64,000 nucleotides of DNA, taken from Anaerolineales bacterium (GTDB lineage: Bacteria > Chloroflexota > Anaerolineae > Anaerolineales > UBA11579). A program made the position numbers and the translations under genes. Location: the NCBI GenBank assembly GCA_025808555.1, contig CP075526.1, forward strand, positions 310,001 to 374,000. Reading direction: 5' to 3'. Each line of letters begins with the position of its first letter. Position 1 is the stretch's first letter. Below, piece after piece: positions 1 to 64,000 of this stretch. The notes under the pieces are model-generated. The model was not told the origin of the DNA and searched no databases. It worked only from the letters and a program-made list of their open reading frames with translations.

Positions 1-993
1 GGCCAGCTGCCCATCCGCCCGGGCAATTCCACGCCCGTGCCGGTGGCCGAGATCCTGACGCATGCCAACAGCGCCCGCCTGGTGGATGCACTGGGGCGCA
101 TCAACCAGATCTCGCGCCAGGGCCATTCGCGCGCCGCCATGGAAGAGGCGTATGGCGCGCTGGAGTTCTCGCCCAGCTACCTGCCCCTGCATGTGCACAT
201 GGCCGAGTTGCTGCTGCTCAGTGACCGGCCGCAGCAGGCCACCGAAAAGCTGGCCATTGTGGCGCGGGTGTATTCCTCACGCGGCGACAAAGAGCGTGCT
301 ACGCAGACCTACCAGCGGATTGTCTCAGTCTCCCCGCTGGATGTGGATGCGCGCCTGCGCCTGATCGAGCAGCTGGCCGCCAACGGCCAGCTGCAGCAGG
401 CCGCCAGCCAGAACCTGGAGCTGGCGGATGTGTATTACCGCCTGGCCCAGCTGGACAAAGCGCGCGACACCTACGAGAAAGCCCTGCGCCTGGCGCAGGG
501 CGCCGAGGTGGACGCGGCCTGGAACGTGCAGGTGCTGCACCAGATGGCCGATATTGACTTGCAACGCCTCGACTGGCGTAAGGGCTTGCTGGTCTATGAG
601 CAGATCCGCAGCCTGGCGCCGGATGACGAGACCGCCCGCCTGAACCTGGTGCAGCTCAACTTGCGCCTGGGCCAGGAAGGCAAAGCCAACGGCGAACTGG
701 AGAACTACCTCTCGTATCTCAACAGCCGCGGCCGTGATGAAGAGGCTGGTACCTTTTTGGCTACGCTGGTGGACGATAATCCGCGCTTCATCCTTGGCCA
801 TCGCCGTCTTGCGGAGCATTACCAGCAGATGGGCAAGCGCGGCGATGCGATCAAGGCCTGGAACACGGTGGGCCAGCTGTTAGTTGAAGCCGGCGACCGT
901 GAGGGAGCCAAGGTTGCCGTGCGCGCCATCCTGGCGCTCAACCCGCCCAACCCTGAGCGTTATCAACAGTTCCTGCAGCGGCTGAGCAAGTAA
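1..993 (+). CDS. TPR-repeat protein, C-terminal part (5' truncated by window edge)
   Basis: The reading frame is open from the first base, so the start lies upstream; a GTG at 37 is in frame but nothing supports it as the start. The visible 330 residues are almost entirely alpha-helical tetratricopeptide-like repeats. They have the small/large residue alternation and the recurring 'A...Y..AL.L.P' pattern, for example near residues 95-115 and 145-165 counted from base 1. TPR arrays act as protein-protein scaffolds; no catalytic domain is visible here. One could lie in the missing N-terminal part. A short T-run follows the stop but no hairpin precedes it. Confidence 0.8.
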   Translation, partial: GQLPIRPGNSTPVPVAEILTHANSARLVDALGRINQISRQGHSRAAMEEAYGALEFSPSYLPLHVHMAELLLLSDRPQQATEKLAIVARVYSSRGDKERATQTYQRIVSVSPLDVDARLRLIEQLAANGQLQQAASQNLELADVYYRLAQLDKARDTYEKALRLAQGAEVDAAWNVQVLHQMADIDLQRLDWRKGLLVYEQIRSLAPDDETARLNLVQLNLRLGQEGKANGELENYLSYLNSRGRDEEAGTFLATLVDDNPRFILGHRRLAEHYQQMGKRGDAIKAWNTVGQLLVEAGDREGAKVAVRAILALNPPNPERYQQFLQRLSK

Positions 994-1013
994 TCACCCC
1001 ATCCGCCTTTTTT

Positions 1014-1125
1014 GTCATTCCGAACGAGGCCGAAGGCCGAGGAGGAATCCTTTAGGCCAAGCAAATCGGCTTATTGATGCCCTAAAGGATTCCTCACCAC
1101 TCGCTACGCTCGGGTTCGGAATGAC
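1014..1125. repeat. Dispersed inverted repeat R1 (GTCATTCCGA type)
   Basis: The element begins GTCATTCCGAAC and ends GTTCGGAATGAC. Its inner arms are GAGGAATCCTTTAGG and CCTAAAGGATTCCTC, so the whole segment can fold into one long hairpin. Copies or fragments of the same arms occur at 44600-44731 and 62697-62711. It contains CGCTACGCTCGG, whose complement carries a GCGTAGC mini-hairpin. It is non-coding and probably a dispersed non-autonomous element. No transposase is linked to it. Confidence 0.8.
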
Positions 1126-1190
1126 AACATGGCTAGCATTCGCTCGACCTTCGTAGGGCGCAGCATGCCTCCGTGTGCATCCAACCACAC

Positions 1191-1259
1191 CGTGTCATTC
1201 TGACCGGGTTTTACACATCTACACCAGATCGCCGAACCCAGGCCAGGGAAGAATCCTTG
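1191..1259. repeat. Dispersed repeat R2 (GTGTCATTCTGACC type)
   Basis: This segment starts CGTGTCATTCTGACCGGGTT and ends CAGGGAAGAATCCTT. A clearly related copy with the same two ends and a diverged middle is at 61062-61130. It lies between a TPR gene and a HAD gene and has no coding signal. Confidence 0.75.
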
Positions 1260-1304
1260 CTGGCAAGTCTTCTGTACTAGGTTGAGTTATCCATTCGCGC
1301 AATG

Positions 1305-1333
1305 AGGATCCCTCGCTACGCTCGGGATGCACA
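1305..1333. repeat. Short dispersed repeat R3
   Basis: AGGATCCCTCGCT-N-CGCTCGGGATGCAC; the same 28-29 bp with one change recurs at 41489-41516. The centre is a GCGNAGC-type mini-hairpin on the minus strand. The rest of the 994-1350 gap holds only R1, R2 and unassigned sequence. Confidence 0.7.
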
Positions 1334-1350
1334 ATCAGCAGTCTCGGTAT

Positions 1351-2025
1351 CTATAGCCCAAACACCGCCGGCAGCTCCGCCACGGACGGCAGGATCAGAT
1401 CCGCGCCGGCCAGGCGCAGCTCGTCCTCCTCGCCGAAACCTGACAGCACGCCGATGGCCTGCGCCCCGGCCCGCTTGGCGGCGAGCACGTCCACTGTCGT
1501 ATCGCCCACCATCACGCACTCGGCCGCCTGCACGCCGTAATGCGTGCAAGCGTGCAACACCGGCTCGGCGGCGGGCTTGGTGCGCCGCGTGCTGAGCCCG
1601 TGCACCACCAGCGGGATGTGCGCTGCGAGCCCGCTGGCCTGCAGGAAAGCGTGCGTGGCGCTGGCGCCGCGCACAGTGATGACCGCCAGCGGGTAACGGG
1701 CCGCCAACGCCTCCACTGCGGCGGGGATGCCTGCGATCAGATGCGGGTCCAGCAAACGCGGTGGGCGGCGGGCGGCCGCCGCTTCCATCAGACGGCCGAT
1801 CGGCCCATCCAGGCCCAGCGCATCCAGCAGGCCTAGCGCATCGTTGCCGGGCTTCTCCAGCCGCATCACCATCCTGCGCGCCAGCCGGTTCGCCCGCTCG
1901 CTGCCCAGCGGTCGCAGGCCGCGCGCAAACAGGCTGGCATAGTGGTCATCCGTATCGCGCAGGGTGCCATCCACATCCAAAAAGATGGCTTTGACCGTGG
2001 CGGAATTAAAGGTTTCGTTCGTCAA
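1351..2025 (-). CDS. HAD-superfamily hydrolase (phosphoglycolate phosphatase-like)
   Basis: A 224-residue haloacid dehalogenase-type phosphatase. Motif I, FLDVDGTL, is at residues 15-22 with the nucleophile and acid/base Asp pair; motif II (AVITVRG) falls in the middle; motif IV (MVGDTTVDVLAAKRAG) is near residues 170-185. The helical cap between motifs I and II is the C1 type seen in phosphoglycolate phosphatases and beta-phosphoglucomutases. The start is TTG at 2025, preceded on the minus strand by AGAGGAAG, a good ribosome binding site. The substrate cannot be read from the sequence. It is divergent from the DUF3054 gene, with 56 bp between them. Confidence 0.85.
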   Translation of the reverse strand: MTNETFNSATVKAIFLDVDGTLRDTDDHYASLFARGLRPLGSERANRLARRMVMRLEKPGNDALGLLDALGLDGPIGRLMEAAAARRPPRLLDPHLIAGIPAAVEALAARYPLAVITVRGASATHAFLQASGLAAHIPLVVHGLSTRRTKPAAEPVLHACTHYGVQAAECVMVGDTTVDVLAAKRAGAQAIGVLSGFGEEDELRLAGADLILPSVAELPAVFGL

Positions 2026-2081
2026 TCTTCCTCTGTTCTGATTTCAAAACGCGCCTTGCATGAATGCATTAAACTTGGCGC

Positions 2082-2444
2082 ATGACATCAAAACACATTC
2101 TAATCCTCGGCGATGCCGTGCTGATTCTGGCTTTCATGCTGGTGGGCCTGCGCTTTCACGAAAGTGATTCGACCCGCCTACTGCCCAATCTGATCCCGTT
2201 CGGTCTGGCCTGGGCGCTGGCTGGCTACTACCTCAACCAGTGGGCCCTGCCCACCTGGCGCAGCATCCTCACCGTGCTGCCGGCCATGTTGCTGGCCGCG
2301 CCGCTCGGCGCGGTGCTGCGGGCCGCCTGGCTGGGCGGGGTAGCCCTGCCGCTGTTCACCGCCATCACCGCCGCCGGCCTAGCCGCGGTGCTGATGGCTT
2401 GGCGAGCGGTCTACCTGCTGGTCTTTGCCAAAAGGAAATCTTGA
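2082..2444 (+). CDS. DUF3054-like integral membrane protein
   Basis: A 120-residue protein with four hydrophobic segments, at about residues 7-25, 36-54, 60-85 and 90-112. Size and layout match the DUF3054 family of small four-helix membrane proteins of unknown function. The stop codon overlaps the TTG start of the downstream sigma-factor gene (TTGA), which indicates co-transcription and translational coupling with the sigma/anti-sigma pair. The family assignment rests on pattern only. Confidence 0.65.
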   Translation: MTSKHILILGDAVLILAFMLVGLRFHESDSTRLLPNLIPFGLAWALAGYYLNQWALPTWRSILTVLPAMLLAAPLGAVLRAAWLGGVALPLFTAITAAGLAAVLMAWRAVYLLVFAKRKS

Positions 2445-3049
2445 ACGAAGAGCAATGGATAAGGGACGCCCAAGCCGGCGACCTTGACGCGTTCAACCGC
2501 CTGGTGATCAGTTACCAGGGCCTGGCCTACAACGTGGCCTATCGCCTGCTGGGAGATGACGCCGGCGCGCAGGACGCCACGCAAGACGCGTTCATTTCCG
2601 CCTATCGCAATCTGCACAGCTACAAGGGTGGCTCGTTCAAAGCCTGGCTGCTGCGCATCGTCACCAACGGCAGCTACGATGAGCTGCGCCGCCAAAAACG
2701 CCGCCCACAGCTGCCCCTGGAACCGGATCCGCAGGACGGCGAAGACGCGCCCGACCCGGCCTGGCTGGCCGACCCCGGCGAAAGCCCAGCCGAGCTGGCT
2801 GAGCGCGTGGAACTCAACGCCGCCATCCAGCGTTGCCTGAACCAACTCGATGAAGAATTCCGTACCGCTGTGGTGCTGGTGGATGTGCAGGGTATGGACT
2901 ACGCCGAAGTGGCTGAGATCGTCAAGCGGCCGCTCGGCACAGTGAAGAGCCGCTTGGCGCGTGCCCGCATGCGCATGCAGGAATGCCTGCAAGGCTTTGC
3001 GGAACTATTGCCCGATAAATTTCGTCTTACAGGCAAAGGCACGCCATGA
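2441..3049 (+). CDS. RNA polymerase ECF sigma factor (sigma-70 family)
   Basis: A 202-residue ECF sigma factor. Region 2 lies at about residues 20-90, with the -10 recognition and core-binding helices around DATQDAFISAYRNL. Region 4 is at about 135-190, with the helix-turn-helix in the segment DYAEVAEIVKRPLGTVKSRL. I chose TTG at 2441 because AAAGGAAA precedes it by 2-3 nt and because everything upstream in the frame is out-of-frame read-through of the DUF3054 gene. It overlaps the anti-sigma gene by an ATGA at 3046-3049, the usual layout for a sigma factor held by a membrane partner. Confidence 0.9.
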   Translation: MNEEQWIRDAQAGDLDAFNRLVISYQGLAYNVAYRLLGDDAGAQDATQDAFISAYRNLHSYKGGSFKAWLLRIVTNGSYDELRRQKRRPQLPLEPDPQDGEDAPDPAWLADPGESPAELAERVELNAAIQRCLNQLDEEFRTAVVLVDVQGMDYAEVAEIVKRPLGTVKSRLARARMRMQECLQGFAELLPDKFRLTGKGTP

Positions 3050-3690
3050 AAGCCGCCATTTCCCCTCAAGACTTTGAGAAGCTGTCTGCCCACCTGGACG
3101 GCCAGCTAGCGCCTGCGCAAGCACAGGCGCTCTTGGCGCGCCTGGGTGCAGAGCCGCAGCTGGCTGCGGCTCTGGCAAGCCTGACGAACCTACGCACGCT
3201 GCTGCGCCGTGCGCCGCAGCGCCGCGTGCCGCGCAGCTTCATGCTCACCCCGCAAATGGCCGGGCAAACCCAGCGCGGCATACTGGGAGCATGGTCTGGT
3301 TTCAACTTCGCCAGTGCCGTCGCCGCGCTGACGCTCATCTTCGTGCTGGTGACCGACTTCTCGGTCAACGGTCTGCCCACCCCGCTCGCAGCGCGCAGCG
3401 CCGAGCCGGTGCTGATGATGGCCGAGGCGCCGCAAGCCGAGAGCTACGCGGCTGGCGGCGAGGCTGGCAACGGCCCGGCCAACGAAGCCGCCGACAGCGC
3501 CGAAACGCTGATGCTGGAGAGCATGCCTGCCGATGAAGGCGGCCTGGCCGACCAGCCGCCCAGCATGAAAGAAGAAGCGCCTGCCACGCTGACGGGTTGG
3601 GTTGCCTACAACGCGCCGGTGTTGGAGGCGCTGCTAGCCTCACTGGCTGTGATCGCCGGCCTGCTGGCCTGGCATCACCGCCGCCGCTAA
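3046..3690 (+). CDS. Membrane anti-sigma factor, cognate of the ECF sigma
   Basis: A 214-residue protein. The N-terminal 70 residues form a soluble helical region resembling the RseA/anti-sigma domain, without the Cys/His of zinc-binding versions. A transmembrane helix follows at about residues 88-108. An acidic, Glu/Ala-rich periplasmic-type segment covers 115-180, and a second hydrophobic helix near 190-210 ends in HHRRR. Function as an anti-sigma is inferred from position (4-bp overlap) and topology. The gene ends 5 bp before a strong terminator that closes this operon. Confidence 0.75.
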   Translation: MKAAISPQDFEKLSAHLDGQLAPAQAQALLARLGAEPQLAAALASLTNLRTLLRRAPQRRVPRSFMLTPQMAGQTQRGILGAWSGFNFASAVAALTLIFVLVTDFSVNGLPTPLAARSAEPVLMMAEAPQAESYAAGGEAGNGPANEAADSAETLMLESMPADEGGLADQPPSMKEEAPATLTGWVAYNAPVLEALLASLAVIAGLLAWHHRRR

Positions 3691-3694
3691 TACA

Positions 3695-3723
3695 AAAAAG
3701 ACGGGCCAATGGCCCGTCTTTTT
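3695..3723 (+). terminator. Rho-independent terminator after the sigma/anti-sigma operon
   Basis: A perfect 13-bp stem (AAAAAGACGGGCC / GGCCCGTCTTTTT) with a 3-nt AAT loop and a T-run. It sits 5 bp after the anti-sigma stop. Confidence 0.92.
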
Positions 3724-3744
3724 GATTCCTGCTGAGCGCCCCAC

Positions 3745-3750
3745 TATAAT
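3745..3750 (+). promoter_or_regulatory. -10 box of recD2, leaderless arrangement
   Basis: A perfect TATAAT ends 6 nt before the recD2 ATG at 3757. The expected transcription start therefore falls on or next to the start codon, leaving no room for a ribosome binding site. There is no clear -35. Confidence 0.65.
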
Positions 3751-3756
3751 CTCCAC

Positions 3757-5934
3757 ATGCCTGACGCACTCAGTGGCTCTGTTGAATACATCACCTACTA
3801 CAACGACGAGAACGGCTACAGCGTCTTGCGCATCAAGCCGGATGAAAACGCGCTCAGCCAGGATAGCGATGGCACGGTCACCGTCATCGGCTATCTGCCC
3901 GAGCTGGCGATCGGCGAGCATCTGGAGATGGAAGGCGAGTGGGTCAAGCACCCGCGCCACGGCATCCAGTTCCAGGCGCAGAAGCTGCAGCAAACCCTGC
4001 CCACCACGGTGGAGGGCATCCGACGCTATCTGAGCTCCGGGCTGCTCAAAGGCGTTGGCCCCACCATCGCCGGGCGCATTGTGGACCATTTCGGCGCGCA
4101 GACCATCGAGATCATCGACAAGCAGCCGGAGCGCCTGCGCGAGGTGGCCGACATCGGCCCCAAACGCCAGAAGCAGATCCTCTCCGCCTGGGATGCGCAG
4201 CGCCAGGTGCGGGATGTGATGGTGTTCCTGAGCAGCCATGGCGTCAGCGCCAACCTGGCCACCAAGATCCACAAAGAGTACGGCAACCGCGCGATGGAGG
4301 TGGTCAAGAAAGATCCCTACCGCCTGGCGCGTGATCTGCAGGGCGTCGGTTTCCTCACCGCAGACCGCATCGCCAAGTCGTTCGGACTGCCCGCCGACCA
4401 CCCCGCCCGCATGGAAGCTGGCTTGCTCTACACCCTGGCGGAGTTCACCGGCGAGGGCCACGTCTACGCGCCGCGCCCGCAACTGCAGGCGCGCGCCACG
4501 GAGCTGCTGGGCACTGCCCCGCGTCCCGTCAGCGAAGCCATAGACCGCCTGGCCGTCCGCCAGGACGTGGTGCTGGAAGGCGAAGCCGTCTACCCGCCGG
4601 AAATGCACACCGCCGAAGTGGGTCTGGCCGAGCTGCTGCAGGCGTTGGCCAACGCACCCAATAGTGCCACCGCGGATATGCCGCTGGCGCGGGACCCGCA
4701 AGCGCTGAGCGACCTGACCCAACTAGATGCGCTGCAGCGCGAGGCGGTGCTGACCGCCCTGCGCCAGCCGGTCAGCATCCTGACCGGTGGCCCAGGCACC
4801 GGCAAGACCACCACGATGAAGACGCTCATCGGGGCGCTGGAGCTGGCCGGCAAGCGCTACGCGCTGGCCGCCCCCACTGGGCGCGCCGCCAAGCGGCTTT
4901 CGCAAACCAGCAGCCAGCCCGCCAGCACCATCCACCGCCTGATCGGCTATACGCCGGGCGAAGGCCCCAAGTACAACGAAGACGAGCCGCTCGCTATTGA
5001 CCTGATCGTGATCGACGAAGCCTCGATGCTGGATCTGCAGCTCACCTATACGCTGCTCAAGGCGATCAAGCCCGGCACGCACCTGCTGCTGGTGGGCGAT
5101 GTGGACCAGCTGCCCTCGGTGGGCGCCGGCGATGTTCTGCGTGACCTGATCGCCAGCGCCCAGTACCCGGTCACCCGCTTGCAGACGATCTACCGCCAGG
5201 GCGAGAACTCCAACATTGTCAGCAACGCCCATGCCATGAACCGCGGCGAGCTGCCGCAGACCAGCAAGGATGCGGAGGGTGACTTTTTCATTGACGCCAC
5301 CGACAATGCCAAGGAAGCCAACGAGAAGATCGTAGCGCTGGTGAGCCAGCGCATTCCGAGCCGCTTCAAGCTCGACCCGCAGCACATCCAGGTGCTTTCG
5401 CCGATGTACCGCGGTGAGGCGGGTGTGGCGGCGCTCAACGAGGCGCTGCAAAAGGCGCTCAACCCGCCCAGCGCGCTCAAGCCGGAGCGCAGGCTGCACG
5501 GCCAACTGCTGCGTGTGGGCGACCGCCTGATGCAGATCCGCAACAATTACGACAAGACCGTCTTCAACGGTGACATTGGACGGTTGGTGGAGATTGCCAA
5601 CGAAGAGCAAACCCTGACCGTGGACTTTGAGGGCCGCCGCGTAAGCTATGAGTGGAGCGAGGCCGACGAGCTGACCCTGGCCTATGCCATCACCGTCCAC
5701 AAAGCCCAAGGTTCCGAGTTTCATTGCGTGGTGATGCCCGTGCTCAGCCAGCACTACATCATGCTGCAGCGCAATCTCCTGTATACCGGGGTCACGCGTG
5801 CCCAATCGCTATGTGTGCTGGTGGGCAGCCGCAAAGCGATCGGCATGGCGGTCAACAACAACAAGGTCGCCCAACGCTGGACAGGGCTGGCGCGGCGCTT
5901 AACAGGCGCTGGGCTACAATCATCCCCGCAATGA
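3757..5934 (+). CDS. recD2: RecD2-type ATP-dependent DNA helicase
   Basis: A 725-residue SF1B helicase of the RecD/TraA type. The N-terminal 190 residues carry the RecD2-specific region with helix-hairpin-helix-like repeats (YLSSGLLKGVGPTIAGRIV at about residues 91-109). Walker A, GGPGTGKTTT, is near residue 343; Walker B, VIDEASMLD, is near 422; the C-terminal UvrD-like motif with TVHKAQGSEF is near 648. RecD2 proteins act in DNA repair and fork maintenance without RecBC, and no recB or recC is in view. The gene overlaps the next by ATGA and appears to be transcribed as a leaderless message. Confidence 0.93.
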   Translation: MPDALSGSVEYITYYNDENGYSVLRIKPDENALSQDSDGTVTVIGYLPELAIGEHLEMEGEWVKHPRHGIQFQAQKLQQTLPTTVEGIRRYLSSGLLKGVGPTIAGRIVDHFGAQTIEIIDKQPERLREVADIGPKRQKQILSAWDAQRQVRDVMVFLSSHGVSANLATKIHKEYGNRAMEVVKKDPYRLARDLQGVGFLTADRIAKSFGLPADHPARMEAGLLYTLAEFTGEGHVYAPRPQLQARATELLGTAPRPVSEAIDRLAVRQDVVLEGEAVYPPEMHTAEVGLAELLQALANAPNSATADMPLARDPQALSDLTQLDALQREAVLTALRQPVSILTGGPGTGKTTTMKTLIGALELAGKRYALAAPTGRAAKRLSQTSSQPASTIHRLIGYTPGEGPKYNEDEPLAIDLIVIDEASMLDLQLTYTLLKAIKPGTHLLLVGDVDQLPSVGAGDVLRDLIASAQYPVTRLQTIYRQGENSNIVSNAHAMNRGELPQTSKDAEGDFFIDATDNAKEANEKIVALVSQRIPSRFKLDPQHIQVLSPMYRGEAGVAALNEALQKALNPPSALKPERRLHGQLLRVGDRLMQIRNNYDKTVFNGDIGRLVEIANEEQTLTVDFEGRRVSYEWSEADELTLAYAITVHKAQGSEFHCVVMPVLSQHYIMLQRNLLYTGVTRAQSLCVLVGSRKAIGMAVNNNKVAQRWTGLARRLTGAGLQSSPQ

Positions 5935-7487
5935 AGCCGCGCACCTTCTATCACTTGCTTGCCCTTATCGCCGTGCTGGGTGGGCTGGCGGTGTACTTTG
6001 CAACCAGCCAGTTCGGCCCCGGCCTCTCCACAGATGGCGCTCGCTATCTCTCCACCGCCGAAAGCCTGGCGGCGGGCCGCGGCACATTGGACTATCTGGG
6101 CGAGCCGCTGGTCAACTGGCCGCCGCTCTACCCCGCCATCATCGCCGTGCTGCACCGGCTGACCGGCGCAGACGTGATGGGGATCGCCCAACTCATCAAC
6201 ATCCTCACCTTCCCGGCCATCATTGCCATCAGCGGCGTGTTCTTTACCCGCGCTCTGCCCGGACGCTACATTTTTGCGCTGTTCGCCACCCTGGTCGTCG
6301 CCAGCAGCCGCGCTCTCATAGAAGTCTCGGCCAATGTTGCCTCAGACCCGCTGTTCATGCTGTGCGTGCTGCTGTGGCTACTGGCGGCCCAGCGCTATGC
6401 AGCGACACGCAGCCCGCGCAGCTTCTGGCACATGGCGTTGTTGGCCGCGGCAGCTTGTTTCCTGCGCTACGCCGGCTCCTCACTGGTCATCGCCGGCGGG
6501 CTAATGGTGCTGTGGGTCTGGCGCGACGAATGGCGCCAGGCAGTGCTGCGTGCCGCCGCCTACGGAGCGCTGTCCGCCGGGCCGATCGGGCTGTGGGCCG
6601 TGTTCCACAACTATCGCCTGACCGGCATCCTGCTCGGCACCCACCAGCCCTCGTATCCGCCCGGCCTGTTCGTTGCCGCGGTTGAGAAGGTAGCCAGCTG
6701 GTTCGTGCCCGAGCGCATTCTGCTCAGCGTGCCGCCGCTGGCGCTGCTGGGCGTGTTGCTGCTTGCGCTGGCGCTGCGCAGCACGCGCCGGCGCTGGGCT
6801 GCCTGGCTGCAACGCAGCCTGGCTGCCCCCCTGCTGCCCGCTATTGCGTTCACGCTTGTGTACGGCGCCATGCTGGTCTTCACGATCAGCTACTCGGAGC
6901 ACCGCGTCCACGGCAGCCAGCGCCTGCACGCCGTGCTGCTGCCCTGTCTGCTGGTGTTGGGCTATACGCTATACCAAGAGTTTGGCGTTCGGCTGCAACG
7001 CGCCTGGCGCGGCCTGGCGCTGGCGGCCGCGGCGCTGGGGCTGATCTTCCCGCTCTATCGCACAGTGGAGTATGTGCGCAGCTCCCACGCCGAGGGCGAT
7101 GTGAGCTACTACAACCTGTACAACACACGCGCCCTGCGCCAGTCCGACTTCGCCGCCCATCTCAGCCAGTTCCCCTTCCAACCGGAGGATAAGGTCTACA
7201 GCAACAACGAGGGGGCGGCATGGTTCTTGCTGCGCCGCCGCATTTACCGCCTGCCGCGCTACGACGGCGAGACCCAGGCCAGCCTACAAGCTGCCCTGGC
7301 CGATTTTGAGGGCTGGCCCGCGCCGGATGACACGGCCTGGCTGGTGTGGTTCAGCGATGCCTTGGATTACAAACGAGACGTACCCACTCCGCAGCAGATG
7401 CGGGAGCATATTCCCGCCAGCACGATGCGCGTGCTGAGCAACTACGGTAGTGGGTACGGCGAGATCTACGTTTTGGATGTGGAATAG
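5931..7487 (+). CDS. GT-C fold membrane glycosyltransferase-like protein
   Basis: A 518-residue polytopic membrane protein. After a first helix comes a periplasmic loop with DGARYLSTAESLAAGRG near residues 33-49, the acidic-residue loop typical of GT-C enzymes (PMT/ArnT/GT39-like) that use polyprenyl-linked sugars. About ten further hydrophobic helices follow, then a soluble C-terminal domain from about 400. The start ATG overlaps the recD2 stop; reading the frame further upstream only gives recD2 out of frame. A TACAAT box at 5915-5920 could add an internal leaderless promoter. The acceptor is unknown. Confidence 0.75.
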   Translation: MKPRTFYHLLALIAVLGGLAVYFATSQFGPGLSTDGARYLSTAESLAAGRGTLDYLGEPLVNWPPLYPAIIAVLHRLTGADVMGIAQLINILTFPAIIAISGVFFTRALPGRYIFALFATLVVASSRALIEVSANVASDPLFMLCVLLWLLAAQRYAATRSPRSFWHMALLAAAACFLRYAGSSLVIAGGLMVLWVWRDEWRQAVLRAAAYGALSAGPIGLWAVFHNYRLTGILLGTHQPSYPPGLFVAAVEKVASWFVPERILLSVPPLALLGVLLLALALRSTRRRWAAWLQRSLAAPLLPAIAFTLVYGAMLVFTISYSEHRVHGSQRLHAVLLPCLLVLGYTLYQEFGVRLQRAWRGLALAAAALGLIFPLYRTVEYVRSSHAEGDVSYYNLYNTRALRQSDFAAHLSQFPFQPEDKVYSNNEGAAWFLLRRRIYRLPRYDGETQASLQAALADFEGWPAPDDTAWLVWFSDALDYKRDVPTPQQMREHIPASTMRVLSNYGSGYGEIYVLDVE

Positions 7488-7493
7488 CCGGCG

Positions 7494-9347
7494 CTACGCG
7501 GCCAGGTCTTCATTCTCCTGCGGTTCCTCAGCCACAAACTGGCGCCAGTCGCCGTGTACGCCTTCTTCGGTGACGCCGAAGTAGAAGCGCAAGCCGCCAT
7601 CCACCCGTTGCACAAAGTCATAGCGATCCTGCTGGCGCTGCACATAATGCTTCAGCAGCCCAAAATCGCCGCGCCACTCCACTTTCAGATCGGCTTCGGT
7701 CTTGGAGAGGCCGGCATATTCCGTGATGGCATAGTGCCACAGCTTGCGGGCTGATTTCTGGGTGACGTTGTTGACCACCATGTTATTGCGCAGATCGCGC
7801 ACAATGTAATAGGCCACGCCATTGCGCTGCTCTTCGCTCACCACTTCCACGCCGGTGCGCGGGGCATGCTCAGCGCGGGCGGGCAGCTCGGCCTTGGGCG
7901 CCTCGGCGGCGGCCTGGGCGTCTGCGGCCGCTTGCGGTTTGCTGCCGCGGCCGTTCTGGCTACCAGCCGCCTGGCCGCCCCTACCTCTCCCCCGGCGGCC
8001 TTCCTTGCCGGGCTTGGCGGCCGGCTCCTCCACGCGCGGGGCGATGCCGGCCACCAGGCGCACGATCTCGTCACGCACCGCCAGGCCGGTCTCGGCCTCG
8101 GCGCGCAGGTAGATCTGGTTGTCGTCCACCGCATAGGGCGGGTCATCGCCGCGCGGCACAATGGCGCGCAGCACGCTCTTACCTTCGCTCTGCAGACTGT
8201 CCACCGCGCAGGCCAGCGGTGGGCTGATGCGCTTTGCGATCTCCTGCTCCAGCTGGCGGATGGCCTGGCTGGCGTTGCGCACGCCGACCACCGGCTTGGC
8301 TTCGGCACTCAGGCCTACGAAAAGCGTGCCGCCGTTGGTGTTGGCGAAGGCGCACACATCTGCAATGATGCTGTTGAGATTGTTGCGCCCGCTCATGCTC
8401 TCATGGAATTCCTGCACGATGTTGCTGCCCTGCTCGCGGGCCGAGCGCACAAAGTCGAAGTGGGCGCCCTCGGCCTGCTTTTTGCTCTGGGCCGGTCGGG
8501 TGCGGGCAAAGTCGTTGCTTTCGAACAGCGCCTTCAACGCTTCAAAGGTGGGCGCAGGCAGCAGCACTTCCGTGATGCGGCCGCCGATGCCCAGGTTGTT
8601 GTGACGCTTGGGGTCATTGTCCATGCGGTGAGCATCTGAGCCTTGAATGGTGTGCATGCGGCGCGGATACTCCGGCTTGATGCCGCTGAAAAAGGCCGCA
8701 GTGGAATGGCGGCCGCGCTTGTCCAGGTCTGTCACTTCAAGAGCATGCAGATGCGGGTCCTGCGTATAGGCGATCTTGGTCTGCCCGCCAAAATTGAAGC
8801 CGCGCATGGCCACGCCGTTGGTAGAGTTGGCGTGCGCGGCGATGACGATGCCGCCCCCCTCGTGGATGGCTTGGTAGGCGGTTAGCACATCTGCCGAGGC
8901 GCCCACCGTAACCGATCCGGCCTCCAGCTGGTTCGAGGGAACGTTCAAGTCGAGCAGGATGTGCTCGATCTCGCGCAGCGGCTTCTTGGGGTCGAACAGC
9001 GCCAGCACATGAAAGCCAAAGGTGGCGGTGAATTCGAAGCCTGGCAGCACGAGGATCTTGGCGCGCAGGCGTTCGTATTCCTTCAAGCGCTCCTCTTCCT
9101 CAGGCAGAATGCGCTTGAGGTTGCGCAGCATGCGCAACTGCTCGATCTCTTCTTCCATGCGGCGGTAGCCGCTAGCAGTGTTGTGGTCGGCAAAGCCGAT
9201 GATGTCCAGCCCGCGCTGCTCTGCCTTGCGCAGAATATCCAAATAGCTGACGCTGGGTTCCTGATAGTCGCTGGAGGAGGGGGTATGCAGATGCAGGTCC
9301 ATTGCGTACCACTTCTTGCCACCTGTGCGGTTCTTATTCTGTCTCAC
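7494..9347 (-). CDS. PHP-domain phosphoesterase fused to an AlbA/Schlafen-type domain
   Basis: A 617-residue two-domain protein. Residues about 15-290 are a PHP metal-dependent phosphoesterase: [10 protein letters not shown] near 18-27, GFADHNT near 51-57, AAHANS in the middle, and QGSDAHR near 240. Residues about 300-420 match the AlbA_2 nucleic-acid-binding domain of Schlafen-like proteins ([10 protein letters not shown], then ISPPLACAV). A Lys/Gly/Ala-rich linker leads to a C-terminal globular domain at 500-605 that I do not recognise. The start is GTG at 9347 with CGGAG five nt upstream. It lies 30 bp after a response regulator and is co-directional with lon and hsp20. Confidence 0.8.
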
Positions 9348-9377
9348 TGTGTCTCCGTAATAAATGTGGCAGCGCCG

Positions 9378-9737
9378 CTATGCTTGCAGGCGGCGCGCCA
9401 ATAAATTCACCAGTTCATCTGGCATATAGGGTTTTTGCAAAAAGTCGTGCGCGCCCCGCTGCAGCGCCTCCTGGCGGTAGTCAATGCCGGAGGTCAGCAG
9501 CACGTAAACATCCTCAAAGCCCGGCTGGGCGCGCAACGCTTCCACCAGCTCGATGCCGTTGGCGCCGCGCAGATTCACATCCGCCACGATGGCGTCAGCC
9601 GGGTTGGTGCGCAGCTCCTCGGCCAGCCGCCCAAAATCGGTCAGGCGATTGACCTTGTAGCCTTCAATGCTTAATAGATCGTGCACCAGTTGGTACAAGA
9701 TCTCTTCGTCTTCCAGCACCAGGATGGTCTTGGCCAT
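9378..9737 (-). CDS. Single-domain response regulator receiver
   Basis: A 119-residue CheY-like receiver with no output domain. The acidic pocket is LEDEE at residues 7-11; the phospho-acceptor Asp lies in ADVNL near residue 53; the conserved Thr/Ser and Lys are in LLTSG (about 80) and LQKPYMP (about 102). It starts 2 bp after the lon stop and precedes the PHP-AlbA gene by 30 bp, so it is probably in the same transcript. No partner kinase is nearby. Confidence 0.88.
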   Translation of the reverse strand: MAKTILVLEDEEILYQLVHDLLSIEGYKVNRLTDFGRLAEELRTNPADAIVADVNLRGANGIELVEALRAQPGFEDVYVLLTSGIDYRQEALQRGAHDFLQKPYMPDELVNLLARRLQA

Positions 9738-9739
9738 GG

Positions 9740-12412
9740 CTATCGCACCGCGCGCTTGCTGCGCGCCTTGGGTTTGTGCCCGTTCTTGGAAGCCGCGACG
9801 GGCTTGGCCGTCTTGCGGGCTGCCTTTTTGGCTGGTTTGCTGGCTGTTGCCTTGGCCGCAGGCTTGGCGGCCTTCTTGGCGACCAGGGCATACTCCAGCA
9901 CTTCGTCCATCGTCTTGACGAACTTGAAGTCAAGCCTGGTGCGCACCTCCTTGGGCAACTCGTCGAGGTCCACCTCATTGCGGGCGGGCAGGATGATGGT
10001 TTTGAGTCCGGCACGGTGGGCGGCCAGCACCTTCTCCTTGATGCCGCCCACGGGCATCACCTGGCCGCGCAGGGTGATCTCGCCGGTCATGCCCACATGG
10101 GCCTTGATCGGCCGCCCGGTGAGCAGCGAGACCAGCGCGGTCACCATGGTGACGCCGGCCGAAGGACCGTCCTTGGGCTGGGCGCCGGCGGGCACGTGCA
10201 GATGCAGGTCGGTGCTCTGGAAGAAGTCCGGCTCGATGCCCAGGTGCTTGGCGCGTGAGCGCACATACGAGAGCGCAGCGCGGGCCGACTCTTGCATCAC
10301 GTCGCCCAACTGGCCGGAGAGCTGGAAGCCTTTGCCGCCGGGCATGCGCGTGGCCTCGATGAACAGCACATCGCCGCCGGTCGGCGTCCACGACAGGCCG
10401 GTCACCACGCCGGGCAGCGAGGTGCGGCTGGCGATCTCCTCCATACGGTAGAAGCGCTGCGGGCCGAGGTGCTCGCGCACCAGCTCGGTCGTCACCTGGA
10501 TCGGCGTTTTGCTGGTGCCTTCTGCGATGCGGGTGACCAGCTTGCGGCACACCGCGCCGATCTGGCGCTCCAGGTTGCGCACGCCGGATTCGCGCGTGTA
10601 GGCGCGGATGATCTGGCGAATGGCATCGTTGCTGAACTTGACCTCGTTCTTGCGCAGTCCGTTCTCACGCAGCTGGCGCGGGATCAAATAATCCTTGGCG
10701 ATCTCCAGCTTGTCGCCCTCGGTGTAGCTGCTCAGGCGAATGATCTCCATGCGGTCACGCAGCGGGCCGGGGATCGTGTCTAGCGAGTTGGCGGTGGTGA
10801 TGAACATCACCTGCGAAAGGTCCAGCGCCACTTCAATATAGTGATCGCGGAACTCGCTGTTCTGCTCGGGGTCCAGCACTTCCAGCAGGGCCGAAGCCGG
10901 ATCGCCGCGGAAGTCGTTGCCCAGCTTGTCCACCTCGTCAAGCATGAAGATGGGGTTGCGCGTGCCGCTGCGGCGCAGGCCCTGCACGATGCGGCCGGGC
11001 AGCGCGCCGATGTAGGTGCGGCGGTGGCCGCGGATCTCAGCCTCGTCGCGCACGCCGCCCAGCGAGATGCGCACGAACTCGCGCTGCAAGGCGCGGGCGA
11101 TCGAGCGCCCCAGCGAGGTCTTGCCCACGCCCGGGGGGCCGACAAAGCACAGGATCACGCCTTCGCGCTCCCGGCGGATCTGGTAATCGTCCTTGGCTCG
11201 CTTGCTGAACTCGGCGCTGCGCTCTGAGCGCAGCTTGCGCACCGCCAAAAATTCCAGAATGCGGTCTTTGACATCCTTGAGGCCATAGTGGTCCTGGTCA
11301 AGCACCTTGCGGGCGTGCTTGATATCCAGATTGTCCACCGTGGTCTTGGCCCACGGGATGGCGATCAACCAATCCAGGTAACTGCGAATGACGCCATACT
11401 CCGCCGAGGCGGTGTTGAGCTTGGACAAGCGGTCCAGCTCACGGCGGGCCTGTTTATCGGCCTCGTCAGGCATCTTGGCTTCGTCAATCTTCTTGCGCAG
11501 CTCTTCCACTTCGGCGGCCACTTCGTCGGTCTCGCCCAGCTCACGCTGGATGGCCTTGAGCTGCTCGCGCAGGAAGTAATCACGCTGCATGCCCTCGATC
11601 TCAGAGCGCGCTTCGTTTTGAATGCGCTGCCCCACTTCCAGCACTTCGATCTCATGGGTCAGGAACTCAACCAGCTTGTGCAGCTTATCGCGCAGAGAGT
11701 CGAGCTCCAGCAGGTCTTGCGATTGGGCCAATTCCATTCGCTGGAAGTTAGCCACCAGGTACGTGGTCTGCAGCGGGTTCTCAAGGTCCATAATGCTGGA
11801 GACCAATTCCTGCGGGATGGTGCCGAGCAGTTCGGCGATGCGCTGGAACTGGTTGCGGGCGCTGCGCGCCAAGGCCTCCACCTCCAGGCCCTCTTCCTCA
11901 AACTCGGGCGCCAGCTCGATCTTGGCTTTAAGGTACGGTTCGGTGGCGGTGAACTCGCCCAGGCGGAAGCGCGCCAGGCCCTGCACCAGCAGGCGAATCG
12001 TGCCATCCGGGGCGCGGAACAAACGGTGCACCGAGGCCACCGTGCCCACCGAGTACAGATCCTCCGGGCCGGGGTTCTCTTTATCCGGGTCCTTGGAGGC
12101 CACCAGGCCAACCAGGCGGCTGCCGGAAACGGAGTCATCCACCAGGCGGATGGAGCGCGGCTGGCCGATGGTGAGCGGCACGCCGGTTTGCGGGTACACC
12201 ACCAGGCCGCGCAGCGGCAGGATGGGCAGCTCGCCCGGTATCTCGGGTAGGCCTTCATCACCGTCGGCATCCGGGCGCGCACTCTTAGCGCGTTTGCCGC
12301 GCGCGATCTTGGTGATAGTGGGCTTGAAGATCAGCTCATGCAATGCATGGCTGTCCTCGGCCTCCATCCAATCCCACATATCAGAAAGTTCATCAAACCA
12401 GGAGCGAGCCAT
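9740..12412 (-). CDS. lon: ATP-dependent Lon protease
   Basis: An 890-residue LonA protease. It has an N-terminal substrate-binding domain ([20 protein letters not shown] near residues 62-81), a coiled coil around 260-310, and an AAA+ module with Walker [10 protein letters not shown] near 422. The protease domain has a Ser-Lys dyad: Ser in [10 protein letters not shown] near 750 and Lys in [13 protein letters not shown] near 792. About 60 residues beyond the family end are Ala/Lys-rich, a possible DNA-binding tail. The N-terminus has an extra acidic, Trp-rich 50 residues before the canonical domain. The ATG overlaps the hsp20 stop by one base, pairing two proteostasis genes. Confidence 0.95.
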
Positions 12413-12828
12413 TAGGATGCTCTCACTTTCGGTAACGTCACAGTTAAAAATCCATCTTGATATACAGCCTGAATGCCGTCGGTGTTGACTTCACCGGGCA
12501 GCTGCAGCCCGCTGAGGAATTCGCCAAAGCGCACTTCCATTTGATAATAGGCCGCCTGCTCGTTGAGCGGTTCCACCGGCTGCTGGCGCAGGCCGTACAC
12601 CGCCATCTCGCGCCCCTCAATGGCAATGTTGAGCTCGGCTTCCTGCATGCCGGCCACCTCCACGCGCACCAGGTAGGCCTGCTCGGTCTCGAGCAGGTCC
12701 GTGGGCGGCCGCCACAGGTGCGGCCGGGCCGCCCACTGGCGTGAGATCGCCGTCAGCCGGAATCGCACCTCCTGGGGATTACCCCAGGCGGAGCGAGCGG
12801 TTAACTTGTCTATTTCGGTTTCGTGCAT
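12412..12828 (-). CDS. Small heat-shock protein, Hsp20/alpha-crystallin family
   Basis: A 138-residue protein with an alpha-crystallin domain from about residue 42 to 130: [18 protein letters not shown] at its start and the closing beta strand [10 protein letters not shown]. It acts as an ATP-independent holdase and is immediately upstream of lon. I chose the ATG at 12828, followed by HETEID, because the frame further upstream to 12951 encodes an Arg/Pro-rich shadow running over the tpx gene end. The sequence TATTGCGA precedes the start and no good ribosome binding site is seen. A 15-bp inverted repeat at 12846-12860 lies just upstream. Confidence 0.88.
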
Positions 12829-12845
12829 GTATTGCGATGGGACGC

Positions 12846-12860
12846 GTTCCCTAGGGGAAC
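12846..12860. promoter_or_regulatory. Inverted repeat upstream of hsp20, possible operator
   Basis: GTTCCC-TAG-GGGAAC, a perfect 6-bp inverted repeat with a 3-bp centre, lying 18 bp upstream of the hsp20 start in the 64-bp gap after tpx. It is neither CIRCE nor an HspR (HAIR) site. Its role is inferred from position only. Confidence 0.35.
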
Positions 12861-12892
12861 GGCACCGCACGCTGCGGCCTGGCCGCCTGTAA

Positions 12893-13414
12893 CTAAGAAG
12901 CCAGGGCGGCCTTGGCGGCTTCCAGCACGGCAGCATAGTCCGGTTGGTCACCCAGGGCCTTCATGTAATCAGCGTAGGTCACTTTGCCTTTGCGGTCAAC
13001 AACAAACACGGCGCGGCGCAGGATACGGCGGTCCTTGATCAAGGCACCGTAAGACTGGCCAAAATTGGTGTCGTACGCGTCAGAATACGTTGTCACGCGT
13101 TCCACACCGCTGGCGGCGCACCAGTTGCTGAGTGTATACGGCAGGTCCGTGCTAACGGTAACAATTGCAATATCAGGGTTCAGCGAGGCGGCTTCTTCAT
13201 TAAAGCGCTTGGCTTCCGCATCACACACGCTGGTGTTCAGCGAGGGTACGGCAGCAATAACACGCACTTTGCCTTCGGTGGCTTTCAGTACATCCACCAC
13301 TGTCCAATCCTTGGCGCGCAGAGTGAATTCAGGCGCCTGCTGGCCCACTTCAATATCGGGGCCTACAATGGTGACATCCTGCCCTGCCAGTTGCAATAAA
13401 CCGTTGCGTTCCAT
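12893..13414 (-). CDS. tpx: Thiol peroxidase (Tpx, atypical 2-Cys peroxiredoxin)
   Basis: A 173-residue peroxiredoxin that reduces hydroperoxides with electrons from thioredoxin. Counting from the first of two Met codons, the peroxidatic Cys is residue 65 in NTSVCDAEAKRFNEEA and the resolving Cys is residue 100 in LSNWCAASGV, the Tpx pairing. PEFTL and the conserved Pro/Thr around residues 58-62 fit the fold. I chose the second ATG (13414) because AGGAG is 4-5 nt from it but only 1-2 nt from the first. It may be co-transcribed with hsp20-lon, 64 bp downstream. Confidence 0.93.
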   Translation of the reverse strand: MERNGLLQLAGQDVTIVGPDIEVGQQAPEFTLRAKDWTVVDVLKATEGKVRVIAAVPSLNTSVCDAEAKRFNEEAASLNPDIAIVTVSTDLPYTLSNWCAASGVERVTTYSDAYDTNFGQSYGALIKDRRILRRAVFVVDRKGKVTYADYMKALGDQPDYAAVLEAAKAALAS

Positions 13415-13548
13415 CATTCTCCTATCTAAATAGATCAGGTCTTCTCAATATGCAATATAGACGACGACCTGTGCCCATATTTTACCCTTCAAAGGCCGCG
13501 TTCCCTGCCGGCGCAACCACCAGGGCTGGAGTGTAGAATTGATCCGTT

Positions 13549-14745
13549 ATGCGTACATTACGCTGGTGGCAACATGCCCTTTTGGCGGCGCTCCTTACGC
13601 CAGCGCTTTTTGCCATCTTCACGGTCTACCAGTTCAGCCTGCCCGACCCTGAAGCGTTCAGCCCCCAGGTATTCTTCGTAGCCGCTGTCCTGCTGCTGGC
13701 TGGAGCCGTGCGCATGGGCCGCCACCCCCTGCGCTGGGTCTATTGGCTTATCGTCGCAATGTGCCTTCTCATCTTTCTGGACGAGATCGCCTACGGCGTT
13801 GAACTGCTGGACTTCCAGCCCATTTACATTGAACGCTACAACTTCTATATACGCGATCTGCACAGCTCCATCGGCTTCCTCCGCGGCGTGCTGGACGAAT
13901 GGCTGCCCGATGCCGGCTGGAACCCGGCCCTGTTCGCCACGCTGATGCGCATCAGCGGTGTTGTGGCCCTTGGCCTGCTGGCCATGTGGGCGCTGGCCCG
14001 CCACAGGCTACAGGCGGCCGGCGAGCCTGCCTGGCAGGCGCGCATTCTGCGCCTCACCCTGTGGGCCAGCCTGCTGACCAGCCTGGCCACCCTAAGCTTC
14101 ATGCTCTGGCTGCCCGGAGACCCCAAGAACGCGCTCGTGCTCGGCCTCTCACCCACCCGTCTGGCTATGGTGGCGGGCTTGACCGCCGCAGCGGCCCTGC
14201 CCGCTTGGCTGCTGCGGCTGCCGCAGCGTTGGCCGGCCCTGCAGGCGCGCATCAACGCCTGGTTAGGCCGCCGCGCCCTGCGGGTGGCCGCCAGCCTGCT
14301 GCTGGCGGCCGTGGCGCTGGCCGCGCTTTGGTATCAGCTCAACGCCAGCTTCACGTTCCTGCCAGACGATCTGGTGCGCCTGGAGCGCGTGATGCCCGTG
14401 GTGATATGGGCCATGGCGCAAGCAGCTTGGCTGTGGCTGGCCGTGCAGATCTGGAGCGGCCGCCTGCGCACGCCTGCCATCATCATGCTGCGAGATGTGC
14501 TGCAAGCCTTCGGCCAGCACCCCACGTTCATTTATGTGGCAGCCGCCCTGCTGGTGATCTTTGTCGCCCAATTGATCGACCAGAATTATTTGCCGCTGGA
14601 CGATATGCTCTATACGCCCAACTATCGTATTCAGCATTGGGCGGGCTGGACCGAGGAAACGTTGGAGATGATCGGCGCGTTCTTGTTTGCCATTGCCGCC
14701 TTTGTCATGCCCGGCAAACCTGCCGGACAAAAAAGCCGCCGCTAA
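13549..14745 (+). CDS. Polytopic integral membrane protein, unknown function
   Basis: A 398-residue protein with about nine to ten hydrophobic helices (for example residues 10-28, 40-57, 64-82, 138-157 and 175-193) and no catalytic motif I recognise. A loop at about 85-125 between helices is acidic and Tyr-rich. A TAGAAT box ends 9 nt before the ATG, so the message is probably nearly leaderless. It is monocistronic: its stop codon sits in the loop of a strong terminator hairpin. Convergent with the ubiquitin-like operon. Confidence 0.7.
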   Translation: MRTLRWWQHALLAALLTPALFAIFTVYQFSLPDPEAFSPQVFFVAAVLLLAGAVRMGRHPLRWVYWLIVAMCLLIFLDEIAYGVELLDFQPIYIERYNFYIRDLHSSIGFLRGVLDEWLPDAGWNPALFATLMRISGVVALGLLAMWALARHRLQAAGEPAWQARILRLTLWASLLTSLATLSFMLWLPGDPKNALVLGLSPTRLAMVAGLTAAAALPAWLLRLPQRWPALQARINAWLGRRALRVAASLLLAAVALAALWYQLNASFTFLPDDLVRLERVMPVVIWAMAQAAWLWLAVQIWSGRLRTPAIIMLRDVLQAFGQHPTFIYVAAALLVIFVAQLIDQNYLPLDDMLYTPNYRIQHWAGWTEETLEMIGAFLFAIAAFVMPGKPAGQKSRR

Positions 14746-14758
14746 TGCGGCGGCTTTT
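14731..14758. terminator. Bidirectional rho-independent terminator with stop codon in the loop
   Basis: A perfect 12-bp stem, AAAAGCCGCCGC / GCGGCGGCTTTT, with loop TAAT. The TAA in the loop (14743-14745) is the stop codon of the membrane-protein gene. The T/A flanks serve both strands, so it can also end the minus-strand operon whose last stop is at 14769. Confidence 0.9.
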
Positions 14759-14768
14759 TATATAGCCA

Positions 14769-15911
14769 CTAGTCTTTCAGCTTGATGCGCGGCCGCTTGC
14801 CAAACGGCTTGCGGCGCGGTTGCGCCCGGCCGCCCGCCTTCGGGTTACTCGCACTGGCGCCTTGTCGCATGCCGCCCACGATCAGCGGCAACGCTACCAG
14901 CAGCGCCAGGCCGCCCACAATGGCCGCAAACAGCGGCCAGGCAGCAGGCTGTTCGACCTCAGGCACCAGACCACCGGGGTTGTATCGAGCTTCGCTCGAT
15001 TCGCCGTTGGCTGCGCCAACGGCATCCGCTCCAAGGCTGACGCTCAGCGAGCGGTTGACGCCGTCACGCAGCGTAGCGGGCGAGATGTAGCTGAGCTGGT
15101 ATTCACTCTGCAGGGCGTACGAGTATGCAGCGTACAAGCGCGTCAGGCTTTCTTCATCCTCCGCATAACCATACTGCCCGCCAGACTGCGCCGCCAGGTC
15201 TTGCAGGCCGGGCTCGTCAATGCCGCTCATGCGGTCGCCGCCCGGTGTGCCCAGGCCCACGGTGGAGATGGACGCGCCTTCATCCTGCACCCGCGCCACC
15301 ACATCCGGTGCATTCCATTGGCTGGAGTTATCCAGACCGTCGGTCAACACAATGATGGCTTTGCGCCCCTGCACGCCTTCCAGTCCATCCAGCGCGGTCA
15401 TCAAGGCGTTGAACATGGCGGTGTCATCATCGCCCTGCAGGCTGTCAATGGCGCTGTGCAGCGCAGCCTGGTCAGAGGTCAGCCCCTGCACGGTGCGCAC
15501 CTGGGTGTTGAATGAGATCAAGCCGGTCTGGTCTTGCGGACGCATGCGCTCCACAAACTGGTGCGCGGCCGCCTTGGCCGAGTCCAGCTTGCCGTCAGGG
15601 TTCATGCTGCCGGATACATCCATCACCAGCATAGTGGTCAGGGCTTCTACTTCACCAAAACCCTCGATCTGGTCCAGCGCGATGGGCTGGCCGTTCTCCA
15701 TAATGACGAAGCGGCTCGGGTCCACCGGATACGGGTTGCCGTCCGCATCCGTCACCGAGACAAAGAAGGTGACCCGCGGGAACTGCGAAGTATCCACCTG
15801 GGTGATGCGCACCTGCACGCTCTCCTCCTGCGCCAGCGGCGCGAAGGCCAGGCCGGACAGCAGGTTGAGCGCCAGAATGATGCCAAGCGTTAAACGAGTG
15901 AGTGTCTGCAT
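14769..15911 (-). CDS. Secreted/membrane-anchored VWA-domain protein, last gene of ubiquitin-like operon
   Basis: A 380-residue protein with an N-terminal signal peptide (residues 1-28) and a beta-sandwich-like segment (30-90). A von Willebrand factor A domain runs from about 91 to 265, with an intact MIDAS (DVSGS at residues 98-102 and TDG at 190-192). A transmembrane helix follows at about 325-347, then a basic C-terminal tail ending PRIKLKD. The same PRIKLK tail ends the E2 of this operon. Residues around 296-311 are encoded by two hairpin repeats (see 14984-15023). It starts 2 bp after the FHA gene, with AGAGG five nt before the ATG. Role: metal-dependent adhesion or assembly, inferred. 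Confidence 0.85.
   Translation of the reverse strand: MQTLTRLTLGIILALNLLSGLAFAPLAQEESVQVRITQVDTSQFPRVTFFVSVTDADGNPYPVDPSRFVIMENGQPIALDQIEGFGEVEALTTMLVMDVSGSMNPDGKLDSAKAAAHQFVERMRPQDQTGLISFNTQVRTVQGLTSDQAALHSAIDSLQGDDDTAMFNALMTALDGLEGVQGRKAIIVLTDGLDNSSQWNAPDVVARVQDEGASISTVGLGTPGGDRMSGIDEPGLQDLAAQSGGQYGYAEDEESLTRLYAAYSYALQSEYQLSYISPATLRDGVNRSLSVSLGADAVGAANGESSEARYNPGGLVPEVEQPAAWPLFAAIVGGLALLVALPLIVGGMRQGASASNPKAGGRAQPRRKPFGKRPRIKLKD
14984..15023. repeat. Two adjacent hairpins inside the VWA coding sequence
   Basis: The pair is ATCGAGC-TTC-GCTCGAT at 14984-15000 and a perfect 9-bp stem with a 3-nt loop (GCCGTTGGC-TGC-GCCAACGGC) at 15003-15023. On the coding strand the loops read GCGAAGC and GCGCAGC, the very stable GCGNAGC mini-hairpin class. 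They are translated in frame as a short linker between the VWA domain and the membrane helix. Confidence 0.75.
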
Positions 15912-15913
15912 GC

Positions 15914-16771
15914 TTACCTCTTCTCGTGATAGACAAGTTGAGTATTGCCAACCCGAATGGCCTGTTCATCCAGCAGGCGGGCTTGCTCCACCTTGCGCCC
16001 GTTGATGAAAGTGCCCTTCTGGCTCATGTCACGAATATTCATATGGGTGTCGCCGCCGCTCAGCATGGCGTGCTGCGGGTCAATGTCCGGGTCGGGCAGC
16101 ACGATGTCTGCCTTGAGGGCGCTGCTGCCCACATAGGCGGTTGGCCCGTTGGCATGGATGAACTTATCTAGCACGAATTCCGTGCCTTTGAGCTTGCCGC
16201 TGACCACTTCCAGCCAGGCCCGCGAGAGCAGCAGCACCACCAGCGCAATCAGCGCGCCGATGGCCGCGCCCAGCAAGCCCAGGCCGATGGCTTTGCCGAT
16301 GAGCGCATCGGCAAAGCGCTCACGCGCCAGCTCCAGCAAGGCGCCGCCGATGGCGCCGCCTAGCAACCCGCCCAAGGCGGGCTTCCACATCTGAGCGCCG
16401 CTGCTGAAGCCCAGCCCGGCGCCAATGAAGCCGCCGAACACAGCCCAGCCCAGCGCCCGCGTCCAGCTCTCGCCGCCCAATACCTGGAAGGCGGCTTCGG
16501 CCAGCGGCAGGCCAATCGCACCGCCCACCAGGCCGAATAGGCCATTGGTGAGGCCGGCGCGCACGGCATAGCCAGGGCTGCGCAGGGCGGCGCCCTCGCT
16601 CATGCCGATCAGCGCGCCGATGCAAAAGCCGATCAGCCCGCCCACCACCACTTCGCTGAGATAAACATTCTGGGTGAACGAGAGGCCCAGCACATTGCTG
16701 GCCTGCCAGCCGATCAACCCGCCAATTGCCCCCAGCAGGGTGTAGTAATACAAGCGTGTCATCCGGTTCAT
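15914..16771 (-). CDS. Membrane protein with C-terminal FHA domain
   Basis: A 285-residue protein. Residues 8-185 are Gly-rich, with repeated GGxIG patterns forming about six transmembrane helices (glycine-zipper-like). Residues about 195-285 are a forkhead-associated domain. Several phosphothreonine-binding residues are replaced: the Gly-Arg of strand 3-4 is Gly215-Ser216, the Ser before His-Ala is Asp231, and the Asn of the STNGT motif is Lys252 (SQKGTFING). The fold looks intact but classical phosphopeptide binding is doubtful. It overlaps the JAB gene by ATGA and precedes VWA by 2 bp. Confidence 0.85.
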   Translation of the reverse strand: MNRMTRLYYYTLLGAIGGLIGWQASNVLGLSFTQNVYLSEVVVGGLIGFCIGALIGMSEGAALRSPGYAVRAGLTNGLFGLVGGAIGLPLAEAAFQVLGGESWTRALGWAVFGGFIGAGLGFSSGAQMWKPALGGLLGGAIGGALLELARERFADALIGKAIGLGLLGAAIGALIALVVLLLSRAWLEVVSGKLKGTEFVLDKFIHANGPTAYVGSSALKADIVLPDPDIDPQHAMLSGGDTHMNIRDMSQKGTFINGRKVEQARLLDEQAIRVGNTQLVYHEKR

Positions 16772-17688
16772 TGCTTATTCTCCGTTTTTGGGGGCTCTTG
16801 CTCAGGCAGAGCCTGAGCTGGATGTTCAGGCTTCGCCTGAATATCCGATTGCGGTTTGACCGCGGGCTTCGCCTGAGCGTCAGTTTGCGGTTTCACCGCT
16901 GCTGGCTTCGCCTCGGCTTGCGGCTTCGTCACCTTGGCTTTGGCGCTAACCGTCTTGACTCCTACCGGCCGCGTATCCGTGATCTCTGCGCGGCTGGGCT
17001 CAGCCTTAGGGCTGGCCGGCGGCTGCGTTGCAGATGCAGCCGGTTTTGGCCGCGGCACGGCCCGCAAGTTGGTCCAGTCCACTACGCTCTCCATGCTGCT
17101 GGAGTGCAGCTCATAAAAGCCGCTGTAACGACGCGGCGAAAGCTCGCCATCCTTGCGTACAAATAAACCTGCCTGGCGTGTATGCGGCTCCACTACCAAG
17201 GCCACCTGCCACGCCTGCGGAAAAAAGTGATCGTGCAGCCAGGTGTCGTAGCCTGAAAGAAAGATGCCCATACGCGGGTGGGTGTGATACCAACCCACCA
17301 CGCACTTGTTCTCGTATTGCTCCTCAAGGGCCGAAAGCATCGCCACCTGGCTGTCATGCGTGAAGGTGAGGAAGGTGCTACCCGAGCGCACTTGCTGCGC
17401 CGGCAGCAGCGCCTCCACCACCACGAACTCGGTGCCCGCGCGCCCATCCCGGCACCAGCGCCCAGCCAGCCAGCCGCCCACTTCGTTGTCCATATCGCTG
17501 GCGGCGTGCAGCGCGATGGTCTTGATCACGCTCTGCGTGAAGAAGACCGGCAGCGCCGGCTGGGCCGCATCCTCGCCCGCCGCCAGCCAGCGCTGAGCGC
17601 GACTTAACGGCAGGCGGGCGCGGCGCGGGGCGCCTAGCGGGCTTTGGAGTCCGCCGGGCTTATTGGGAGTGGAGGTGGATGTGCTCAT
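16768..17688 (-). CDS. JAB/MPN (JAMM) metalloprotease, candidate deubiquitinase of the operon
   Basis: A 306-residue protein. Residues about 47-200 are a JAB/MPN domain with the complete JAMM motif: Glu69 in DNEVGGWL, and His135-x-His137 with Asp148 in HTHPRMGIFLSGYD. In ubiquitin systems such zinc proteases trim Ubl precursors or remove Ubl from targets. The C-terminal 95 residues are a Lys/Pro/Gln/Ala repeat tail built on hairpin-forming DNA. I chose the ATG at 17688 (STSTSTPN follows); another ATG at 17754 directly abuts the Ubl stop and would add 22 residues read through a hairpin. Overlaps the FHA gene by ATGA. Confidence 0.9.
   Translation of the reverse strand: MSTSTSTPNKPGGLQSPLGAPRRARLPLSRAQRWLAAGEDAAQPALPVFFTQSVIKTIALHAASDMDNEVGGWLAGRWCRDGRAGTEFVVVEALLPAQQVRSGSTFLTFTHDSQVAMLSALEEQYENKCVVGWYHTHPRMGIFLSGYDTWLHDHFFPQAWQVALVVEPHTRQAGLFVRKDGELSPRRYSGFYELHSSSMESVVDWTNLRAVPRPKPAASATQPPASPKAEPSRAEITDTRPVGVKTVSAKAKVTKPQAEAKPAAVKPQTDAQAKPAVKPQSDIQAKPEHPAQALPEQEPPKTENKQ
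16800..16911. repeat. Cluster of hairpins in the 3' end of the JAB gene
   Basis: Successive short palindromes: GCTCAGGC-AGA-GCCTGAGC (16800-16818), TTCAGGC-TTC-GCCTGAA (16825-16841), GCGGT-TTG-ACCGC (16851-16863), GGC-TTC-GCC (16865-16873), GCGGT-TTC-ACCGC (16887-16899) and GGC-TTC-GCC (16903-16911). All are in frame and encode the low-complexity Lys-Pro-Gln tail with near-repeats of AVKPQ.D.QAKP. Confidence 0.8.
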
Positions 17689-17704
17689 GGCGTTGGCCTT
17701 GCGC

Positions 17705-17747
17705 TGTCCGGGTGGCCATGTTGCGAATGCAACATGACCACCCGACA
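17705..17747 (-). other. Intercistronic hairpin between Ubl and JAB genes
   Basis: An imperfect long stem (GGGTGGcCATGTTGC / GCAACATGaCCACCC) with loop GAAT and no U-run. It lies in the only sizeable gap downstream of the free Ubl. It could stabilise the 3' end of the upstream mRNA and uncouple Ubl output from JAB output; this role is inferred. Confidence 0.55.
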
Positions 17748-17754
17748 GCAGCAT

Positions 17755-18021
17755 TTACCCGGCGGTGACGTCAGCCGTGATCATTAGGCGGTCGTCGGCG
17801 GGCACACCAGCCGCTTCCAGGGTCTCGTCCTCTTTCAGCTCGCGGCCCAGGGCCTTGCTGTCCAGGCGGTAGCCCATCGGGCGGCCGTCAGGGCCGGTGG
17901 TAGGCAGCTCCAACGTGGTGGCCAGCTCCGGGATGAGTTCCTTCACTTCCACATCATTGGGCACCTCGGCGGTGCGGCTGCCCCCAGACGGCAGAACTAC
18001 GGTTACAGGAATGTCAGGCAT
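17755..18021 (-). CDS. Free ubiquitin-like protein (Ubl) ending in Thr-Ala-Gly
   Basis: An 88-residue beta-grasp-like protein with the YukD/EsaB-like ubiquitin pattern: two N-terminal beta strands (VTVVLPSGG, SRTAEV), a helix around 28-40 (KELIPELATTLEL), then a central block and a final strand RLMITADVTAG. The last residue is Gly. A co-linear 88-residue copy forms the N-terminus of the neighbouring E2, where the same TADITAG is followed by more protein; the end of the free Ubl thus coincides with a conserved boundary, as expected for a conjugatable C-terminus. A strong AAGGAG precedes the ATG. It is the likely modifier of this system, although it lacks a Gly-Gly. Confidence 0.85.
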   Translation of the reverse strand: MPDIPVTVVLPSGGSRTAEVPNDVEVKELIPELATTLELPTTGPDGRPMGYRLDSKALGRELKEDETLEAAGVPADDRLMITADVTAG

Positions 18022-18057
18022 GTCTTAATCTCCTTTTGCAAATATGCGAATTTGGAT

Positions 18058-18906
18058 TCACTTCAGTTTGATGCGTGGCTTCTGCTTGGCGGGCGCAGCT
18101 TTCTTCAGATGCACACGCTCGGGGCGCAGCAGCTCACGCGTATCCACAGGGAAAAATTTGGGATTCTTTTTACGGTAGGCCCGGCTCCAGCGCGCCGCTT
18201 CCGCGTCCCACGGGAACGGTGGCTTGGTGGGGTCATCGTGAAAATTCTTGTACTGCACCATCTCACCGATCATCAGCACCAGGCGGTCCAGCGAACGGCT
18301 GGCCGTCCACCAGGCCGCGTCCACACACACCGTGCCGTTCAGGTGGTTGATGTTGGGGTGCCACACCGGCGTCAGCCACTTCATGCCCGGCCAGCGCTGC
18401 GGATATTGGTTGTGCAGATAGATCTCGACCTGGTGCTTGTCGCCCAGCATGGGCTCGCCCTTGTGATTGACCGCGATGACGCCCTTGCACTTGTAGGTGA
18501 CGATGTAGGTCTCGGGCGGCATTTTGGGATTGGCCGAGATCGCCTTGAACTCGATCAAGTCGCTCTGCGCGGCCAGCTCCTGCATGCGCTGCAAATCAGC
18601 CTTCAGGCGGCGCATGCGCGGGCTTTCGCCCAGCTTGACCGCGCCGGCGGTGATGTCGGCGGTGAGGATCAGACGGTCTTCCGCCGGCACCTCAGCGGAC
18701 GCCAGCGTTTCGGTCTCCTTCAGCTCGCGGCCCAGGGCCTTGCTGTCCAGGCGGTAGCCCATCGGGCGGCCATCCGGCCCCACTGTGGGCAGGCCCAATA
18801 GCGAAATCAGCTCGACCACCAGTTCACGCACGGGGGCGTCATCGGGCAGCTCGGCTTTGCGGGCGCCGCCGTTGGGCAGGATGATGGTCACTTCAATGTC
18901 AGCCAT
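18058..18906 (-). CDS. E2-like ubiquitin-conjugating enzyme with fused N-terminal Ubl
   Basis: A 282-residue fusion. Residues 1-88 are a Ubl closely similar to the free Ubl. Residues about 95-240 are a UBC-fold E2 with the signature HPN at 183-185 and the catalytic Cys194 in NGTVCVDAAWW, at the spacing found in eukaryotic E2s. A typical E2 core without its own Ubl is about 150 residues. The C-terminal basic tail ends KPRIKLK, almost the same as the VWA protein's end. The start at 18906 is supported by GAGGAG 8 nt upstream. It would accept Ubl from the E1 as a thioester and work with the RING protein. Confidence 0.9.
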   Translation of the reverse strand: MADIEVTIILPNGGARKAELPDDAPVRELVVELISLLGLPTVGPDGRPMGYRLDSKALGRELKETETLASAEVPAEDRLILTADITAGAVKLGESPRMRRLKADLQRMQELAAQSDLIEFKAISANPKMPPETYIVTYKCKGVIAVNHKGEPMLGDKHQVEIYLHNQYPQRWPGMKWLTPVWHPNINHLNGTVCVDAAWWTASRSLDRLVLMIGEMVQYKNFHDDPTKPPFPWDAEAARWSRAYRKKNPKFFPVDTRELLRPERVHLKKAAPAKQKPRIKLK

Positions 18907-18923
18907 ACAATGCTCTCCTCAAC

Positions 18924-19787
18924 TCAATTCTGGAAGGCGTGCGGCACTTGGCACACGCCCGTGATCTCCCAGCAGTCTGCGTGGTGCCAAGTCTTGCAGA
19001 CCTTACAGATCTTGATCCCGCGCGCATCCCGCTTGGTCACCGGCTCCAGGCAATACGGACACACATGCCGCTCCTGCGCGCTGAGTGTGATGCCGCTGCC
19101 GCGCGTTCGCTTGCGGGCCGGCCGCGCTGAGCGCAGCTTGCGCGTGGACGGGGCGGGTGTAAAAAAGCGTGACACGCTGGCACGCGCCCGCGTCAGAAAT
19201 GAAGGCGCCGGCTGGCTGCGCCGCGGATGCGGCGTGGCAGCCGCCACGCTCACTCGCGGCCCTTGTGCGGCTCGCGGCTCCGGCCGCGCAGGCGCCGATC
19301 GTGGCGGTGCCACGTTCACTTCCACTTCTTCACGTGGTTCCACCATGACGGTGCGGCGGCGGGGCGCCCAGGCGACCTGGCCTGCGGCCACCGCCAGGCC
19401 CAACACCGTTAGCTGGATGGCGGCATCCAGCGGCGTGGCGATCGCATAGCTGCGCAGCAAATTCAGGCCAACGAAGCCCAAGGTGATCGGGCTCAGCACC
19501 GCCAGAGCGATCACGCCGGCAAACGCGGCGGCCGCCGCCCGCAAGGCCGGGCTACGCCCGGCCAGTACGCGGCGGCTCATGAAACTGGCCGCCAGGCCGA
19601 TGCCGATAATGACGACGAACTTGAGCAGAAATGGCGAAAAGGCAGTCGGCAGCACAAACAGTAGGGTCAGCCCCAGCCCCACCAGGGTAGCGAACAGCAC
19701 GCACAAGGTGATACGCCCAAGCGCGCTTTCCACGAACCTGCTTTCATCTCCCAATAAAAATCGTCTCATCGCTATCGCATGTGTCAT
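18924..19787 (-). CDS. Membrane protein with C-terminal RING-like (Prok-RING) zinc finger, candidate E3
   Basis: A 287-residue protein. Residues about 20-140 hold four hydrophobic helices; a basic, Pro/Ala-rich linker follows. The last 48 residues form a binuclear zinc finger of pattern C-x2-C-x14-C-x2-C-x3-H-H-x2-C-x6-C-x3-H, including CPYC, CKVC and HHADCW. The HxxCW element is typical of the prokaryotic RING fingers described next to bacterial E2 and JAB genes. I take ATG at 19787, 1 nt after the E1 stop; TTG at 19796 and ATG at 19769 are alternatives, and none has a clear ribosome binding site. It would anchor conjugation at the membrane. Confidence 0.85.
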   Translation of the reverse strand: MTHAIAMRRFLLGDESRFVESALGRITLCVLFATLVGLGLTLLFVLPTAFSPFLLKFVVIIGIGLAASFMSRRVLAGRSPALRAAAAAFAGVIALAVLSPITLGFVGLNLLRSYAIATPLDAAIQLTVLGLAVAAGQVAWAPRRRTVMVEPREEVEVNVAPPRSAPARPEPRAAQGPRVSVAAATPHPRRSQPAPSFLTRARASVSRFFTPAPSTRKLRSARPARKRTRGSGITLSAQERHVCPYCLEPVTKRDARGIKICKVCKTWHHADCWEITGVCQVPHAFQN

Positions 19788-19788
19788 G

Positions 19789-21408
19789 CTAATCAATCAA
19801 GTGCACTCGGCCGCTGGCCGGGGCCTCGCCCTGCACTGCCTCCCCCAGGCGCACGCGCGGGGCATGCAGGCCGGGCACGGCCTCGTCAAAGTCGTTGAAG
19901 TGCAGCGCAGCCGGCAGATCGCCGCTCAGTTCGTAGAAACGAAACTCAGCGCCGTTTGTTGCCCGCAAAATATGTAGCGGCGGCACACCCACACTCAGCA
20001 GCGTGCGCTCCAGGAAGTCCTCCTGACCAGTAATGGTATGGGTCAGGTCCACCTCACGCATTTCGCCGCAGCTGGGGCAGTGCCCGGCTTCAAAGCTCAC
20101 ATCCGAGAGCGGCTTGAGCACACGCTCCACCGTGTTGCACGCCGCGCAGTTGAGCGCCAGCACCAGCTCCTGGTCCAGCTCCAGCACCGTGTCCGCCCCC
20201 AGGTCACCGCGGGCGATCGCCAGCAGCTCGGCCAGCGTGTTGGTCTCGGCACGCAGCGGCAGCTCGGTCACATCGCCGTAGATCCAGTGGCTCTCGCACT
20301 CCGCGTCCGGCAAGTAGGCCGTGGTGTGCATGAAGTTGGTGTAGCCGTTGTAGTGCAGCACCTTGCCCGGCTCCACCGGCATGTTGTGGATCAGCTTGAG
20401 CGCCTCCTGCGACTGCATGGCGCCGATAATGGAAGCGATAGTGGGCGTAGTCGGCACCTTGCCCAGCAAAATGTTCTGGCGCGCCAGCAGAGGGCAGGAG
20501 TAGCGCATGGCCAGATCTCGGCGAGCCTGCTCGGTCAGCGTGCATTCAAAGCAGGCGCCCTCGCCCGGCACGAACACGCGCGCCAGCCCCAGCAGTTCCT
20601 GGATGGCGCCGTCCACCCATGGCTTGTTCATCCAATGGGCGAAGCGATTGACCGCCAGGCGCGCCTCGCGGTTGTCCAGGCAGCCGATGATGACGTCCAT
20701 GCGGCGGAACACGCCCAGGCCAATGTCGGTCGTGACGTCGCCGTGCAGGTATTGCACGCGTACATCCGGGTTGATGTCCACCGCACGCGCCGCGGCCAAC
20801 TGCGCCTTCTCGCGCCCGCGGTCCTTCTCGCGGAACAGGATGCTGCGGCTCAGGTTGGCCGCTTCCACCTTGTCAAAATCCACAATGTAGAGATTGCCGA
20901 TACCCATCAGGGTCAGGTTCTTGATAACCTCGTTGCCGAGCGCCCCTGCCCCCACCACCATCACGCGCGCGTTCTGCACCTTCTCGCGCTCCCACCAGCT
21001 AATGAACTCAAACGTACCCAAGCGGTCAGACTTCAGGTTGGGGATGTGCAGCGGCTTCTCTTTGGCCACCGGCAGCCGTTTGGGGCCATCGGCCGCCTTG
21101 CTCTTCTGTGCCCGCTTGGGCACCGCGGGCGGCGCCGCCTCGGCCGCCAGCTGGCGCGCCTTGAGCATGCGCGCCGAGTTGAGCTCGTTCACGAACCAGC
21201 CAACGCCTTGCTGAGCATCCAGCAGGCCCGCCTCGGAAAGGATGCGCAGCGCCTCGCGCAGCGAGGAGCGCCCGACCCCGAGCTCCTTGATGAGGTCACG
21301 CTCAGCCGGCAGTTGGCTGCCGCCGGCGTACTGGCCCTTCAACAGGCTGGCCGCAATGCGGCCAGCAATAAGTTCGGGAACGGATTTACGGGTGATCGAA
21401 TTGGTCAT
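19789..21408 (-). CDS. GntR-type DNA-binding domain fused to an E1-like (ThiF) activating enzyme
   Basis: A 539-residue fusion and the first gene of the operon. Residues 1-77 are a GntR winged helix (LPAERDLIKELGVGRSSLRE at 33-52, then the wing with GVGWFVNEL). After a Lys/Ala linker, residues about 125-345 are an E1/ThiF Rossmann domain: GAGALG at 153-158, DFD at 177-179, and CLDN at 243-246. CFEC (286-289) resembles a zinc pair, and Cys305 in RYSCPLL lies where E1 enzymes carry the catalytic Cys. A zinc ribbon follows (CAAC 421-424, CPSC 444-447), then a unique C-terminus. GntR regulators normally carry a ligand domain; here an enzyme takes its place. Confidence 0.9.
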   Translation of the reverse strand: MTNSITRKSVPELIAGRIAASLLKGQYAGGSQLPAERDLIKELGVGRSSLREALRILSEAGLLDAQQGVGWFVNELNSARMLKARQLAAEAAPPAVPKRAQKSKAADGPKRLPVAKEKPLHIPNLKSDRLGTFEFISWWEREKVQNARVMVVGAGALGNEVIKNLTLMGIGNLYIVDFDKVEAANLSRSILFREKDRGREKAQLAAARAVDINPDVRVQYLHGDVTTDIGLGVFRRMDVIIGCLDNREARLAVNRFAHWMNKPWVDGAIQELLGLARVFVPGEGACFECTLTEQARRDLAMRYSCPLLARQNILLGKVPTTPTIASIIGAMQSQEALKLIHNMPVEPGKVLHYNGYTNFMHTTAYLPDAECESHWIYGDVTELPLRAETNTLAELLAIARGDLGADTVLELDQELVLALNCAACNTVERVLKPLSDVSFEAGHCPSCGEMREVDLTHTITGQEDFLERTLLSVGVPPLHILRATNGAEFRFYELSGDLPAALHFNDFDEAVPGLHAPRVRLGEAVQGEAPASGRVHLID

Positions 21409-21432
21409 GCGCGTGGCTCTTTTGCGGTTTGT

Positions 21433-21451
21433 TGGTCAGACCACTATACCA
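21433..21451 (-). promoter_or_regulatory. Promoter and FadR/GntR-class operator of the ubiquitin-like operon
   Basis: On the minus strand an extended -10 (TGG-TATAGT, hexamer at 21443-21448) is followed immediately by the palindrome TGGTCTGACCA (21433-21443 on either strand). This fits the TGGT-N3-ACCA consensus of FadR-subfamily GntR regulators exactly. The operator shares one base with the -10 and covers the expected transcription start, a repressor position. The first gene downstream encodes a GntR domain, so autoregulation is likely. There is no convincing -35. Confidence 0.75.
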
Positions 21452-21514
21452 CAAGCCTTGGGGGAGGCCGCAGCAGGAGGCTTACAGTTCTGTTAGTAGG
21501 CCGGCCCCCACATG

Positions 21515-21533
21515 GGTACTACAATCAAGTACC
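21515..21533 (+). promoter_or_regulatory. -10 box within an inverted repeat, upstream of the HD-GYP gene
   Basis: TACAAT (21520-21525) is flanked by GGTACT (21515-21520) and AGTACC (21528-21533), a perfect 6-bp inverted repeat. It lies about 85 bp before the HD-GYP start. Promoter function is likely; operator function is a guess. Confidence 0.4.
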
Positions 21534-21611
21534 GCAGGGGAATATGGACGTCAACGAAGTGGCGCACAATGCTCCTTCTTCACCAAACCACCGAGGCTCC
21601 GGAGCAAGGAA

Positions 21612-24380
21612 GTGAACTCGCCGTCAGTAATCTCTGAGGGCGAACGGGCCATTCTGGATAGCCTGGTTGAAGGCTGCCAGGTTATCGATTCCGAATGGCG
21701 TTATTCATATCTAAATGATGCGGCCGTGGCCCAGGCGCACCGCAGCCGCTCTCAGTTACTCGGAAAAACAATGATGGACTGTTATCCGGGCATTGAGGCG
21801 ACCGCGCTGTTCGCCACTTTGCAGAAAGTGATGCAGTCAGGCAGGCCAGAACGCTTTAAAACCGATTTCAGCTATCCGGATGCTCAACAGGGATGGTTTG
21901 AGCTCAGCGTGCAAGCCTGGCGCGGCGGCTTGATGATCTTCTCATGGGAGGTGACTCAAAGCCAGACGACAGAACGGCAATTTGAAGTTCAGAAGCACCA
22001 ATTGCAGACTCTGCGCCAGGTGGATTTGGCCATCAGTTCCCACGCCGACCTGGCCGCAGTCAGTGACCGCATCCTTGACTTGGTGCTTGCCAGCACTACA
22101 GCGGATGCAGTTGACATGCTGCTTTTCGAGCCTGACCTAACATCTGGCAGCGAGATCTTTTATAAAGGCTTCCAGCCCGAGTCCGCCGCAGATTTGGTGA
22201 GCTTCCGCGGAAAGGGCATAGACAAGCGCGCCATGGACAACAGGGCCACGCTTTTTATTCCTGAGCTGGAAAGCGAGCCAGGCTTTTTGAGGCGCAAGAT
22301 GGCCCAGCGCGAAGGCTTCGTAAGCTACGTTGGCACTCCAGTGATCTCTAATGACCGCGTGATTGGCATCCTTGAATGCTTCACTCGCCAACGCCTGGAA
22401 TCTCCGCCCGAATGGCTTTCGTTCTTCGAGGCGCTGGCCGGACAAACCGCCATTGCCGTAGAAAGCAAAATGGCTCAGCTAAAAGCTGAGACCAGCAGCC
22501 AACGGCTGGCCGGCTTATTAGACACAGCCATGGATGCGATCATCACGATTGATGATAAGCAAAAGATCATACTCTTCAATCCAGCTGCCGAGGCGCTCTT
22601 TGGCTACTCGAACGCCGAGATGATCGGCCAGCCTATCAATCGCCTCATCCCCGCGCGCTTCAAGGATACCCATAACCAGTATGTCGAAAAATTCGGCCAA
22701 AGCGGCGCGACTTCAAGGCGGAAGGGCGCTCTCGGCGAGATTTTTGGCCAACGCGCAGATGGCGAGGAATTTCCCCTGGAAGCCTCAATCTCGTCTACCG
22801 AGATCAAAGGCAAACGTTTTTATTCGGTCATTCTTCGTGACATTTCAGAGCGTAAGCGAGCGGAGCAAGATCTGCGCGCCAGCGAAGAGCAGTTCACGGC
22901 CACTTTCCGGCTCAGTCCTGCTCCTATGGTGCTCACAAACCTGGCCACACAAGAAGTAATTGATGTCAATGAAGTGTTCTGCGCTTTTTCAGGTTTTTCG
23001 CGCAACGAAATAATCGGCATTAGCGCGTCCCAGCTCGGTCTCCTGGATCAAGACAATCTGCAGAAGATAACAGATCAGATCAACCAAACAGGGGCAGTTC
23101 AGAACCTTGAAGTCAGCGTTCGCATTCGCAACGGAGATTTAAAAGAGGTGTTGGCCTCAGTCACGCTGCTTGAAGTGAATGGTATCCATTGTGCACTTAG
23201 CACATTCATTGATATTACTGAACGCAATAACTCCTTGCGCCAGTTGCGCGCCACTGAGGAACACAATCTCATCCTGCTCCAGGAATCTCAGCGCCGCCTT
23301 GGCAGAACCGCCAGTCTCCGCACTATCGATAAGGCTATCATCAACAGCCTCGATCTTAAGTTCACTCTTGAAATTATCGTGGCCCAGGCGATCAAGGAAC
23401 TCGGGGTAGATGCAGCGGATATCCTGATCTACAACGAAACCACACATACACTGAATTATTTGGCGGGCCAGGGATTCCGGACATCCGCCGTTCAGAACGT
23501 CAATATTCGCCTTGGCCAGCCGTACGCTGGCCGGGTTATTTTAGAACGCAAACCCGTCTTTCTCTCCGGCCTGAGCAAACAGGAAAACTCACATTTTCAA
23601 GACGATCCTCACTTTCACCTTGAAGGTTTTGAGGAATTCCATTGTGTGCCGCTGATTGCCAAGGGGAAAGCCCTTGGTGTTCTGGAAACCTTCAGCCGAA
23701 AGATCCTGAAAACTGATCCCGAGTGGCTTGAATATCTTGAAACCCTGGCCAGCCAGGCCGCAATTGCCATCGAGAACAATCTGCTGCTCAATGGTTTACA
23801 ACGCGCCAACAACGATCTCGTCCTGGGATATGACGCAACCATAGAAGGCTGGTCTCGCGCCCTGGAACTGCGCGATCATGAAACGGAGGGCCACACCCAG
23901 CGCGTAACCAACCTCACGCTTGATTTGGCGCGCTCATTGGATTTGTCAGATGAAGAGCTCGTACATATTCGCAGAGGCGCCCTGCTACATGACATAGGCA
24001 AGATGGGCATCCCCGATCGAATACTACGTAAACCAGACAAGCTGGATGCTGAGGAATGGCAACTAATGAAGCAGCATCCAACGTTGGCCCACCGTATGCT
24101 TACTCCTATTGCCTATCTTAGGGATGCGCTCGCAATCCCGTACTCTCATCACGAAAAATGGGATGGCAGCGGCTATCCACGCGGCCTCAGCGGCGAGGAG
24201 ATCCCATATGCCGCGCGCATCTTTGCCGTAGCAGACGTATACGACGCGCTCACCAGTGATCGGCCCTACCGGAAAGCATGGTCAAGGAAAAAAGCGCTTA
24301 ACTACATAGCAGAACAGGCTGGATCTCACTTTGACCCTGAGATTGTGAAGTTCTTCCTCAAAATGGAAGACGGCCAATGA
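21612..24380 (+). CDS. PAS/GAF sensor with HD-GYP cyclic-di-GMP phosphodiesterase domain
   Basis: A 922-residue soluble signalling protein. The order is a PAS-like domain (about 10-120), GAF (125-285), PAS (295-415), PAS (420-535), GAF (560-720) and HD-GYP (735-922). The output domain has the full signature: HDIGKMGIPDRIL near residue 793 and HHEKWDGSGYPRGL near 845, so it should hydrolyse cyclic-di-GMP. I place the start at GTG 21612, with GGAG seven nt upstream; the frame runs open further 5' but that part is not domain-like. The composition is less GC-rich than its neighbours. It overlaps the next gene by ATGA. Divergent from the ubiquitin-like operon. Confidence 0.9.
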   Translation: MNSPSVISEGERAILDSLVEGCQVIDSEWRYSYLNDAAVAQAHRSRSQLLGKTMMDCYPGIEATALFATLQKVMQSGRPERFKTDFSYPDAQQGWFELSVQAWRGGLMIFSWEVTQSQTTERQFEVQKHQLQTLRQVDLAISSHADLAAVSDRILDLVLASTTADAVDMLLFEPDLTSGSEIFYKGFQPESAADLVSFRGKGIDKRAMDNRATLFIPELESEPGFLRRKMAQREGFVSYVGTPVISNDRVIGILECFTRQRLESPPEWLSFFEALAGQTAIAVESKMAQLKAETSSQRLAGLLDTAMDAIITIDDKQKIILFNPAAEALFGYSNAEMIGQPINRLIPARFKDTHNQYVEKFGQSGATSRRKGALGEIFGQRADGEEFPLEASISSTEIKGKRFYSVILRDISERKRAEQDLRASEEQFTATFRLSPAPMVLTNLATQEVIDVNEVFCAFSGFSRNEIIGISASQLGLLDQDNLQKITDQINQTGAVQNLEVSVRIRNGDLKEVLASVTLLEVNGIHCALSTFIDITERNNSLRQLRATEEHNLILLQESQRRLGRTASLRTIDKAIINSLDLKFTLEIIVAQAIKELGVDAADILIYNETTHTLNYLAGQGFRTSAVQNVNIRLGQPYAGRVILERKPVFLSGLSKQENSHFQDDPHFHLEGFEEFHCVPLIAKGKALGVLETFSRKILKTDPEWLEYLETLASQAAIAIENNLLLNGLQRANNDLVLGYDATIEGWSRALELRDHETEGHTQRVTNLTLDLARSLDLSDEELVHIRRGALLHDIGKMGIPDRILRKPDKLDAEEWQLMKQHPTLAHRMLTPIAYLRDALAIPYSHHEKWDGSGYPRGLSGEEIPYAARIFAVADVYDALTSDRPYRKAWSRKKALNYIAEQAGSHFDPEIVKFFLKMEDGQ

Positions 24381-25369
24381 CAACCACAGCGCATCAAAGG
24401 TCAGCTCGCCGCCCAGCTAAGATCGTTCTGGCAGGCGGCAGCGGCCAGGTCGGCACGCTGCTGGCACGCCATTATCATGCTCAGGGCCACGACGTCGTCG
24501 TACTCAGCCGCCGCCCCACTCCACAAGCGTGGCGCACCACTCACTGGGACGCGCAGACGCTCGGCGACTGGACGCAGCAGCTCGAAGGCGCCGATGCCGT
24601 CTTCGGTCTGGCCGGGCGCAGCGTCAACTGCCGCTACACGCCCGAGAACAAGCGCCTCATCATGGATTCACGCGTGAATTCTACGCGCATCCTGAGCCAG
24701 GCCATCGCCCAGGCGAAGAATGCACCCCAGGTCTGGATCCAGGCCAGCACCGCCACCATCTACGGCCACAGCTATAGTCGCCCCAACAACGAAGACGGCA
24801 TCCTGGGCGGCGAGGAGCCTGACGCGCCACACGCTTGGCGCTTCAGTATTGATGTCGCCAAAGCCTGGGAGCAGGCCGCCAACGAAACCGAGACGCCGCT
24901 CACCCGCAAAGTGATCACCCGCACGGTGCTGACCCTCAGCCCAGACCGAGGCGGCATCTTCGATACCCTGCTCGGCTTGGTGCGCCGCGGCCTGGGCGGC
25001 CGGGTGGCCAGCGGCCGCCAGATGGTCTCCTGGCTGCACGACGCCGACTACATCGCCGCGGTGGACTGGCTCATCGCCAACGAGCACATGAGCGGCATCA
25101 TCAACCTGGCCGCGCCCAACCCGCTGCCGATGGACGATTTCATGCGCGCCCTGCGCCGTGCCTGGGGCATACCCATCGGCCTGCCCTCCACACGCTGGAT
25201 GCTGGAGATCGCTTCATTCTTCATGCAAACGGAAACAGAATTAATTCTCAAGAGCCGCTATGTTTTGCCTGGTCGCCTGCTGGCTGAAGGCTTCGAGTTC
25301 CAGTATCCCCACTGGCCCGCCGCGGCCGAGGATCTATGCAGGCGCTGGAAAGTCAACGCAGTCGCTTAG
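24377..25369 (+). CDS. YfcH/SDR39U1-type NAD(P)-dependent epimerase-like protein
   Basis: A 330-residue extended short-chain dehydrogenase-like protein. The N-terminal Rossmann motif is GGSGQVG at about residues 20-26, followed by HDVVVLSRRP. The active-site-like segment IQASTATIYGHS lies near residues 120-131. The C-terminal domain (MDDFMRALRRAWGIPIGLP) fits the DUF1731 region of the TIGR01777 family. The reaction is unknown even in well-studied relatives. It is translationally coupled to the HD-GYP gene by a 4-bp overlap. Confidence 0.82.
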   Translation: MTTTAHQRSARRPAKIVLAGGSGQVGTLLARHYHAQGHDVVVLSRRPTPQAWRTTHWDAQTLGDWTQQLEGADAVFGLAGRSVNCRYTPENKRLIMDSRVNSTRILSQAIAQAKNAPQVWIQASTATIYGHSYSRPNNEDGILGGEEPDAPHAWRFSIDVAKAWEQAANETETPLTRKVITRTVLTLSPDRGGIFDTLLGLVRRGLGGRVASGRQMVSWLHDADYIAAVDWLIANEHMSGIINLAAPNPLPMDDFMRALRRAWGIPIGLPSTRWMLEIASFFMQTETELILKSRYVLPGRLLAEGFEFQYPHWPAAAEDLCRRWKVNAVA

Positions 25370-25390
25370 TCAGTTCAGTGGATTGGTCTG

Positions 25391-25396
25391 TATAAT
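25391..25396 (+). promoter_or_regulatory. -10 box of tRNA-Arg
   Basis: TATAAT lies 8 nt before the first base of the tRNA; TAGTCA at 25367-25372 with an 18-bp spacer is a weak -35 candidate. Confidence 0.6.
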
Positions 25397-25404
25397 CACT
25401 GCAC

Positions 25405-25478
<74 letters not shown>

Positions 25479-25566
25479 CTATCGATGGCTCACGATCAAG
25501 GGGTTCCAGGCAAAACTTCCGCTAGTCCCCAATTGCAGATTTTAGAAATCAATGGTCTGTGTACAA

Positions 25567-25609
25567 GGAGTTGCGCAGCAACTCCAAACGCTGCGGCGTT
25601 GCCGCAGCG
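25567..25609. repeat. Paired hairpin element downstream of tRNA-Arg
   Basis: GGAGTTGC-GCA-GCAACTCC (25567-25585), three A residues, then a perfect 9-bp stem with GTT loop (CGCTGCGGC / GCCGCAGCG, 25589-25609). Its first stem is identical to the outer stem at 37830-37866. It ends 2 bp before a minus-strand stop codon and may also act as an mRNA end there. Confidence 0.8.
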
Positions 25610-25611
25610 TA

Positions 25612-26028
25612 CTATTCAGCCGGCACGACCGGGCGGATGCCGCGGTAGACCCGCGCGCCGGAGATGGTGCGCAGGATCGTCTGGGCCGGGCGGCCCAGCA
25701 GCTCGCCCAGCTCTTCGGAGCTGAGCGGCTGGTTGCCGTTCATCAGGAAGGCGCGGAAGATGCTTTCGACCAGCGAGACGCCGTCTTCAGCGCCCTGGCG
25801 GGCATAGTGACCCATCAGCAGGAATTGCAGAATATTGACGCGCTTGACTTCGGCGGTGGCCGGGTCCACCCAGTCCACCTGCTCCTCGCCGCTGATGTCA
25901 GCCAGGGCGGCTTCCTGTTCGCTGCCCAGCAGGCCGCGCAGGTAGACGCGCCACTCACGGTCGTTCTCACGCCACCAGTCGAAATCGATCTGGAACGGCG
26001 TATCGGCCATCGGTTTGATCAGGCTCAT
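25612..26028 (-). CDS. Unrecognised 138-residue protein with possible winged-helix end
   Basis: No family recognised. The N-terminal half is acidic and Trp-rich (FDWWRENDREWRVYLRGLLG near residues 16-35); the middle is helical. The C-terminal 45 residues (SSEELGELLGRPAQTILRTI near 103-122) look like a helix-turn-helix with a following beta wing. The start at 26028 overlaps the stop of the 525-residue protein by ATGA, so the two are coupled and probably act together. The open frame continues upstream of this ATG but only as an out-of-frame reading of that gene. Confidence 0.65.
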   Translation of the reverse strand: MSLIKPMADTPFQIDFDWWRENDREWRVYLRGLLGSEQEAALADISGEEQVDWVDPATAEVKRVNILQFLLMGHYARQGAEDGVSLVESIFRAFLMNGNQPLSSEELGELLGRPAQTILRTISGARVYRGIRPVVPAE

Positions 26029-27602
26029 TCGGCCGCCTCCGCCAGGCGGAAATGCAGATGGCCCACATGCTCGTAGCGCGGGTTGCCGGCCAGCGTGGCC
26101 ACAATGCGGCCCGGCGGGCAGCGCAGGGTCAGGTTCACCGCCGAGTAGATCTCGGCGGCGTGCACATTGCCCTGCAGGCTCAGCTTGGCCAGCTCGTGCA
26201 GAGCCTTGTCCACAATGCTTTCGAGGCCGGCTTGCTGGCTGGTGTCCTGTCCGGCTCGCTTCTCCCAAATGGCATCGATTGCGGCCAGCTCGCCGGGCAG
26301 ATAGATCATCATGCGCTCGTCGAACGCGCCGCTGACCTGCTGCTTGAGCGTGGCATACACCACACCGCCGTCTGCTCCCACCAGCGCGGTGCGCACCCAC
26401 TCCTTGCTGGAGCGATGGGCCTCGCTGGAAATAACGATCTCGCCCGGCTTCTCGCCGCGGCGCAGGCGCACCAGGCTGCCTGGCATCAGGCCGTGTTTGT
26501 CCAGCCATCCGCGCAGGCCGTAGATATAGCGCTGCTGGCGCACCACCCAACCAGGGAAGGTTTCGCCGCTCTTCTCATCCACAAAAGTGAATCGCACCCG
26601 TGGCGACTCGATGGCGCTGGGGAACAGCTTGGCCATCTTGGGCGTCAGCGGCAGGCTGCCCACCCGCCAATGCGGGAAGATCAGCGCCACGTCCACCACT
26701 TCGGGGGCATTGTCGTCCAGTAAATTATGGAAGGACAGTTCATCGTCCAAAGAGCGCACAAGGTCGCGCATGTCTTCGGTCAGCGGGCTGGGGTCAAACC
26801 CCACCGGGGTATAGCGCAGGTAGACGGGCACTTTCTGCACGGCCTCCGGCTCCAGGCGGCGCAGGAACCAGGCCACCTCACCAGTAGAACCCACTTCGTC
26901 GAAGCGGTCATCGTGCTGCAGCGCCAGATCCAGCGAGAACTCGGCCAGCTTGAGGTTCACCCCATCCGGCAGCTCGACCTCGCCCAGCAGTTGGCTGGTG
27001 GGCAGCGGCCCGCCGCCAGCCATATCCAGGATCGCCTCGGCCACGTTAAGCTGGCCCGGGTCCACGTCCACGATCAGGGCCTTGGGGAACCAGCGGCCGG
27101 CAATGTACACAAACTCCGGGCTGGATTGCAACGCTTCCACCAGCACCGGCATGATCTCTTTGGCATGCTGCCTGCCCTCGGCCATCGCATCCACAGCAGA
27201 GCTTTCCTGTTTGGGCGGGTCGTTGAGGGCATGCTGGGCCAGGCGGGCCGCAAATTCACGCGTGGTGCCATCTTCCATGGCCACGCTGATGACGTCAAAC
27301 CCTTCGCTGCCGATCACGCTGGCGGGGCGCACCGCGCTGACCCGCCCGCCAATATTCTTCAGCGCGGGAAAGTAGACCTTGTCCCCGGCCGCATACGGCT
27401 CTTTGGGCAGGTAGGCCTTCTCACTCTCGCCATCCTTCGGCTGCGGGCGCGGGTTGGTGATGCGGTTGGCGATGAGCTGCACCGCCAACGCCTCGGGCCC
27501 AAGCGGAGTCTCATGCTCCAGCAGGTATGCAGACAGAAACTCGAGATCTGCGTCTTCGATGGAGAAGTTTTGCCAGTCGATGGGGTCTGTACTTACAAGC
27601 AT
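26025..27602 (-). CDS. Unrecognised 525-residue protein
   Basis: A long, intact cytosolic-type protein without signal peptide or membrane helix. Residues about 65-125 resemble a small beta-barrel (GDKVYFPALKNIGGRVSAVR). Residues about 330-400 contain a second beta-rich stretch (GWVVRQQRYIYGLRGWLDKH) that could be a nucleic-acid-binding barrel, but I cannot name it. It is coupled to the 138-residue gene. On the minus strand TATAAT (27620-27625) lies 17 nt before the ATG, so the leader is short. Divergent from the DUF2007 gene over 75 bp. Confidence 0.7.
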   Translation of the reverse strand: MLVSTDPIDWQNFSIEDADLEFLSAYLLEHETPLGPEALAVQLIANRITNPRPQPKDGESEKAYLPKEPYAAGDKVYFPALKNIGGRVSAVRPASVIGSEGFDVISVAMEDGTTREFAARLAQHALNDPPKQESSAVDAMAEGRQHAKEIMPVLVEALQSSPEFVYIAGRWFPKALIVDVDPGQLNVAEAILDMAGGGPLPTSQLLGEVELPDGVNLKLAEFSLDLALQHDDRFDEVGSTGEVAWFLRRLEPEAVQKVPVYLRYTPVGFDPSPLTEDMRDLVRSLDDELSFHNLLDDNAPEVVDVALIFPHWRVGSLPLTPKMAKLFPSAIESPRVRFTFVDEKSGETFPGWVVRQQRYIYGLRGWLDKHGLMPGSLVRLRRGEKPGEIVISSEAHRSSKEWVRTALVGADGGVVYATLKQQVSGAFDERMMIYLPGELAAIDAIWEKRAGQDTSQQAGLESIVDKALHELAKLSLQGNVHAAEIYSAVNLTLRCPPGRIVATLAGNPRYEHVGHLHFRLAEAAE

Positions 27603-27619
27603 TATGAAACAGCGGCGAG

Positions 27620-27625
27620 ATTATA
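27620..27625 (-). promoter_or_regulatory. -10 box of the 525-residue protein gene
   Basis: TATAAT on the minus strand, 17 nt before the ATG at 27602. Confidence 0.5.
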
Positions 27626-27664
27626 CATCATACGCGGTGAAGAGTGAACAGCGAAGTCGTAGGC

Positions 27665-27670
27665 TATACT
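27665..27670 (+). promoter_or_regulatory. -10 box of the DUF2007 gene, leaderless arrangement
   Basis: TATACT ends 7 nt before the ATG at 27678, with no room for a ribosome binding site. Confidence 0.5.
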
Positions 27671-27677
27671 CTCTTGT

Positions 27678-27908
27678 ATGAACAGCGAGAACCGCTTCGT
27701 CAAACTTGTCACCCTGCACGACCCGGCGCAGGCCGAGGTTCTGCGCGGCATGCTGGAGGCGCAGGGCATGCAGGTGCTGCTCACCAAGGAAGCCGCCGCC
27801 CAGGTGTATGGAACCTTCGTCGGCAGCATGAGCGAGATTGAGCTTTACGTGGCCGCCGAGCATGAACAAGCGGCCAAGGCGCTAGTGGACGAGGTGATTG
27901 GGAAATAG
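27678..27908 (+). CDS. DUF2007-family small protein (putative signal-transducing protein)
   Basis: A 76-residue single-domain protein of the GlnB-like-fold DUF2007 family. It has the pattern FVKLVTLHDPAQAEVLRGML, EAQGMQVLL, and a closing strand ELYVAAEHEQAAKALVDEV. Family members are often fused to membrane or zinc-ribbon domains and have no proven function. Its 3' end is 22 bp before hsdM, which has its own promoter. Confidence 0.8.
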   Translation: MNSENRFVKLVTLHDPAQAEVLRGMLEAQGMQVLLTKEAAAQVYGTFVGSMSEIELYVAAEHEQAAKALVDEVIGK

Positions 27909-27918
27909 CTAGTAGCCT

Positions 27919-27924
27919 TATAAT
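27919..27924 (+). promoter_or_regulatory. -10 box of the hsd operon, leaderless arrangement
   Basis: TATAAT ends 6 nt before the hsdM ATG at 27931, so the restriction operon probably begins with a leaderless message. Confidence 0.6.
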
Positions 27925-27930
27925 CCTCAA

Positions 27931-29424
27931 ATGCTAACGGGAGAGATACGCAACCAGATTGACCGCATTTGGGAAGTGTTTTGGACCGGGGGAATTGCCA
28001 ATCCAATGGAAGTGATTGAGCAGTTGACATACCTGCTCTTTATCAAGCGTCTAGATGAAATTGAAACACTAGAAGAAGCCAAAGCAAACCGTCTGAAAGA
28101 AAAACGAACTAAAGTGCTTTTTGCTAAAGACAAACAGCACTTGCGCTGGTCACATTTTCGCAACTTGCCCGCCGAAGAACTATATACGGTGATTGTGGAT
28201 GAAGTTTTTCCATTCATCCGCACTCTCGGCAATGGCGATTATGTTACCCACATGAAAGATGCCCGCTTCACCCTGCCTCCCGAGAAAGCCAACCTGCTTA
28301 CAAAGGTTGTGGGCATGCTTGACAACGTCCCCATGACAGACCGCGACACCAAGGGCGACGTATACGAATATCTATTGAGCAAACTAAAAACCTCCGGTCA
28401 AAACGGTCAATTCCTTACGCCACGCCACATAATCAAGATGATGGTTGAGTTGGTGAAGCCCACGCCCGAAGACACCATCTGCGACCCTGCCTGCGGCACA
28501 GCCGGCTTTCTGGTTGCTGCCGCCGAGTATCTTAAAGATAACCACCCAGAGATCCTTCAAAAAGCAGCGTTACGCCAGCGCTACGAAGGCGATATGTTCC
28601 ACGGCTTCGATTTTGATAGCACCATGCTGCGTATTGCTACCATGAACATGCTCTTGCACGGCATCGACAACCCAGTTATCCGCAATCAGGACAGCTTATC
28701 CGAAGACGCTATGACAAATGGGGGGCAGTACAGCGTTGTGCTTGCCAACCCACCCTTCACCGGCTCACTAGACTTCGATAGCACCGCAAAGGATCTACAA
28801 GCGGTTGCCAAGACAAAGAAAACCGAACTTCTCTTTCTGGCCCTGTTTTTACGTTTGCTCAAGCCAGGCGGCCGCGCAGCTGTGATTGTGCCAGAAGGCC
28901 TGCTTTTTGGTTCCTCCAAGTCGCACAAGGCCATCCGCAAAACCCTTGTCGAAGAGCATCAATTGCAAGCCGTAATTTCAATGCCCTCGGGCGTGTTTAA
29001 ACCCTATGCAGGCGTAAGTACGGCCGTGCTTGTCTTCACCAAGACCGGCGCGGGTGGTACGGAAAAAGTATGGTTCTACCAGATGCAGGCGGATGGCTTT
29101 AGCCTGGATGACAAAAGGACTCCTCTTAGTCAAAGCCATCAAGAAAACAATATCCCCGATATAGTCAACCGATGGAGCGAATTAGACCTCGAAGCGGGAA
29201 GGACACGGGACGAGCAATCCTTCTTTGTCACAAAAGCCGGGCTTCTCTCAAACAATTATGATTTGAGCATCAACCGTTATAAGGAGTTTAGTTACAAGAC
29301 ACAGGCTGTTGACTCGCCAGGGGCTATTTTGAATAACCTCAACGATCTTGAGAAAGATATCGTAAAGGGATTAGAAGACTTGCAAGGCGCGTTAAATGAG
29401 TTCGCCGAAAATCGCTCTGTCTGA
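27931..29424 (+). CDS. hsdM: Type I restriction-modification methyltransferase subunit HsdM
   Basis: A 497-residue N6-adenine methyltransferase. It has an N-terminal HsdM helical domain ([20 protein letters not shown] near 18-37), SAM-binding motif [11 protein letters not shown] near residue 185, and catalytic NPPF near 272. A C-terminal helical part (about 440-497) contacts HsdS. It methylates the sequence chosen by HsdS to protect host DNA. It overlaps hsdS by 29 bp. The composition is visibly less GC-rich than flanking genes, consistent with acquisition. Confidence 0.95.
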
Positions 29425-30577
29425 AGTTGCCCGAGTTAATCCTGCGCTAGACTCCCAAGGAGCCCCGAGCGACACGGATGTCTCCTTTGTTCCGATGAGT
29501 GCCGTGTCTGAAGTCACTTTAAGAATTGAAGCTGAAGTTACTCGGAAACTAAACGAAGTTAAGAAACTATACACTCCATTTAGGAAGGGGGACATCCTTA
29601 TCGCAAAAATAACGCCATCTTTTGAGAATGGGAAACTTGCGATAGCGAATATAAGACATGAACTTGGGTTCGGAACAACCGAATTCCATGTTGTGCGTCC
29701 TGCTACCAGTGCATTGGATACCAAGTATTTGTTTCACTTCTTAAAGCAGGATGCGATAAGGGCTGTGGGAGCAAAGAGAATGACAGGGAGCGCAGGACAA
29801 AAAAGGCTTCCTGCCAGTTTTGTTGCTGACCTGCAAATCCCCCTCCCGTCCCTGGCCGAGCAGCACCGCATCGCCGCCATCTTCGACAAAGTGCATGAGC
29901 TGCGCGCCTTGCGGCGGCGAGCGCTTGCCCGGCTGTATGACCTGGCGCAGAGTGTATTCCTCGAGATGTTTGGGGACTTGGCAGCCAACAATGGATGGAG
30001 AGAAGTCTCAATCGGGGAGATATGTGATGTAAAAGGCGGTAAAAGACTACCCAAAGGGTACTCTTATTCGCCCGAACCCACTCCATATAAGTACTTGAGA
30101 GTTCTGGATTTCAAAACTGGTGTTGTAAATCCCAATTCGCTGCTCTACTTGTATCCAGAAACGCAGGCAGAAATCTCCAAGTATGTAGTTAGCGAAGAAG
30201 ATGTCGTGATTAGTATCGCAGGTACTATTGGGGCAACCTTGCCTATTGGACGCAGTCTGCATGGGGTAAACCTGACTGAGAATGCAGCCAAGCTTACCCC
30301 TAAGCGCCCAAATACATATACTGCAAATTTTCTATCTTTTGCGCTGCAGTCGCCATACATGAAATCTCAGATTACTTCTCAAACTGGTCAAGTTACGATT
30401 GGCAAATTGGCTTTATTTAGAATTGAAAAAATTAAGTTCGCTTTGCCACCTATAGATTTACAAAAGAAATTTGATGATATTTACAAAGCAACTATGGAGT
30501 TGAGGGTAAAACACCAGCTTTCAATAAGCCAACTTAATGATTTAGCGTCATCTTTAAATCAACAGTTTTTCTGCTAA
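29396..30577 (+). CDS. hsdS: Type I restriction-modification specificity subunit HsdS
   Basis: A 393-residue protein with two target-recognition domains (about 1-140 and 195-350). They are joined by a conserved helical spacer with LPSLAEQHRIAAIFDKVHEL near residues 148-167; a second, weaker spacer is at the C-terminus (QKKFDDIYKATMELRVKHQ). The two recognition domains are strongly AT-rich, while the spacer (about 29830-29975) has the GC content of the host, a mosaic typical of domain swapping. The bipartite recognition sequence cannot be predicted by eye. Confidence 0.93.
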   Translation: MSSPKIALSEVARVNPALDSQGAPSDTDVSFVPMSAVSEVTLRIEAEVTRKLNEVKKLYTPFRKGDILIAKITPSFENGKLAIANIRHELGFGTTEFHVVRPATSALDTKYLFHFLKQDAIRAVGAKRMTGSAGQKRLPASFVADLQIPLPSLAEQHRIAAIFDKVHELRALRRRALARLYDLAQSVFLEMFGDLAANNGWREVSIGEICDVKGGKRLPKGYSYSPEPTPYKYLRVLDFKTGVVNPNSLLYLYPETQAEISKYVVSEEDVVISIAGTIGATLPIGRSLHGVNLTENAAKLTPKRPNTYTANFLSFALQSPYMKSQITSQTGQVTIGKLALFRIEKIKFALPPIDLQKKFDDIYKATMELRVKHQLSISQLNDLASSLNQQFFC

Positions 30578-30584
30578 CTAGAAA

Positions 30585-33500
30585 ATGTCTAACTTTGCCT
30601 TCCTCCTAGCCGAGTGGCCAGAAGCGCACGCCGAAGCCAACCAGGCCGAGCGCTATGCGCTCAGTGACCCGCGGGCAGCCTGTCTGTACGCCCGCCGCGC
30701 CCTGGAGCAGGCAGTGGTCTGGCTCTACCGGCACGACAGTCGCCTCGTCTATCCGTACGACGATGCCCTGATGACCCTCATCACCACGCCGGAGTTCGAG
30801 GCGCATGTGCCAGAACCCGTGCGCGCCAAGGCGCACATCCTGCGCAAGCTCGCCAACAAAGCTGTCCACGGCGGACCCAAGGTGACCACCCAGCAATCAG
30901 TCGCCGCCCTGCGCGAGCTCTTCCACGTTTTATTCTGGCTGGCCAGCACATACACCGGAGGGGATCCCAAAACTGTCCCGCAGCGCTTTGATGAAACCTT
31001 GCTTCCCCCCGCAGAGAAGGACACCCAGAGCACGCGCAAAGAGGTTGAGGAGTTGACCCGCAAGCTGGCTGAGCAAGATGAACAACTGACTCGCCAGCGC
31101 GAAGCGATTGAGGGTTATCAGCTTGAACTGCAACAGCTCCAAGTACAGTTCACCCACAACCGCCAGACTAACGAGCGCATCCCGCTTGACCACGACTACA
31201 GCGAGGCCGATACCCGCGAGCTGATCATTGACCTGCTGCTGCGCGAAGCGGGTTGGGACCCGGTCGCCGAAAACGTGGCTGAGTATCCCGTGACCGGTAT
31301 GCCCAACCCGGGCGACGAAGGTTGGGTGGATTATGTGCTCTGGGGCGCCAATGGCCTTCCACTGGGCCTCATTGAAGCCAAACGCACGTCCAAAGACCCC
31401 AAGCGCGGCAAGCAGCAGGCCAAGTTATACGCAGATTGCTTGGAGCAAATGCACGGCCAGCGTCCTGTTATTTTCTACACCAACGGCTACCAGATATGGC
31501 TATGGGATGACGAGCGCTACCCAGAGCGCCAGGTACAAGGCTTCTACACACGCGAACAACTCGAACTACTCATCCAACGCCGCCAGATCCTGCAGCCTCT
31601 GGATACGGTTGCCACCGATCGCAATATCGCCGGGCGTAGCTATCAGGAAGAAGCTATCCGCGCCATGACCAGCCATCTATCGCGGAGCTTCCGTAAAGGC
31701 TTGCTGGTCATGGCAACCGGCAGCGGTAAAACCCGCGTAGCCATCGCTCTGGTGGATGTGCTCATGCGCGCCCATTGGGTCAAGAACGTGCTGTTCCTGG
31801 CAGACCGCAAAGCCCTGGTAAAGCAAACTGCCACAAACTTCAGCAAGCTGTTGCCGGGCGGCTCGGTAGTCAATCTGCTTAGAGCAGAAGACCCGTTAGA
31901 AGAAGCTGGCGAGAACCGCGTAGTGGTCTCTACCTACCAAACCATGATGAGCCTTGTCGACGAGATGGACGCGGAAGGCCGCCGCCACCTCGGCCCCGGG
32001 CATTTCGACTTAGTGATTATTGACGAAGCCCATCGCTCTGTGTATCAGAAGTTTGGGGCAATTTTTGAATACTTCGACAGCTTGCTACTTGGCCTCACCG
32101 CCACACCTAAAGACGAAGTAGAGCGCAACACTTATCGCCTTTTCGAGCTTCCCGACGGCGTGCCTACTTTCAATTACGAGCTGGATCAGGCCATAGCCGA
32201 TGGGTATCTCGTTCCGTACCGGGCATTTTCAATTGACCTGCATTTCCCGCAACAAGGCATCACATATGACGACCTCTCTGATCAAGAGAAGCTCGACTGG
32301 GAGCTGCTGGACTGGGGTGAAGATCAGGGAATCCCACAGCAGATAAGTTCTTCGGCGGTCAATTCTTGGCTTTTTAATCAAGACACCGTAGACAAAGTGT
32401 TGGAAGTGCTGGTGCGCGAAGGAATACATGTGGCCGGGGGCGATCGTCTTGGGAAGACAATCATCTTTGCCAGAAACCACGAGCACGCGCTTTTTATCGA
32501 GGAGCGCTTCAACGCCAACTACCCCCACCTCACCGGCAAGTTTGCCAGGGTGATCGACACCTACGACTCATATGCTCACACGCTGATCGAAGGTTTCGAA
32601 ATAACGAACAAGGATCCACAAATCGCTATTTCTGTGGATATGCTAGACACCGGCATAGATATCCCAGAAGTAGTAAATCTTGTCTTCTTTAAACCGGTAC
32701 ACTCCAAAACCAAATTCTGGCAAATGATCGGCCGCGGCACGCGTTTGTGCGAAGACTTGTTTGGTCCCGGCCAGGATAAAACAGAGTTTTTTATCTTTGA
32801 TGTATGTCGTAACTTTGAATTCTTTGCCTTGAACCCTGAGGGGTCTCGCCCTACTCCCGCAGAGCCACTTGGGAAACGCATCTTTAAATTGCGCGTAGAA
32901 CTTCTAGAGAAGTACCCGGCTGCAATGTTTGCCAGGCCAGACGAAGCCCAGGAAATTGAAAAGCTCTCAAAGAAATTAAAAGACTTATTGCACGGCCAAG
33001 TGGCCGGCATGAACCCTGCCAACTTCCTTGTGCGGCCAAAGCAAAGATGGGTAGACCGATTCGCCGCTCGGGAGCGCTGGGAGCAGCTAAGCCAGGGCGA
33101 TCTGGCCGATCTTTCCCTTGAGCTAGCTGGCCTGCCAACCGAGCTGGACGAGGACCCTGAAGAAGTCAAACGTTTTGACTACCTGATGCTGCAATTGCAG
33201 ATTGCACAGATGGATGGCGCCCCCAAATTCGCTGCACTTAGGGACTCGGTTATTGAGCTTGCCGAGCGGCTGTTCAGCGTAAATGTGCCTCAAGTTCAGG
33301 AGCATCGAGAGCTCTTAAGCGCCCTGCAGGAACCAGATAATTGGTCGCGCTTGGGTCAAGAGCGGTTCGAGCTGATTCGCTTAACCCTGCGTGGCCTCAT
33401 GATCTTTCTTGAAAGCCGTTCGCGACAGCCCCTATACACGGATTTTGAGGACACCCTAGACGGGTTGCATGAAATTCCGACCCAGTATGGGTCCACAGGC

Positions 33501-33968
33501 GTAAACCTAAGCCAATATAAAAAGAAGGTCGAGCATTTCATTAAACAGAACTTGGACAAACCGTTGATCCAGAAAATCCGCTCAGCACAACCTTTGCTAC
33601 AGATTGAGTTGGATGCACTTGAAGATTTCTTCTTTCATGCAACAGATATAGGCTCAAAATCAGACTTCTACCGGGCGTATCCCAATCAAGAGCTAGTACC
33701 TTTCATTCGAAGTTTGATTGGGTTGGATCGCCAGGCAGTGCTTAAAGCCTTTGGCCGCTTTCTGGACACAAGAACCTATAGCGCAAATCAAATCCAATTT
33801 GTCAACTGGATTATTCAGCATCTATCCGCGAATGGTCGTTTTGAGTTGCAGCTGCTTTATGATCAGCCTTACACTGACCTTCATGAGCTGGGGTTAGATG
33901 GCGTATTTTCTTTTCAACAGGCCGAAGAGCTTGTAGAAGTAATCAGCGGATTCAACCAGGCGAGTTAA
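30585..33968 (+). CDS. hsdR: Type I restriction endonuclease subunit HsdR
   Basis: An 1127-residue motor-nuclease. An N-terminal DUF4145-like helical domain (about 1-130) is followed by a coiled coil (145-200). The nuclease domain is at about 205-320, with the PD-(D/E)xK core around GLIEAKRTSKD. The SF2 translocase has Walker A ATGSGKTR near 375 and DEAH near 480, with motif VI-type MIGRGTRLCE near 710. The C-terminal EcoEI_R-like domain binds the methyltransferase. All key motifs are present, so the enzyme should cut unmodified DNA. It follows hsdS by 7 bp. GC content falls toward the 3' end. Confidence 0.93.
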   Translation: MSNFAFLLAEWPEAHAEANQAERYALSDPRAACLYARRALEQAVVWLYRHDSRLVYPYDDALMTLITTPEFEAHVPEPVRAKAHILRKLANKAVHGGPKVTTQQSVAALRELFHVLFWLASTYTGGDPKTVPQRFDETLLPPAEKDTQSTRKEVEELTRKLAEQDEQLTRQREAIEGYQLELQQLQVQFTHNRQTNERIPLDHDYSEADTRELIIDLLLREAGWDPVAENVAEYPVTGMPNPGDEGWVDYVLWGANGLPLGLIEAKRTSKDPKRGKQQAKLYADCLEQMHGQRPVIFYTNGYQIWLWDDERYPERQVQGFYTREQLELLIQRRQILQPLDTVATDRNIAGRSYQEEAIRAMTSHLSRSFRKGLLVMATGSGKTRVAIALVDVLMRAHWVKNVLFLADRKALVKQTATNFSKLLPGGSVVNLLRAEDPLEEAGENRVVVSTYQTMMSLVDEMDAEGRRHLGPGHFDLVIIDEAHRSVYQKFGAIFEYFDSLLLGLTATPKDEVERNTYRLFELPDGVPTFNYELDQAIADGYLVPYRAFSIDLHFPQQGITYDDLSDQEKLDWELLDWGEDQGIPQQISSSAVNSWLFNQDTVDKVLEVLVREGIHVAGGDRLGKTIIFARNHEHALFIEERFNANYPHLTGKFARVIDTYDSYAHTLIEGFEITNKDPQIAISVDMLDTGIDIPEVVNLVFFKPVHSKTKFWQMIGRGTRLCEDLFGPGQDKTEFFIFDVCRNFEFFALNPEGSRPTPAEPLGKRIFKLRVELLEKYPAAMFARPDEAQEIEKLSKKLKDLLHGQVAGMNPANFLVRPKQRWVDRFAARERWEQLSQGDLADLSLELAGLPTELDEDPEEVKRFDYLMLQLQIAQMDGAPKFAALRDSVIELAERLFSVNVPQVQEHRELLSALQEPDNWSRLGQERFELIRLTLRGLMIFLESRSRQPLYTDFEDTLDGLHEIPTQYGSTGVNLSQYKKKVEHFIKQNLDKPLIQKIRSAQPLLQIELDALEDFFFHATDIGSKSDFYRAYPNQELVPFIRSLIGLDRQAVLKAFGRFLDTRTYSANQIQFVNWIIQHLSANGRFELQLLYDQPYTDLHELGLDGVFSFQQAEELVEVISGFNQAS

Positions 33969-34107
33969 ACTGTTACTTGGACTGTTTAATGTCCAACACC
34001 TTGACGCCCTGCTCCAATCACGCAGTCTGGCCGCAATTATTGGTATACCGTCTGCATGCCTGACTATAGGGGATGCGGCTTCCAGATATCTTTTCAGTTG
34101 CACCCCC

Positions 34108-34332
34108 CACCCCCACACGCAAAACAAACAACATCTGCCCACCAGAGTTGTCGCGCCGAAGGCGCACAACTCACCGCGCCGCAAAGCGGCGCAGCACCCC
34201 CACACGCAAAACAAACAACATCTGCCCACCAGAGTTGTCGCGCCGAAGGCGCACAACTCACCGCGCCGCAAAGCGGCGCAGCACCCCCACACGCAAAGCA
34301 AACAACATCTGCGCTACGCAATTTGCGTAGCG
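34108..34332. repeat. 87-bp tandem repeat (2.3 copies) of paired hairpins, plus terminal hairpin
   Basis: The unit of 87 bp starts at 34108, 34195 and (partial) 34282, with almost no differences. Each full unit holds two stems: AGTTGT-c-GCGCC-GAA-GGCGC-ACAACT and GCGCCGC-AAA-GCGGCGC. A different hairpin, CGCTACGCAA-T-TTGCGTAGCG, closes the array at 34312-34332, 8 bp before the peptidase stop. Open frames run through the array only because of the repeat; I see no gene in 33969-34340. Confidence 0.88.
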
Positions 34333-34340
34333 AGCTATCC

Positions 34341-35789
34341 CTACGGATAAACCCGATTGAGCCAGTCCATCGGCTCCACCGAGACGCCGCCCACCCACAC
34401 TTCCCAATGCAAGTGCGCGCCGGTGATGCGGCCAGTGGCCCCCACCAGGCCGATCACCTGGCCCGTCTGCACCTGATCACCCACATTCACCTGGATCTGC
34501 GACTGGTGGAAGTAGCCGGTGTACACGCCCCAGCCGTGGTCAATAATGGTCACATTGCCGCGCACATCCAGCGGGCCGGCGAAGATCACCGTGCCGGGCG
34601 CCGGCGCCCAGATCTCGATGCCTACCCCGCCGCCAAAATCCACGCCGTAGTGGTAGTTCTCGTATTCGCCGTTGTTGTAATTGCGGTGGATGCCGAAGCT
34701 GGAATTGATCACATTGTGATACGGGTGCGGCGCGCGCCAATAGCCCGCCCAGCGTTTTTCGGGTGTGGCCTCGGTCACCATGTCATACACCTGCTGGGCT
34801 TCGCGCTCCGAGAGCTCCGGGTTCAGCAGCGCCGGGTCGTTCACGGTCAAGGTCTCGCTCTCATAGCCGCCGCTGGCAATCCGCACCGGCTGCGTAAAGG
34901 TGAAGGCGCTGCCGTCCGCCAGCGTGCCCGCCAGCGTCAGGTCAAAGGTGCCTGTCTCGGCATACAAAGGAATACCCTGCAGGGCCACCTGCTGGCTGTC
35001 CGTCTCCGGGAAGAAATTGAGCGGGAAGCCAAAGAACTCGCCGCCCATCTGGATGCCAGGGTCGGTCACGGCGTTGATCACCAGCGTGCGGCCCTGCACA
35101 AAGCCGATCCCCTCTGCCTCGACGAACTGCACACCGCTGGGCAGGCCGCCCGGGCCAGGCGCCTGGCGGCCGGGGGTGAAGAGCACATCGCCCGGGATGG
35201 CCCATGGCCCAGCCAGCTGGTTGTAGGCCATCAGCGCCCAGGGGTTGTCGCCACTGGCAGCCGCCAGCTCCCACAGGGACTGGCCGGGGTTCACCACAGC
35301 GCGGGCGCTGCCGGTCAGCTCGCCATGGTCGCTGGCCAGCATGGCGGGGAAGCCGTAATACATCTGGTCTGGGCTGGTGAGCTGGTTCAGGCGGGCCATG
35401 CCCTCGTCGCCGAGCAGGTAACGACGTTTGAGACTGAGATAGTTGTCGCCCAGGGCCACATTTTGAAAGAAGAGCGTGCCCTCCACCCAGTCAATGCCGG
35501 GGATCACCAGCACGTCGCCCACGTTGAGGGCATTGGGGTTGGCCAGGTCACTGGCGGCAATGATGTCGTTGATGGGTACGTTGAAGCGCAAGGCAATGCT
35601 GGAGAGGGTGTCGCCCGGCTGCACCGTGTAGCGCACACCCTCTTCCTCTTCCTGCTGGGCGAAAGCGACGCTCACAGCGCCCGCGGCGAACACCAGCGTG
35701 AGCGCCGCGGCCAAAGCAGCGCGATAAGCCACGCGGCTAGTCAGGGATATCTTCGAAAGCAAGCTGGTCACCCGGTTGGAATTCGGCAT
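34341..35789 (-). CDS. Secreted LysM / M23 (LytM) peptidase
   Basis: About 480 residues, exported. The N-terminal hydrophobic signal segment (VAYRAALAAALTLVFAAGAV) ends near AFAQQ. A LysM peptidoglycan-binding domain follows (YTVQPGDTLSSIALRFNVP). The middle 280 residues contain a weaker second LysM-like segment and beta-rich sequence. The C-terminal M23 domain has the zinc ligands in HYGVDFGG and HLHWEVW. The domains suggest cell-wall hydrolysis or remodelling. The start is uncertain: ATG 35789 overlaps the DUF192 gene by 53 bp, ATG 35804 by 68 bp, and an in-frame GTG just after the DUF192 stop would give a cleaner signal peptide. Confidence 0.85.
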   Translation of the reverse strand: MPNSNRVTSLLSKISLTSRVAYRAALAAALTLVFAAGAVSVAFAQQEEEEGVRYTVQPGDTLSSIALRFNVPINDIIAASDLANPNALNVGDVLVIPGIDWVEGTLFFQNVALGDNYLSLKRRYLLGDEGMARLNQLTSPDQMYYGFPAMLASDHGELTGSARAVVNPGQSLWELAAASGDNPWALMAYNQLAGPWAIPGDVLFTPGRQAPGPGGLPSGVQFVEAEGIGFVQGRTLVINAVTDPGIQMGGEFFGFPLNFFPETDSQQVALQGIPLYAETGTFDLTLAGTLADGSAFTFTQPVRIASGGYESETLTVNDPALLNPELSEREAQQVYDMVTEATPEKRWAGYWRAPHPYHNVINSSFGIHRNYNNGEYENYHYGVDFGGGVGIEIWAPAPGTVIFAGPLDVRGNVTIIDHGWGVYTGYFHQSQIQVNVGDQVQTGQVIGLVGATGRITGAHLHWEVWVGGVSVEPMDWLNRVYP

Positions 35790-36114
35790 AGCGGCTCGGC
35801 GCACACTCTATCACATAGCGGGCCGGCTTGCCCGGCAGCAGCACGCTGCGCCAGCGCCGTGCGATCTGAAGGTCTACGACCTTCAGATCGCTATCCAGCC
35901 ACACTACGCACAGGTCGAAGGCCATGCCCAGCATATGAATGCTGGCGCCGAGGCGGCTTTCCACCGCCTCGGCCAGCACCAGCCCCTCGTGCGCACCCAG
36001 CCCTCGCCGAAAAGCCAGGCCGCGCAGCTTGTCAACGAAGCCATCAGCAAAGCCCGCTTGCAGCGGGCTTTGTAAGGGGCGGGTCTTGTTTTGGATGATT
36101 ACTTGGCGCATCAA
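35737..36114 (-). CDS. DUF192-family protein
   Basis: A 125-residue DUF192 protein, here without signal peptide. Family hallmarks are visible: KLRGLAFRRGLGAHEGLVLA near residues 29-48, HMLGMAFDLCVVWLD near 60-74, a central variable strand, and the closing YVIECAPSRYAEFQPGDQL. Two perfect hairpins (35861-35891 and 36049-36071) lie inside the coding sequence and are translated in frame. The 3' end overlaps the LysM/M23 gene. The function of the family is unknown. Confidence 0.85.
   Translation of the reverse strand: MMRQVIIQNKTRPLQSPLQAGFADGFVDKLRGLAFRRGLGAHEGLVLAEAVESRLGASIHMLGMAFDLCVVWLDSDLKVVDLQIARRWRSVLLPGKPARYVIECAPSRYAEFQPGDQLAFEDIPD
35861..35891. repeat. Perfect 14-bp hairpin inside the DUF192 gene
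   Basis: GCGATCTGAAGGTC, a 3-nt TAC loop, then its exact complement; on the coding strand the loop context is CGTAG. It encodes Ser-Asp-Leu-Lys-Val-Val-Asp-Leu-Gln-Ile-Ala. Confidence 0.85.
36049..36071. repeat. Perfect 10-bp hairpin inside the DUF192 gene
   Basis: AAAGCCCGCT-TGC-AGCGGGCTTT, near the N-terminal end of the coding sequence, in frame. Confidence 0.8.
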
Positions 36115-36142
36115 ACGGGTGGCCGCTACGGGCCAGTATAGG

Positions 36143-36553
36143 CTAGTTGCCGGTCTCAGCCGCCTGGCCCTGGCGCTCCAGCACCGCTTCTACGCGGTCC
36201 ACCAGCTCCTGCAGGCTGAACGGTTTGGAAATATAGTCATCCACCTTGGCAATATGCAGGCCCAGCACCTTGTCAATGTTCTGGGCCTTGGCGGTCACCA
36301 CCACCACGGGGATGTGCTCGGTGGCCGGGTCGGCCTTCAGTTGTTGGTACACCTGCCAGCCATCCATCTCGGGCATCATCAGGTCCAGCAGCACAATGTC
36401 GGGCAGCTCGGCGCGGATGAGCTCCAGCCCGCGCACGCCGCCGTTGGCACCCAGCACCTCAAAGCCACGCCGGCCCAGAATGAGCCGGATGAGATCGATC
36501 ATCTCCTGCTCGTCCTCTACACACACTACCTTGCGGGGTTGCTGATCTGCCAT
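36143..36553 (-). CDS. Single-domain response regulator receiver
   Basis: A 136-residue CheY-like protein. The acidic pair is in VEDEQE near residue 14; the phospho-acceptor Asp is in IVLLDLMMPEMDG near 56; Thr is in VVVTAKA near 86; Lys is in YISKPFS near 108. There is no output domain, and no kinase is adjacent. It is on the minus strand, just upstream of the DUF192 and LysM/M23 genes but separated by 28 bp. Confidence 0.9.
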   Translation of the reverse strand: MADQQPRKVVCVEDEQEMIDLIRLILGRRGFEVLGANGGVRGLELIRAELPDIVLLDLMMPEMDGWQVYQQLKADPATEHIPVVVVTAKAQNIDKVLGLHIAKVDDYISKPFSLQELVDRVEAVLERQGQAAETGN

Positions 36554-36698
36554 GATGATTCAAAAAAGTTTACCACGCGGCACATTAGGGCTCAGTAGTA
36601 CGATAGTAAGAGAAGGAAATAATTAGCAAGCAGTAATTTTCTGGTTTGTGCGGGCTGCGCTGCGGCAACTACGAATCCTTCCCGCCAACTATCTGCGC

Positions 36699-36704
36699 TA
36701 TAAT
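36699..36704 (+). promoter_or_regulatory. -10 box of efp, with ordinary leader
   Basis: TATAAT lies 42 nt before the efp ATG; AGAGGAGA at 36731-36738 gives a good ribosome binding site 8 nt from the start. The rest of 36554-36746 shows nothing else. Confidence 0.6.
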
Positions 36705-36746
36705 GCCCAGCGCCAATTTACTGGCGCATTAGAGGAGAACCACTAG

Positions 36747-37304
36747 ATGATCGATGTCAATGACCTGCGCAAGGGGGTGACCTTCGAGGAAGACGGTCAC
36801 CTGTTCAAAGTACTGGAATATTCGCACAACAAGCCCGGCCGCGGCAGCGCCACCATCCGCATTAAGGCCCGCAACCTGCGCACCGGCTCCATCACTGAAC
36901 GCACCTGGAACTCAGGCATGCGCGTGCAAGACGTGCGCCTCGACTTCCACAATGTCCAGTTCCTCTACAAAGACGGCGACAATTACATTTTCATGGACCA
37001 CGAGACCTTTGAGCAGCCCGCCCTGCCCTCCGAAGTGCTGGGCGACTCGGCCCCCTACCTGAAGGCCGGCATGGACGCCAAACTGACCTTCTACGGCGAC
37101 GAGCCGCTGGACGTGGAACTGCCCACCACGGTGGACCTGGAAGTGACCCAGGCCGAGACCGCCGTGCGCGGCGACACCGCCACCGGCGTGAACAAGCTGG
37201 TCACCACCGAGACCGGCCTGCAGGTGCAGGTGCCCGCCTTCGTCAACCAGGGCGACACCATCCGCGTAGACACCCGCACCGGCGAATACGTCACGCGAGT
37301 GTAA
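36747..37304 (+). CDS. efp: Translation elongation factor P
   Basis: A 185-residue EF-P with the KOW-like N-domain and two OB domains (C-terminal domain about 130-185, ending DTIRVDTRTGEYVTRV). It binds the ribosome E site and rescues stalling at polyproline. The N-domain tip loop reads HNKPGRGSA at residues 27-35, so the residue equivalent to E. coli Lys34 is Arg32. That is the type found in bacteria whose EF-P carries an Arg modification or none, rather than beta-lysyl-lysine. It is monocistronic with its own promoter and ribosome binding site. Confidence 0.96.
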   Translation: MIDVNDLRKGVTFEEDGHLFKVLEYSHNKPGRGSATIRIKARNLRTGSITERTWNSGMRVQDVRLDFHNVQFLYKDGDNYIFMDHETFEQPALPSEVLGDSAPYLKAGMDAKLTFYGDEPLDVELPTTVDLEVTQAETAVRGDTATGVNKLVTTETGLQVQVPAFVNQGDTIRVDTRTGEYVTRV

Positions 37305-37311
37305 GAAATTT

Positions 37312-37351
37312 CCGCAGATGAACGCAGATAACACACTGTGTTCATGTGCGG
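37312..37351. repeat. Dispersed repeat R4 (CCGCAGATGAACGCAGATAA type), copy 1
   Basis: CCGCAGATGAACGCAGATAA is followed by a near-inverted TGTGTTCATGTGCGG. Related copies are at 50641-50688 and 51573-51629, with a half copy near 55378-55395. Each lies directly upstream of a start codon. Confidence 0.75.
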
Positions 37352-37352
37352 T

Positions 37353-37358
37353 TAAAAT
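37353..37358 (+). promoter_or_regulatory. -10 box at the end of repeat R4, leaderless arrangement
   Basis: TAAAAT ends 6 nt before the ATG at 37365, directly after R4; the homologous position after the R4 copy at 50641-50688 reads TAGAAT. Confidence 0.45.
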
Positions 37359-37364
37359 TCCGCG

Positions 37365-37694
37365 ATGATCACCCCCGCTGGCCGCGAGTGCCGCCATTTC
37401 CACGGCGACTACTTCCGCGGCCGCAACATTGAGCGCTGCCGCCTGTTGGACGCCCACCGCCTGCAGTGGGAGCCAAGCATGTGCACCGAGTGCCCCGTGC
37501 CCGACATCCTGGCCGCCAACGCCTGCGAGCACCAGTCGCTGGTGCCGCGCATCAGCAAGCCGCTCTTCTTCATGAAGCCATCCGTGCAAGTCACCGCTGA
37601 GTGCAGCCAGTGCCAGTGCACCGTCGAGGAGCCGCGATTAGGTTGTGGTCAGTGTCATCCGTTGCCGCCAGTCTTCGTGGTAGGACCCGAATGA
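37365..37694 (+). CDS. Small Cys-rich protein, unrecognised
   Basis: A 109-residue protein with eleven Cys: one near the N-terminus (GRECRHF), CRLL, CTEC, CEHQ, CSQCQC and CGQC, plus several His. This is consistent with metal binding, possibly one or two zinc clusters. No family recognised. Its 3' end (QCHPLPPVFVVGPE) is duplicated, in another frame, 107 bp downstream beyond a paired hairpin element. The start is supported by a close -10 box. It lies between efp and a DMT transporter. Confidence 0.65.
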   Translation: MITPAGRECRHFHGDYFRGRNIERCRLLDAHRLQWEPSMCTECPVPDILAANACEHQSLVPRISKPLFFMKPSVQVTAECSQCQCTVEEPRLGCGQCHPLPPVFVVGPE

Positions 37695-37806
37695 GCTGGT
37701 GTTACGTTACTCGGCGCAGCCGAGTAGTAACACCAACGCGTGGCGAAGCCACGCAACAGTGCCATCCGCTGCCCCGCGTGTTCGTGGTCGGGCCAGAAAC
37801 CGAATA
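37650..37806 (+). repeat. Imperfect direct repeat flanking a paired hairpin element
   Basis: About 45 bp ending the Cys-rich gene (37650-37694) recur at 37757-37801. Both encode QCHPLP-x-VFVVGPE, with differences largely at third codon positions. The paired hairpin at 37698-37754 lies between them. The spacing of 107 bp puts the second copy in a different frame from the first, but it is itself intact and followed by TAA. Confidence 0.8.
37698..37754. repeat. Paired hairpin element, intergenic copy
   Basis: The first stem is GGTGTTAC-gt-TACTCGGC-GCA-GCCGAGTA-GTAACACC (37698-37734). A short AAC spacer follows, then GCGTGGC-GAA-GCCACGC (37738-37754). It has the same architecture and core as 37830-37888 and the 61177-61410 array. 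Confidence 0.88.
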
Positions 37807-38787
37807 ATGTCAAAGAAAAAATCACTAGTGGAGTTGCGTGATTCGGCGAAGTCGAATAGCAACTCCAACGCGCGTGAGCAGCACGCGCAAACTCACACCC
37901 GCGCCATATGGCTCGCCTTATTCGTCACCTTCCTGTGGTCTACCTCGTGGGTGCTGATCAAGATCGGCCTTGGCCAGATCCCGCCTCTGCTGTTCGCCGG
38001 GCTGCGCTACGGCCTGGCCTTCGTGATCATGCTGCCATGGCTGCTGCGCCCCGCCAGCCGGCGCGAGCTGGCTGGCCTGCAGCGCAATGACCTCGTGGCC
38101 CTGGCTTTGCTGGGCCTTGTGATCATCGCCATCACGCAAGGCGCCCAGTTCATTGCGCTGGCGCATATACCCGCCCATACCCTCAGCCTGCTGCTCAGCC
38201 TCAGCACTTTGTCCATCGCCTTCCTCGGCGTAATGTTCCTGGGCGAGAGTTTGCGCGGCCGCCAGTGGATGGGCGTGGCCGTCACGCTGATCGGCGCCCT
38301 CATTTACTTCGGCCGCCTTGGCACGGTCTCCACGTTTGGGCTGGCGGTCGGCGTGCTCAACCTGCTGGCCACTTCCATCGGAGCCATCCAGGGCCGGGCG
38401 CTCAACCGGCAGGCCAAGCTCTCTGCCCTCACCGTCACCGGAGTGAGCATTGGCGTAGGCTCGGCAGCCCTACTGGTGCTAGGCCTGCTGACCGAACCGT
38501 GGCCCACGCTCAGCGGGCGCGAATGGCTCATCATCTTATGGCTGGCCGCGGTCAACACCGCCTTCGCATTCACGCTATGGAACCATTCCCTGCGCACCCT
38601 GACCGCCGCCGAATCCGGCGTGATCAACAACACCATGCTGATCCAGATCGCCATCTTGGCCTGGGTCTTCCTCGGCGAGCGCATCTCCCCGCTCCAGGGT
38701 CTCGGCCTGCTACTCGCCGCAGCGGGTACAGTATTGGTGCAGTGGAAGCCTAGAACCCGGCAGGCTGCCAAAACCCAGCCGAATTAG
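37807..38787 (+). CDS. DMT-superfamily (EamA-type) transporter
   Basis: A 326-residue membrane protein with ten predicted helices in two five-helix EamA repeats (about 36-175 and 185-315). Conserved features include SWVLIKIGLGQIPPLLFAGL near helix 1 and GVINNTMLIQIAILAWVFLGE in the second repeat. It probably exports amino acids, metabolites or drugs; the substrate is not predictable. The first 34 residues are a polar extension encoded by a paired hairpin (37830-37888). No other in-frame start precedes helix 1, so the hairpin must be translated. Confidence 0.85.
   Translation: MSKKKSLVELRDSAKSNSNSNAREQHAQTHTRAIWLALFVTFLWSTSWVLIKIGLGQIPPLLFAGLRYGLAFVIMLPWLLRPASRRELAGLQRNDLVALALLGLVIIAITQGAQFIALAHIPAHTLSLLLSLSTLSIAFLGVMFLGESLRGRQWMGVAVTLIGALIYFGRLGTVSTFGLAVGVLNLLATSIGAIQGRALNRQAKLSALTVTGVSIGVGSAALLVLGLLTEPWPTLSGREWLIILWLAAVNTAFAFTLWNHSLRTLTAAESGVINNTMLIQIAILAWVFLGERISPLQGLGLLLAAAGTVLVQWKPRTRQAAKTQPN
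37830..37888. repeat. Paired hairpin element inside the DMT transporter coding sequence
   Basis: The first stem has outer arms GGAGTTGC / GCAACTCC and inner core GATTCGGC-GAA-GTCGAATA (37830-37866). An AAC spacer is followed by GCGCGTG / CACGCGC (37870-37888). It is in frame and encodes the Ser/Asn-rich N-terminal extension. Confidence 0.88.
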
Positions 38788-38849
38788 CCCGTATCCCTGC
38801 CTATCAGGCTGGGTTATAGAGTTCAAAGCTCCACGAAGGGCCACAAAAT

Positions 38850-40105
38850 ATGAAAAAACGCATCGTAATTACCGGCTTAGGCTGCCTAAGCCCGCTTGGC
38901 AATGATGTAGCCAGCTCCTGGAAGAACGCCGTAGCCGGCGTCTCCGGCGCAAGCCGCATCACCCACTACGACCCTACGGGCTACAAGACCCAGATCGCCT
39001 GCGAGGTTAAGGGCTTCGACGGCGCGGCACTGTACGGCACGCGTGAGGCCCGCCGCATGGACCGTTTCACCCAGCTCGGCGTAGCCGCCGCGCAGCAAGC
39101 CGTGCAGGACGCTGATCTCAAGGTCACCGATGAGAACCGCCTGCGCATCGGCGCCATTGTGGGCACCGGCATCGGCGGCGCCCACACCCTCTATGAACAG
39201 ATTAAGACTCTGGTGGAAAAAGGCCCCGACCGCGTCAGCCCATTCATGGTGCCAATGATGCTGGCCGACACCGTCGGCGGCATGATCGCCATCCATATGC
39301 AGATCCAGGGCCCCAACTTCGCCGTGGTCACCGCCTGTGCCACCGGCACCAACGCCCTCGGCGAAGCCGCCGAGGTGATCCGCCGCGGCCAGGCCGATGT
39401 GATGCTGGCCGGCGGCTCTGAGGCCGCCATCGTGCAGCCCTCGGTGGCCGGCCTGGGTAACATGACCGCCCTCAGCACCCGCAACGATGACCCTCAGCAC
39501 GCCTCGCGCCCCTTCGACAAAGAGCGCGACGGTTTCGTGATGGGCGAAGGTGCCGCGGTGTTGGTGCTCGAATCGCTGGAGCATGCCCTCAAGCGTGGCG
39601 CCCGCATCCTGGGCGAGGTGCTAGGCTACGGCAGCACCAACGACGCCTTCCACATCTCCGCTCCGTCTGAGAACGGGCGCGGCGCAGCCGACTGCATGCG
39701 TATGGCGCTCAACGACGCTGGCGTGCAGCCCGGCGAGATCGATTACATCAACGCCCACGGCACCAGCACGCCGCTGAACGACAAGAGCGAGACCGCCGCC
39801 ATCAAATCCGTCTTCGGCGAGCGCGCCTACGACATGGCCATCTCCTCCACCAAGTCTATGACCGGCCACCTGATGGGTGCCGGCGGCGCACTGGAAGCGG
39901 TATTCTCGCTGCTCGCCATGCGTGACGGTATAGTGCCCCCCACCATCAACTACGAAGTGCCCGACCCGGAGTGTGACCTGAACTACACGCCCAACACGGC
40001 CGCCCGCAAAGAAATGAAGACCATCATGTCGAACTCCTTTGGTTTTGGCGGACACAATGCAACCATCATCCTGGGCTCCGCCGAGGATGTGAAAGCGGCC
40101 GCCTG

Positions 40106-40106
<1 letters not shown>
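38850..40106 (+). CDS. fabF: Beta-ketoacyl-ACP synthase II
   Basis: A 418-residue KAS II with the Cys-His-His active site: Cys near 163 in VTACATGTNALGEA, His near 301 in NAHGTSTPLND, and His near 338 in KSMTGHLMGAGG. It elongates acyl-ACP by condensing with malonyl-ACP. The first residues KKRIVITGLGCLSPLGNDV are typical of the family, supporting the start. It overlaps fabH by one base (TGATG). No other fatty-acid genes are adjacent. Confidence 0.96.
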
Positions 40107-41209
<1,103 letters not shown>

Positions 41210-41231
41210 TAGCTTGCCCAAACACGAAACC

Positions 41232-41260
41232 AAAACACGCTGCCTTCGGCAGCGTGTTTT
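41232..41260 (+). terminator. Rho-independent terminator after fabF-fabH
   Basis: AAAACACGCTGCC-TTC-GGCAGCGTGTTTT, a perfect 13-bp stem followed by ATTTTC, 23 bp after the fabH stop. Confidence 0.92.
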
Positions 41261-41334
41261 ATTTTCTTGCACCGTCATGCGAGCCACAACCTATATCCGT
41301 AGGCCACTGCTCCCGCTCTGCCAACTCGCAAACT

Positions 41335-41365
41335 GTAGGGGCGGGTTTTGAAACCCCGCCCCTAC
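41335..41365. repeat. Intergenic GC-rich inverted repeat
   Basis: GTAGGGGCGGGTTT, a short centre, and AAACCCCGCCCCTAC. The 41261-41584 gap otherwise holds only this and R3 at 41489-41516. Confidence 0.7.
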
Positions 41366-41488
41366 CGCTACGCCGCGTACATCCTGAGCGGGTGAATTGG
41401 CCAACATCAGGACGCAGAGGCCGGCCCAGCGAAGGACCCTCGCAGGCATGCCTTCTGTGTAGGGCCTCAGTTGCTCATACGCGTAGCA

Positions 41489-41516
41489 AGGATCCCTCGC
41501 TGCGCTCGGGATGCAC
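41489..41516. repeat. Dispersed repeat R3, second copy
   Basis: AGGATCCCTCGCTGCGCTCG followed by GGATGCAC; one change from the copy at 1305-1333. Confidence 0.7.
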
Positions 41517-41584
41517 GATGGCATGGATGGCTGGCGGCATGGAACCTTACCAACACTGCAGGTGTATCTATCACAGAGGCTTCG

Positions 41585-42241
41585 ATGCAAACCTGGATAC
41601 GTACCCACTGGCGCGGTGCGCTGCTCCACGCAGCCTGCCTGGCCGCGCTGGCCAGCACCCTCAGCCTGTCGAGCAGCAGTGAATTCCTGGGCGTAAGCGA
41701 GCCCATGATCGCCGCCGGCATATGGGCGGCGCGCCTGCTGCTCATCACCCTCGCCATCACGCCGCTCAACACCCTCTTCGGCTGGCGCAGCCTGCTGCCG
41801 CTGCGGCGCACCGCCGGCTTGTGGACCTTTGCCTTTGCCACCCTGCACTTCGCCTACTACGTGCTGGACAATCTGCGCAACTGGCTTATGAACCCCATCC
41901 CCAATCTGAACGCTGGCCTGGGCCTTGTGGCGCTGCTAATTCTGGCCGCACTGGCGCTCACTTCCACCAATGCCGCCCAGCGGCAGCTGGGCAAATGGTG
42001 GAAGCGGCTGCACAAAAGCGTCTACGCCGCCGGCATCCTGGGCTTGTTGCACGGGCTGTTGGAAACCGGGCACAAGTTTGTAGCCATGCAGCAACCGGAA
42101 GCTGCCACTGAGATATGGCTCTATCTCATCCTGCTGGCGATCCTGCTCGCAATGCGCATCCCGCCCCTGCGCCGCGCCCTGGCCAGGTTGCGCCACCAAC
42201 GCCCCGCCGCCCGCCCCGCCGGCGCGCTGCCTGAGTCATAG
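41585..42241 (+). CDS. MsrQ/YedZ-like ferric-reductase-type heme membrane protein
   Basis: A 218-residue protein with six hydrophobic helices in the ferric reductase-like transmembrane arrangement. His residues at heme-binding positions are visible: LHFAYYVLDNLRNW (about residues 89-102) and RLHKSVYAAGILGLLHG (about 140-156). RRTAGLWTFAFATLHF is typical of MsrQ, the heme subunit that feeds electrons to the periplasmic methionine sulfoxide reductase MsrP. No msrP is adjacent, so the partner is unknown. ATG at 41585 was chosen because upstream sequence in frame is the R3 repeat region. Confidence 0.8.
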   Translation: MQTWIRTHWRGALLHAACLAALASTLSLSSSSEFLGVSEPMIAAGIWAARLLLITLAITPLNTLFGWRSLLPLRRTAGLWTFAFATLHFAYYVLDNLRNWLMNPIPNLNAGLGLVALLILAALALTSTNAAQRQLGKWWKRLHKSVYAAGILGLLHGLLETGHKFVAMQQPEAATEIWLYLILLAILLAMRIPPLRRALARLRHQRPAARPAGALPES

Positions 42242-42556
42242 AGTGCCGCCGCACGCAGACCGCTCTGCGGTTTGCGCGCGTGGAGATCTGGGTTCAGTCC
42301 GTGCCGTGGGCAGATTGCTTCGTGCCGGCAAGCCTCGCAATGACTTGACAAAACGCCTGGCACTCTTGATGAGCGCCCAGCCTGTGCTATAAGGCCAGCA
42401 TGACCAACCACCACACCCGGGAAGGCAAAAGTTGTTAGTAATAACTTTTGACCCCCTCCCTGATTCCAGCAATAATATCTTCATGCTCAATTACCAGGCT
42501 TCAACCGTAAGAGATGTGTAAGAAGTAGGCCCACGTTGAACAAGAGGGGGCAGGGT

Positions 42557-42565
42557 TGGTATAAT
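42557..42565 (+). promoter_or_regulatory. Extended -10 promoter of ftsH
   Basis: TGG-TATAAT, 32 nt before the TTG start. The 42242-42597 gap otherwise shows no gene; it contains unassigned sequence. Confidence 0.65.
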
Positions 42566-42597
42566 CCCGCGATTGTTCTACTTTCCGGAGGCCCAGT

Positions 42598-44484
42598 TTG
42601 AACAGCCCTCGTAGTCGTGTATCCCTTATCTATATCCTCTTTATCGCCGCGCTGGCCTTCTTTTTAGTGTTCAGCTTCCAGCAGCAATCCGGCGCACAAG
42701 AGATCCTGACCCTTAACCAGGTCGCCGCAGACATCAAGGCCGGGCAGGTAAGCCGCCTGGTTACCGATGATGAGACCCTGCGCCTGGTCTACCAGGACGG
42801 CACCGAACGTACCGCCCTGCGCGAACCCGGCCAGACCACCGTCCAGCAGCTGCTGGATCTGGGTGTCACCGCAGAGGAGCTGAGCGTCCAGAGCATCGAG
42901 CTCGAGGTGCGCCCGCCCAGCGCGTGGTTCGGCATCCTCACCGTGCTCACCTACCTGGGACCGCTGATCTTTGTTGGCCTCATCTTCTGGTTTGTCATGC
43001 GCCAGGCCCAGGGCAGCAACAACGCCGCCATGTCGTTTGGCAAATCCCGCGCCCGCATGTTCTCTGGTGAGAACCCCACCGTCACTTTCAATGACGTGGC
43101 CGGCGCCGACGAAGCCAAGGTGGACCTGCAGGAAATTGTTGAATTCCTCAAAGAACCTGAGAAGTTCATTGCCCTCGGTGCGCGTATCCCCAAAGGCGTG
43201 CTGCTGGTGGGCCAGCCCGGCACCGGCAAGACCCTGATGGCCAAAGCCGTCTCGGGCGAAGCCGGCGTGCCGTTCTTCTCCATCTCCGGCTCCGAATTCG
43301 TTGAGATGTTCGTGGGCGTCGGCGCCAGCCGCGTGCGCGACCTGTTCGATCAGGCCAAGCGCCATTCCCCCTGCATCATCTTCATTGACGAAATTGACGC
43401 CGTGGGCCGCCAACGCGGCGCCGGCCTGGGCGGAAGCCACGACGAACGTGAGCAGACCCTTAACCAGATGCTGGTTGAGATGGACGGTTTCGACACCGAC
43501 ACCAACATCATCATGATCGCTGCCACCAACCGCCCCGACATTCTGGACCCGGCCCTGCTACGCCCCGGTCGCTTTGACCGGCGCGTAACGATGGACCCGC
43601 CCGATGTGAAGGGCCGTGAAGCCATCCTCAAGGTGCATGTGCGCGGCAAGCCGCTGGCCAAGGAAGTCAAGTTGCCTACCCTGGCCCGCGCCACCCCTGG
43701 CTTTGTCGGCGCTGACCTTGAGAACCTGGTCAACGAAGCCGCCATCCTCTCCGCCCGCCGCAACAAGAAGACCATCGGGCAACAGGAGCTGGAGGAATCG
43801 GTCGAGCGCGTCATGCTGGGCGGCCCTGAGCGGCGCAGCAAGATCATCAGCCCGGAAGAGAAGCTGATCGTGGCCTACCATGAGGCCGGCCACGCCATTG
43901 TGGGCCACGTGCTGCCGAATGCAGACCCGATCCACAAGATCACCATCGTGCCGCGCGGCCAGGCCGGCGGCTACGTGCTGGCCCTGCCCGACGAAGACCG
44001 CGACATGGTCAGCCGCAACAAGCTGATCGAGCGCATGGTGGTGGCCCTCGGCGGCCGCGCCGCCGAAGAGCTGGTGTTTGACGACATCACTTCCGGCGCC
44101 TCCAGCGACATCCAAACCGTGACCCAGATCGCCCGCCAGATGGTGATGCGCCTGGGCATGAGCGAGAAGCTGGGCACGCGTGTCTACGGCCAGAAGGAAG
44201 AGCTGGTGTTCCTGGGCCGCGAGATCTCTGAGCAGAAGGACTACTCTGAAGCCATTGCTGAAGAGATCGACCGTGAGGTGCTCAAGCTGGTCACTAATGC
44301 TTATGCCCACGCCAAGAAGATCCTCACCAAGTACCGCAAGGAGCTGAAGAAGATCGCCGAGAAGCTGGTTGAAGTCGAAACGCTCTCCCGCGACGAGTTC
44401 GAGAAGCTGATGCCCGCCGCCAGCAAGCGTGTCGGCGGTACCCCGGTGTTCGTCGGCGCTACCAACGGCCGCAGCGCCAAGTAG
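42598..44484 (+). CDS. ftsH: ATP-dependent zinc metalloprotease FtsH
   Basis: A 628-residue membrane protease with two transmembrane helices (about 9-27 and 104-126) around a short external loop. The AAA+ domain has Walker A GQPGTGKT near 203 and second region of homology RPGRFDRRV near 320; the M41 zinc protease has HEAGH near 427. It degrades misfolded membrane and short-lived cytosolic proteins. The start is TTG at 42598, supported by GGAGG 6 nt upstream and an extended -10 promoter. It is monocistronic and closed by a terminator. Confidence 0.97.
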
Positions 44485-44501
44485 CAGCCAACGCATAAAA
44501 G

Positions 44502-44528
44502 AAGGCCAGGCATTCGCCTGGCCTTTTT
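44502..44528 (+). terminator. Rho-independent terminator after ftsH
   Basis: AAGGCCAGGC-ATTC-GCCTGGCCTT followed by a T-run, 17 bp after the stop. Confidence 0.92.
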
Positions 44529-44599
44529 GTTTCTCTATGCTATTCAAAGCGAGGAGAGCAATGCTTTAAGCGCATTGCGGCCAACTGGGTCTTTCTTGA

Positions 44600-44731
44600 C
44601 CTAAAGGATTCCTCGGCTGTACGATCTTGCGCGCTGAGATAAAGTCAAAAACGCCGCCTCGGAATGACAGGAGTGCAAAAATACACCGTCATTCCGAACC
44701 CGAGCGAAGCGAGGGGGAGGAATCCTTTAGG
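44600..44731. repeat. Two inverted copies of dispersed repeat R1
   Basis: CCTAAAGGATTCCTCGG at the left and GAGGAATCCTTTAGG at the right end; CGGAATGACA and GTCATTCCGA face each other in the middle, so two R1 copies lie head to head. The right copy includes CGAGCGAAGCGAGG, a GCGAAGC mini-hairpin. The 44529-44842 gap holds no gene that I can see. Confidence 0.8.
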
Positions 44732-44842
44732 TCATTGCAAGCTGAGCAAGTTGGTCTTGCGTCTTCTCCTGATACTTTCACTCAGACCACATAGGGGCGA
44801 GCATGCTAAGCCCTATATACCCTGTGCTGAACTCCCGATTCC

Positions 44843-46480
44843 TTATCCCTCAAATTCGCGCAGGTACTTCTCCCGATTATCCGTACGGGCATGCTTGCCG
44901 CTGGAGGTCTTCAGGATCCAGCCGCGCGGCACAAAGCGCAGGTCGCCCACGGTCACCTCGGTCTCCTGCACCACCTTGGCGCGCAGCTCCTGCTCGGCGG
45001 CGGCCAGGTCGGCGCCCTCCTGTGTTTCGCAGATGATGACGACTTTCTCGGAGCCAAGGCGCTCGTCCAGTACACCGAAGGCCACAGCGCGGCCGGGGTA
45101 CACGCCGGCGGTGCGGTTGGCGATGTCTTCCAGGTCTTGTGGATAGATGTTCTTGCCACCAACGATCAGCAGGTCTTTCTTGCGACCACTGATATACAGA
45201 TCCCCGTCAGCCAGGTAGCCCATGTCGCCGGTCAGGTACCAGCCATCGGCGGTGATGGCCTCGGCGCTCAGGTCAGGCCGCTTGTAGTAGCCGCTGAGCA
45301 TGAACTCCGAGCGCAGGCCGATCTCCCCCACCCTGCGCTCCGCTAGCAGATTGCGCTGTGCATCAAAGATACCCAGCTCCACACTCTCGATCGGCGCGCC
45401 ACAGCTCACCACGCGCTTGCCCTCGGCGGCGGGGATGGCTTCGCCGCGCTCCTGCAGCGCGCCGATCTCGACCACATCCACCCTAGGCGGCTGGCCCATC
45501 GCGGTATGCGTGACGGCAAAGGTGTTCTCAGCCATGGCGTAGCTGACGCCCAGCGCATTGGCTGAGAAGCCAAACGGGGCCAGTTTCTCGGCAAATATCT
45601 GATGGCTTTCGTCGTAGACCGGCTCGGAGCAGTTGATCACGCCGCGCCACGAGGTCAGGTCGAACTCGGCGCCGGGGCGCACGCTACGAGCGATGAGCTT
45701 ATAGGCAAAGTTGGGCAGCCAGCACAGCGTGCCGCGATGGCGGTCAATAGCCTCCAGCAGGCTGGTGGGCTGGCGCACCCACTCAAATGGCGACATTAGC
45801 ACCAGGTGCGTACCAGTGAGAATGGGGATGACGAAGCCCGCGATGAGGCCCATATCGTGATACAGCGGCAGCCAGCTCACGATGACGTCTGTGTGCGGAT
45901 CCAACTGGATGGCCTTGCCATACGCTTCCACCTGGCGCAGCACGGCGCGGTGCGAAAGGGCTACGCCCTTTTGCAAGCCCGTGCTGCCGCTGCTGTGCTG
46001 CAGCAGCGCGATGGCATCGGGGTCAATGGCGGGCGCGGTAGGCAGGCTGCTTTCAGCGGCCTGTGCCACGCTCAGCACGGCACAATCGAGCCCCGCCAAC
46101 AACTCACGCAGCGAGTCATAAAACTCCGGATAGGTGATGACCACTTTGGCGCCTGAGTGCTCGACCAGCGTTTTGATGCGCTGGCGGTACAGGTCGGGAT
46201 CGAGCTTCTCGGTCAGAAAGGGAAAGATGGACGGCACCGCGCCGATGAGGGCGGCGCCCCAGAAGGCGTAGACCAGATCCAGCGAGTGCTGCAACACCAG
46301 GACGACCAGGTCTCCCGCCCCCAGGCCCGCGGCGGCCAGGCGGCCGCTGTAGGCCTGAGCGGATCGCAAGAACTCGCCGCGGGTAATGGTCTGCTCGCCG
46401 CCGCGCTCAATGAAGGTGAGCGCTGGCCGCTGCGGGGCTTCGGCGGCGCGGGCGGTGAGGGTGGATACGAGGGTGGACAA
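44843..46480 (-). CDS. Fatty acyl-AMP ligase-type (FAAL) adenylating enzyme of the O-acylation operon
   Basis: A 545-residue ANL-superfamily ligase. It has the ATP-binding loop LQHSSGSTGLQKGV near residue 175, YLTGDMGYL and GRKKDLLIVGGKNIYPQDLE near 415-445, and a C-terminal catalytic Lys in KTSSGKHAR. The NIYPQD motif is characteristic of fatty acyl-AMP ligases, which load acyl chains directly on carrier proteins. It lies 1 bp after the carrier protein. I take TTG at 46480 as the start; longer versions would overlap the carrier gene. The acyl chain it selects is unknown. Last gene of the operon. Confidence 0.85.
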   Translation of the reverse strand: MSTLVSTLTARAAEAPQRPALTFIERGGEQTITRGEFLRSAQAYSGRLAAAGLGAGDLVVLVLQHSLDLVYAFWGAALIGAVPSIFPFLTEKLDPDLYRQRIKTLVEHSGAKVVITYPEFYDSLRELLAGLDCAVLSVAQAAESSLPTAPAIDPDAIALLQHSSGSTGLQKGVALSHRAVLRQVEAYGKAIQLDPHTDVIVSWLPLYHDMGLIAGFVIPILTGTHLVLMSPFEWVRQPTSLLEAIDRHRGTLCWLPNFAYKLIARSVRPGAEFDLTSWRGVINCSEPVYDESHQIFAEKLAPFGFSANALGVSYAMAENTFAVTHTAMGQPPRVDVVEIGALQERGEAIPAAEGKRVVSCGAPIESVELGIFDAQRNLLAERRVGEIGLRSEFMLSGYYKRPDLSAEAITADGWYLTGDMGYLADGDLYISGRKKDLLIVGGKNIYPQDLEDIANRTAGVYPGRAVAFGVLDERLGSEKVVIICETQEGADLAAAEQELRAKVVQETEVTVGDLRFVPRGWILKTSSGKHARTDNREKYLREFEG

Positions 46481-46481
46481 G

Positions 46482-46736
46482 CTACTTGGCGCGGGCGGCG
46501 ATGAGGTCAGCCAGCTGGTTGAGCGAGTCAAAGGTCTGCGCGTTGAGCTCGGTGTCATCAATGCGCGCGCCCCAGCTTTGCTCAGCAAAGAGGGCCAGGT
46601 CCACCAGCGAGAAAGAATCGATCAGACCGCCCGAGATCAACGGTTCGTCGGCGCCAATGGTTTTATCCGGGCGCTTGAGGACTTCCTTGGTGATGTAGTC
46701 GTTCAGTTTGGCAATGATTTCATTCTTGTCGGTCAT
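46482..46736 (-). CDS. Acyl carrier protein-like protein (DltC-like)
   Basis: An 84-residue four-helix carrier protein. The phosphopantetheine attachment site is Ser in GLIDSFSLVDL (about residues 37-47), the DS-(F/M) pattern being typical of DltC-like and secondary-metabolism carriers. It would accept an acyl group from the FAAL immediately downstream and hand it to the membrane acyltransferase. Its ATG overlaps the stop of the lipoprotein gene (ATGA). Starts further upstream would extend into that gene and lack carrier-protein character. Confidence 0.88.
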   Translation of the reverse strand: MTDKNEIIAKLNDYITKEVLKRPDKTIGADEPLISGGLIDSFSLVDLALFAEQSWGARIDDTELNAQTFDSLNQLADLIAARAK

Positions 46737-48016
46737 GGTTTCTCCACGCCCCAGTCTATCAAAGACTGGCGCAGGGTATCGAGGGTCTTGAGGCCAACGT
46801 AGGAGCGCACACTCCAGGCCTCGTAAGTGATGTGAAAGTCTGGCGGCTGCAAATTCTTGTCGCGGTCCAGGTCCAAGCCGTGATTGGGCAGCGGCTGGGC
46901 GGCACGCCACCAGTTGATCAGCGGGATGTCGTATTCATACGCGACCCGCGCCGTGGCCTCATTGATGGCGTGGCCGCCTTCCACATTGTCTGCCTTGGTA
47001 AGCAGGATGGGAATGACCTTGTGCTCCAGCGCATAGTCCACCGCCTGGCGCAGGTACTGCTCATAGTTCTCGGCAGTGCGGCCCTCGTATACAAACTCCA
47101 TCGAGATGAAGATGAAGGAAGGCTGCCAGGTGCGGATCTCGCAGGCGAGCGGGGTCTCGCCATTGTCGCACTGGCCCGGGTCGGCCCGCAGGGCGGTGAA
47201 GATGGCGGGGAAGTTATAGCCGCCATCCACAGCCAGGCCATCGCGATTGAAAGAGCCGGTGAAGTGCTCCACGGTCTGAAGTAGATATTGCTCGTTAGGA
47301 GGGAAAGAGAAGCGGGCGGGAATGTCATATACGCCCATGAAAGCTTCGGGAATGTTCTGGCAATCACCGGCTACTGAAAAGTGCTGCGGGTTGTTGCCCT
47401 GCGCCAGCCCATCGGCATAGACCTGCGCCAGCCACTGGCTGGGCGTGGGGATGATGGGCCAGGCGCGCCAATCGGCGGGCAGCGCGCGCGTATCCGGCGT
47501 TGGGGTATGGTCTGGGGTGGCCGTGGCGGGCACGGGCGTGCTGCTGGCTGCTTCGTCAGGCAGGGCGGTCGCCGTGGCCTGCGCCTCGGCGACCTGCGAA
47601 TTGCTGGCCAGGCCGCACATCTTCCACTCGCCGCCATCCACCACCGCGCTGAAGACGCGGCCACCCAGCTCGTCCAGCTGGTCTTCGCCGCCGGCATAGC
47701 TGTAACGCACCTGGCCGGTGCAGCTCACCAAAGCCGACTCGCCATCCTGGGCCAGCAGGCTGCATTCCAGGTTCTCCAGCTCGGTCTGCACGCCCTGATA
47801 GGCGGCCGCTTCCAGGCGGGCCTGGGCTTCCCAGGCGGAGCAGGCGGCATTGACCGCGCCGACCTCATCTACCGAGACGAGCGCCTGCAGGTAACCCTCG
47901 ACGGCGGCCTGGGGGGAACCGGCCGCGCCGCCAGAGCAGGCTGCCAGCAGCATTGCGACGAGAGCGAATTTAAGGGTTGAGGTCAAACTGAGCGGAAAGG
48001 GCTTCGATGATCGCAT
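46733..48016 (-). CDS. Lipoprotein with C-terminal SGNH-like domain
   Basis: About 427 residues. A lipoprotein signal with lipobox LLAAC is followed by a small NTF2-like or DUF4878-like region (about 35-130) and a Pro/Thr-rich linker. A C-terminal SGNH-hydrolase-like domain (about 170-427) has conserved-looking stretches VIPILLTKADNVEGG, LINWWRAAQ and PPDFHITYEAW; the catalytic Ser could not be placed with confidence. Start choice: ATG at 48016 overlaps the upstream gene by 47 bp; TTG at 47986 is a shorter option. It may help transfer or remove acyl groups on the cell surface. Confidence 0.65.
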   Translation of the reverse strand: MRSSKPFPLSLTSTLKFALVAMLLAACSGGAAGSPQAAVEGYLQALVSVDEVGAVNAACSAWEAQARLEAAAYQGVQTELENLECSLLAQDGESALVSCTGQVRYSYAGGEDQLDELGGRVFSAVVDGGEWKMCGLASNSQVAEAQATATALPDEAASSTPVPATATPDHTPTPDTRALPADWRAWPIIPTPSQWLAQVYADGLAQGNNPQHFSVAGDCQNIPEAFMGVYDIPARFSFPPNEQYLLQTVEHFTGSFNRDGLAVDGGYNFPAIFTALRADPGQCDNGETPLACEIRTWQPSFIFISMEFVYEGRTAENYEQYLRQAVDYALEHKVIPILLTKADNVEGGHAINEATARVAYEYDIPLINWWRAAQPLPNHGLDLDRDKNLQPPDFHITYEAWSVRSYVGLKTLDTLRQSLIDWGVEKP

Positions 48017-49091
48017 CCGCGAATTGTAGCGTACCCCGCGGGGTGAGGTGGATGGGCGTGTTGGTGAACTCGGCATTGCTGGCGGCTTGCCATAGGTCGG
48101 CATAGTGCCAGCCTTGCGCCTCGGCTTCGGCAGCCAACAGGCTGCGGTAGCCGTCGTAGGCCCAGCGGGGATAGAAGGAGTTGTAGCGCAGGTGGCTGTT
48201 GGCGCCGTCGCTGGCGAAGATGGGCTCGTTGATGATCAGCACCGGCACGCCGCCAGCCCGCTGCACGCCGGCGGCGAGGACTTCGAAGGCCAGCTCGCCG
48301 CGCTCCAGTTCCCGTTCCAGGCCGCCGTAGCTTTCATCGGCTTCCAGGTCTATTGCGTGGCTTTCGTATTCGTCGGGGATGTGCACGTCTATGCCCGTAG
48401 CGGCCCAGGCGAAGCCGTAGAGCTGCAAGCGCAGCAGGTCGGCCAGGTTGCGGCGCTGGGAAACAAAGAAGGGATTGGAGAGTGGAGATTGGGAGGGCAA
48501 TTGGTCAGTGATTATTGGTAACTGATAATTGCTAACCAGGATAGAAACGCGCTGCGGGTTGTTTTGCACCAGGGGCGAGGCAAGCTGCTTATCCCACGGG
48601 AAAGCTTCCAGCGTTGTGGGCCAAAGGATGAGATCAGGTTCATACTGCATCGCCTCGTCCAGCAGCATCAGGTCTTTGGTGAGCGAGATGGTGGGATGGC
48701 CGAGATTGTAGAAGACGACCTGGCGTCCATCGGCGCTGTGCAAGTTGGCGGAATTGAGCGCGGCGGTCAGCGTATCTTTGTTCTCCAGCAGGAAACCCCA
48801 TACCGAGGAGTCGCCGATGACAAAGACGCGGAACTCATCAGGGGGCTTGGGCGCGGCCGTGAGGACATGGCTGGCAAACATCGCCTCCACGCTATATAGG
48901 TTCAGGTTGTAGGCGCGCTGCGGGTCGTCACCGTACGGCAGGCGCTGGCGGCCGGGCAGCAACGTGTTGTACAAGCTGATCTGGACCAGCGCCGGCAGCG
49001 GGTTGATGGCGCCGAAGAGCAGGTTAAGCGCTAGGAACAGAACGGCGGCCTTGGCCAACAGGCGCAACGGGGAAATGGTTTGCGTATCCAT
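47970..49091 (-). CDS. Membrane-anchored SGNH/GDSL-like protein (DltD/AlgJ-like role)
   Basis: A 373-residue protein with an N-terminal membrane anchor (about residues 12-32) and an external SGNH domain. Block I is VFVIGDSSVWG near residue 90 with the nucleophile Ser; the block V-like segment PIHLTPRGTLQFAD near 350 supplies a His. SGNH proteins beside MBOAT acyltransferases complete O-acylation of envelope polymers, as DltD and AlgJ/X do. It starts 2 bp after the MBOAT stop. Starts further upstream overlap the MBOAT gene and were rejected. Confidence 0.8.
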   Translation of the reverse strand: MDTQTISPLRLLAKAAVLFLALNLLFGAINPLPALVQISLYNTLLPGRQRLPYGDDPQRAYNLNLYSVEAMFASHVLTAAPKPPDEFRVFVIGDSSVWGFLLENKDTLTAALNSANLHSADGRQVVFYNLGHPTISLTKDLMLLDEAMQYEPDLILWPTTLEAFPWDKQLASPLVQNNPQRVSILVSNYQLPIITDQLPSQSPLSNPFFVSQRRNLADLLRLQLYGFAWAATGIDVHIPDEYESHAIDLEADESYGGLERELERGELAFEVLAAGVQRAGGVPVLIINEPIFASDGANSHLRYNSFYPRWAYDGYRSLLAAEAEAQGWHYADLWQAASNAEFTNTPIHLTPRGTLQFADAIIEALSAQFDLNP

Positions 49092-49093
49092 CA

Positions 49094-50491
49094 CTAGCCC
49101 GATCCAAACAGTACGCGCAGCACATGCAAAGCCTGGGCCGGCTGCGGCAGCACGAACCATACCCAGCCCAATGCCACATAAAGGAAAGTGCCTGCAACGG
49201 AGAGGGCATGCTGCCAACGGGCCGGTGCCGGCCTCCCTTTGCGTGCTGCGGCAAACTGGCTGTGCAGGAACAAACCAACGCCATGCCACAGGCCCCAGAT
49301 CAGAAAGTTGAGGGTGACGCCGTGCCACAGACCGATCAAGGCCATCGTGCTGACCTGCCCCACCAGAATGACAGCCCACACCGGCCAATTGTGCGTGCGC
49401 AAGAAGCGCGTCAACGGATTGAAGAAATAAGCGCGGAACCATTGGGCCAGCGTGATGTGCCAGCTGTTCCAGAACGCGGTCAAGTTGGGCTGGCTGTATG
49501 GGCGCGCAAAGTTCTCTGGCAGGCGCACGCCGAACAGCAAACCCAGGCCAATGGCGATGTGAGTGTAGCCGGCAAAATCGAAGAAGATGCGCCAGGCATA
49601 GGCGATGAGGAGCACCCACATCCACACCGTCGAGTGGGTCTGCGCGCCGAGGGTGGGATTGAGCGCAAAATAGGCCAGCGCATCCGCCAGCACAAATTTC
49701 ATGAACAGGCCCGTCACCAGGCGTTGGCCGGCGGCCTGCAGCTCGGCTGCGCCGAGCAGGAAGCGTTCATGCAACTGGGGCACAAAGCGCTCGACGCGCT
49801 CAATCGGGCCAGCGGTCAATGCTGGAAAGAAGACGATATAGGTCACAAAGTCACGCAGGCCCAGCTGCGGCAGGCGGCCAGCCGCCCGGTCACGCAACGT
49901 GTGCACCAGGCGGAAGGCGATATAGGAGAAGCCCAGCCAGTTTATGTCGAGCGCCGTGGCCAGCGCCGGGTCCTGCCCGCCCAGGCTGCGCAGCCAGGCG
50001 CTGAGGCCGCGCGCCAGCGGCTCGGCCTTGAGCGCTATGAGGACAGCGAGGATGGCAATGCTGGCAGCGCCCAACACGGCGGCCCGCCCGCGCAGGCTAC
50101 GAGCGGCCAGCCAGGCCAGCCCAGCCAGCACGGCCACCAAGGCGGCCACTAGTTCCACCTGCGGTGGGCGGCTGGCGGTGAGCAGTGGCGTGTTGAGATA
50201 GCGCGTAGCCGCCAGCAGCAGGCCGCCTAGCGCCAAGGCCGCGGCCGCCAGCTTGTTCTCACGGCTCATGCTGGCGCCGGCGGGCAGGGTCAGCGCCCAC
50301 ACGAGAGCGGCCAGGCTCAGACTGGCGGCGGGCAGCCAGAAGTCAAAGCCGCGCACCAGGGCGGCGGGCTGCAGCCAGAACACGGCCAGCGCCGAGGCAG
50401 CGAACAGCAGCCGGGGCCGGCTGATGCGGCTATACAGGCGGCCCGCCAACAGGCCCAGCGCGGCGAAGACGAAGATCTGTTGAAGGGTCAA
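49094..50491 (-). CDS. MBOAT-family membrane O-acyltransferase (DltB/AlgI-like)
   Basis: A 465-residue polytopic protein with about eleven helices. The MBOAT signature is clear: an invariant His in LIGLWHGVTLNFLIWGLWHG (about residues 395-414), an upstream FFPALTAGPIERVERF motif (about 230-245), and DFAGYTHIAIGLGLLFG typical of AlgI/DltB relatives. It should move acyl groups across the membrane onto extracellular polymers. It starts with TTG at 50491, 1 nt after the stop of a hydrophobic mini-frame. It is the core of the O-acylation operon. Confidence 0.9.
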   Translation of the reverse strand: MTLQQIFVFAALGLLAGRLYSRISRPRLLFAASALAVFWLQPAALVRGFDFWLPAASLSLAALVWALTLPAGASMSRENKLAAAALALGGLLLAATRYLNTPLLTASRPPQVELVAALVAVLAGLAWLAARSLRGRAAVLGAASIAILAVLIALKAEPLARGLSAWLRSLGGQDPALATALDINWLGFSYIAFRLVHTLRDRAAGRLPQLGLRDFVTYIVFFPALTAGPIERVERFVPQLHERFLLGAAELQAAGQRLVTGLFMKFVLADALAYFALNPTLGAQTHSTVWMWVLLIAYAWRIFFDFAGYTHIAIGLGLLFGVRLPENFARPYSQPNLTAFWNSWHITLAQWFRAYFFNPLTRFLRTHNWPVWAVILVGQVSTMALIGLWHGVTLNFLIWGLWHGVGLFLHSQFAAARKGRPAPARWQHALSVAGTFLYVALGWVWFVLPQPAQALHVLRVLFGSG

Positions 50492-50492
50492 C

Positions 50493-50613
50493 CTAGAAAC
50501 CCTGATAGATCCATAACGGCGCGCTGTCGCTGGTCATGATCAGTAGCAAGATCGCAATAAGGCATAGCAACAACGCGTAGAAGTTCTCGCGGGAGAGCAG
50601 ACGTTTGAACATG
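50493..50613 (-). pseudogene. DltX-like microprotein gene with an apparent 1-nt frameshift
   Basis: Directly upstream of the MBOAT gene, the frame ending at 50493 reads YALLLCLIAILLLIM, then TSDSAPLWIYQGF and stop. This is a single membrane helix with a C-terminal (hydrophobic)-I-Y-x-x-F motif like that of DltX proteins, the small partners of DltB. The best start is ATG at 50613 (FKRLLSRENF follows), with TATAAT 8 nt upstream, but it is offset by one base: an extra G around 50580-50581 breaks the frame. Either a true mutation, a sequence error, or internal initiation from TTG 50573. Spacing to the MBOAT start is 1 nt. Confidence 0.5.
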
Positions 50614-50621
50614 GCAAGAAT

Positions 50622-50627
50622 TATAAA
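50622..50627 (-). promoter_or_regulatory. -10 box of the O-acylation operon
   Basis: TATAAT on the minus strand, 8 nt before the ATG at 50613; leaderless-type spacing. Confidence 0.6.
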
Positions 50628-50640
50628 GCGAGGAGAATCA

Positions 50641-50688
50641 CCACAGATAAACACAGATGCATCTGTGTTTATCTTTGTTCATCTGTGG
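50641..50688. repeat. Dispersed repeat R4, copy 2
   Basis: CCACAGATAAACACAGATGC, then ATCTGTGTTTATCTTTGTTC and ATCTGTGG. It contains a perfect 20-bp palindrome AACACAGATG/CATCTGTGTT and is directly followed by the -10 box of the next gene. Confidence 0.85.
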
Positions 50689-50689
50689 T

Positions 50690-50695
50690 TAGAAT
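50690..50695 (+). promoter_or_regulatory. -10 box after repeat R4, leaderless arrangement
   Basis: TAGAAT ends 6 nt before the ATG at 50702; preceded by GGT from the repeat, as in copy 1 of R4. Confidence 0.5.
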
Positions 50696-50701
50696 CCAAC
50701 G

Positions 50702-51592
50702 ATGAACCGTTTCTTACAGCGCCTGGCCGAACCGCGCCCGATCCTACTGGATGGCGCCACCGGCACCGAGCTGCAGCACCGCGGCATTGACACCGGCACA
50801 CCGATCTGGAGCGCGCTGGCCCTGCTGGAGTCACCCAAGCTGGTGGAGCAAGTCCACCGTGATTATCTGGAAGCTGGCGCCGAGATCATTATCACCAACA
50901 CCTTCCGCACTCACCGGCGAAACCTGGAGCAGGTCGGCCTGGGCGAGGAAGCCGCCCGCTTGACCACCCTGGCAGTAGCGATTGCCCAGGCGGCGGTGCG
51001 CGCCAGCGGCAAGCCCGCCTATGTGGCCGGCGGCATTGCGCCGCTGGAGGACAGCTACACGATGGCCCCGCTGCCGCGGGCCGTGTACCTGCAGGAGCAC
51101 GGCGAGATCGCCCGCACGCTAGCCGCCGCCGGTGTAGACCTGCTGCTGCTCGAGACCATGAAGGACATTGCCGAGACCGAAGCCGCTGCCGAAGCCGCGA
51201 AGGCGACCGGCCTGCCCTACGGCGTGAGTTTCATCTGCAAGCTGGACGGCCGCTTGTTCTCCGGCGAGAGCATTGCCGATGCGGTGCGCGCCATTGAGCC
51301 GCACGGCCCGGCCTTCGTGGGCATCAATTGCACCGCCGCCCCTTACCTGCACAACGCGCTGCGCGAGTTGCGCGCCGCTACCAGCCTGCCTATCTGCGCT
51401 TACGCCAACCCCAGCGAAACTGAGGATTATGTGAACTGGGACCCGACCGCCGCTGAGCAGCCCGAAGGCTACGCCGAGTTTGCGCGCCAATGGCTGGCCG
51501 ATGGCGCCAAGATCATCGGCGGCTGTTGCGGCACCACGCCAGAGCACATCGCTCATTTAAAAGGATTGATCACCGCAGATGAACGCGGATAA
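50702..51592 (+). CDS. Homocysteine S-methyltransferase family protein
   Basis: A 296-residue BHMT/MmuM-type TIM barrel that transfers a methyl group to homocysteine. The start ILLDGATGTELQHRG is diagnostic. The zinc-binding Cys residues are in GINC (near 210) and GGCCGT (near 273-274). The methyl donor (S-methylmethionine, SAM or betaine) is not predictable. The last residues and stop (TADERG) are encoded by the beginning of an R4 repeat, so the repeat defines the C-terminus. Leaderless-type promoter upstream. Confidence 0.92.
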   Translation: MNRFLQRLAEPRPILLDGATGTELQHRGIDTGTPIWSALALLESPKLVEQVHRDYLEAGAEIIITNTFRTHRRNLEQVGLGEEAARLTTLAVAIAQAAVRASGKPAYVAGGIAPLEDSYTMAPLPRAVYLQEHGEIARTLAAAGVDLLLLETMKDIAETEAAAEAAKATGLPYGVSFICKLDGRLFSGESIADAVRAIEPHGPAFVGINCTAAPYLHNALRELRAATSLPICAYANPSETEDYVNWDPTAAEQPEGYAEFARQWLADGAKIIGGCCGTTPEHIAHLKGLITADERG

Positions 51593-51629
51593 ACGCCGAT
51601 AAAAACTTTGCATCTGTGTTTATCTGTGG
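51573..51629. repeat. Dispersed repeat R4, copy 3
   Basis: CCGCAGATGAACGCGGATAA ... GCATCTGTGTTTATCTGTGG; overlaps the 3' end of the homocysteine methyltransferase gene and ends 12 nt before the next start codon. Confidence 0.8.
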
Positions 51630-51641
51630 ATAAAAATACAT

Positions 51642-52337
51642 ATGGACCACTTCCGCAACGTCTACACAAACAAAGCCGCCGCGTACCATGAGCTGATTGC
51701 CGCCGAGGATGCCGACGGCAATCTGTTGCCCACGCTGCAAGCCATCGCGCCGCTGGCAGGTGCCCGTGTGTTGGATCTAGGTAGCGGCAGCGGGCGCATT
51801 CCGCTGCTTCTGCGCGGCCTGGGCTGTAAGATCATCGCATCTGACCTGCATCACGCCATGCTGCTTGAGCAGAAGGAGCAGATGCGATTGGTGAACGGAA
51901 ACTGGGCTTTGGTGCAGGCCGATGGCCGCGCTACGTCCTTCGCCAGAGGTTGGGCGGATATGGTGACCGCTGGCTGGGCCTTCGGTCACCTGGTGGGCTG
52001 GTATGCGGACGCCTGGCAGCAGCACGCCGGCCGCGCCATAGCCGAAATGCAACGCCTGGCCAAGCCAGGGGGCACGCTGATCATCATGGAAACGCTGGGC
52101 ACTGGCGTGCTGGAGCCTGCTCCCCCGCATGCGGGCCTGGCTGCCTACTACGCCTGGCTGGAGAACGAGCACGGCTTCGTGCGCACCACCGTTGCCACCG
52201 ACTACGACTTTGGTAGCGTGGAACGCGCTGCGGAGCTGTGCAGTTTCTTCTTCGGCGAGGAGTTGGCCGAGCGCGTGCGTGCCAACGACTGGCGCCGCGT
52301 GCCGGAATTTACTGGCGTGTGGAGCAGGAGGTACTAG
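51642..52337 (+). CDS. Class I SAM-dependent methyltransferase
   Basis: A 231-residue methyltransferase. Motif I is VLDLGSGSGRIPLLLRGLG near residues 43-61; the acidic end of strand 2 is IIASDLHHAML; motif IV-like ADMVTAGWAFGHLVGW is near 106-121. It resembles small-molecule methyltransferases of the Methyltransf_11/25 type; the substrate is unknown. It probably shares the transcript with the homocysteine methyltransferase 49 bp upstream, or uses a weak TAAAAAT box close to its ATG. Confidence 0.85.
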   Translation: MDHFRNVYTNKAAAYHELIAAEDADGNLLPTLQAIAPLAGARVLDLGSGSGRIPLLLRGLGCKIIASDLHHAMLLEQKEQMRLVNGNWALVQADGRATSFARGWADMVTAGWAFGHLVGWYADAWQQHAGRAIAEMQRLAKPGGTLIIMETLGTGVLEPAPPHAGLAAYYAWLENEHGFVRTTVATDYDFGSVERAAELCSFFFGEELAERVRANDWRRVPEFTGVWSRRY

Positions 52338-52730
52338 ATGTCAAAGAGTAAAGATCAATCTCCTCGCGGCCATGAAGATATTAAACTGCTAGGAAATCTC
52401 CTGTCCGAACAAATCCATATAACATGGCAAAGCTTCATTCTGCAAGGTTCATACTTATCGACATTCTTCAGAGATAATACATGGAATTTTGTTTGGTAGT
52501 TTATACATGCTGGGACTGACACAGCCTAATAAAGAGCCTACTCGCGACTTAGAATTATTTGAAAAGAATATTGCAAATCAGCTTATAACGATTCTTTTTC
52601 ATTGAACTTCTGTTTATCCGCAACAATTCAGACGTTTGATAACGTTTACGGATTTGAAGAAGGAGAACAAAGAAGCAAAACTTGCATAGCGCAGATGGAG
52701 AAGATTGAATGGCTCAGCAAAAAATCTTAG
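52338..52730 (+). pseudogene. AT-rich decayed gene in three frame pieces
   Basis: Three adjoining pieces look coding but are not in one frame. 52338-52499 encodes 53 residues (starting MSKSKDQSPRGHEDIKLLGN), immediately after the methyltransferase stop. 52507-52605 encodes 32 residues (NKEPTRDLELFEKN). 52626-52730 encodes FDNVYGFEEGEQRSKT and ends at TAG. Base composition is far more AT-rich than on either side. I read this as a transferred gene that has lost its frame; the first piece could still be a real 53-residue protein. No homologue recognised. Convergent with mutS, overlapping its stop by 4 bp. Confidence 0.45.
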
Positions 52731-55306
52731 GTGTTTCTTGTATCAAGCCTCCCTTTCCACTCCGAAAGCTTGTTCAACGCCTCGATCGGCGAAAGGCCGT
52801 CCACGTCCAGCTTCTTGAGCTCCTCCACTAACGGATGCTCGAGGGCGAACAGCGGCGCCTGCTGTTCGCTAGCCTGCAGCCCAGCCGTCGGCTGCTGCCC
52901 ATTCGACTCCAGCTCGGCCAGGATCTGCTGCGCGCGCTGCAGCACGGGACGTGGCAGCCCGGCCAGCTCGCCCACATGGATCCCGTACGAACGGTCAGCC
53001 CCGCCCGGGATGATCTTGTGTAGAAAAACCACAGTACCCTCCCCTTCACTGACTGCCACGTTGTAATTGCGCACGCCGGGCAGGCTGGCGGCCAGCGCGG
53101 TCAGCTCATGATAATGCGTAGCGAACAGCGTGCGCGCTTTAAGCCGCGGCTCGCTGTGGATATGCTCGATGACTGCCCAGGCAATGGAAAGCCCATCGTA
53201 GGTGCTGGTGCCGCGCCCGATCTCATCCAGAATGAGCAGGCTGCGCGCGGTGGCATGGTTGAGGATGCTGGCGGTCTCGACCATCTCGACCATGAAGGTG
53301 GAATGCCCGGCGTGGATCTCGTCCTGTGCGCCGATGCGGGTGAAGATGCGGTCCACCAGGCCGATGCGAGCGCTCTCGGCAGGCACAAAGCTGCCCATCT
53401 GGGCCAGCAGCACGATCAGGGCCCCCTGGCGCAGATAGGTTGATTTGCCGCTCATGTTGGGGCCGGTGATCAGGCGCACGCACTCGCCATCCTCGAAGAC
53501 AGTGTCATTGGGCACAAAGCGTTCCTGAGCGGGCAGCAGGCGCTCCACCACCGGATGGCGCCCGGCGGTAATTTCCAACACCCGGCTGTCTTCAACGACC
53601 GGGCGCACATAGCCCATCAGCGCGGCCACCTCGGCCAGCGCAGCCAGCACATCCAGCGTGGCCAGCGCACGCGCGCTGACCAGCAGGGGCGCGGCACTGG
53701 CGGCCAACTGGCTGCACAGCTCCTTGAACAAGCGCGCCTCCACCGCAAGGATGCGCTCCTCGGCATTGAGCACTTGCGTTTCAACGTCTTTCATTTCCGG
53801 AGTGATATAGCGCTCAGCATTGACCAACGTCTGCTTGCGGATGTACTCTGCCGGCAGATTGCCATCATCCTTGGCCTTGGTGACTTCAATGTAATAGCCG
53901 TGCACTTTGTTGTAGCCCACCTTGAGCGACTTGATGCCAGTCCGCTCGCGCTCGGCGGCTTCCAGGTTGGCGATCCAATCACGCGCATGGCTGGTGGCGG
54001 CCATCAGTTCGTCCAACTCAGCGGCGTAGCCTGCCCGGATGACACCCATGTGGCCGAGCACGGCCGGCGGTTCGTCAGCCAGGGCGGACTGGAGAAGCTT
54101 CAACTCTGCGGCGCATTCAGACAAGCCTTGCAATAAACTCGCCGCGGGCGATTTAGAGCCAACCAGCTTCAGCACCGCCGGCAGTGCTTCCAACGTGCTG
54201 CGCATGGCGGCCAGGTCGCGCGGCTGGGCTGTGCCGCCCAACATACGGTTGACCAAACGCTCCAGGTCACCCAGTGGCTTGAGCGCCGTGCGCAGCTCGG
54301 CGCGGCGCATGCCGTCGCCATGCAGCCAGGCTACGCCCTCCTGGCGGGCGTGGATGGAATCCAGGTCCAAGAGCGGCTTGCCCACCCATTGGCGCAGCAG
54401 ACGGCGCCCCATCGGCGTGATGGCACGGTCCAGCGTGCCCAGCAGCGAGCCGGCCAGCTCGCCGCGCAGGGTCTCAGTCAGCTCCAGATTGCGCCGCGCC
54501 GAGGCGTCCAGGTTCATGAATTCGTCCAGCGTATAAGCGCGTAAGCTGCTGAGCAGGCTCAGGCTGGCGGGTTGCGTCTCCTGCACATATTGCAGCAACG
54601 CCCCGGCAGCACGCGCCGCCAGCGGGCGCTCCTCCAGCCCATAGCTCTTCAGGCTCTTTGCTTTGAAATGAGCCAGCAGCGAATCCTGGGCGCGAGCCGG
54701 CTCAAAGCGGTAGCCGGGCCAGGGGCTGCCATGGCCGGGCAAGCCGGCCAGGTCGAGCCCATTCTCAATATGTAAGATCTCAGCAGGCGCCAGGCGGCCC
54801 AATTCGGCGCGCAGGGTGGCCGCGTCCAGCTCGGTGGCGGCGAACTCGCCGGTGGTCAGGTCAGCATAGGCCAGGCCGGCGCGACCCTCATGCACCAGGG
54901 CGGCGGCCAGGTAATTGTTGCCATCGCCAGGCAGCAAACCAGGCTCCACCACGGTGCCGGGGGTGACGATGCGGACGACTTCGCGCGGCATCAGGCCCTT
55001 GATGGGTTCTGTCCCCACCTGCTCACAGATGGCCACATGGTGACCGCGCTCGATCAGGCGGGCCAGGTAGCTCTCGGCGGCGTGGTGGGGCACGCCGGCC
55101 ATCGGCACACGCGCCCCTTTGGCGACATTGCGCGAGGTGAGCACAATGTCCAGCTCGCGCGCCACCAGCTCAGCATCTTCGTCAAAGGTCTCGTAAAAAT
55201 CGCCCAGGCGGAAGAACAAAATCGCCCCAGGGTGCTGGCGCTTGATATCCAGATATTGCTGGCGTACCGGGGTGATGTTCTCGTTCAGCGAGCCTTCGCT
55301 GCTCAT
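52727..55306 (-). CDS. mutS: DNA mismatch repair protein MutS
   Basis: An 859-residue MutS1. The mismatch-contacting Phe is in FFRLGDFYETF near residue 32. The clamp and lever regions are in the middle. The ABC-type ATPase has Walker A GPNMSGKSTYLRQ near 617 and DEIGRGTSTYDG near 695; the helix-turn-helix dimerisation end includes KLDVDGLSPIEALNKL. I chose ATG at 55306 (SSEGSLNENITPVRQQYL follows) because TAGAAT lies 7 nt upstream, and the extra 28 residues from 55390 look non-homologous. No mutL is nearby. Confidence 0.96.
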   Translation of the reverse strand: MSSEGSLNENITPVRQQYLDIKRQHPGAILFFRLGDFYETFDEDAELVARELDIVLTSRNVAKGARVPMAGVPHHAAESYLARLIERGHHVAICEQVGTEPIKGLMPREVVRIVTPGTVVEPGLLPGDGNNYLAAALVHEGRAGLAYADLTTGEFAATELDAATLRAELGRLAPAEILHIENGLDLAGLPGHGSPWPGYRFEPARAQDSLLAHFKAKSLKSYGLEERPLAARAAGALLQYVQETQPASLSLLSSLRAYTLDEFMNLDASARRNLELTETLRGELAGSLLGTLDRAITPMGRRLLRQWVGKPLLDLDSIHARQEGVAWLHGDGMRRAELRTALKPLGDLERLVNRMLGGTAQPRDLAAMRSTLEALPAVLKLVGSKSPAASLLQGLSECAAELKLLQSALADEPPAVLGHMGVIRAGYAAELDELMAATSHARDWIANLEAAERERTGIKSLKVGYNKVHGYYIEVTKAKDDGNLPAEYIRKQTLVNAERYITPEMKDVETQVLNAEERILAVEARLFKELCSQLAASAAPLLVSARALATLDVLAALAEVAALMGYVRPVVEDSRVLEITAGRHPVVERLLPAQERFVPNDTVFEDGECVRLITGPNMSGKSTYLRQGALIVLLAQMGSFVPAESARIGLVDRIFTRIGAQDEIHAGHSTFMVEMVETASILNHATARSLLILDEIGRGTSTYDGLSIAWAVIEHIHSEPRLKARTLFATHYHELTALAASLPGVRNYNVAVSEGEGTVVFLHKIIPGGADRSYGIHVGELAGLPRPVLQRAQQILAELESNGQQPTAGLQASEQQAPLFALEHPLVEELKKLDVDGLSPIEALNKLSEWKGRLDTRNT

Positions 55307-55313
55307 GGGCGAA

Positions 55314-55319
55314 ATTCTA
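55314..55319 (-). promoter_or_regulatory. -10 box of mutS, leaderless arrangement
   Basis: TAGAAT on the minus strand, 7 nt before the ATG at 55306. Confidence 0.5.
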
Positions 55320-55405
55320 ACCGTTGAAAGCAGTCCACAGCTAAGCCCAGATATCGAAACCGATTCATCACTCTGAGCATCTGGGTTCACCTGCGGAAAA
55401 AGCCT

Positions 55406-55411
55406 TATAAT
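55406..55411 (+). promoter_or_regulatory. -10 box of the ABC ATPase gene, with ordinary leader
   Basis: TATAAT, 37 nt before the ATG; ACGGAGG at 55434-55440 is a good ribosome binding site. A half copy of R4 (CATCTGGGTTCACCTGCGG) lies just upstream. Confidence 0.6.
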
Positions 55412-55448
55412 CCGATCACTATATTCTTGAGAAACGGAGGTTCAGACA

Positions 55449-56546
55449 ATGGCAAGCGTAACGTATGACCATGTAGTAAAGCGTTTCGGAGATGTCCTCG
55501 CTGTAAACGACTTGAATATTCACGTAGAGGACAAAGAATTTTTGGTGCTGGTGGGCCCATCCGGCTGTGGCAAGTCCACCGCCCTGCGCCTGTTGGCCGG
55601 CCTGGAGGAGATCTCCTCCGGCGAGATCCGCATCGGTGACCGGGTAGTCAATGACCTGGCGCCCAAAGACCGTGACATCGCCATGGTGTTCCAATCCTAT
55701 GCACTGTATCCGCACATGTCGGTCTTTGACAACATGGCCTTTGGTCTGCGCCTCCGTAAGATGGAAAAAGCCGAGATCAAGCGCCGGGTAGACAACGCCG
55801 CCGCCATCCTGGGCATCCAGGAGCTGCTGCAGCGCAAGCCGCGCCAGCTCTCCGGCGGCCAGCGCCAGCGTGTGGCCGTGGGCCGCGCCATCGTGCGTGA
55901 GCCCAACGTCTTCCTGCTCGACGAGCCGCTCTCCAACCTGGATGCCAAGCTGCGCGTGCAAACCCGCGCCCAGATCAGCAAGCTGCACCAGGACCTGCAG
56001 ACCACCTTCATTTACGTGACCCATGACCAGGTGGAGGCCATGACCATGGCCACTCGCATCGCGGTGATGAACCACGGCGTGCTGCAGCAGATCGACACCC
56101 CCCACAACCTGTACGAGCGCCCGGCCAACAAGTTCGTGGCCGGCTTCATCGGTTCGCCCGCGATGAACTTCTTTGACGCCAAGCTGGTGAAAGATGGCGG
56201 CAAGCTGGTGGCCGATGCAGGCGCATTCCAGGTGGAAGCGCCCAAGGGCAACAAGGCCGCTGAGGCGTATGCCGGCAAAGCCGTGACCCTGGGCATCCGC
56301 CCAGAAGACATCCACAACGCCAAGTTCACCCCGGCCGACATCACCCCGGCCCAGGTGGAAGCCAAGGTGGATATCGTCGAGCTGATGGGTAACGAGATCG
56401 TGGCCTACCTCAAAGCAGCCGACACAGACTTCGTGGCCCGCGTTGACCCCCGCTCCGAGTACAAGGTGGGCGACAAGGCCCAGGTGGTGTTCAACACCAG
56501 CAACCTGCACCTGTTCGACAAGGAAACCGAGCAGGCCATCCGGTAA
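55449..56546 (+). CDS. ABC transporter ATP-binding protein, MalK/UgpC type
   Basis: A 365-residue ATPase of carbohydrate-uptake (CUT1) systems. Walker A GPSGCGKST is near residue 36; the signature LSGGQRQRVAVGRAIV is near 133; Walker B FLLDEPLSNLD is near 155; the H-loop lies in YVTHDQVEAMTMA. The C-terminal TOBE/regulatory domain (about 240-365) is typical of MalK. No permease or binding protein is adjacent, so it probably serves several sugar transporters, as MsmK and UgpC relatives do. It has a clear promoter, leader and terminator, forming a monocistronic unit. Confidence 0.94.
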   Translation: MASVTYDHVVKRFGDVLAVNDLNIHVEDKEFLVLVGPSGCGKSTALRLLAGLEEISSGEIRIGDRVVNDLAPKDRDIAMVFQSYALYPHMSVFDNMAFGLRLRKMEKAEIKRRVDNAAAILGIQELLQRKPRQLSGGQRQRVAVGRAIVREPNVFLLDEPLSNLDAKLRVQTRAQISKLHQDLQTTFIYVTHDQVEAMTMATRIAVMNHGVLQQIDTPHNLYERPANKFVAGFIGSPAMNFFDAKLVKDGGKLVADAGAFQVEAPKGNKAAEAYAGKAVTLGIRPEDIHNAKFTPADITPAQVEAKVDIVELMGNEIVAYLKAADTDFVARVDPRSEYKVGDKAQVVFNTSNLHLFDKETEQAIR

Positions 56547-56565
56547 GCTGTATCATTTGTGATAC

Positions 56566-56602
56566 AAAAGGCGTAATGCGCTTTGCGCATTACGCCTTTT
56601 TT
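56566..56602 (+). terminator. Rho-independent terminator after the ABC ATPase gene
   Basis: AAAAGGCGTAATGCGC-TTT-GCGCATTACGCCTTTT then TT; a perfect 16-bp stem. A smaller palindrome GTATCA...TGATAC (56550-56565) precedes it. Confidence 0.95.
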
Positions 56603-56641
56603 GTTGGCAACAACACTTGGTAAAAACAAGAGGAATTCTTT

Positions 56642-57850
56642 ATGCCTTACGATTACGTCCCTGACCTGCTTGTAAAATCCACCAGCAAGATCGTCTTGCT
56701 GATATTGGACGGGCTCGGCGGCCTGCCGCTGGTGCCCGGCGGCCCCACTACGCTCGAGGCGGCGCAGACTCCCAATCTGGATAAGCTCGCCGCCGAGGGC
56801 ACCCTGGGCCGCACCATCCCGGTGCGCCACGGCATCACCCCCGGCTCCGGCCCGGCCCACCTGGCCCTGTTCGGCTACGACCCGCTGCACTACCCCGTGG
56901 GCCGCGGCGTGATGGAAGCGCTGGGCGTGGGCCTGGAAGTTGGCCCGGGCGCGGTGGCGGCCCGCGGCAACTTCTGCACGCTGGACGCCGACGGCAACAT
57001 CACGGACCGCCGCGCCGGGCGCATCTCCTCCGAAGAAGCCGCGCCCATCGTGGAGCAACTCAAGACGATCGCGATCCCCGGCGTGAAAATCGAAGTGCGC
57101 CACGTCAAGGAGTACCGCTTCGCGGTGGTCATTCACGGCGATGGCCTGCAGGGCGAGATCGACGATACCGACCCGCAGGTGACCGGCGTCAAGCCGCTGC
57201 CAGCGGTGGCGCGCGAGGCCGGCTCTGCTAAAACGGCCGAACTGTTCAATCAATGGGTAAGCGAGGCGCACAAAGTGATGGCCGGCCAGCCCAAAGCCAA
57301 TGGCATTACCCTGCGCGGCTTCGGCGGCGACCCACAGCTACCCAGCTATCAGGACGCCTACGGCCTTAAGGCCGCCTGCGTGGCGGTGTACCCGATGTAT
57401 CGCGGCGTTTCCAAGCTGGTGGGCATGCAAACCATCCTGTTCGACGGTGAAAGCCCGGCCGACGAGTTCGCCGCGGCCGCCAAGGTCTGGGACGACTATG
57501 ACTTTCTCTTCATCCACATCAAGAAGACCGACAGCATGGGCGAGGACGGCAACTTTGATGGCAAGGTCAAGGTGATCGAAAGCGTGGACCAGGCGTTGCC
57601 CGTCCTGCTGGCGCTCAAGCCAGACGTGCTCATGGTCACGGGCGACCACAGCACACCGGTGAAGATGCGCGCCCACTCGTGGCATCCGGTGCCGCTACTG
57701 TTCTGGGCGCCGGAGCGCGGCCTGCCGGATGAGCAGACCCGCTTCGGCGAACGCGCTTGCATGCAGGGCGGCCTGGGCACCATCCCGGCCACCGAACTGA
57801 TGGCTCTGGCCCTGGCTCATGCCGGCCGACTGGAAAAATTCGGGGCGTAG
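56642..57850 (+). CDS. apgM: 2,3-bisphosphoglycerate-independent phosphoglycerate mutase, archaeal type
   Basis: A 402-residue alkaline-phosphatase-superfamily mutase interconverting 3- and 2-phosphoglycerate. The N-terminal metal site is LLILDGLGG near residues 21-29. The phospho-Ser region GSGPAHLALFGYDP lies near 63-76, where many relatives have Asp-Thr instead of Gly-Pro after Ser. C-terminal metal ligands are in VTGDHSTPVKMRAHSWHPVP near 325-345. GAGG precedes the ATG. The archaeal-type enzyme is scattered in bacteria and frequent in Chloroflexota. Confidence 0.93.
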   Translation: MPYDYVPDLLVKSTSKIVLLILDGLGGLPLVPGGPTTLEAAQTPNLDKLAAEGTLGRTIPVRHGITPGSGPAHLALFGYDPLHYPVGRGVMEALGVGLEVGPGAVAARGNFCTLDADGNITDRRAGRISSEEAAPIVEQLKTIAIPGVKIEVRHVKEYRFAVVIHGDGLQGEIDDTDPQVTGVKPLPAVAREAGSAKTAELFNQWVSEAHKVMAGQPKANGITLRGFGGDPQLPSYQDAYGLKAACVAVYPMYRGVSKLVGMQTILFDGESPADEFAAAAKVWDDYDFLFIHIKKTDSMGEDGNFDGKVKVIESVDQALPVLLALKPDVLMVTGDHSTPVKMRAHSWHPVPLLFWAPERGLPDEQTRFGERACMQGGLGTIPATELMALALAHAGRLEKFGA

Positions 57851-57936
57851 TACCTAGCAAACAGCGAATAGACTAAAGTGGGAATGGATACGGACATGAG
57901 GCTTAGAATTTCTTTTTATTTTTGGGGGTGTTTGAT

Positions 57937-58230
57937 ATGGCAAGGCTAGTCCGTACGCTGTTTATCTATGCTCCAGTGGCCTTCACCATTTTAGAATTGG
58001 CCAGACGAGTTGGCCCTGACTTACAGTCCCAAAATCACAACCACGTAATAGCGGCACTTGGTTGGGCTTGTTTTTGGCTTACAGTTGAGAGAGTTCAACA
58101 ACCAAATATAGTTGCTGATGGTGTAAATCCTAATCTAGAGCCGCCGTTCGATATTGACACTGGTCATCGCGTGTACTGGGTTGCCAGGTACTTTCTGTTG
58201 CTCAGAAACATGCGAACGTTTTGCCAGTAG
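57937..58230 (+). CDS. Unrecognised small protein, probably N-terminal part of a frameshifted gene
   Basis: A 97-residue frame with two hydrophobic segments (about residues 6-24 and 37-53), starting at ATG 57937 with a G-rich stretch upstream and TAGAAT at 57904-57909. Composition is AT-richer than its neighbours. Around 58186-58190 the reading RVYWVAR continues more naturally in the next frame (VLSVAQKHANVLPVEDTK), which runs straight into the downstream 158-residue frame. One missing base would join both into a protein of about 250 residues. No family recognised. Confidence 0.5.
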   Translation: MARLVRTLFIYAPVAFTILELARRVGPDLQSQNHNHVIAALGWACFWLTVERVQQPNIVADGVNPNLEPPFDIDTGHRVYWVARYFLLLRNMRTFCQ

Positions 58231-58697
58231 AGGACACTAAACCTTTGCATGTCCATATTGATTATTTTTCAACAGACTTAAGGCCGCGGAAGGGGATTAG
58301 TCACGAAAAACCATTTTGGTTCGACGGCCCTCCGGCTTCACGTGATTTTCCTAAAGGCCCACCCGTAGTCATAGCCGCAAACGGCAGTTTCGTAGGACTA
58401 TGCCTAATCTCACGCGAGATTGGTCAGAAAGGTTTACATGTATTCAGCTATGACAGTTATATAAGGCGAACTAAAAAGTTTGACCCATTCCGCCCAGAAT
58501 TTAAGATACTTGACAAGGAATTCTATGTGAGAGTCAAGATAACTTCCCCAACAGCCAGCCCTCTCCCGATCTGGGTGAAGATAATCGAAAAAGGAGAACA
58601 GGAGCATCCTGAATTTGATGTCCTGAATCCTTTACAGTCAATATGGCTTACGTTCAAATCAAGCTTTGGAAGACGAGAGAGCAAATACGAAGATTAA
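58221..58697 (+). CDS. Unrecognised protein, probably C-terminal part of a frameshifted gene
   Basis: A 158-residue beta-rich soluble frame (VHIDYFSTDLRPRKG, VVIAANGSFVGLCLI, FYVRVKI, LPIWVKIIEKGEQ). If independent it would start at TTG 58221 inside the preceding frame, without a ribosome binding site. More likely it is the cytosolic part of one membrane-anchored protein broken by a 1-nt deletion near 58188. AT-rich relative to the window; no homologue recognised. Confidence 0.5.
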   Translation: MPVEDTKPLHVHIDYFSTDLRPRKGISHEKPFWFDGPPASRDFPKGPPVVIAANGSFVGLCLISREIGQKGLHVFSYDSYIRRTKKFDPFRPEFKILDKEFYVRVKITSPTASPLPIWVKIIEKGEQEHPEFDVLNPLQSIWLTFKSSFGRRESKYED

Positions 58698-58821
58698 CAA
58701 GAAATGCATGGGGCACAGACGCAAAACTAACCATCGCGGAAAATCTGCTATTGCGAAGAGCACTCAAAGTTCGCGACGGCTTTCCTCGATTTTGTATATT
58801 GACTTGGTTACTGTTCTGCAT

Positions 58822-59466
58822 TTATCTCCGTCCAAACCCGCGCCACAACCCAATCCCACCCAGCAGCGACAGCCCGCCCAGCGCCAGGAACACATCCTGC
58901 CAGAAGCGCATGGGGAAGAGGCGGATGAGCGTGTCTGAGTACAAGAACAGCCAGCTATCGCCTTCAAAGAACACGCCGTGAAATTCGGTGAACAGCCAGT
59001 CAAAGCTCAACGCGATCAGCACCAGCAGCGCCAGAATGAGCGCAACGGTCAGCGCTCCGCCTTGCGCCAGGGCCGCCCGCAGCTGCGCCTGCAGGCCCAG
59101 GCGCCAGGCGGCGATGCTGATGCCCGCCAGCGCCATCAGCGCGCCCACCCACACCTTGAGCGCTTGCTGGGTCAGCATCTTGACGTCGTGCATGTGGCTG
59201 AGCTCGCGCTCGTTGTAGAGCGGCGTGCCGTCGTCAAAGGTCTGCTCACCTAAAAACGAGATGTCCTCATCGTTCAGCAAATAGTCCAAGGCCAGCGGGG
59301 CGTAGCGCAGGCGCTCGGCCTGGGTCATGCCGTACGGGTCCGCCGGGAAGCCCGGCATGTTGTATTCAATGTTGACGAACAGCGGCGTCAGCAGCAGGCG
59401 CGTGGCAGTCAGCACGATCACCACTGGCACCAGCAGCGGCACGACATAGCGGATCAAGAACTTCAT
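58822..59466 (-). CDS. DUF1461/TIGR01906-family integral membrane protein
   Basis: A 214-residue membrane protein. Helix 1 is at residues 5-27. A long external loop (30-100) carries the family signature AERLRYAPLALDYLLNDED and SHMHDVKMLTQQA; three further helices follow. The 50-residue C-terminal part has FHGVFFEGDSWLF. This matches the TIGR01906/DUF1461 family known from firmicutes and Chloroflexota, function unknown. The ATG overlaps the stop of the upstream membrane gene by 4 bp. Confidence 0.85.
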   Translation of the reverse strand: MKFLIRYVVPLLVPVVIVLTATRLLLTPLFVNIEYNMPGFPADPYGMTQAERLRYAPLALDYLLNDEDISFLGEQTFDDGTPLYNERELSHMHDVKMLTQQALKVWVGALMALAGISIAAWRLGLQAQLRAALAQGGALTVALILALLVLIALSFDWLFTEFHGVFFEGDSWLFLYSDTLIRLFPMRFWQDVFLALGGLSLLGGIGLWRGFGRR

Positions 59467-61019
59467 TGCAATTGCTCCACTTCTCCAGACAGCACAAAGC
59501 GCAGCACCATACTATTGATGATCCATTCGATCGGCGAGCGGTCGTCCGTCAATATCTCGCCGCCGGTGGGCGTCTCGCGGCGGTGCTCCAGCGTACGCTG
59601 CATGGCAGCCAACAACAGTGGATGGCTATCCGGGTTCGCCGCTAAGCGCGCATAGTTAGCTTGCAGGTCTTCAAAACGGGTGGGCTGCACCGTGGCGTAC
59701 ACCAGCGAATTGAACGTATCGGGAATATCCATCACGTGCACGCTGGCGAACACTTGCCCCAGCGTGGCGACCAGCGCATCGATCAGGCGGCGGTCATTCG
59801 GGGCGCGGCCCACATTGATGGCCAGCACGCCATCGTCCGTGAGACGCTGGCGACACAGGCTAAAGAATTCCACAGTGGTCAGATGCGGTGGAATATACGG
59901 CGGGCGGTAGGCATCGATCTCGATCAGCGAGTAGGTGCGCTCACTATGCTCCAGCCCCCAGCGCCCATCCACCGCCAATGCGGTGAGATTGGGCATCGTC
60001 ATGCCAAAATACTCGCGCCCCACCGCGATGATGTCGGGGTCAATCTCGTAGCCATCCATCGGCACGCCTTCGCCCAGCACAGCGGTGGCGCCGCGGGCGC
60101 TGGTGCCTGCCGCCAAGCCGATGATGGCGATGGCCGAGATGTCCTCAGGCTCGTAGCCCGCATTGAAAAACGGGCCAACCAGGAATTGCTCCCACGGCCC
60201 GCGGAAATCGAGCACATCCGGATGATAGATCGAATGCACACCCTGCCCTTCGTTCAGGCGCAGGTAGCGCACGCCGTTGAACTCCAGCACCTGGATGTAG
60301 TTGTAGGCCGTCTCGTCTTCATAGATCTGGCCAGTGGTCGCCTTCAGGTTTCCCTGCGCCCACACCGCGGCCAGCGCCGCCAATAGCAGCGGCAGCGCCA
60401 GCCAGCCGGCCGCTTTGCGCCAGCTGACCGAGAGCCCCAGCCCCACCAGCCCTACCGCCATCAGCGCGAAGCTGAAGATGAGGATGGTGACCGTGCTGCC
60501 ATAGACCGGGATCAGCACCAGCACCGGCAAAAAGGTGCCGATCACCGAGCCGAGGGTTGAGAAGGCATAGATGCGACCCGAGGTGCGGCCGGCCTCCTTC
60601 TGATCAGTGATGGCCAGACGAATAGCGAACGGGGAGGCCGTGCCCATCAGTGTGATGGGTACGATGAACAGCACCAGCACCGAGACCAACGCGCCGGCCA
60701 GCACGCCCACCTGCAACTGGTCGAAGGCGTCCGCCGCAGCGCGCAGCACCGGGCGCGCCACCAGCGGCACAATGCCGGCCGTGAAGCCGGCCCAGATCTG
60801 GATCTTGTAAAAGGTCTCGAAATGCGGCGAGCGATCAGCCCAGCGGCCGCCGATAAAGTAGCCCAGCGTGAGATAAATAAGAATCAGGCCAATGATGCTG
60901 GCCCACACCAGGTTGCTGGTGCCAAATACGTTACCCAGCAGGCGCGAGGCGGTCAGTTCGACGCCGAGCGTGGTGAGGCCAGAAGCGAATACGGCGAAGG
61001 TGAGATAGCGGCGGGTCAT
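59463..61019 (-). CDS. Membrane protein fused to spermidine-synthase-like domain
   Basis: A 518-residue fusion. Residues 1-235 hold seven to eight helices of the MFS-like 'spermidine synthase N-terminal' type, with ASGLTTLGVELTASRLLGNV at the start. Residues about 245-500 form a Rossmann methyltransferase-like domain related to polyamine aminopropyltransferases: AIIGLAAGTSARGATAVLG for the nucleotide loop, then ALAVDGRWGLEHSERTYSLI and DAYRPPYIPPHLTTVEFF. The usual catalytic DxxDP-type motif appears as IDAYRPP, so true aminopropyl transfer is uncertain. Leaderless-type promoter upstream. Confidence 0.85.
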   Translation of the reverse strand: MTRRYLTFAVFASGLTTLGVELTASRLLGNVFGTSNLVWASIIGLILIYLTLGYFIGGRWADRSPHFETFYKIQIWAGFTAGIVPLVARPVLRAAADAFDQLQVGVLAGALVSVLVLFIVPITLMGTASPFAIRLAITDQKEAGRTSGRIYAFSTLGSVIGTFLPVLVLIPVYGSTVTILIFSFALMAVGLVGLGLSVSWRKAAGWLALPLLLAALAAVWAQGNLKATTGQIYEDETAYNYIQVLEFNGVRYLRLNEGQGVHSIYHPDVLDFRGPWEQFLVGPFFNAGYEPEDISAIAIIGLAAGTSARGATAVLGEGVPMDGYEIDPDIIAVGREYFGMTMPNLTALAVDGRWGLEHSERTYSLIEIDAYRPPYIPPHLTTVEFFSLCRQRLTDDGVLAINVGRAPNDRRLIDALVATLGQVFASVHVMDIPDTFNSLVYATVQPTRFEDLQANYARLAANPDSHPLLLAAMQRTLEHRRETPTGGEILTDDRSPIEWIINSMVLRFVLSGEVEQLQ

Positions 61020-61026
61020 GGGGTGG

Positions 61027-61032
61027 ATTATA
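61027..61032 (-). promoter_or_regulatory. -10 box of the spermidine-synthase-like gene, leaderless arrangement
   Basis: TATAAT on the minus strand, 7 nt before the ATG at 61019. Confidence 0.6.
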
Positions 61033-61061
61033 GCTTTCAGCGCTCAGCGGCCAGCCAACCC

Positions 61062-61130
61062 CGTGTCATTCTGACCGGGTTTCTGCATCCACACACCAGA
61101 CCGCTGAAGCCCGACCAGGGAAGAATCCTT
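61062..61130. repeat. Dispersed repeat R2, second copy
   Basis: CGTGTCATTCTGACCGGGTT ... CAGGGAAGAATCCTT; same ends as 1191-1259. Confidence 0.75.
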
Positions 61131-61176
61131 ATAGTCTTATCTTCTATGCTGCGTCCATTTCGTCCATTACTCACGC

Positions 61177-61410
61177 GCGTAGAAGCGTTATTCGGCGCAG
61201 CCGAATAGCTTGTACAAACGCTGCGAAGCAGTGCACTTTCCAGCCTTAATTCCACGCGTAGAAGCATTATTCGGCGCAGCCGAATAGCTTCTACAAACGC
61301 TGCGAAGCAGTGCACTTTCCAGCCTTAATTCCACGCGTAGAAGCGTTATTCGGCGCAGCCGAATAGCTTCTACAAACGCTGCGAAGCAGCGTACGTTGCT
61401 TTGCAGCGTA
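61177..61410. repeat. 79-bp tandem array (three copies) of paired hairpins
   Basis: Units start at 61177, 61256 and 61335, with only a few differences. Each has a stem GTAGAAGC-gt-TATTCGGC-GCA-GCCGAATA-GCTTCTAC, an AA spacer, and ACGCTGC-GAA-GCAG(T/C)G. The third unit's second stem is perfect. The intervening CACTTTCCAGCCTTAATTCC is conserved between units. It lies upstream of the ECF sigma gene; no gene is seen in 61020-61448. Confidence 0.92.
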
Positions 61411-61448
61411 GATTTCACATTTCCCCGCTATCATGGTTATAGGTAGTG

Positions 61449-61961
61449 ATGCTCGTGGCCACCAAGCCTGATTTCGAAGCCTTAGTCGAAGCCCACAGCG
61501 GCGAGCTGTTCGGCTACCTGTGGCGCCTGCTGGGCGACGAGGCCGAGGCGCAGGACTGCCTGCAGGATACCTATCTGCGCGCCTACAAGGCCTATGCGCG
61601 GGCGAGCAATGACAACCTGCGCGCCTGGCTGTACAAAATTGCAACCAACGCCGCCCGCACCCGCCAGCAACGCAACGGCCGCCATGCGGCCAAGCAGGCC
61701 GAGCTGCACGATGAGTTGCACTCCGGTGAAGCGCGCATCGAGACCCAGGTGCAGCAGCGTATCAGCCTGGCTGCCGTGCGCACCGCCGTTAGCAGCCTGC
61801 CGCGCCAGCAGCAGGCTGCCCTGCTGCTGCGCAAATATCAGGGCCTCGAATATGGCGAAGTGGCCGCCGCCCTCGGCTGCAGCGAGCCGGCGGCCCGCGC
61901 CCATGTCTACCAGGCGCTCAAGAAGCTGCGCGCCCAGTTTAGCGAGGAAGACCATGACTAA
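61449..61961 (+). CDS. ECF sigma factor, second one in the window
   Basis: A 170-residue ECF sigma factor. Region 2 is at about residues 10-75 (FGYLWRLLGDEAEAQDCLQD, then DNLRAWLYKIATNAA). Region 4 is at about 105-160 (LPRQQQAALLLRKYQGLEYG, EVAAALGCSEPAARAHVYQA). The start is either GTG 61446 or ATG 61449; no ribosome binding site is evident and a weak TATAGG box sits just upstream. Its 3' end overlaps the Ogt-type gene by 8 bp, taking the place an anti-sigma factor would usually occupy. Confidence 0.9.
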   Translation: MLVATKPDFEALVEAHSGELFGYLWRLLGDEAEAQDCLQDTYLRAYKAYARASNDNLRAWLYKIATNAARTRQQRNGRHAAKQAELHDELHSGEARIETQVQQRISLAAVRTAVSSLPRQQQAALLLRKYQGLEYGEVAAALGCSEPAARAHVYQALKKLRAQFSEEDHD

Positions 61962-62613
61962 AACAGACTCTTGGCTGGAAACCAGTCGCCCCGCCAGCAC
62001 TTCACTCGAACACGCCCTCGACGCGGCCTACGCCGCGCCACCGGCAGCCGCCGCCCAGCGGGCGCAGGCCGCCGTGCGCCGGGCGCTGGCCGCCAACACC
62101 GGCCAGCCGATGTATTACGACTATGTGCAAGACACACCGCTCGGCCCGCTATGGGTCGCCGTGGGCGAGCATGGCCTGGTGGCCATCGAATACGAAAGCA
62201 GCGAAGCCAGCCTGCGCGCTTACTTGCTCAAACTGGGCGGCCAGCCCGTGCGCTCGGCGGAGCGGGTGGCTGCCGCCGCCGAGCAAGTACGCATGTACCT
62301 GCTCGGCAGCACCCACGCCGTAGACCTGCCGGTGGATCTCAGCCATCTCACCCCGTTCCAGCAGCGCGTCCTGCAAGAGACCCGCCGCGTGCCGCGCGGC
62401 CAGGTGCGCACCTATGCCGAGATCGCCAACAGCATCGGCAATCCGAAGGCGGTGCGCGCCGTAGGCCAGGCCCTGCGTCGCAATCCGATCCCCATCGTGG
62501 TGCCCTGCCACCGCGTGGTGGCCTCCGACGGCACGTTGGGCGGCTACGGCGGCCGCATGCGTGACCAGCGCAAGCTCAGCCTGCTCAAGCTTGAAGGCGT
62601 CACCTTCGCATAG
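61954..62613 (+). CDS. O6-alkylguanine-DNA alkyltransferase (Ogt-type) with extra N-terminal segment
   Basis: A 219-residue protein. Residues about 52-215 are an Ogt-type repair methyltransferase with the acceptor Cys in VVPCHRVV (near residue 185), the HTH arginine-finger region RTYAEIANSIGNPKAVRAVG, and the terminal GGYGGRMRDQRKLSLLKLEG. It repairs O6-methylguanine in a suicidal reaction. The first 50 residues are an Ala-rich helical extension (SLEHALDAAYAAPPAAAAQR) not found in plain Ogt. It overlaps the sigma-factor gene by 8 bp, so repair protein and sigma factor are made together; the extension could bind the sigma factor. Confidence 0.9.
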   Translation: MTKTDSWLETSRPASTSLEHALDAAYAAPPAAAAQRAQAAVRRALAANTGQPMYYDYVQDTPLGPLWVAVGEHGLVAIEYESSEASLRAYLLKLGGQPVRSAERVAAAAEQVRMYLLGSTHAVDLPVDLSHLTPFQQRVLQETRRVPRGQVRTYAEIANSIGNPKAVRAVGQALRRNPIPIVVPCHRVVASDGTLGGYGGRMRDQRKLSLLKLEGVTFA

Positions 62614-62696
62614 GTCGTAAGGGCGGGACTCACCTGCCTACGCATATCCCTGTGCTTCGCGAGGAGCGCTGTTCCCAAAGCAGTTATGCAGCGAGA

Positions 62697-62711
62697 GAGG
62701 AATCCTTTAGG
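62697..62711. repeat. Fragment of dispersed repeat R1
   Basis: GAGGAATCCTTTAGG, the inner arm of R1, in the 62614-63000 gap. Confidence 0.6.
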
Positions 62712-62750
62712 GCAAGAAAGGTCTAGCCTGATTCCACCACCGCTAACGGC

Positions 62751-62778
62751 TTGACAAACCAACCCATTTCCTTACTGT
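62751..62778 (+). promoter_or_regulatory. Possible sigma-70 promoter
   Basis: A perfect TTGACA (62751-62756) with TACTGT 16 bp downstream. It is 220 bp before the dioxygenase gene, so the link is uncertain. Confidence 0.35.
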
Positions 62779-62840
62779 CTCCAAACTTCCTGCTACATTC
62801 GCACACATGCCACCATCTGCTCCATCCAATCCCGACAAAG

Positions 62841-62918
62841 CGAAAAGTTTTAACCAATTCGTCGGAAAGTTAAAAGTGCAAACTTTACGGGGGAAAGTAT
62901 TAACCCAGGTGCAAACTT
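62841..62918. promoter_or_regulatory. AT-rich direct repeats upstream of the dioxygenase gene
   Basis: GTGCAAACTT occurs at 62876-62885 and 62909-62918 (33-bp spacing). GAAAAGTTTTAACC, GGAAAGTTAAAAG and GGAAAGTATTAACCC are related words spaced through the same stretch. It could be a multi-site operator; no known motif was recognised. Confidence 0.35.
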
Positions 62919-63000
62919 CACATCTGCTAACATATCTCTGATGTAAGAGCCCGCCCGCCGCACTCATCTAGTCAGTATCCGTACACGAAAGCGAGCACAC

Positions 63001-63951
63001 ATGACCTCTACCCTCGGCATCCACCACATTACCGCCATCGGCTCTGACCCGCAGCGCCTTGTAGACTTCTACACCCAGATCCTCGGCCTGCGCCTGGCCA
63101 AGAAGACCGTCAATCAAGATGACGTCAGCGCCTATCACCTCTTCTTTGGTGACCGCGAGGGCGGCCCGGGCATGGACCTGACCTTCTTCACCTTCATGCC
63201 GCCCACCCCCGGCAGCCGCGGCAACGGGCTGGTCACCAACATCAGCCTGGCCATGCCGGCAGGCGCCCTGCCTTTCTGGAAAGAGCGCTTCGATGAGCTG
63301 GGCGTCAAGCACGAAGGCATCGCCACCCAGCTCGGCTGGCAGCGCCTGGTCTTCTACGACTACGATGACCAGCGCCTCGAGCTGGTAGAAGTAGACCCGG
63401 CCAATTTCGATGACAAAGATCTATGGACCACGCCACAGGTCGGCGCCGAGCATGCCATCCGCCAGTTCCACTCCGCCCTGCTGAGCGTGCACGACAAAGC
63501 CCTGGTCGAGCCGATCCTGCTCGCCTTCGGCTACGCCGTCGAGAGCAGCGAAGGCAACCTGACCCGCTATCACCTGCCCGGCCGGCAACGTGCCGAATTT
63601 GTGGAATTGGAAGAAGACCCCAGCAAGCCAGCTGGCTTCAACGCCTCCGGCACCGTGCACCACATCGCCTTCTCCGTGGCCGACGAGGCCGCCCAGCAGG
63701 CCGTGCGCCAAAACATCGCCGGCATGGGCCTCTATCCGACCAAGATGATCGACCGCTTCTATTTCAAGTCGGTCTACTTCCGCACACCGGCTGGCATCCT
63801 GTTCGAGCTGGCCACCATGGGGCCAGGCTTCACCGCCGACGAGCCGCTGGAAACCCTGGGCGAGAAACTTTCGCTGCCGCCGTTCCTGGAGCCGCATCGA
63901 GAACAGATCGAAGCCGGCCTTACCCCTGTCACCGTGCGCCCGCTGCCCTGA
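63001..63951 (+). CDS. VOC-family ring-cleaving dioxygenase (MhqO-like)
   Basis: A 316-residue vicinal-oxygen-chelate protein with two repeats, starting TLGIHHITAIGSDPQRLVDF (residues 4-23) and again near HAIRQFHSALLSVHD and GTVHHIAFSVAD. His8/His9, the second-repeat His residues and a Glu in GILFELAT are the expected metal ligands. It matches the MhqA/MhqO group of hydroquinone/quinone-detoxifying dioxygenases. It is followed after 2 bp by another gene cut by the window edge. Confidence 0.85.
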   Translation: MTSTLGIHHITAIGSDPQRLVDFYTQILGLRLAKKTVNQDDVSAYHLFFGDREGGPGMDLTFFTFMPPTPGSRGNGLVTNISLAMPAGALPFWKERFDELGVKHEGIATQLGWQRLVFYDYDDQRLELVEVDPANFDDKDLWTTPQVGAEHAIRQFHSALLSVHDKALVEPILLAFGYAVESSEGNLTRYHLPGRQRAEFVELEEDPSKPAGFNASGTVHHIAFSVADEAAQQAVRQNIAGMGLYPTKMIDRFYFKSVYFRTPAGILFELATMGPGFTADEPLETLGEKLSLPPFLEPHREQIEAGLTPVTVRPLP

Positions 63952-63953
63952 CG

Positions 63954-64000
63954 ATGAGCGAATTTATCTACATCCATCAGGACCACAACGCGGCCCGCAC
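63954..64000 (+). CDS. Start of a gene cut by the window end
   Basis: ATG at 63954, 2 bp after the dioxygenase stop, opens a frame SEFIYIHQDHNAART that runs off the window. By analogy with mhqO-mhqD pairs it may be a hydrolase/esterase, but 15 residues cannot prove this. Confidence 0.45.
   Translation, partial: MSEFIYIHQDHNAAR

Follow-up and report, generated by a model that had tools for sequence, protein, structure and literature searches.

The closest described counterparts of the operon analysed here are systems reportedly predicted by Burroughs, Iyer and Aravind in 2011, in which a YukD-like ubiquitin-like protein (Ubl), an E1, an E2 and a JAB protease are accompanied by a bacterial RING with membrane helices (Prok-RING_1). 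The YukD-like Ubl, E1, E2, JAB and membrane RING are common to those systems and to this locus, which we class as one of the YukD-type Ubl systems known from prediction, its E1/E2/RING/JAB/YukD core being of a kind reportedly predicted in 2011. Set against those systems, the operon appears to differ in an E1 fused to a GntR domain (GntR-E1) with a cognate operator, in a common C-terminal tail motif, and in a constant pair of FHA and VWA proteins. GntR-ThiF fusions were not found in the literature compared, and as far as found neither the GntR-E1 nor the common tail has been described, the 2011 paper lying outside both comparisons. The E1/E2/RING/Ub/Rpn11 operon of Caldiarchaeum subterraneum likewise holds a complete E1-E2-RING-Ubl-JAB set, although to our knowledge it has no GntR domain, no Ubl-E2 fusion and no FHA or VWA protein; its Ub, which turned up as a structural match, has a GG end once processed. 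Bil/Bub and CBASS Cap2/Cap3 also rely on the chemistry of bacterial E1, E2, Ubl and JAB proteins. For the E1 on its own, the closest fold, C-terminal domain included, is that of SAE2 (UBA2), which too has a short interaction motif at its terminus but, as far as we know, no DNA-binding domain; the SIM of SAE2 is flanked by acidic residues and the tail motif of the operon by basic ones. BirA, which joins a winged helix to an enzyme that forms adenylates, regulates its own pathway; the likeness to GntR-E1 lies in the manner of working, whereas folds and operator differ, and homology is not claimed.

The window, the whole stretch of 64,000 nucleotides that was analysed, carries on its minus strand, at 14769-21408, genes for E1, membrane RING, Ubl-E2 fusion, free Ubl, JAB, membrane FHA and VWA proteins, in that order. 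The preliminary description had called this a unit of seven same-strand genes with overlaps or small gaps, as the open reading frames (7/7 on the minus strand) and the family matches of all seven bear out. The terminator that it placed at 14731-14758 is seen on both strands as a hairpin at 14735-14754, common to the operon and a convergent plus-strand gene. The E1 and E2 active-site residues and the RING ligands that it named are present, and are invariant or nearly so across sets of 50-80 homologues. Absent from that description were the GntR domain of the E1, the operator, the common C-terminal motif and the loss of phospho-binding residues from the FHA domain. The operon is complete as a gene set, and conjugation activity is predicted from it. 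Our preferred reading, to which we give a probability of about 0.62, is that it encodes a self-regulated, chromosomal Ubl modification pathway at the inner membrane face, in which the E1 would repress its own operon and components would dock through their tails.

The GntR-E1 (19789-21408, minus strand; Pfam GntR 6.6e-17, ThiF 1e-53) begins with a FadR-type GntR winged helix at residues 6-76, conserved across the aligned E1s, whose PDB relatives are FadR, PdhR and Rv0494. Three arginines of this domain, R37, R47 and R51, are invariant in 51 aligned E1s and correspond to the residues with which FadR touches its DNA; the protein has the GntR/FadR winged helix together with its operator-contacting arginines. 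It lacks the C-terminal FCD/effector domain of GntR/FadR regulators and has an E1 in its place; judged from its domains, it is an E1 with a GntR winged helix at its N-terminus rather than a FadR protein of the classical type. A linker follows the winged helix, then a ThiF/E1 adenylation domain (135-371) with Cys305, then a C-terminal domain (380-505) with CxxC...CxxC that matches the E1 ubiquitin-fold region, and a tail in which the motif occurs twice, as RVRLG (518) and RVHLI (534). The adenylation fold, nucleotide motif and catalytic Cys of Ubl-activating E1s are all present, and GAGALG153 and Cys305, both listed in the preliminary description, are invariant in the collected homologues. The AF2 model (pLDDT 76.5) is closest to the SUMO E1 SAE2, with Z 26.6 over 299 residues at rmsd 3.8, an alignment that spans 134-497 and takes in the C-terminal ubiquitin-fold region.

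Directly 5' of the E1 gene lies the palindrome TGGTCTGACCA (window 21433-21443), which 54 of 62 loci hold as an exact match at the same position. With one or two changes it is also present in six of the remaining eight, which brings the total to 60/62; L066 and L067 encode a GntR-E1 with no recognisable operator. FadR-type proteins recognise TGGTnnnACCA, and TGGTCTGACCA fits this palindrome exactly. Fusion and site also go together in related operons, with both present in L137, from another class, where the site lies 38 bp before the GntR-E1 gene, and both missing in L135, L136 and L138, where the E1 has no GntR domain and no operator stands near its gene. The promoter proposed earlier at 21443-21451 is a -10-like element on the minus strand, TATAGT, adjoining the operator, although a consensus promoter scan called none there; several homologous loci have clear -35 and -10 elements at the corresponding place. 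Position of the operator after the -10 element is consistent with repression, and the E1 is very probably, on these sequence grounds, the repressor of its own operon (predicted autoregulation). A single protein, whose DNA site is identified, would then couple ubiquitin-like activation to the control of genes. By analogy with BirA, we infer that GntR-E1 could sense Ubl loading. A regulon beyond the operon was rejected, since the only further exact copy of TGGTCTGACCA in the window's genome lies inside a coding sequence. In most loci an outer half-site dyad, GGTAT..ATACC, surrounds the inner palindrome (window 21425-21451), and the sequence of the two dyads suggests two nested sites with cooperative binding. 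The window also holds a divergent PAS/GAF/HD-GYP gene (21429-24380) whose longest-ORF start overlaps the operator, and GntR-E1 might also affect this gene in the window's genome.

The free Ubl (17755-18021, minus strand, 88 residues; YukD 2e-12) ends in ...TADVTAG with no extension; every complete homologue ends in TAD[VI]TAG, and the Ubl of the outgroup locus L136 in ...EVTAG. As in ubiquitin, its tail runs twelve residues past the last strand, although the final pair is Ala-Gly instead of Gly-Gly, and because the TAG end is already exposed, processing would not be needed. UFM1, ATG8 and ATG12 are known to end in a single Gly. The Ubl is acidic, with a median net charge of -7. The Ubl-E2 fusion (18058-18906, minus strand; YukD 1.5e-10, UQ_con 3.7e-11) consists of a YukD-like Ubl (1-88) that also ends in TAG, an E2 core with HPN183 and Cys194, and a tail with RVHLK and a terminal PRIKLK. 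HPN183 and Cys194, likewise named in the preliminary description, are invariant among the homologues and place the protein with the UBC-fold E2s, and the PDB counterparts of the protein, for which AF2 gives a model of pLDDT 75, are E2-25K/UBE2K and other E2s. The JAB/JAMM protease (minus strand, 16768-17688, longest ORF from 17754; JAB 3.3e-8) carries EvGG...HTHP...S..D with highly conserved JAMM residues. Its start is probably Met23 (17688), since the first 22 residues of the longest ORF are not conserved; the earlier numbering of the JAMM residues as H135, H137 and D148 names the right residues and fits this start, while in the longest ORF they are H157, H159 and D170. JAB could cut the fusion protein at its internal TAG, which the fused Ubl retains.

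The membrane RING-like protein (18924-19796, minus strand) has about five hydrophobic segments, a basic linker and a C-terminal zinc finger with ligands C246, C249, C264, C267, H271/H272, C275, C282 and H286. The full ligand set claimed earlier is confirmed at 9/9 Cys/His positions, invariant or nearly so, and the order C-C-C-C-H-C-C-H, in which eight ligands follow the cross-brace arrangement, is kept in 78/78 homologues. The Prok-RING_1 match (7e-5) scores 23.1 bits against a curated cut-off of 29.1, and the protein is thus RING-like by its ligands rather than a formal member of that family. Its membrane anchoring, which the preliminary description had counted towards a membrane-directed pathway, has precedents, as bacterial membrane RINGs beside Ubl, E1, E2 and JAB genes have reportedly been described already.

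The membrane protein with an FHA-fold domain (15914-16771, minus strand; Yop-YscD_cpl 6.9e-12, FHA 1.2e-9) has a Gly-rich transmembrane part and the FHA fold at its C-terminus. The Arg that holds phosphate in FHA domains is replaced by Ser216 in 73/73 sequences and the Ser by Pro232 in 72/73, and G215-S216 and P232-Q233-H234 are near-invariant; the residues for phosphothreonine binding are thus lacking. The VWA protein (14769-15911, minus strand; VWA 1e-17) has a signal peptide, an extracytoplasmic VWA domain with a conserved MIDAS (DVSGS..T..DG), a single C-terminal membrane helix and a basic tail ending in PRIKLKD, which should, from the two hydrophobic segments, be cytoplasmic. The membrane-directed Ubl pathway envisaged earlier gains from the conserved unit, the invariant catalytic residues and the predicted membrane segments of the RING, FHA and VWA proteins; it is amended in that the supposed "E1-like enzyme" is a GntR-E1 fusion and the FHA protein is no canonical phospho-reader. 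Membrane FHA and VWA proteins, together with a Ubl of the YukD/EccD family (it resembles the EccD5 Ubl, Z 11.8), would also suit a system in which the Ubl is not conjugated and serves type VII-like secretion or signalling, with E1 and E2 as scaffolds. We regard that as highly improbable: Cys305, Cys194 and HPN are invariant, the JAMM residues conserved and the TAG end kept, and in the window's genome YukD is confined to this operon. A role in type VII secretion was rejected on the ground that the WXG100 profile has no match in that genome. A proteasomal fate was rejected in the same way, as no 20S/HslV-type proteasome-family peptidase was found there.

E1, Ubl-E2 and VWA proteins share at their C-termini the pattern [RK][IV][KRH][LIF], for example GRVHLID, PRIKLK and PRIKLKD. 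It occurs in 56 of 70 E1, 68 of 79 E2 and 62 of 68 VWA tails, whereas a shuffled tail holds about 0.05 copies, and in the RING protein a looser form directly precedes the zinc finger. Of the 866 other genes in the loci, a slightly wider pattern hits 2, namely an antisense ORF and an additional JAB gene of an operon; the extra JAB of L084 ends in RIKLG. In the background sample of the window's genome (464 kb, 470 genes), the strict C-terminal form is found in the Ubl-E2 and VWA proteins only. Further proteins of the genome with a terminal motif were considered and rejected, the DNA-pattern matches being chance or antisense (one of three examined). The tails of E1, E2 and VWA are basic, with a median net charge of +3 to +8, as would be expected of general membrane- or nucleic-acid-binding tails with no specific docking role. 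That explanation appears rather unlikely, in that the alternating aliphatic pattern stands far above shuffled tails of equal composition and is missing from nearly all other gene C-termini in the genome sample. The shared motif instead points to a common docking partner. Outgroup operons without FHA and VWA genes also have no tails, and this joint absence suggests that one of the membrane components may be the partner. An alternative candidate is the acidic Ubl, for which the SIM that SAE2 carries at its very C-terminus (PMC12687455) is a precedent. In the AF2 model the E2 tail is disordered and docked on neither Ubl nor E2. The operon thus supplies a motif that is a candidate for Ubl docking, together with a VWA input resembling a receptor.

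Under the self-regulated pathway that we prefer, E1 would adenylate the C-terminal glycine of the Ubl and move the Ubl to Cys305 and then to Cys194 of the E2; the membrane RING would steer its transfer to substrates close to the membrane, and JAB would take it off again and possibly also release the E2-fused Ubl. The E1, presumably dimeric like ThiF/MoeB, would bind TGGTCTGACCA at the transcription start and repress the operon, repression being set by the enzymatic state of the E1 (free, Ubl-AMP or Ubl-thioester) as it is for BirA by biotin. Less firmly, the basic RIKLK-type tails would bring E1, E2 and the VWA sensor onto a single docking partner, for which the FHA-fold membrane protein or, SIM-like, the acidic Ubl is the most likely choice, and an outside signal sensed by the VWA domain would thereby be coupled to Ubl conjugation. 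The fuller proposal, in which a BirA-like GntR-E1 autorepressor and basic SIM-like tails, a motif class of a new sort, assembling E1, E2 and a VWA receptor at the membrane make up signal transduction by Ubl conjugation, is tentative, and we hold its chances to be somewhat short of even.

A scan of 84,980 species genomes returned 80 loci, every one of which bears the title Chloroflexota or that of a class or order inside it. The idea that the genes form one unit came through this neighbourhood survey, the seven being kept in identical order and strand in 51 of the 52 Anaerolineae loci with room on both sides. Median identity to the window's proteins is 81% for Ubl, 71% for Ubl-E2, 65% for E1, 59% for FHA, 47% for VWA, 45% for JAB and 28% for RING. 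Cultured carriers are Pelolinea submarina and Leptolinea tardivitalis. Presence is patchy, with the operon in 19 of 61 genomes (60 relatives and the window's own) and some match in 23 of 400 genomes of the phylum, about half of the 23 having weak matches only. Such a distribution, parts shared with Bil/Bub and CBASS, and weak, generic PADLOC matches to E1-E2 and JAB profiles would be in keeping with an anti-phage operon like Bil/Bub or CBASS Cap2-Cap3, its Ubl tagging phage or immune proteins and its GntR domain a simple expression switch. We consider this clearly unlikely. In the E2 tree sequences of one family fall together, and no more than the minimum of changes is needed, which fits descent with losses; about 20 loci have the operon at a fixed site between what we take, from reading the sequences, to be rplK-A-J-L and lexA. 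Searches for plasmid or phage copies of the operon gave no match, PADLOC returned none for RING, Ubl-E2, FHA or VWA, and we know of no FHA or VWA membrane parts in Bil/Bub or CBASS. The present operon appears, unlike those systems, vertical and membrane-bound, and few other bacterial Ubl pathways likewise give the impression of an inherited, housekeeping-like function as opposed to a mobile defence. The fixed site corresponds to one large lineage, which includes L045, L048, L051, L058, L061 and L065.

A different Ubl operon is found in the same class at L135:5994-11058 and L136:8048-12639, with an E1 without GntR, an unfused E2, a free Ubl and two JAB proteins, one of them with a membrane segment, and with no FHA or VWA gene; the operon of L135 also encodes a soluble RING-like protein. 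L138, from another family of Chloroflexota (f41), has a GntR-free E1, E2-like genes and a VWA-like gene nearby on a contig too short to judge. Tandem pairs of JAB-like genes occur in the operons of L084, L089, L092 and L093.
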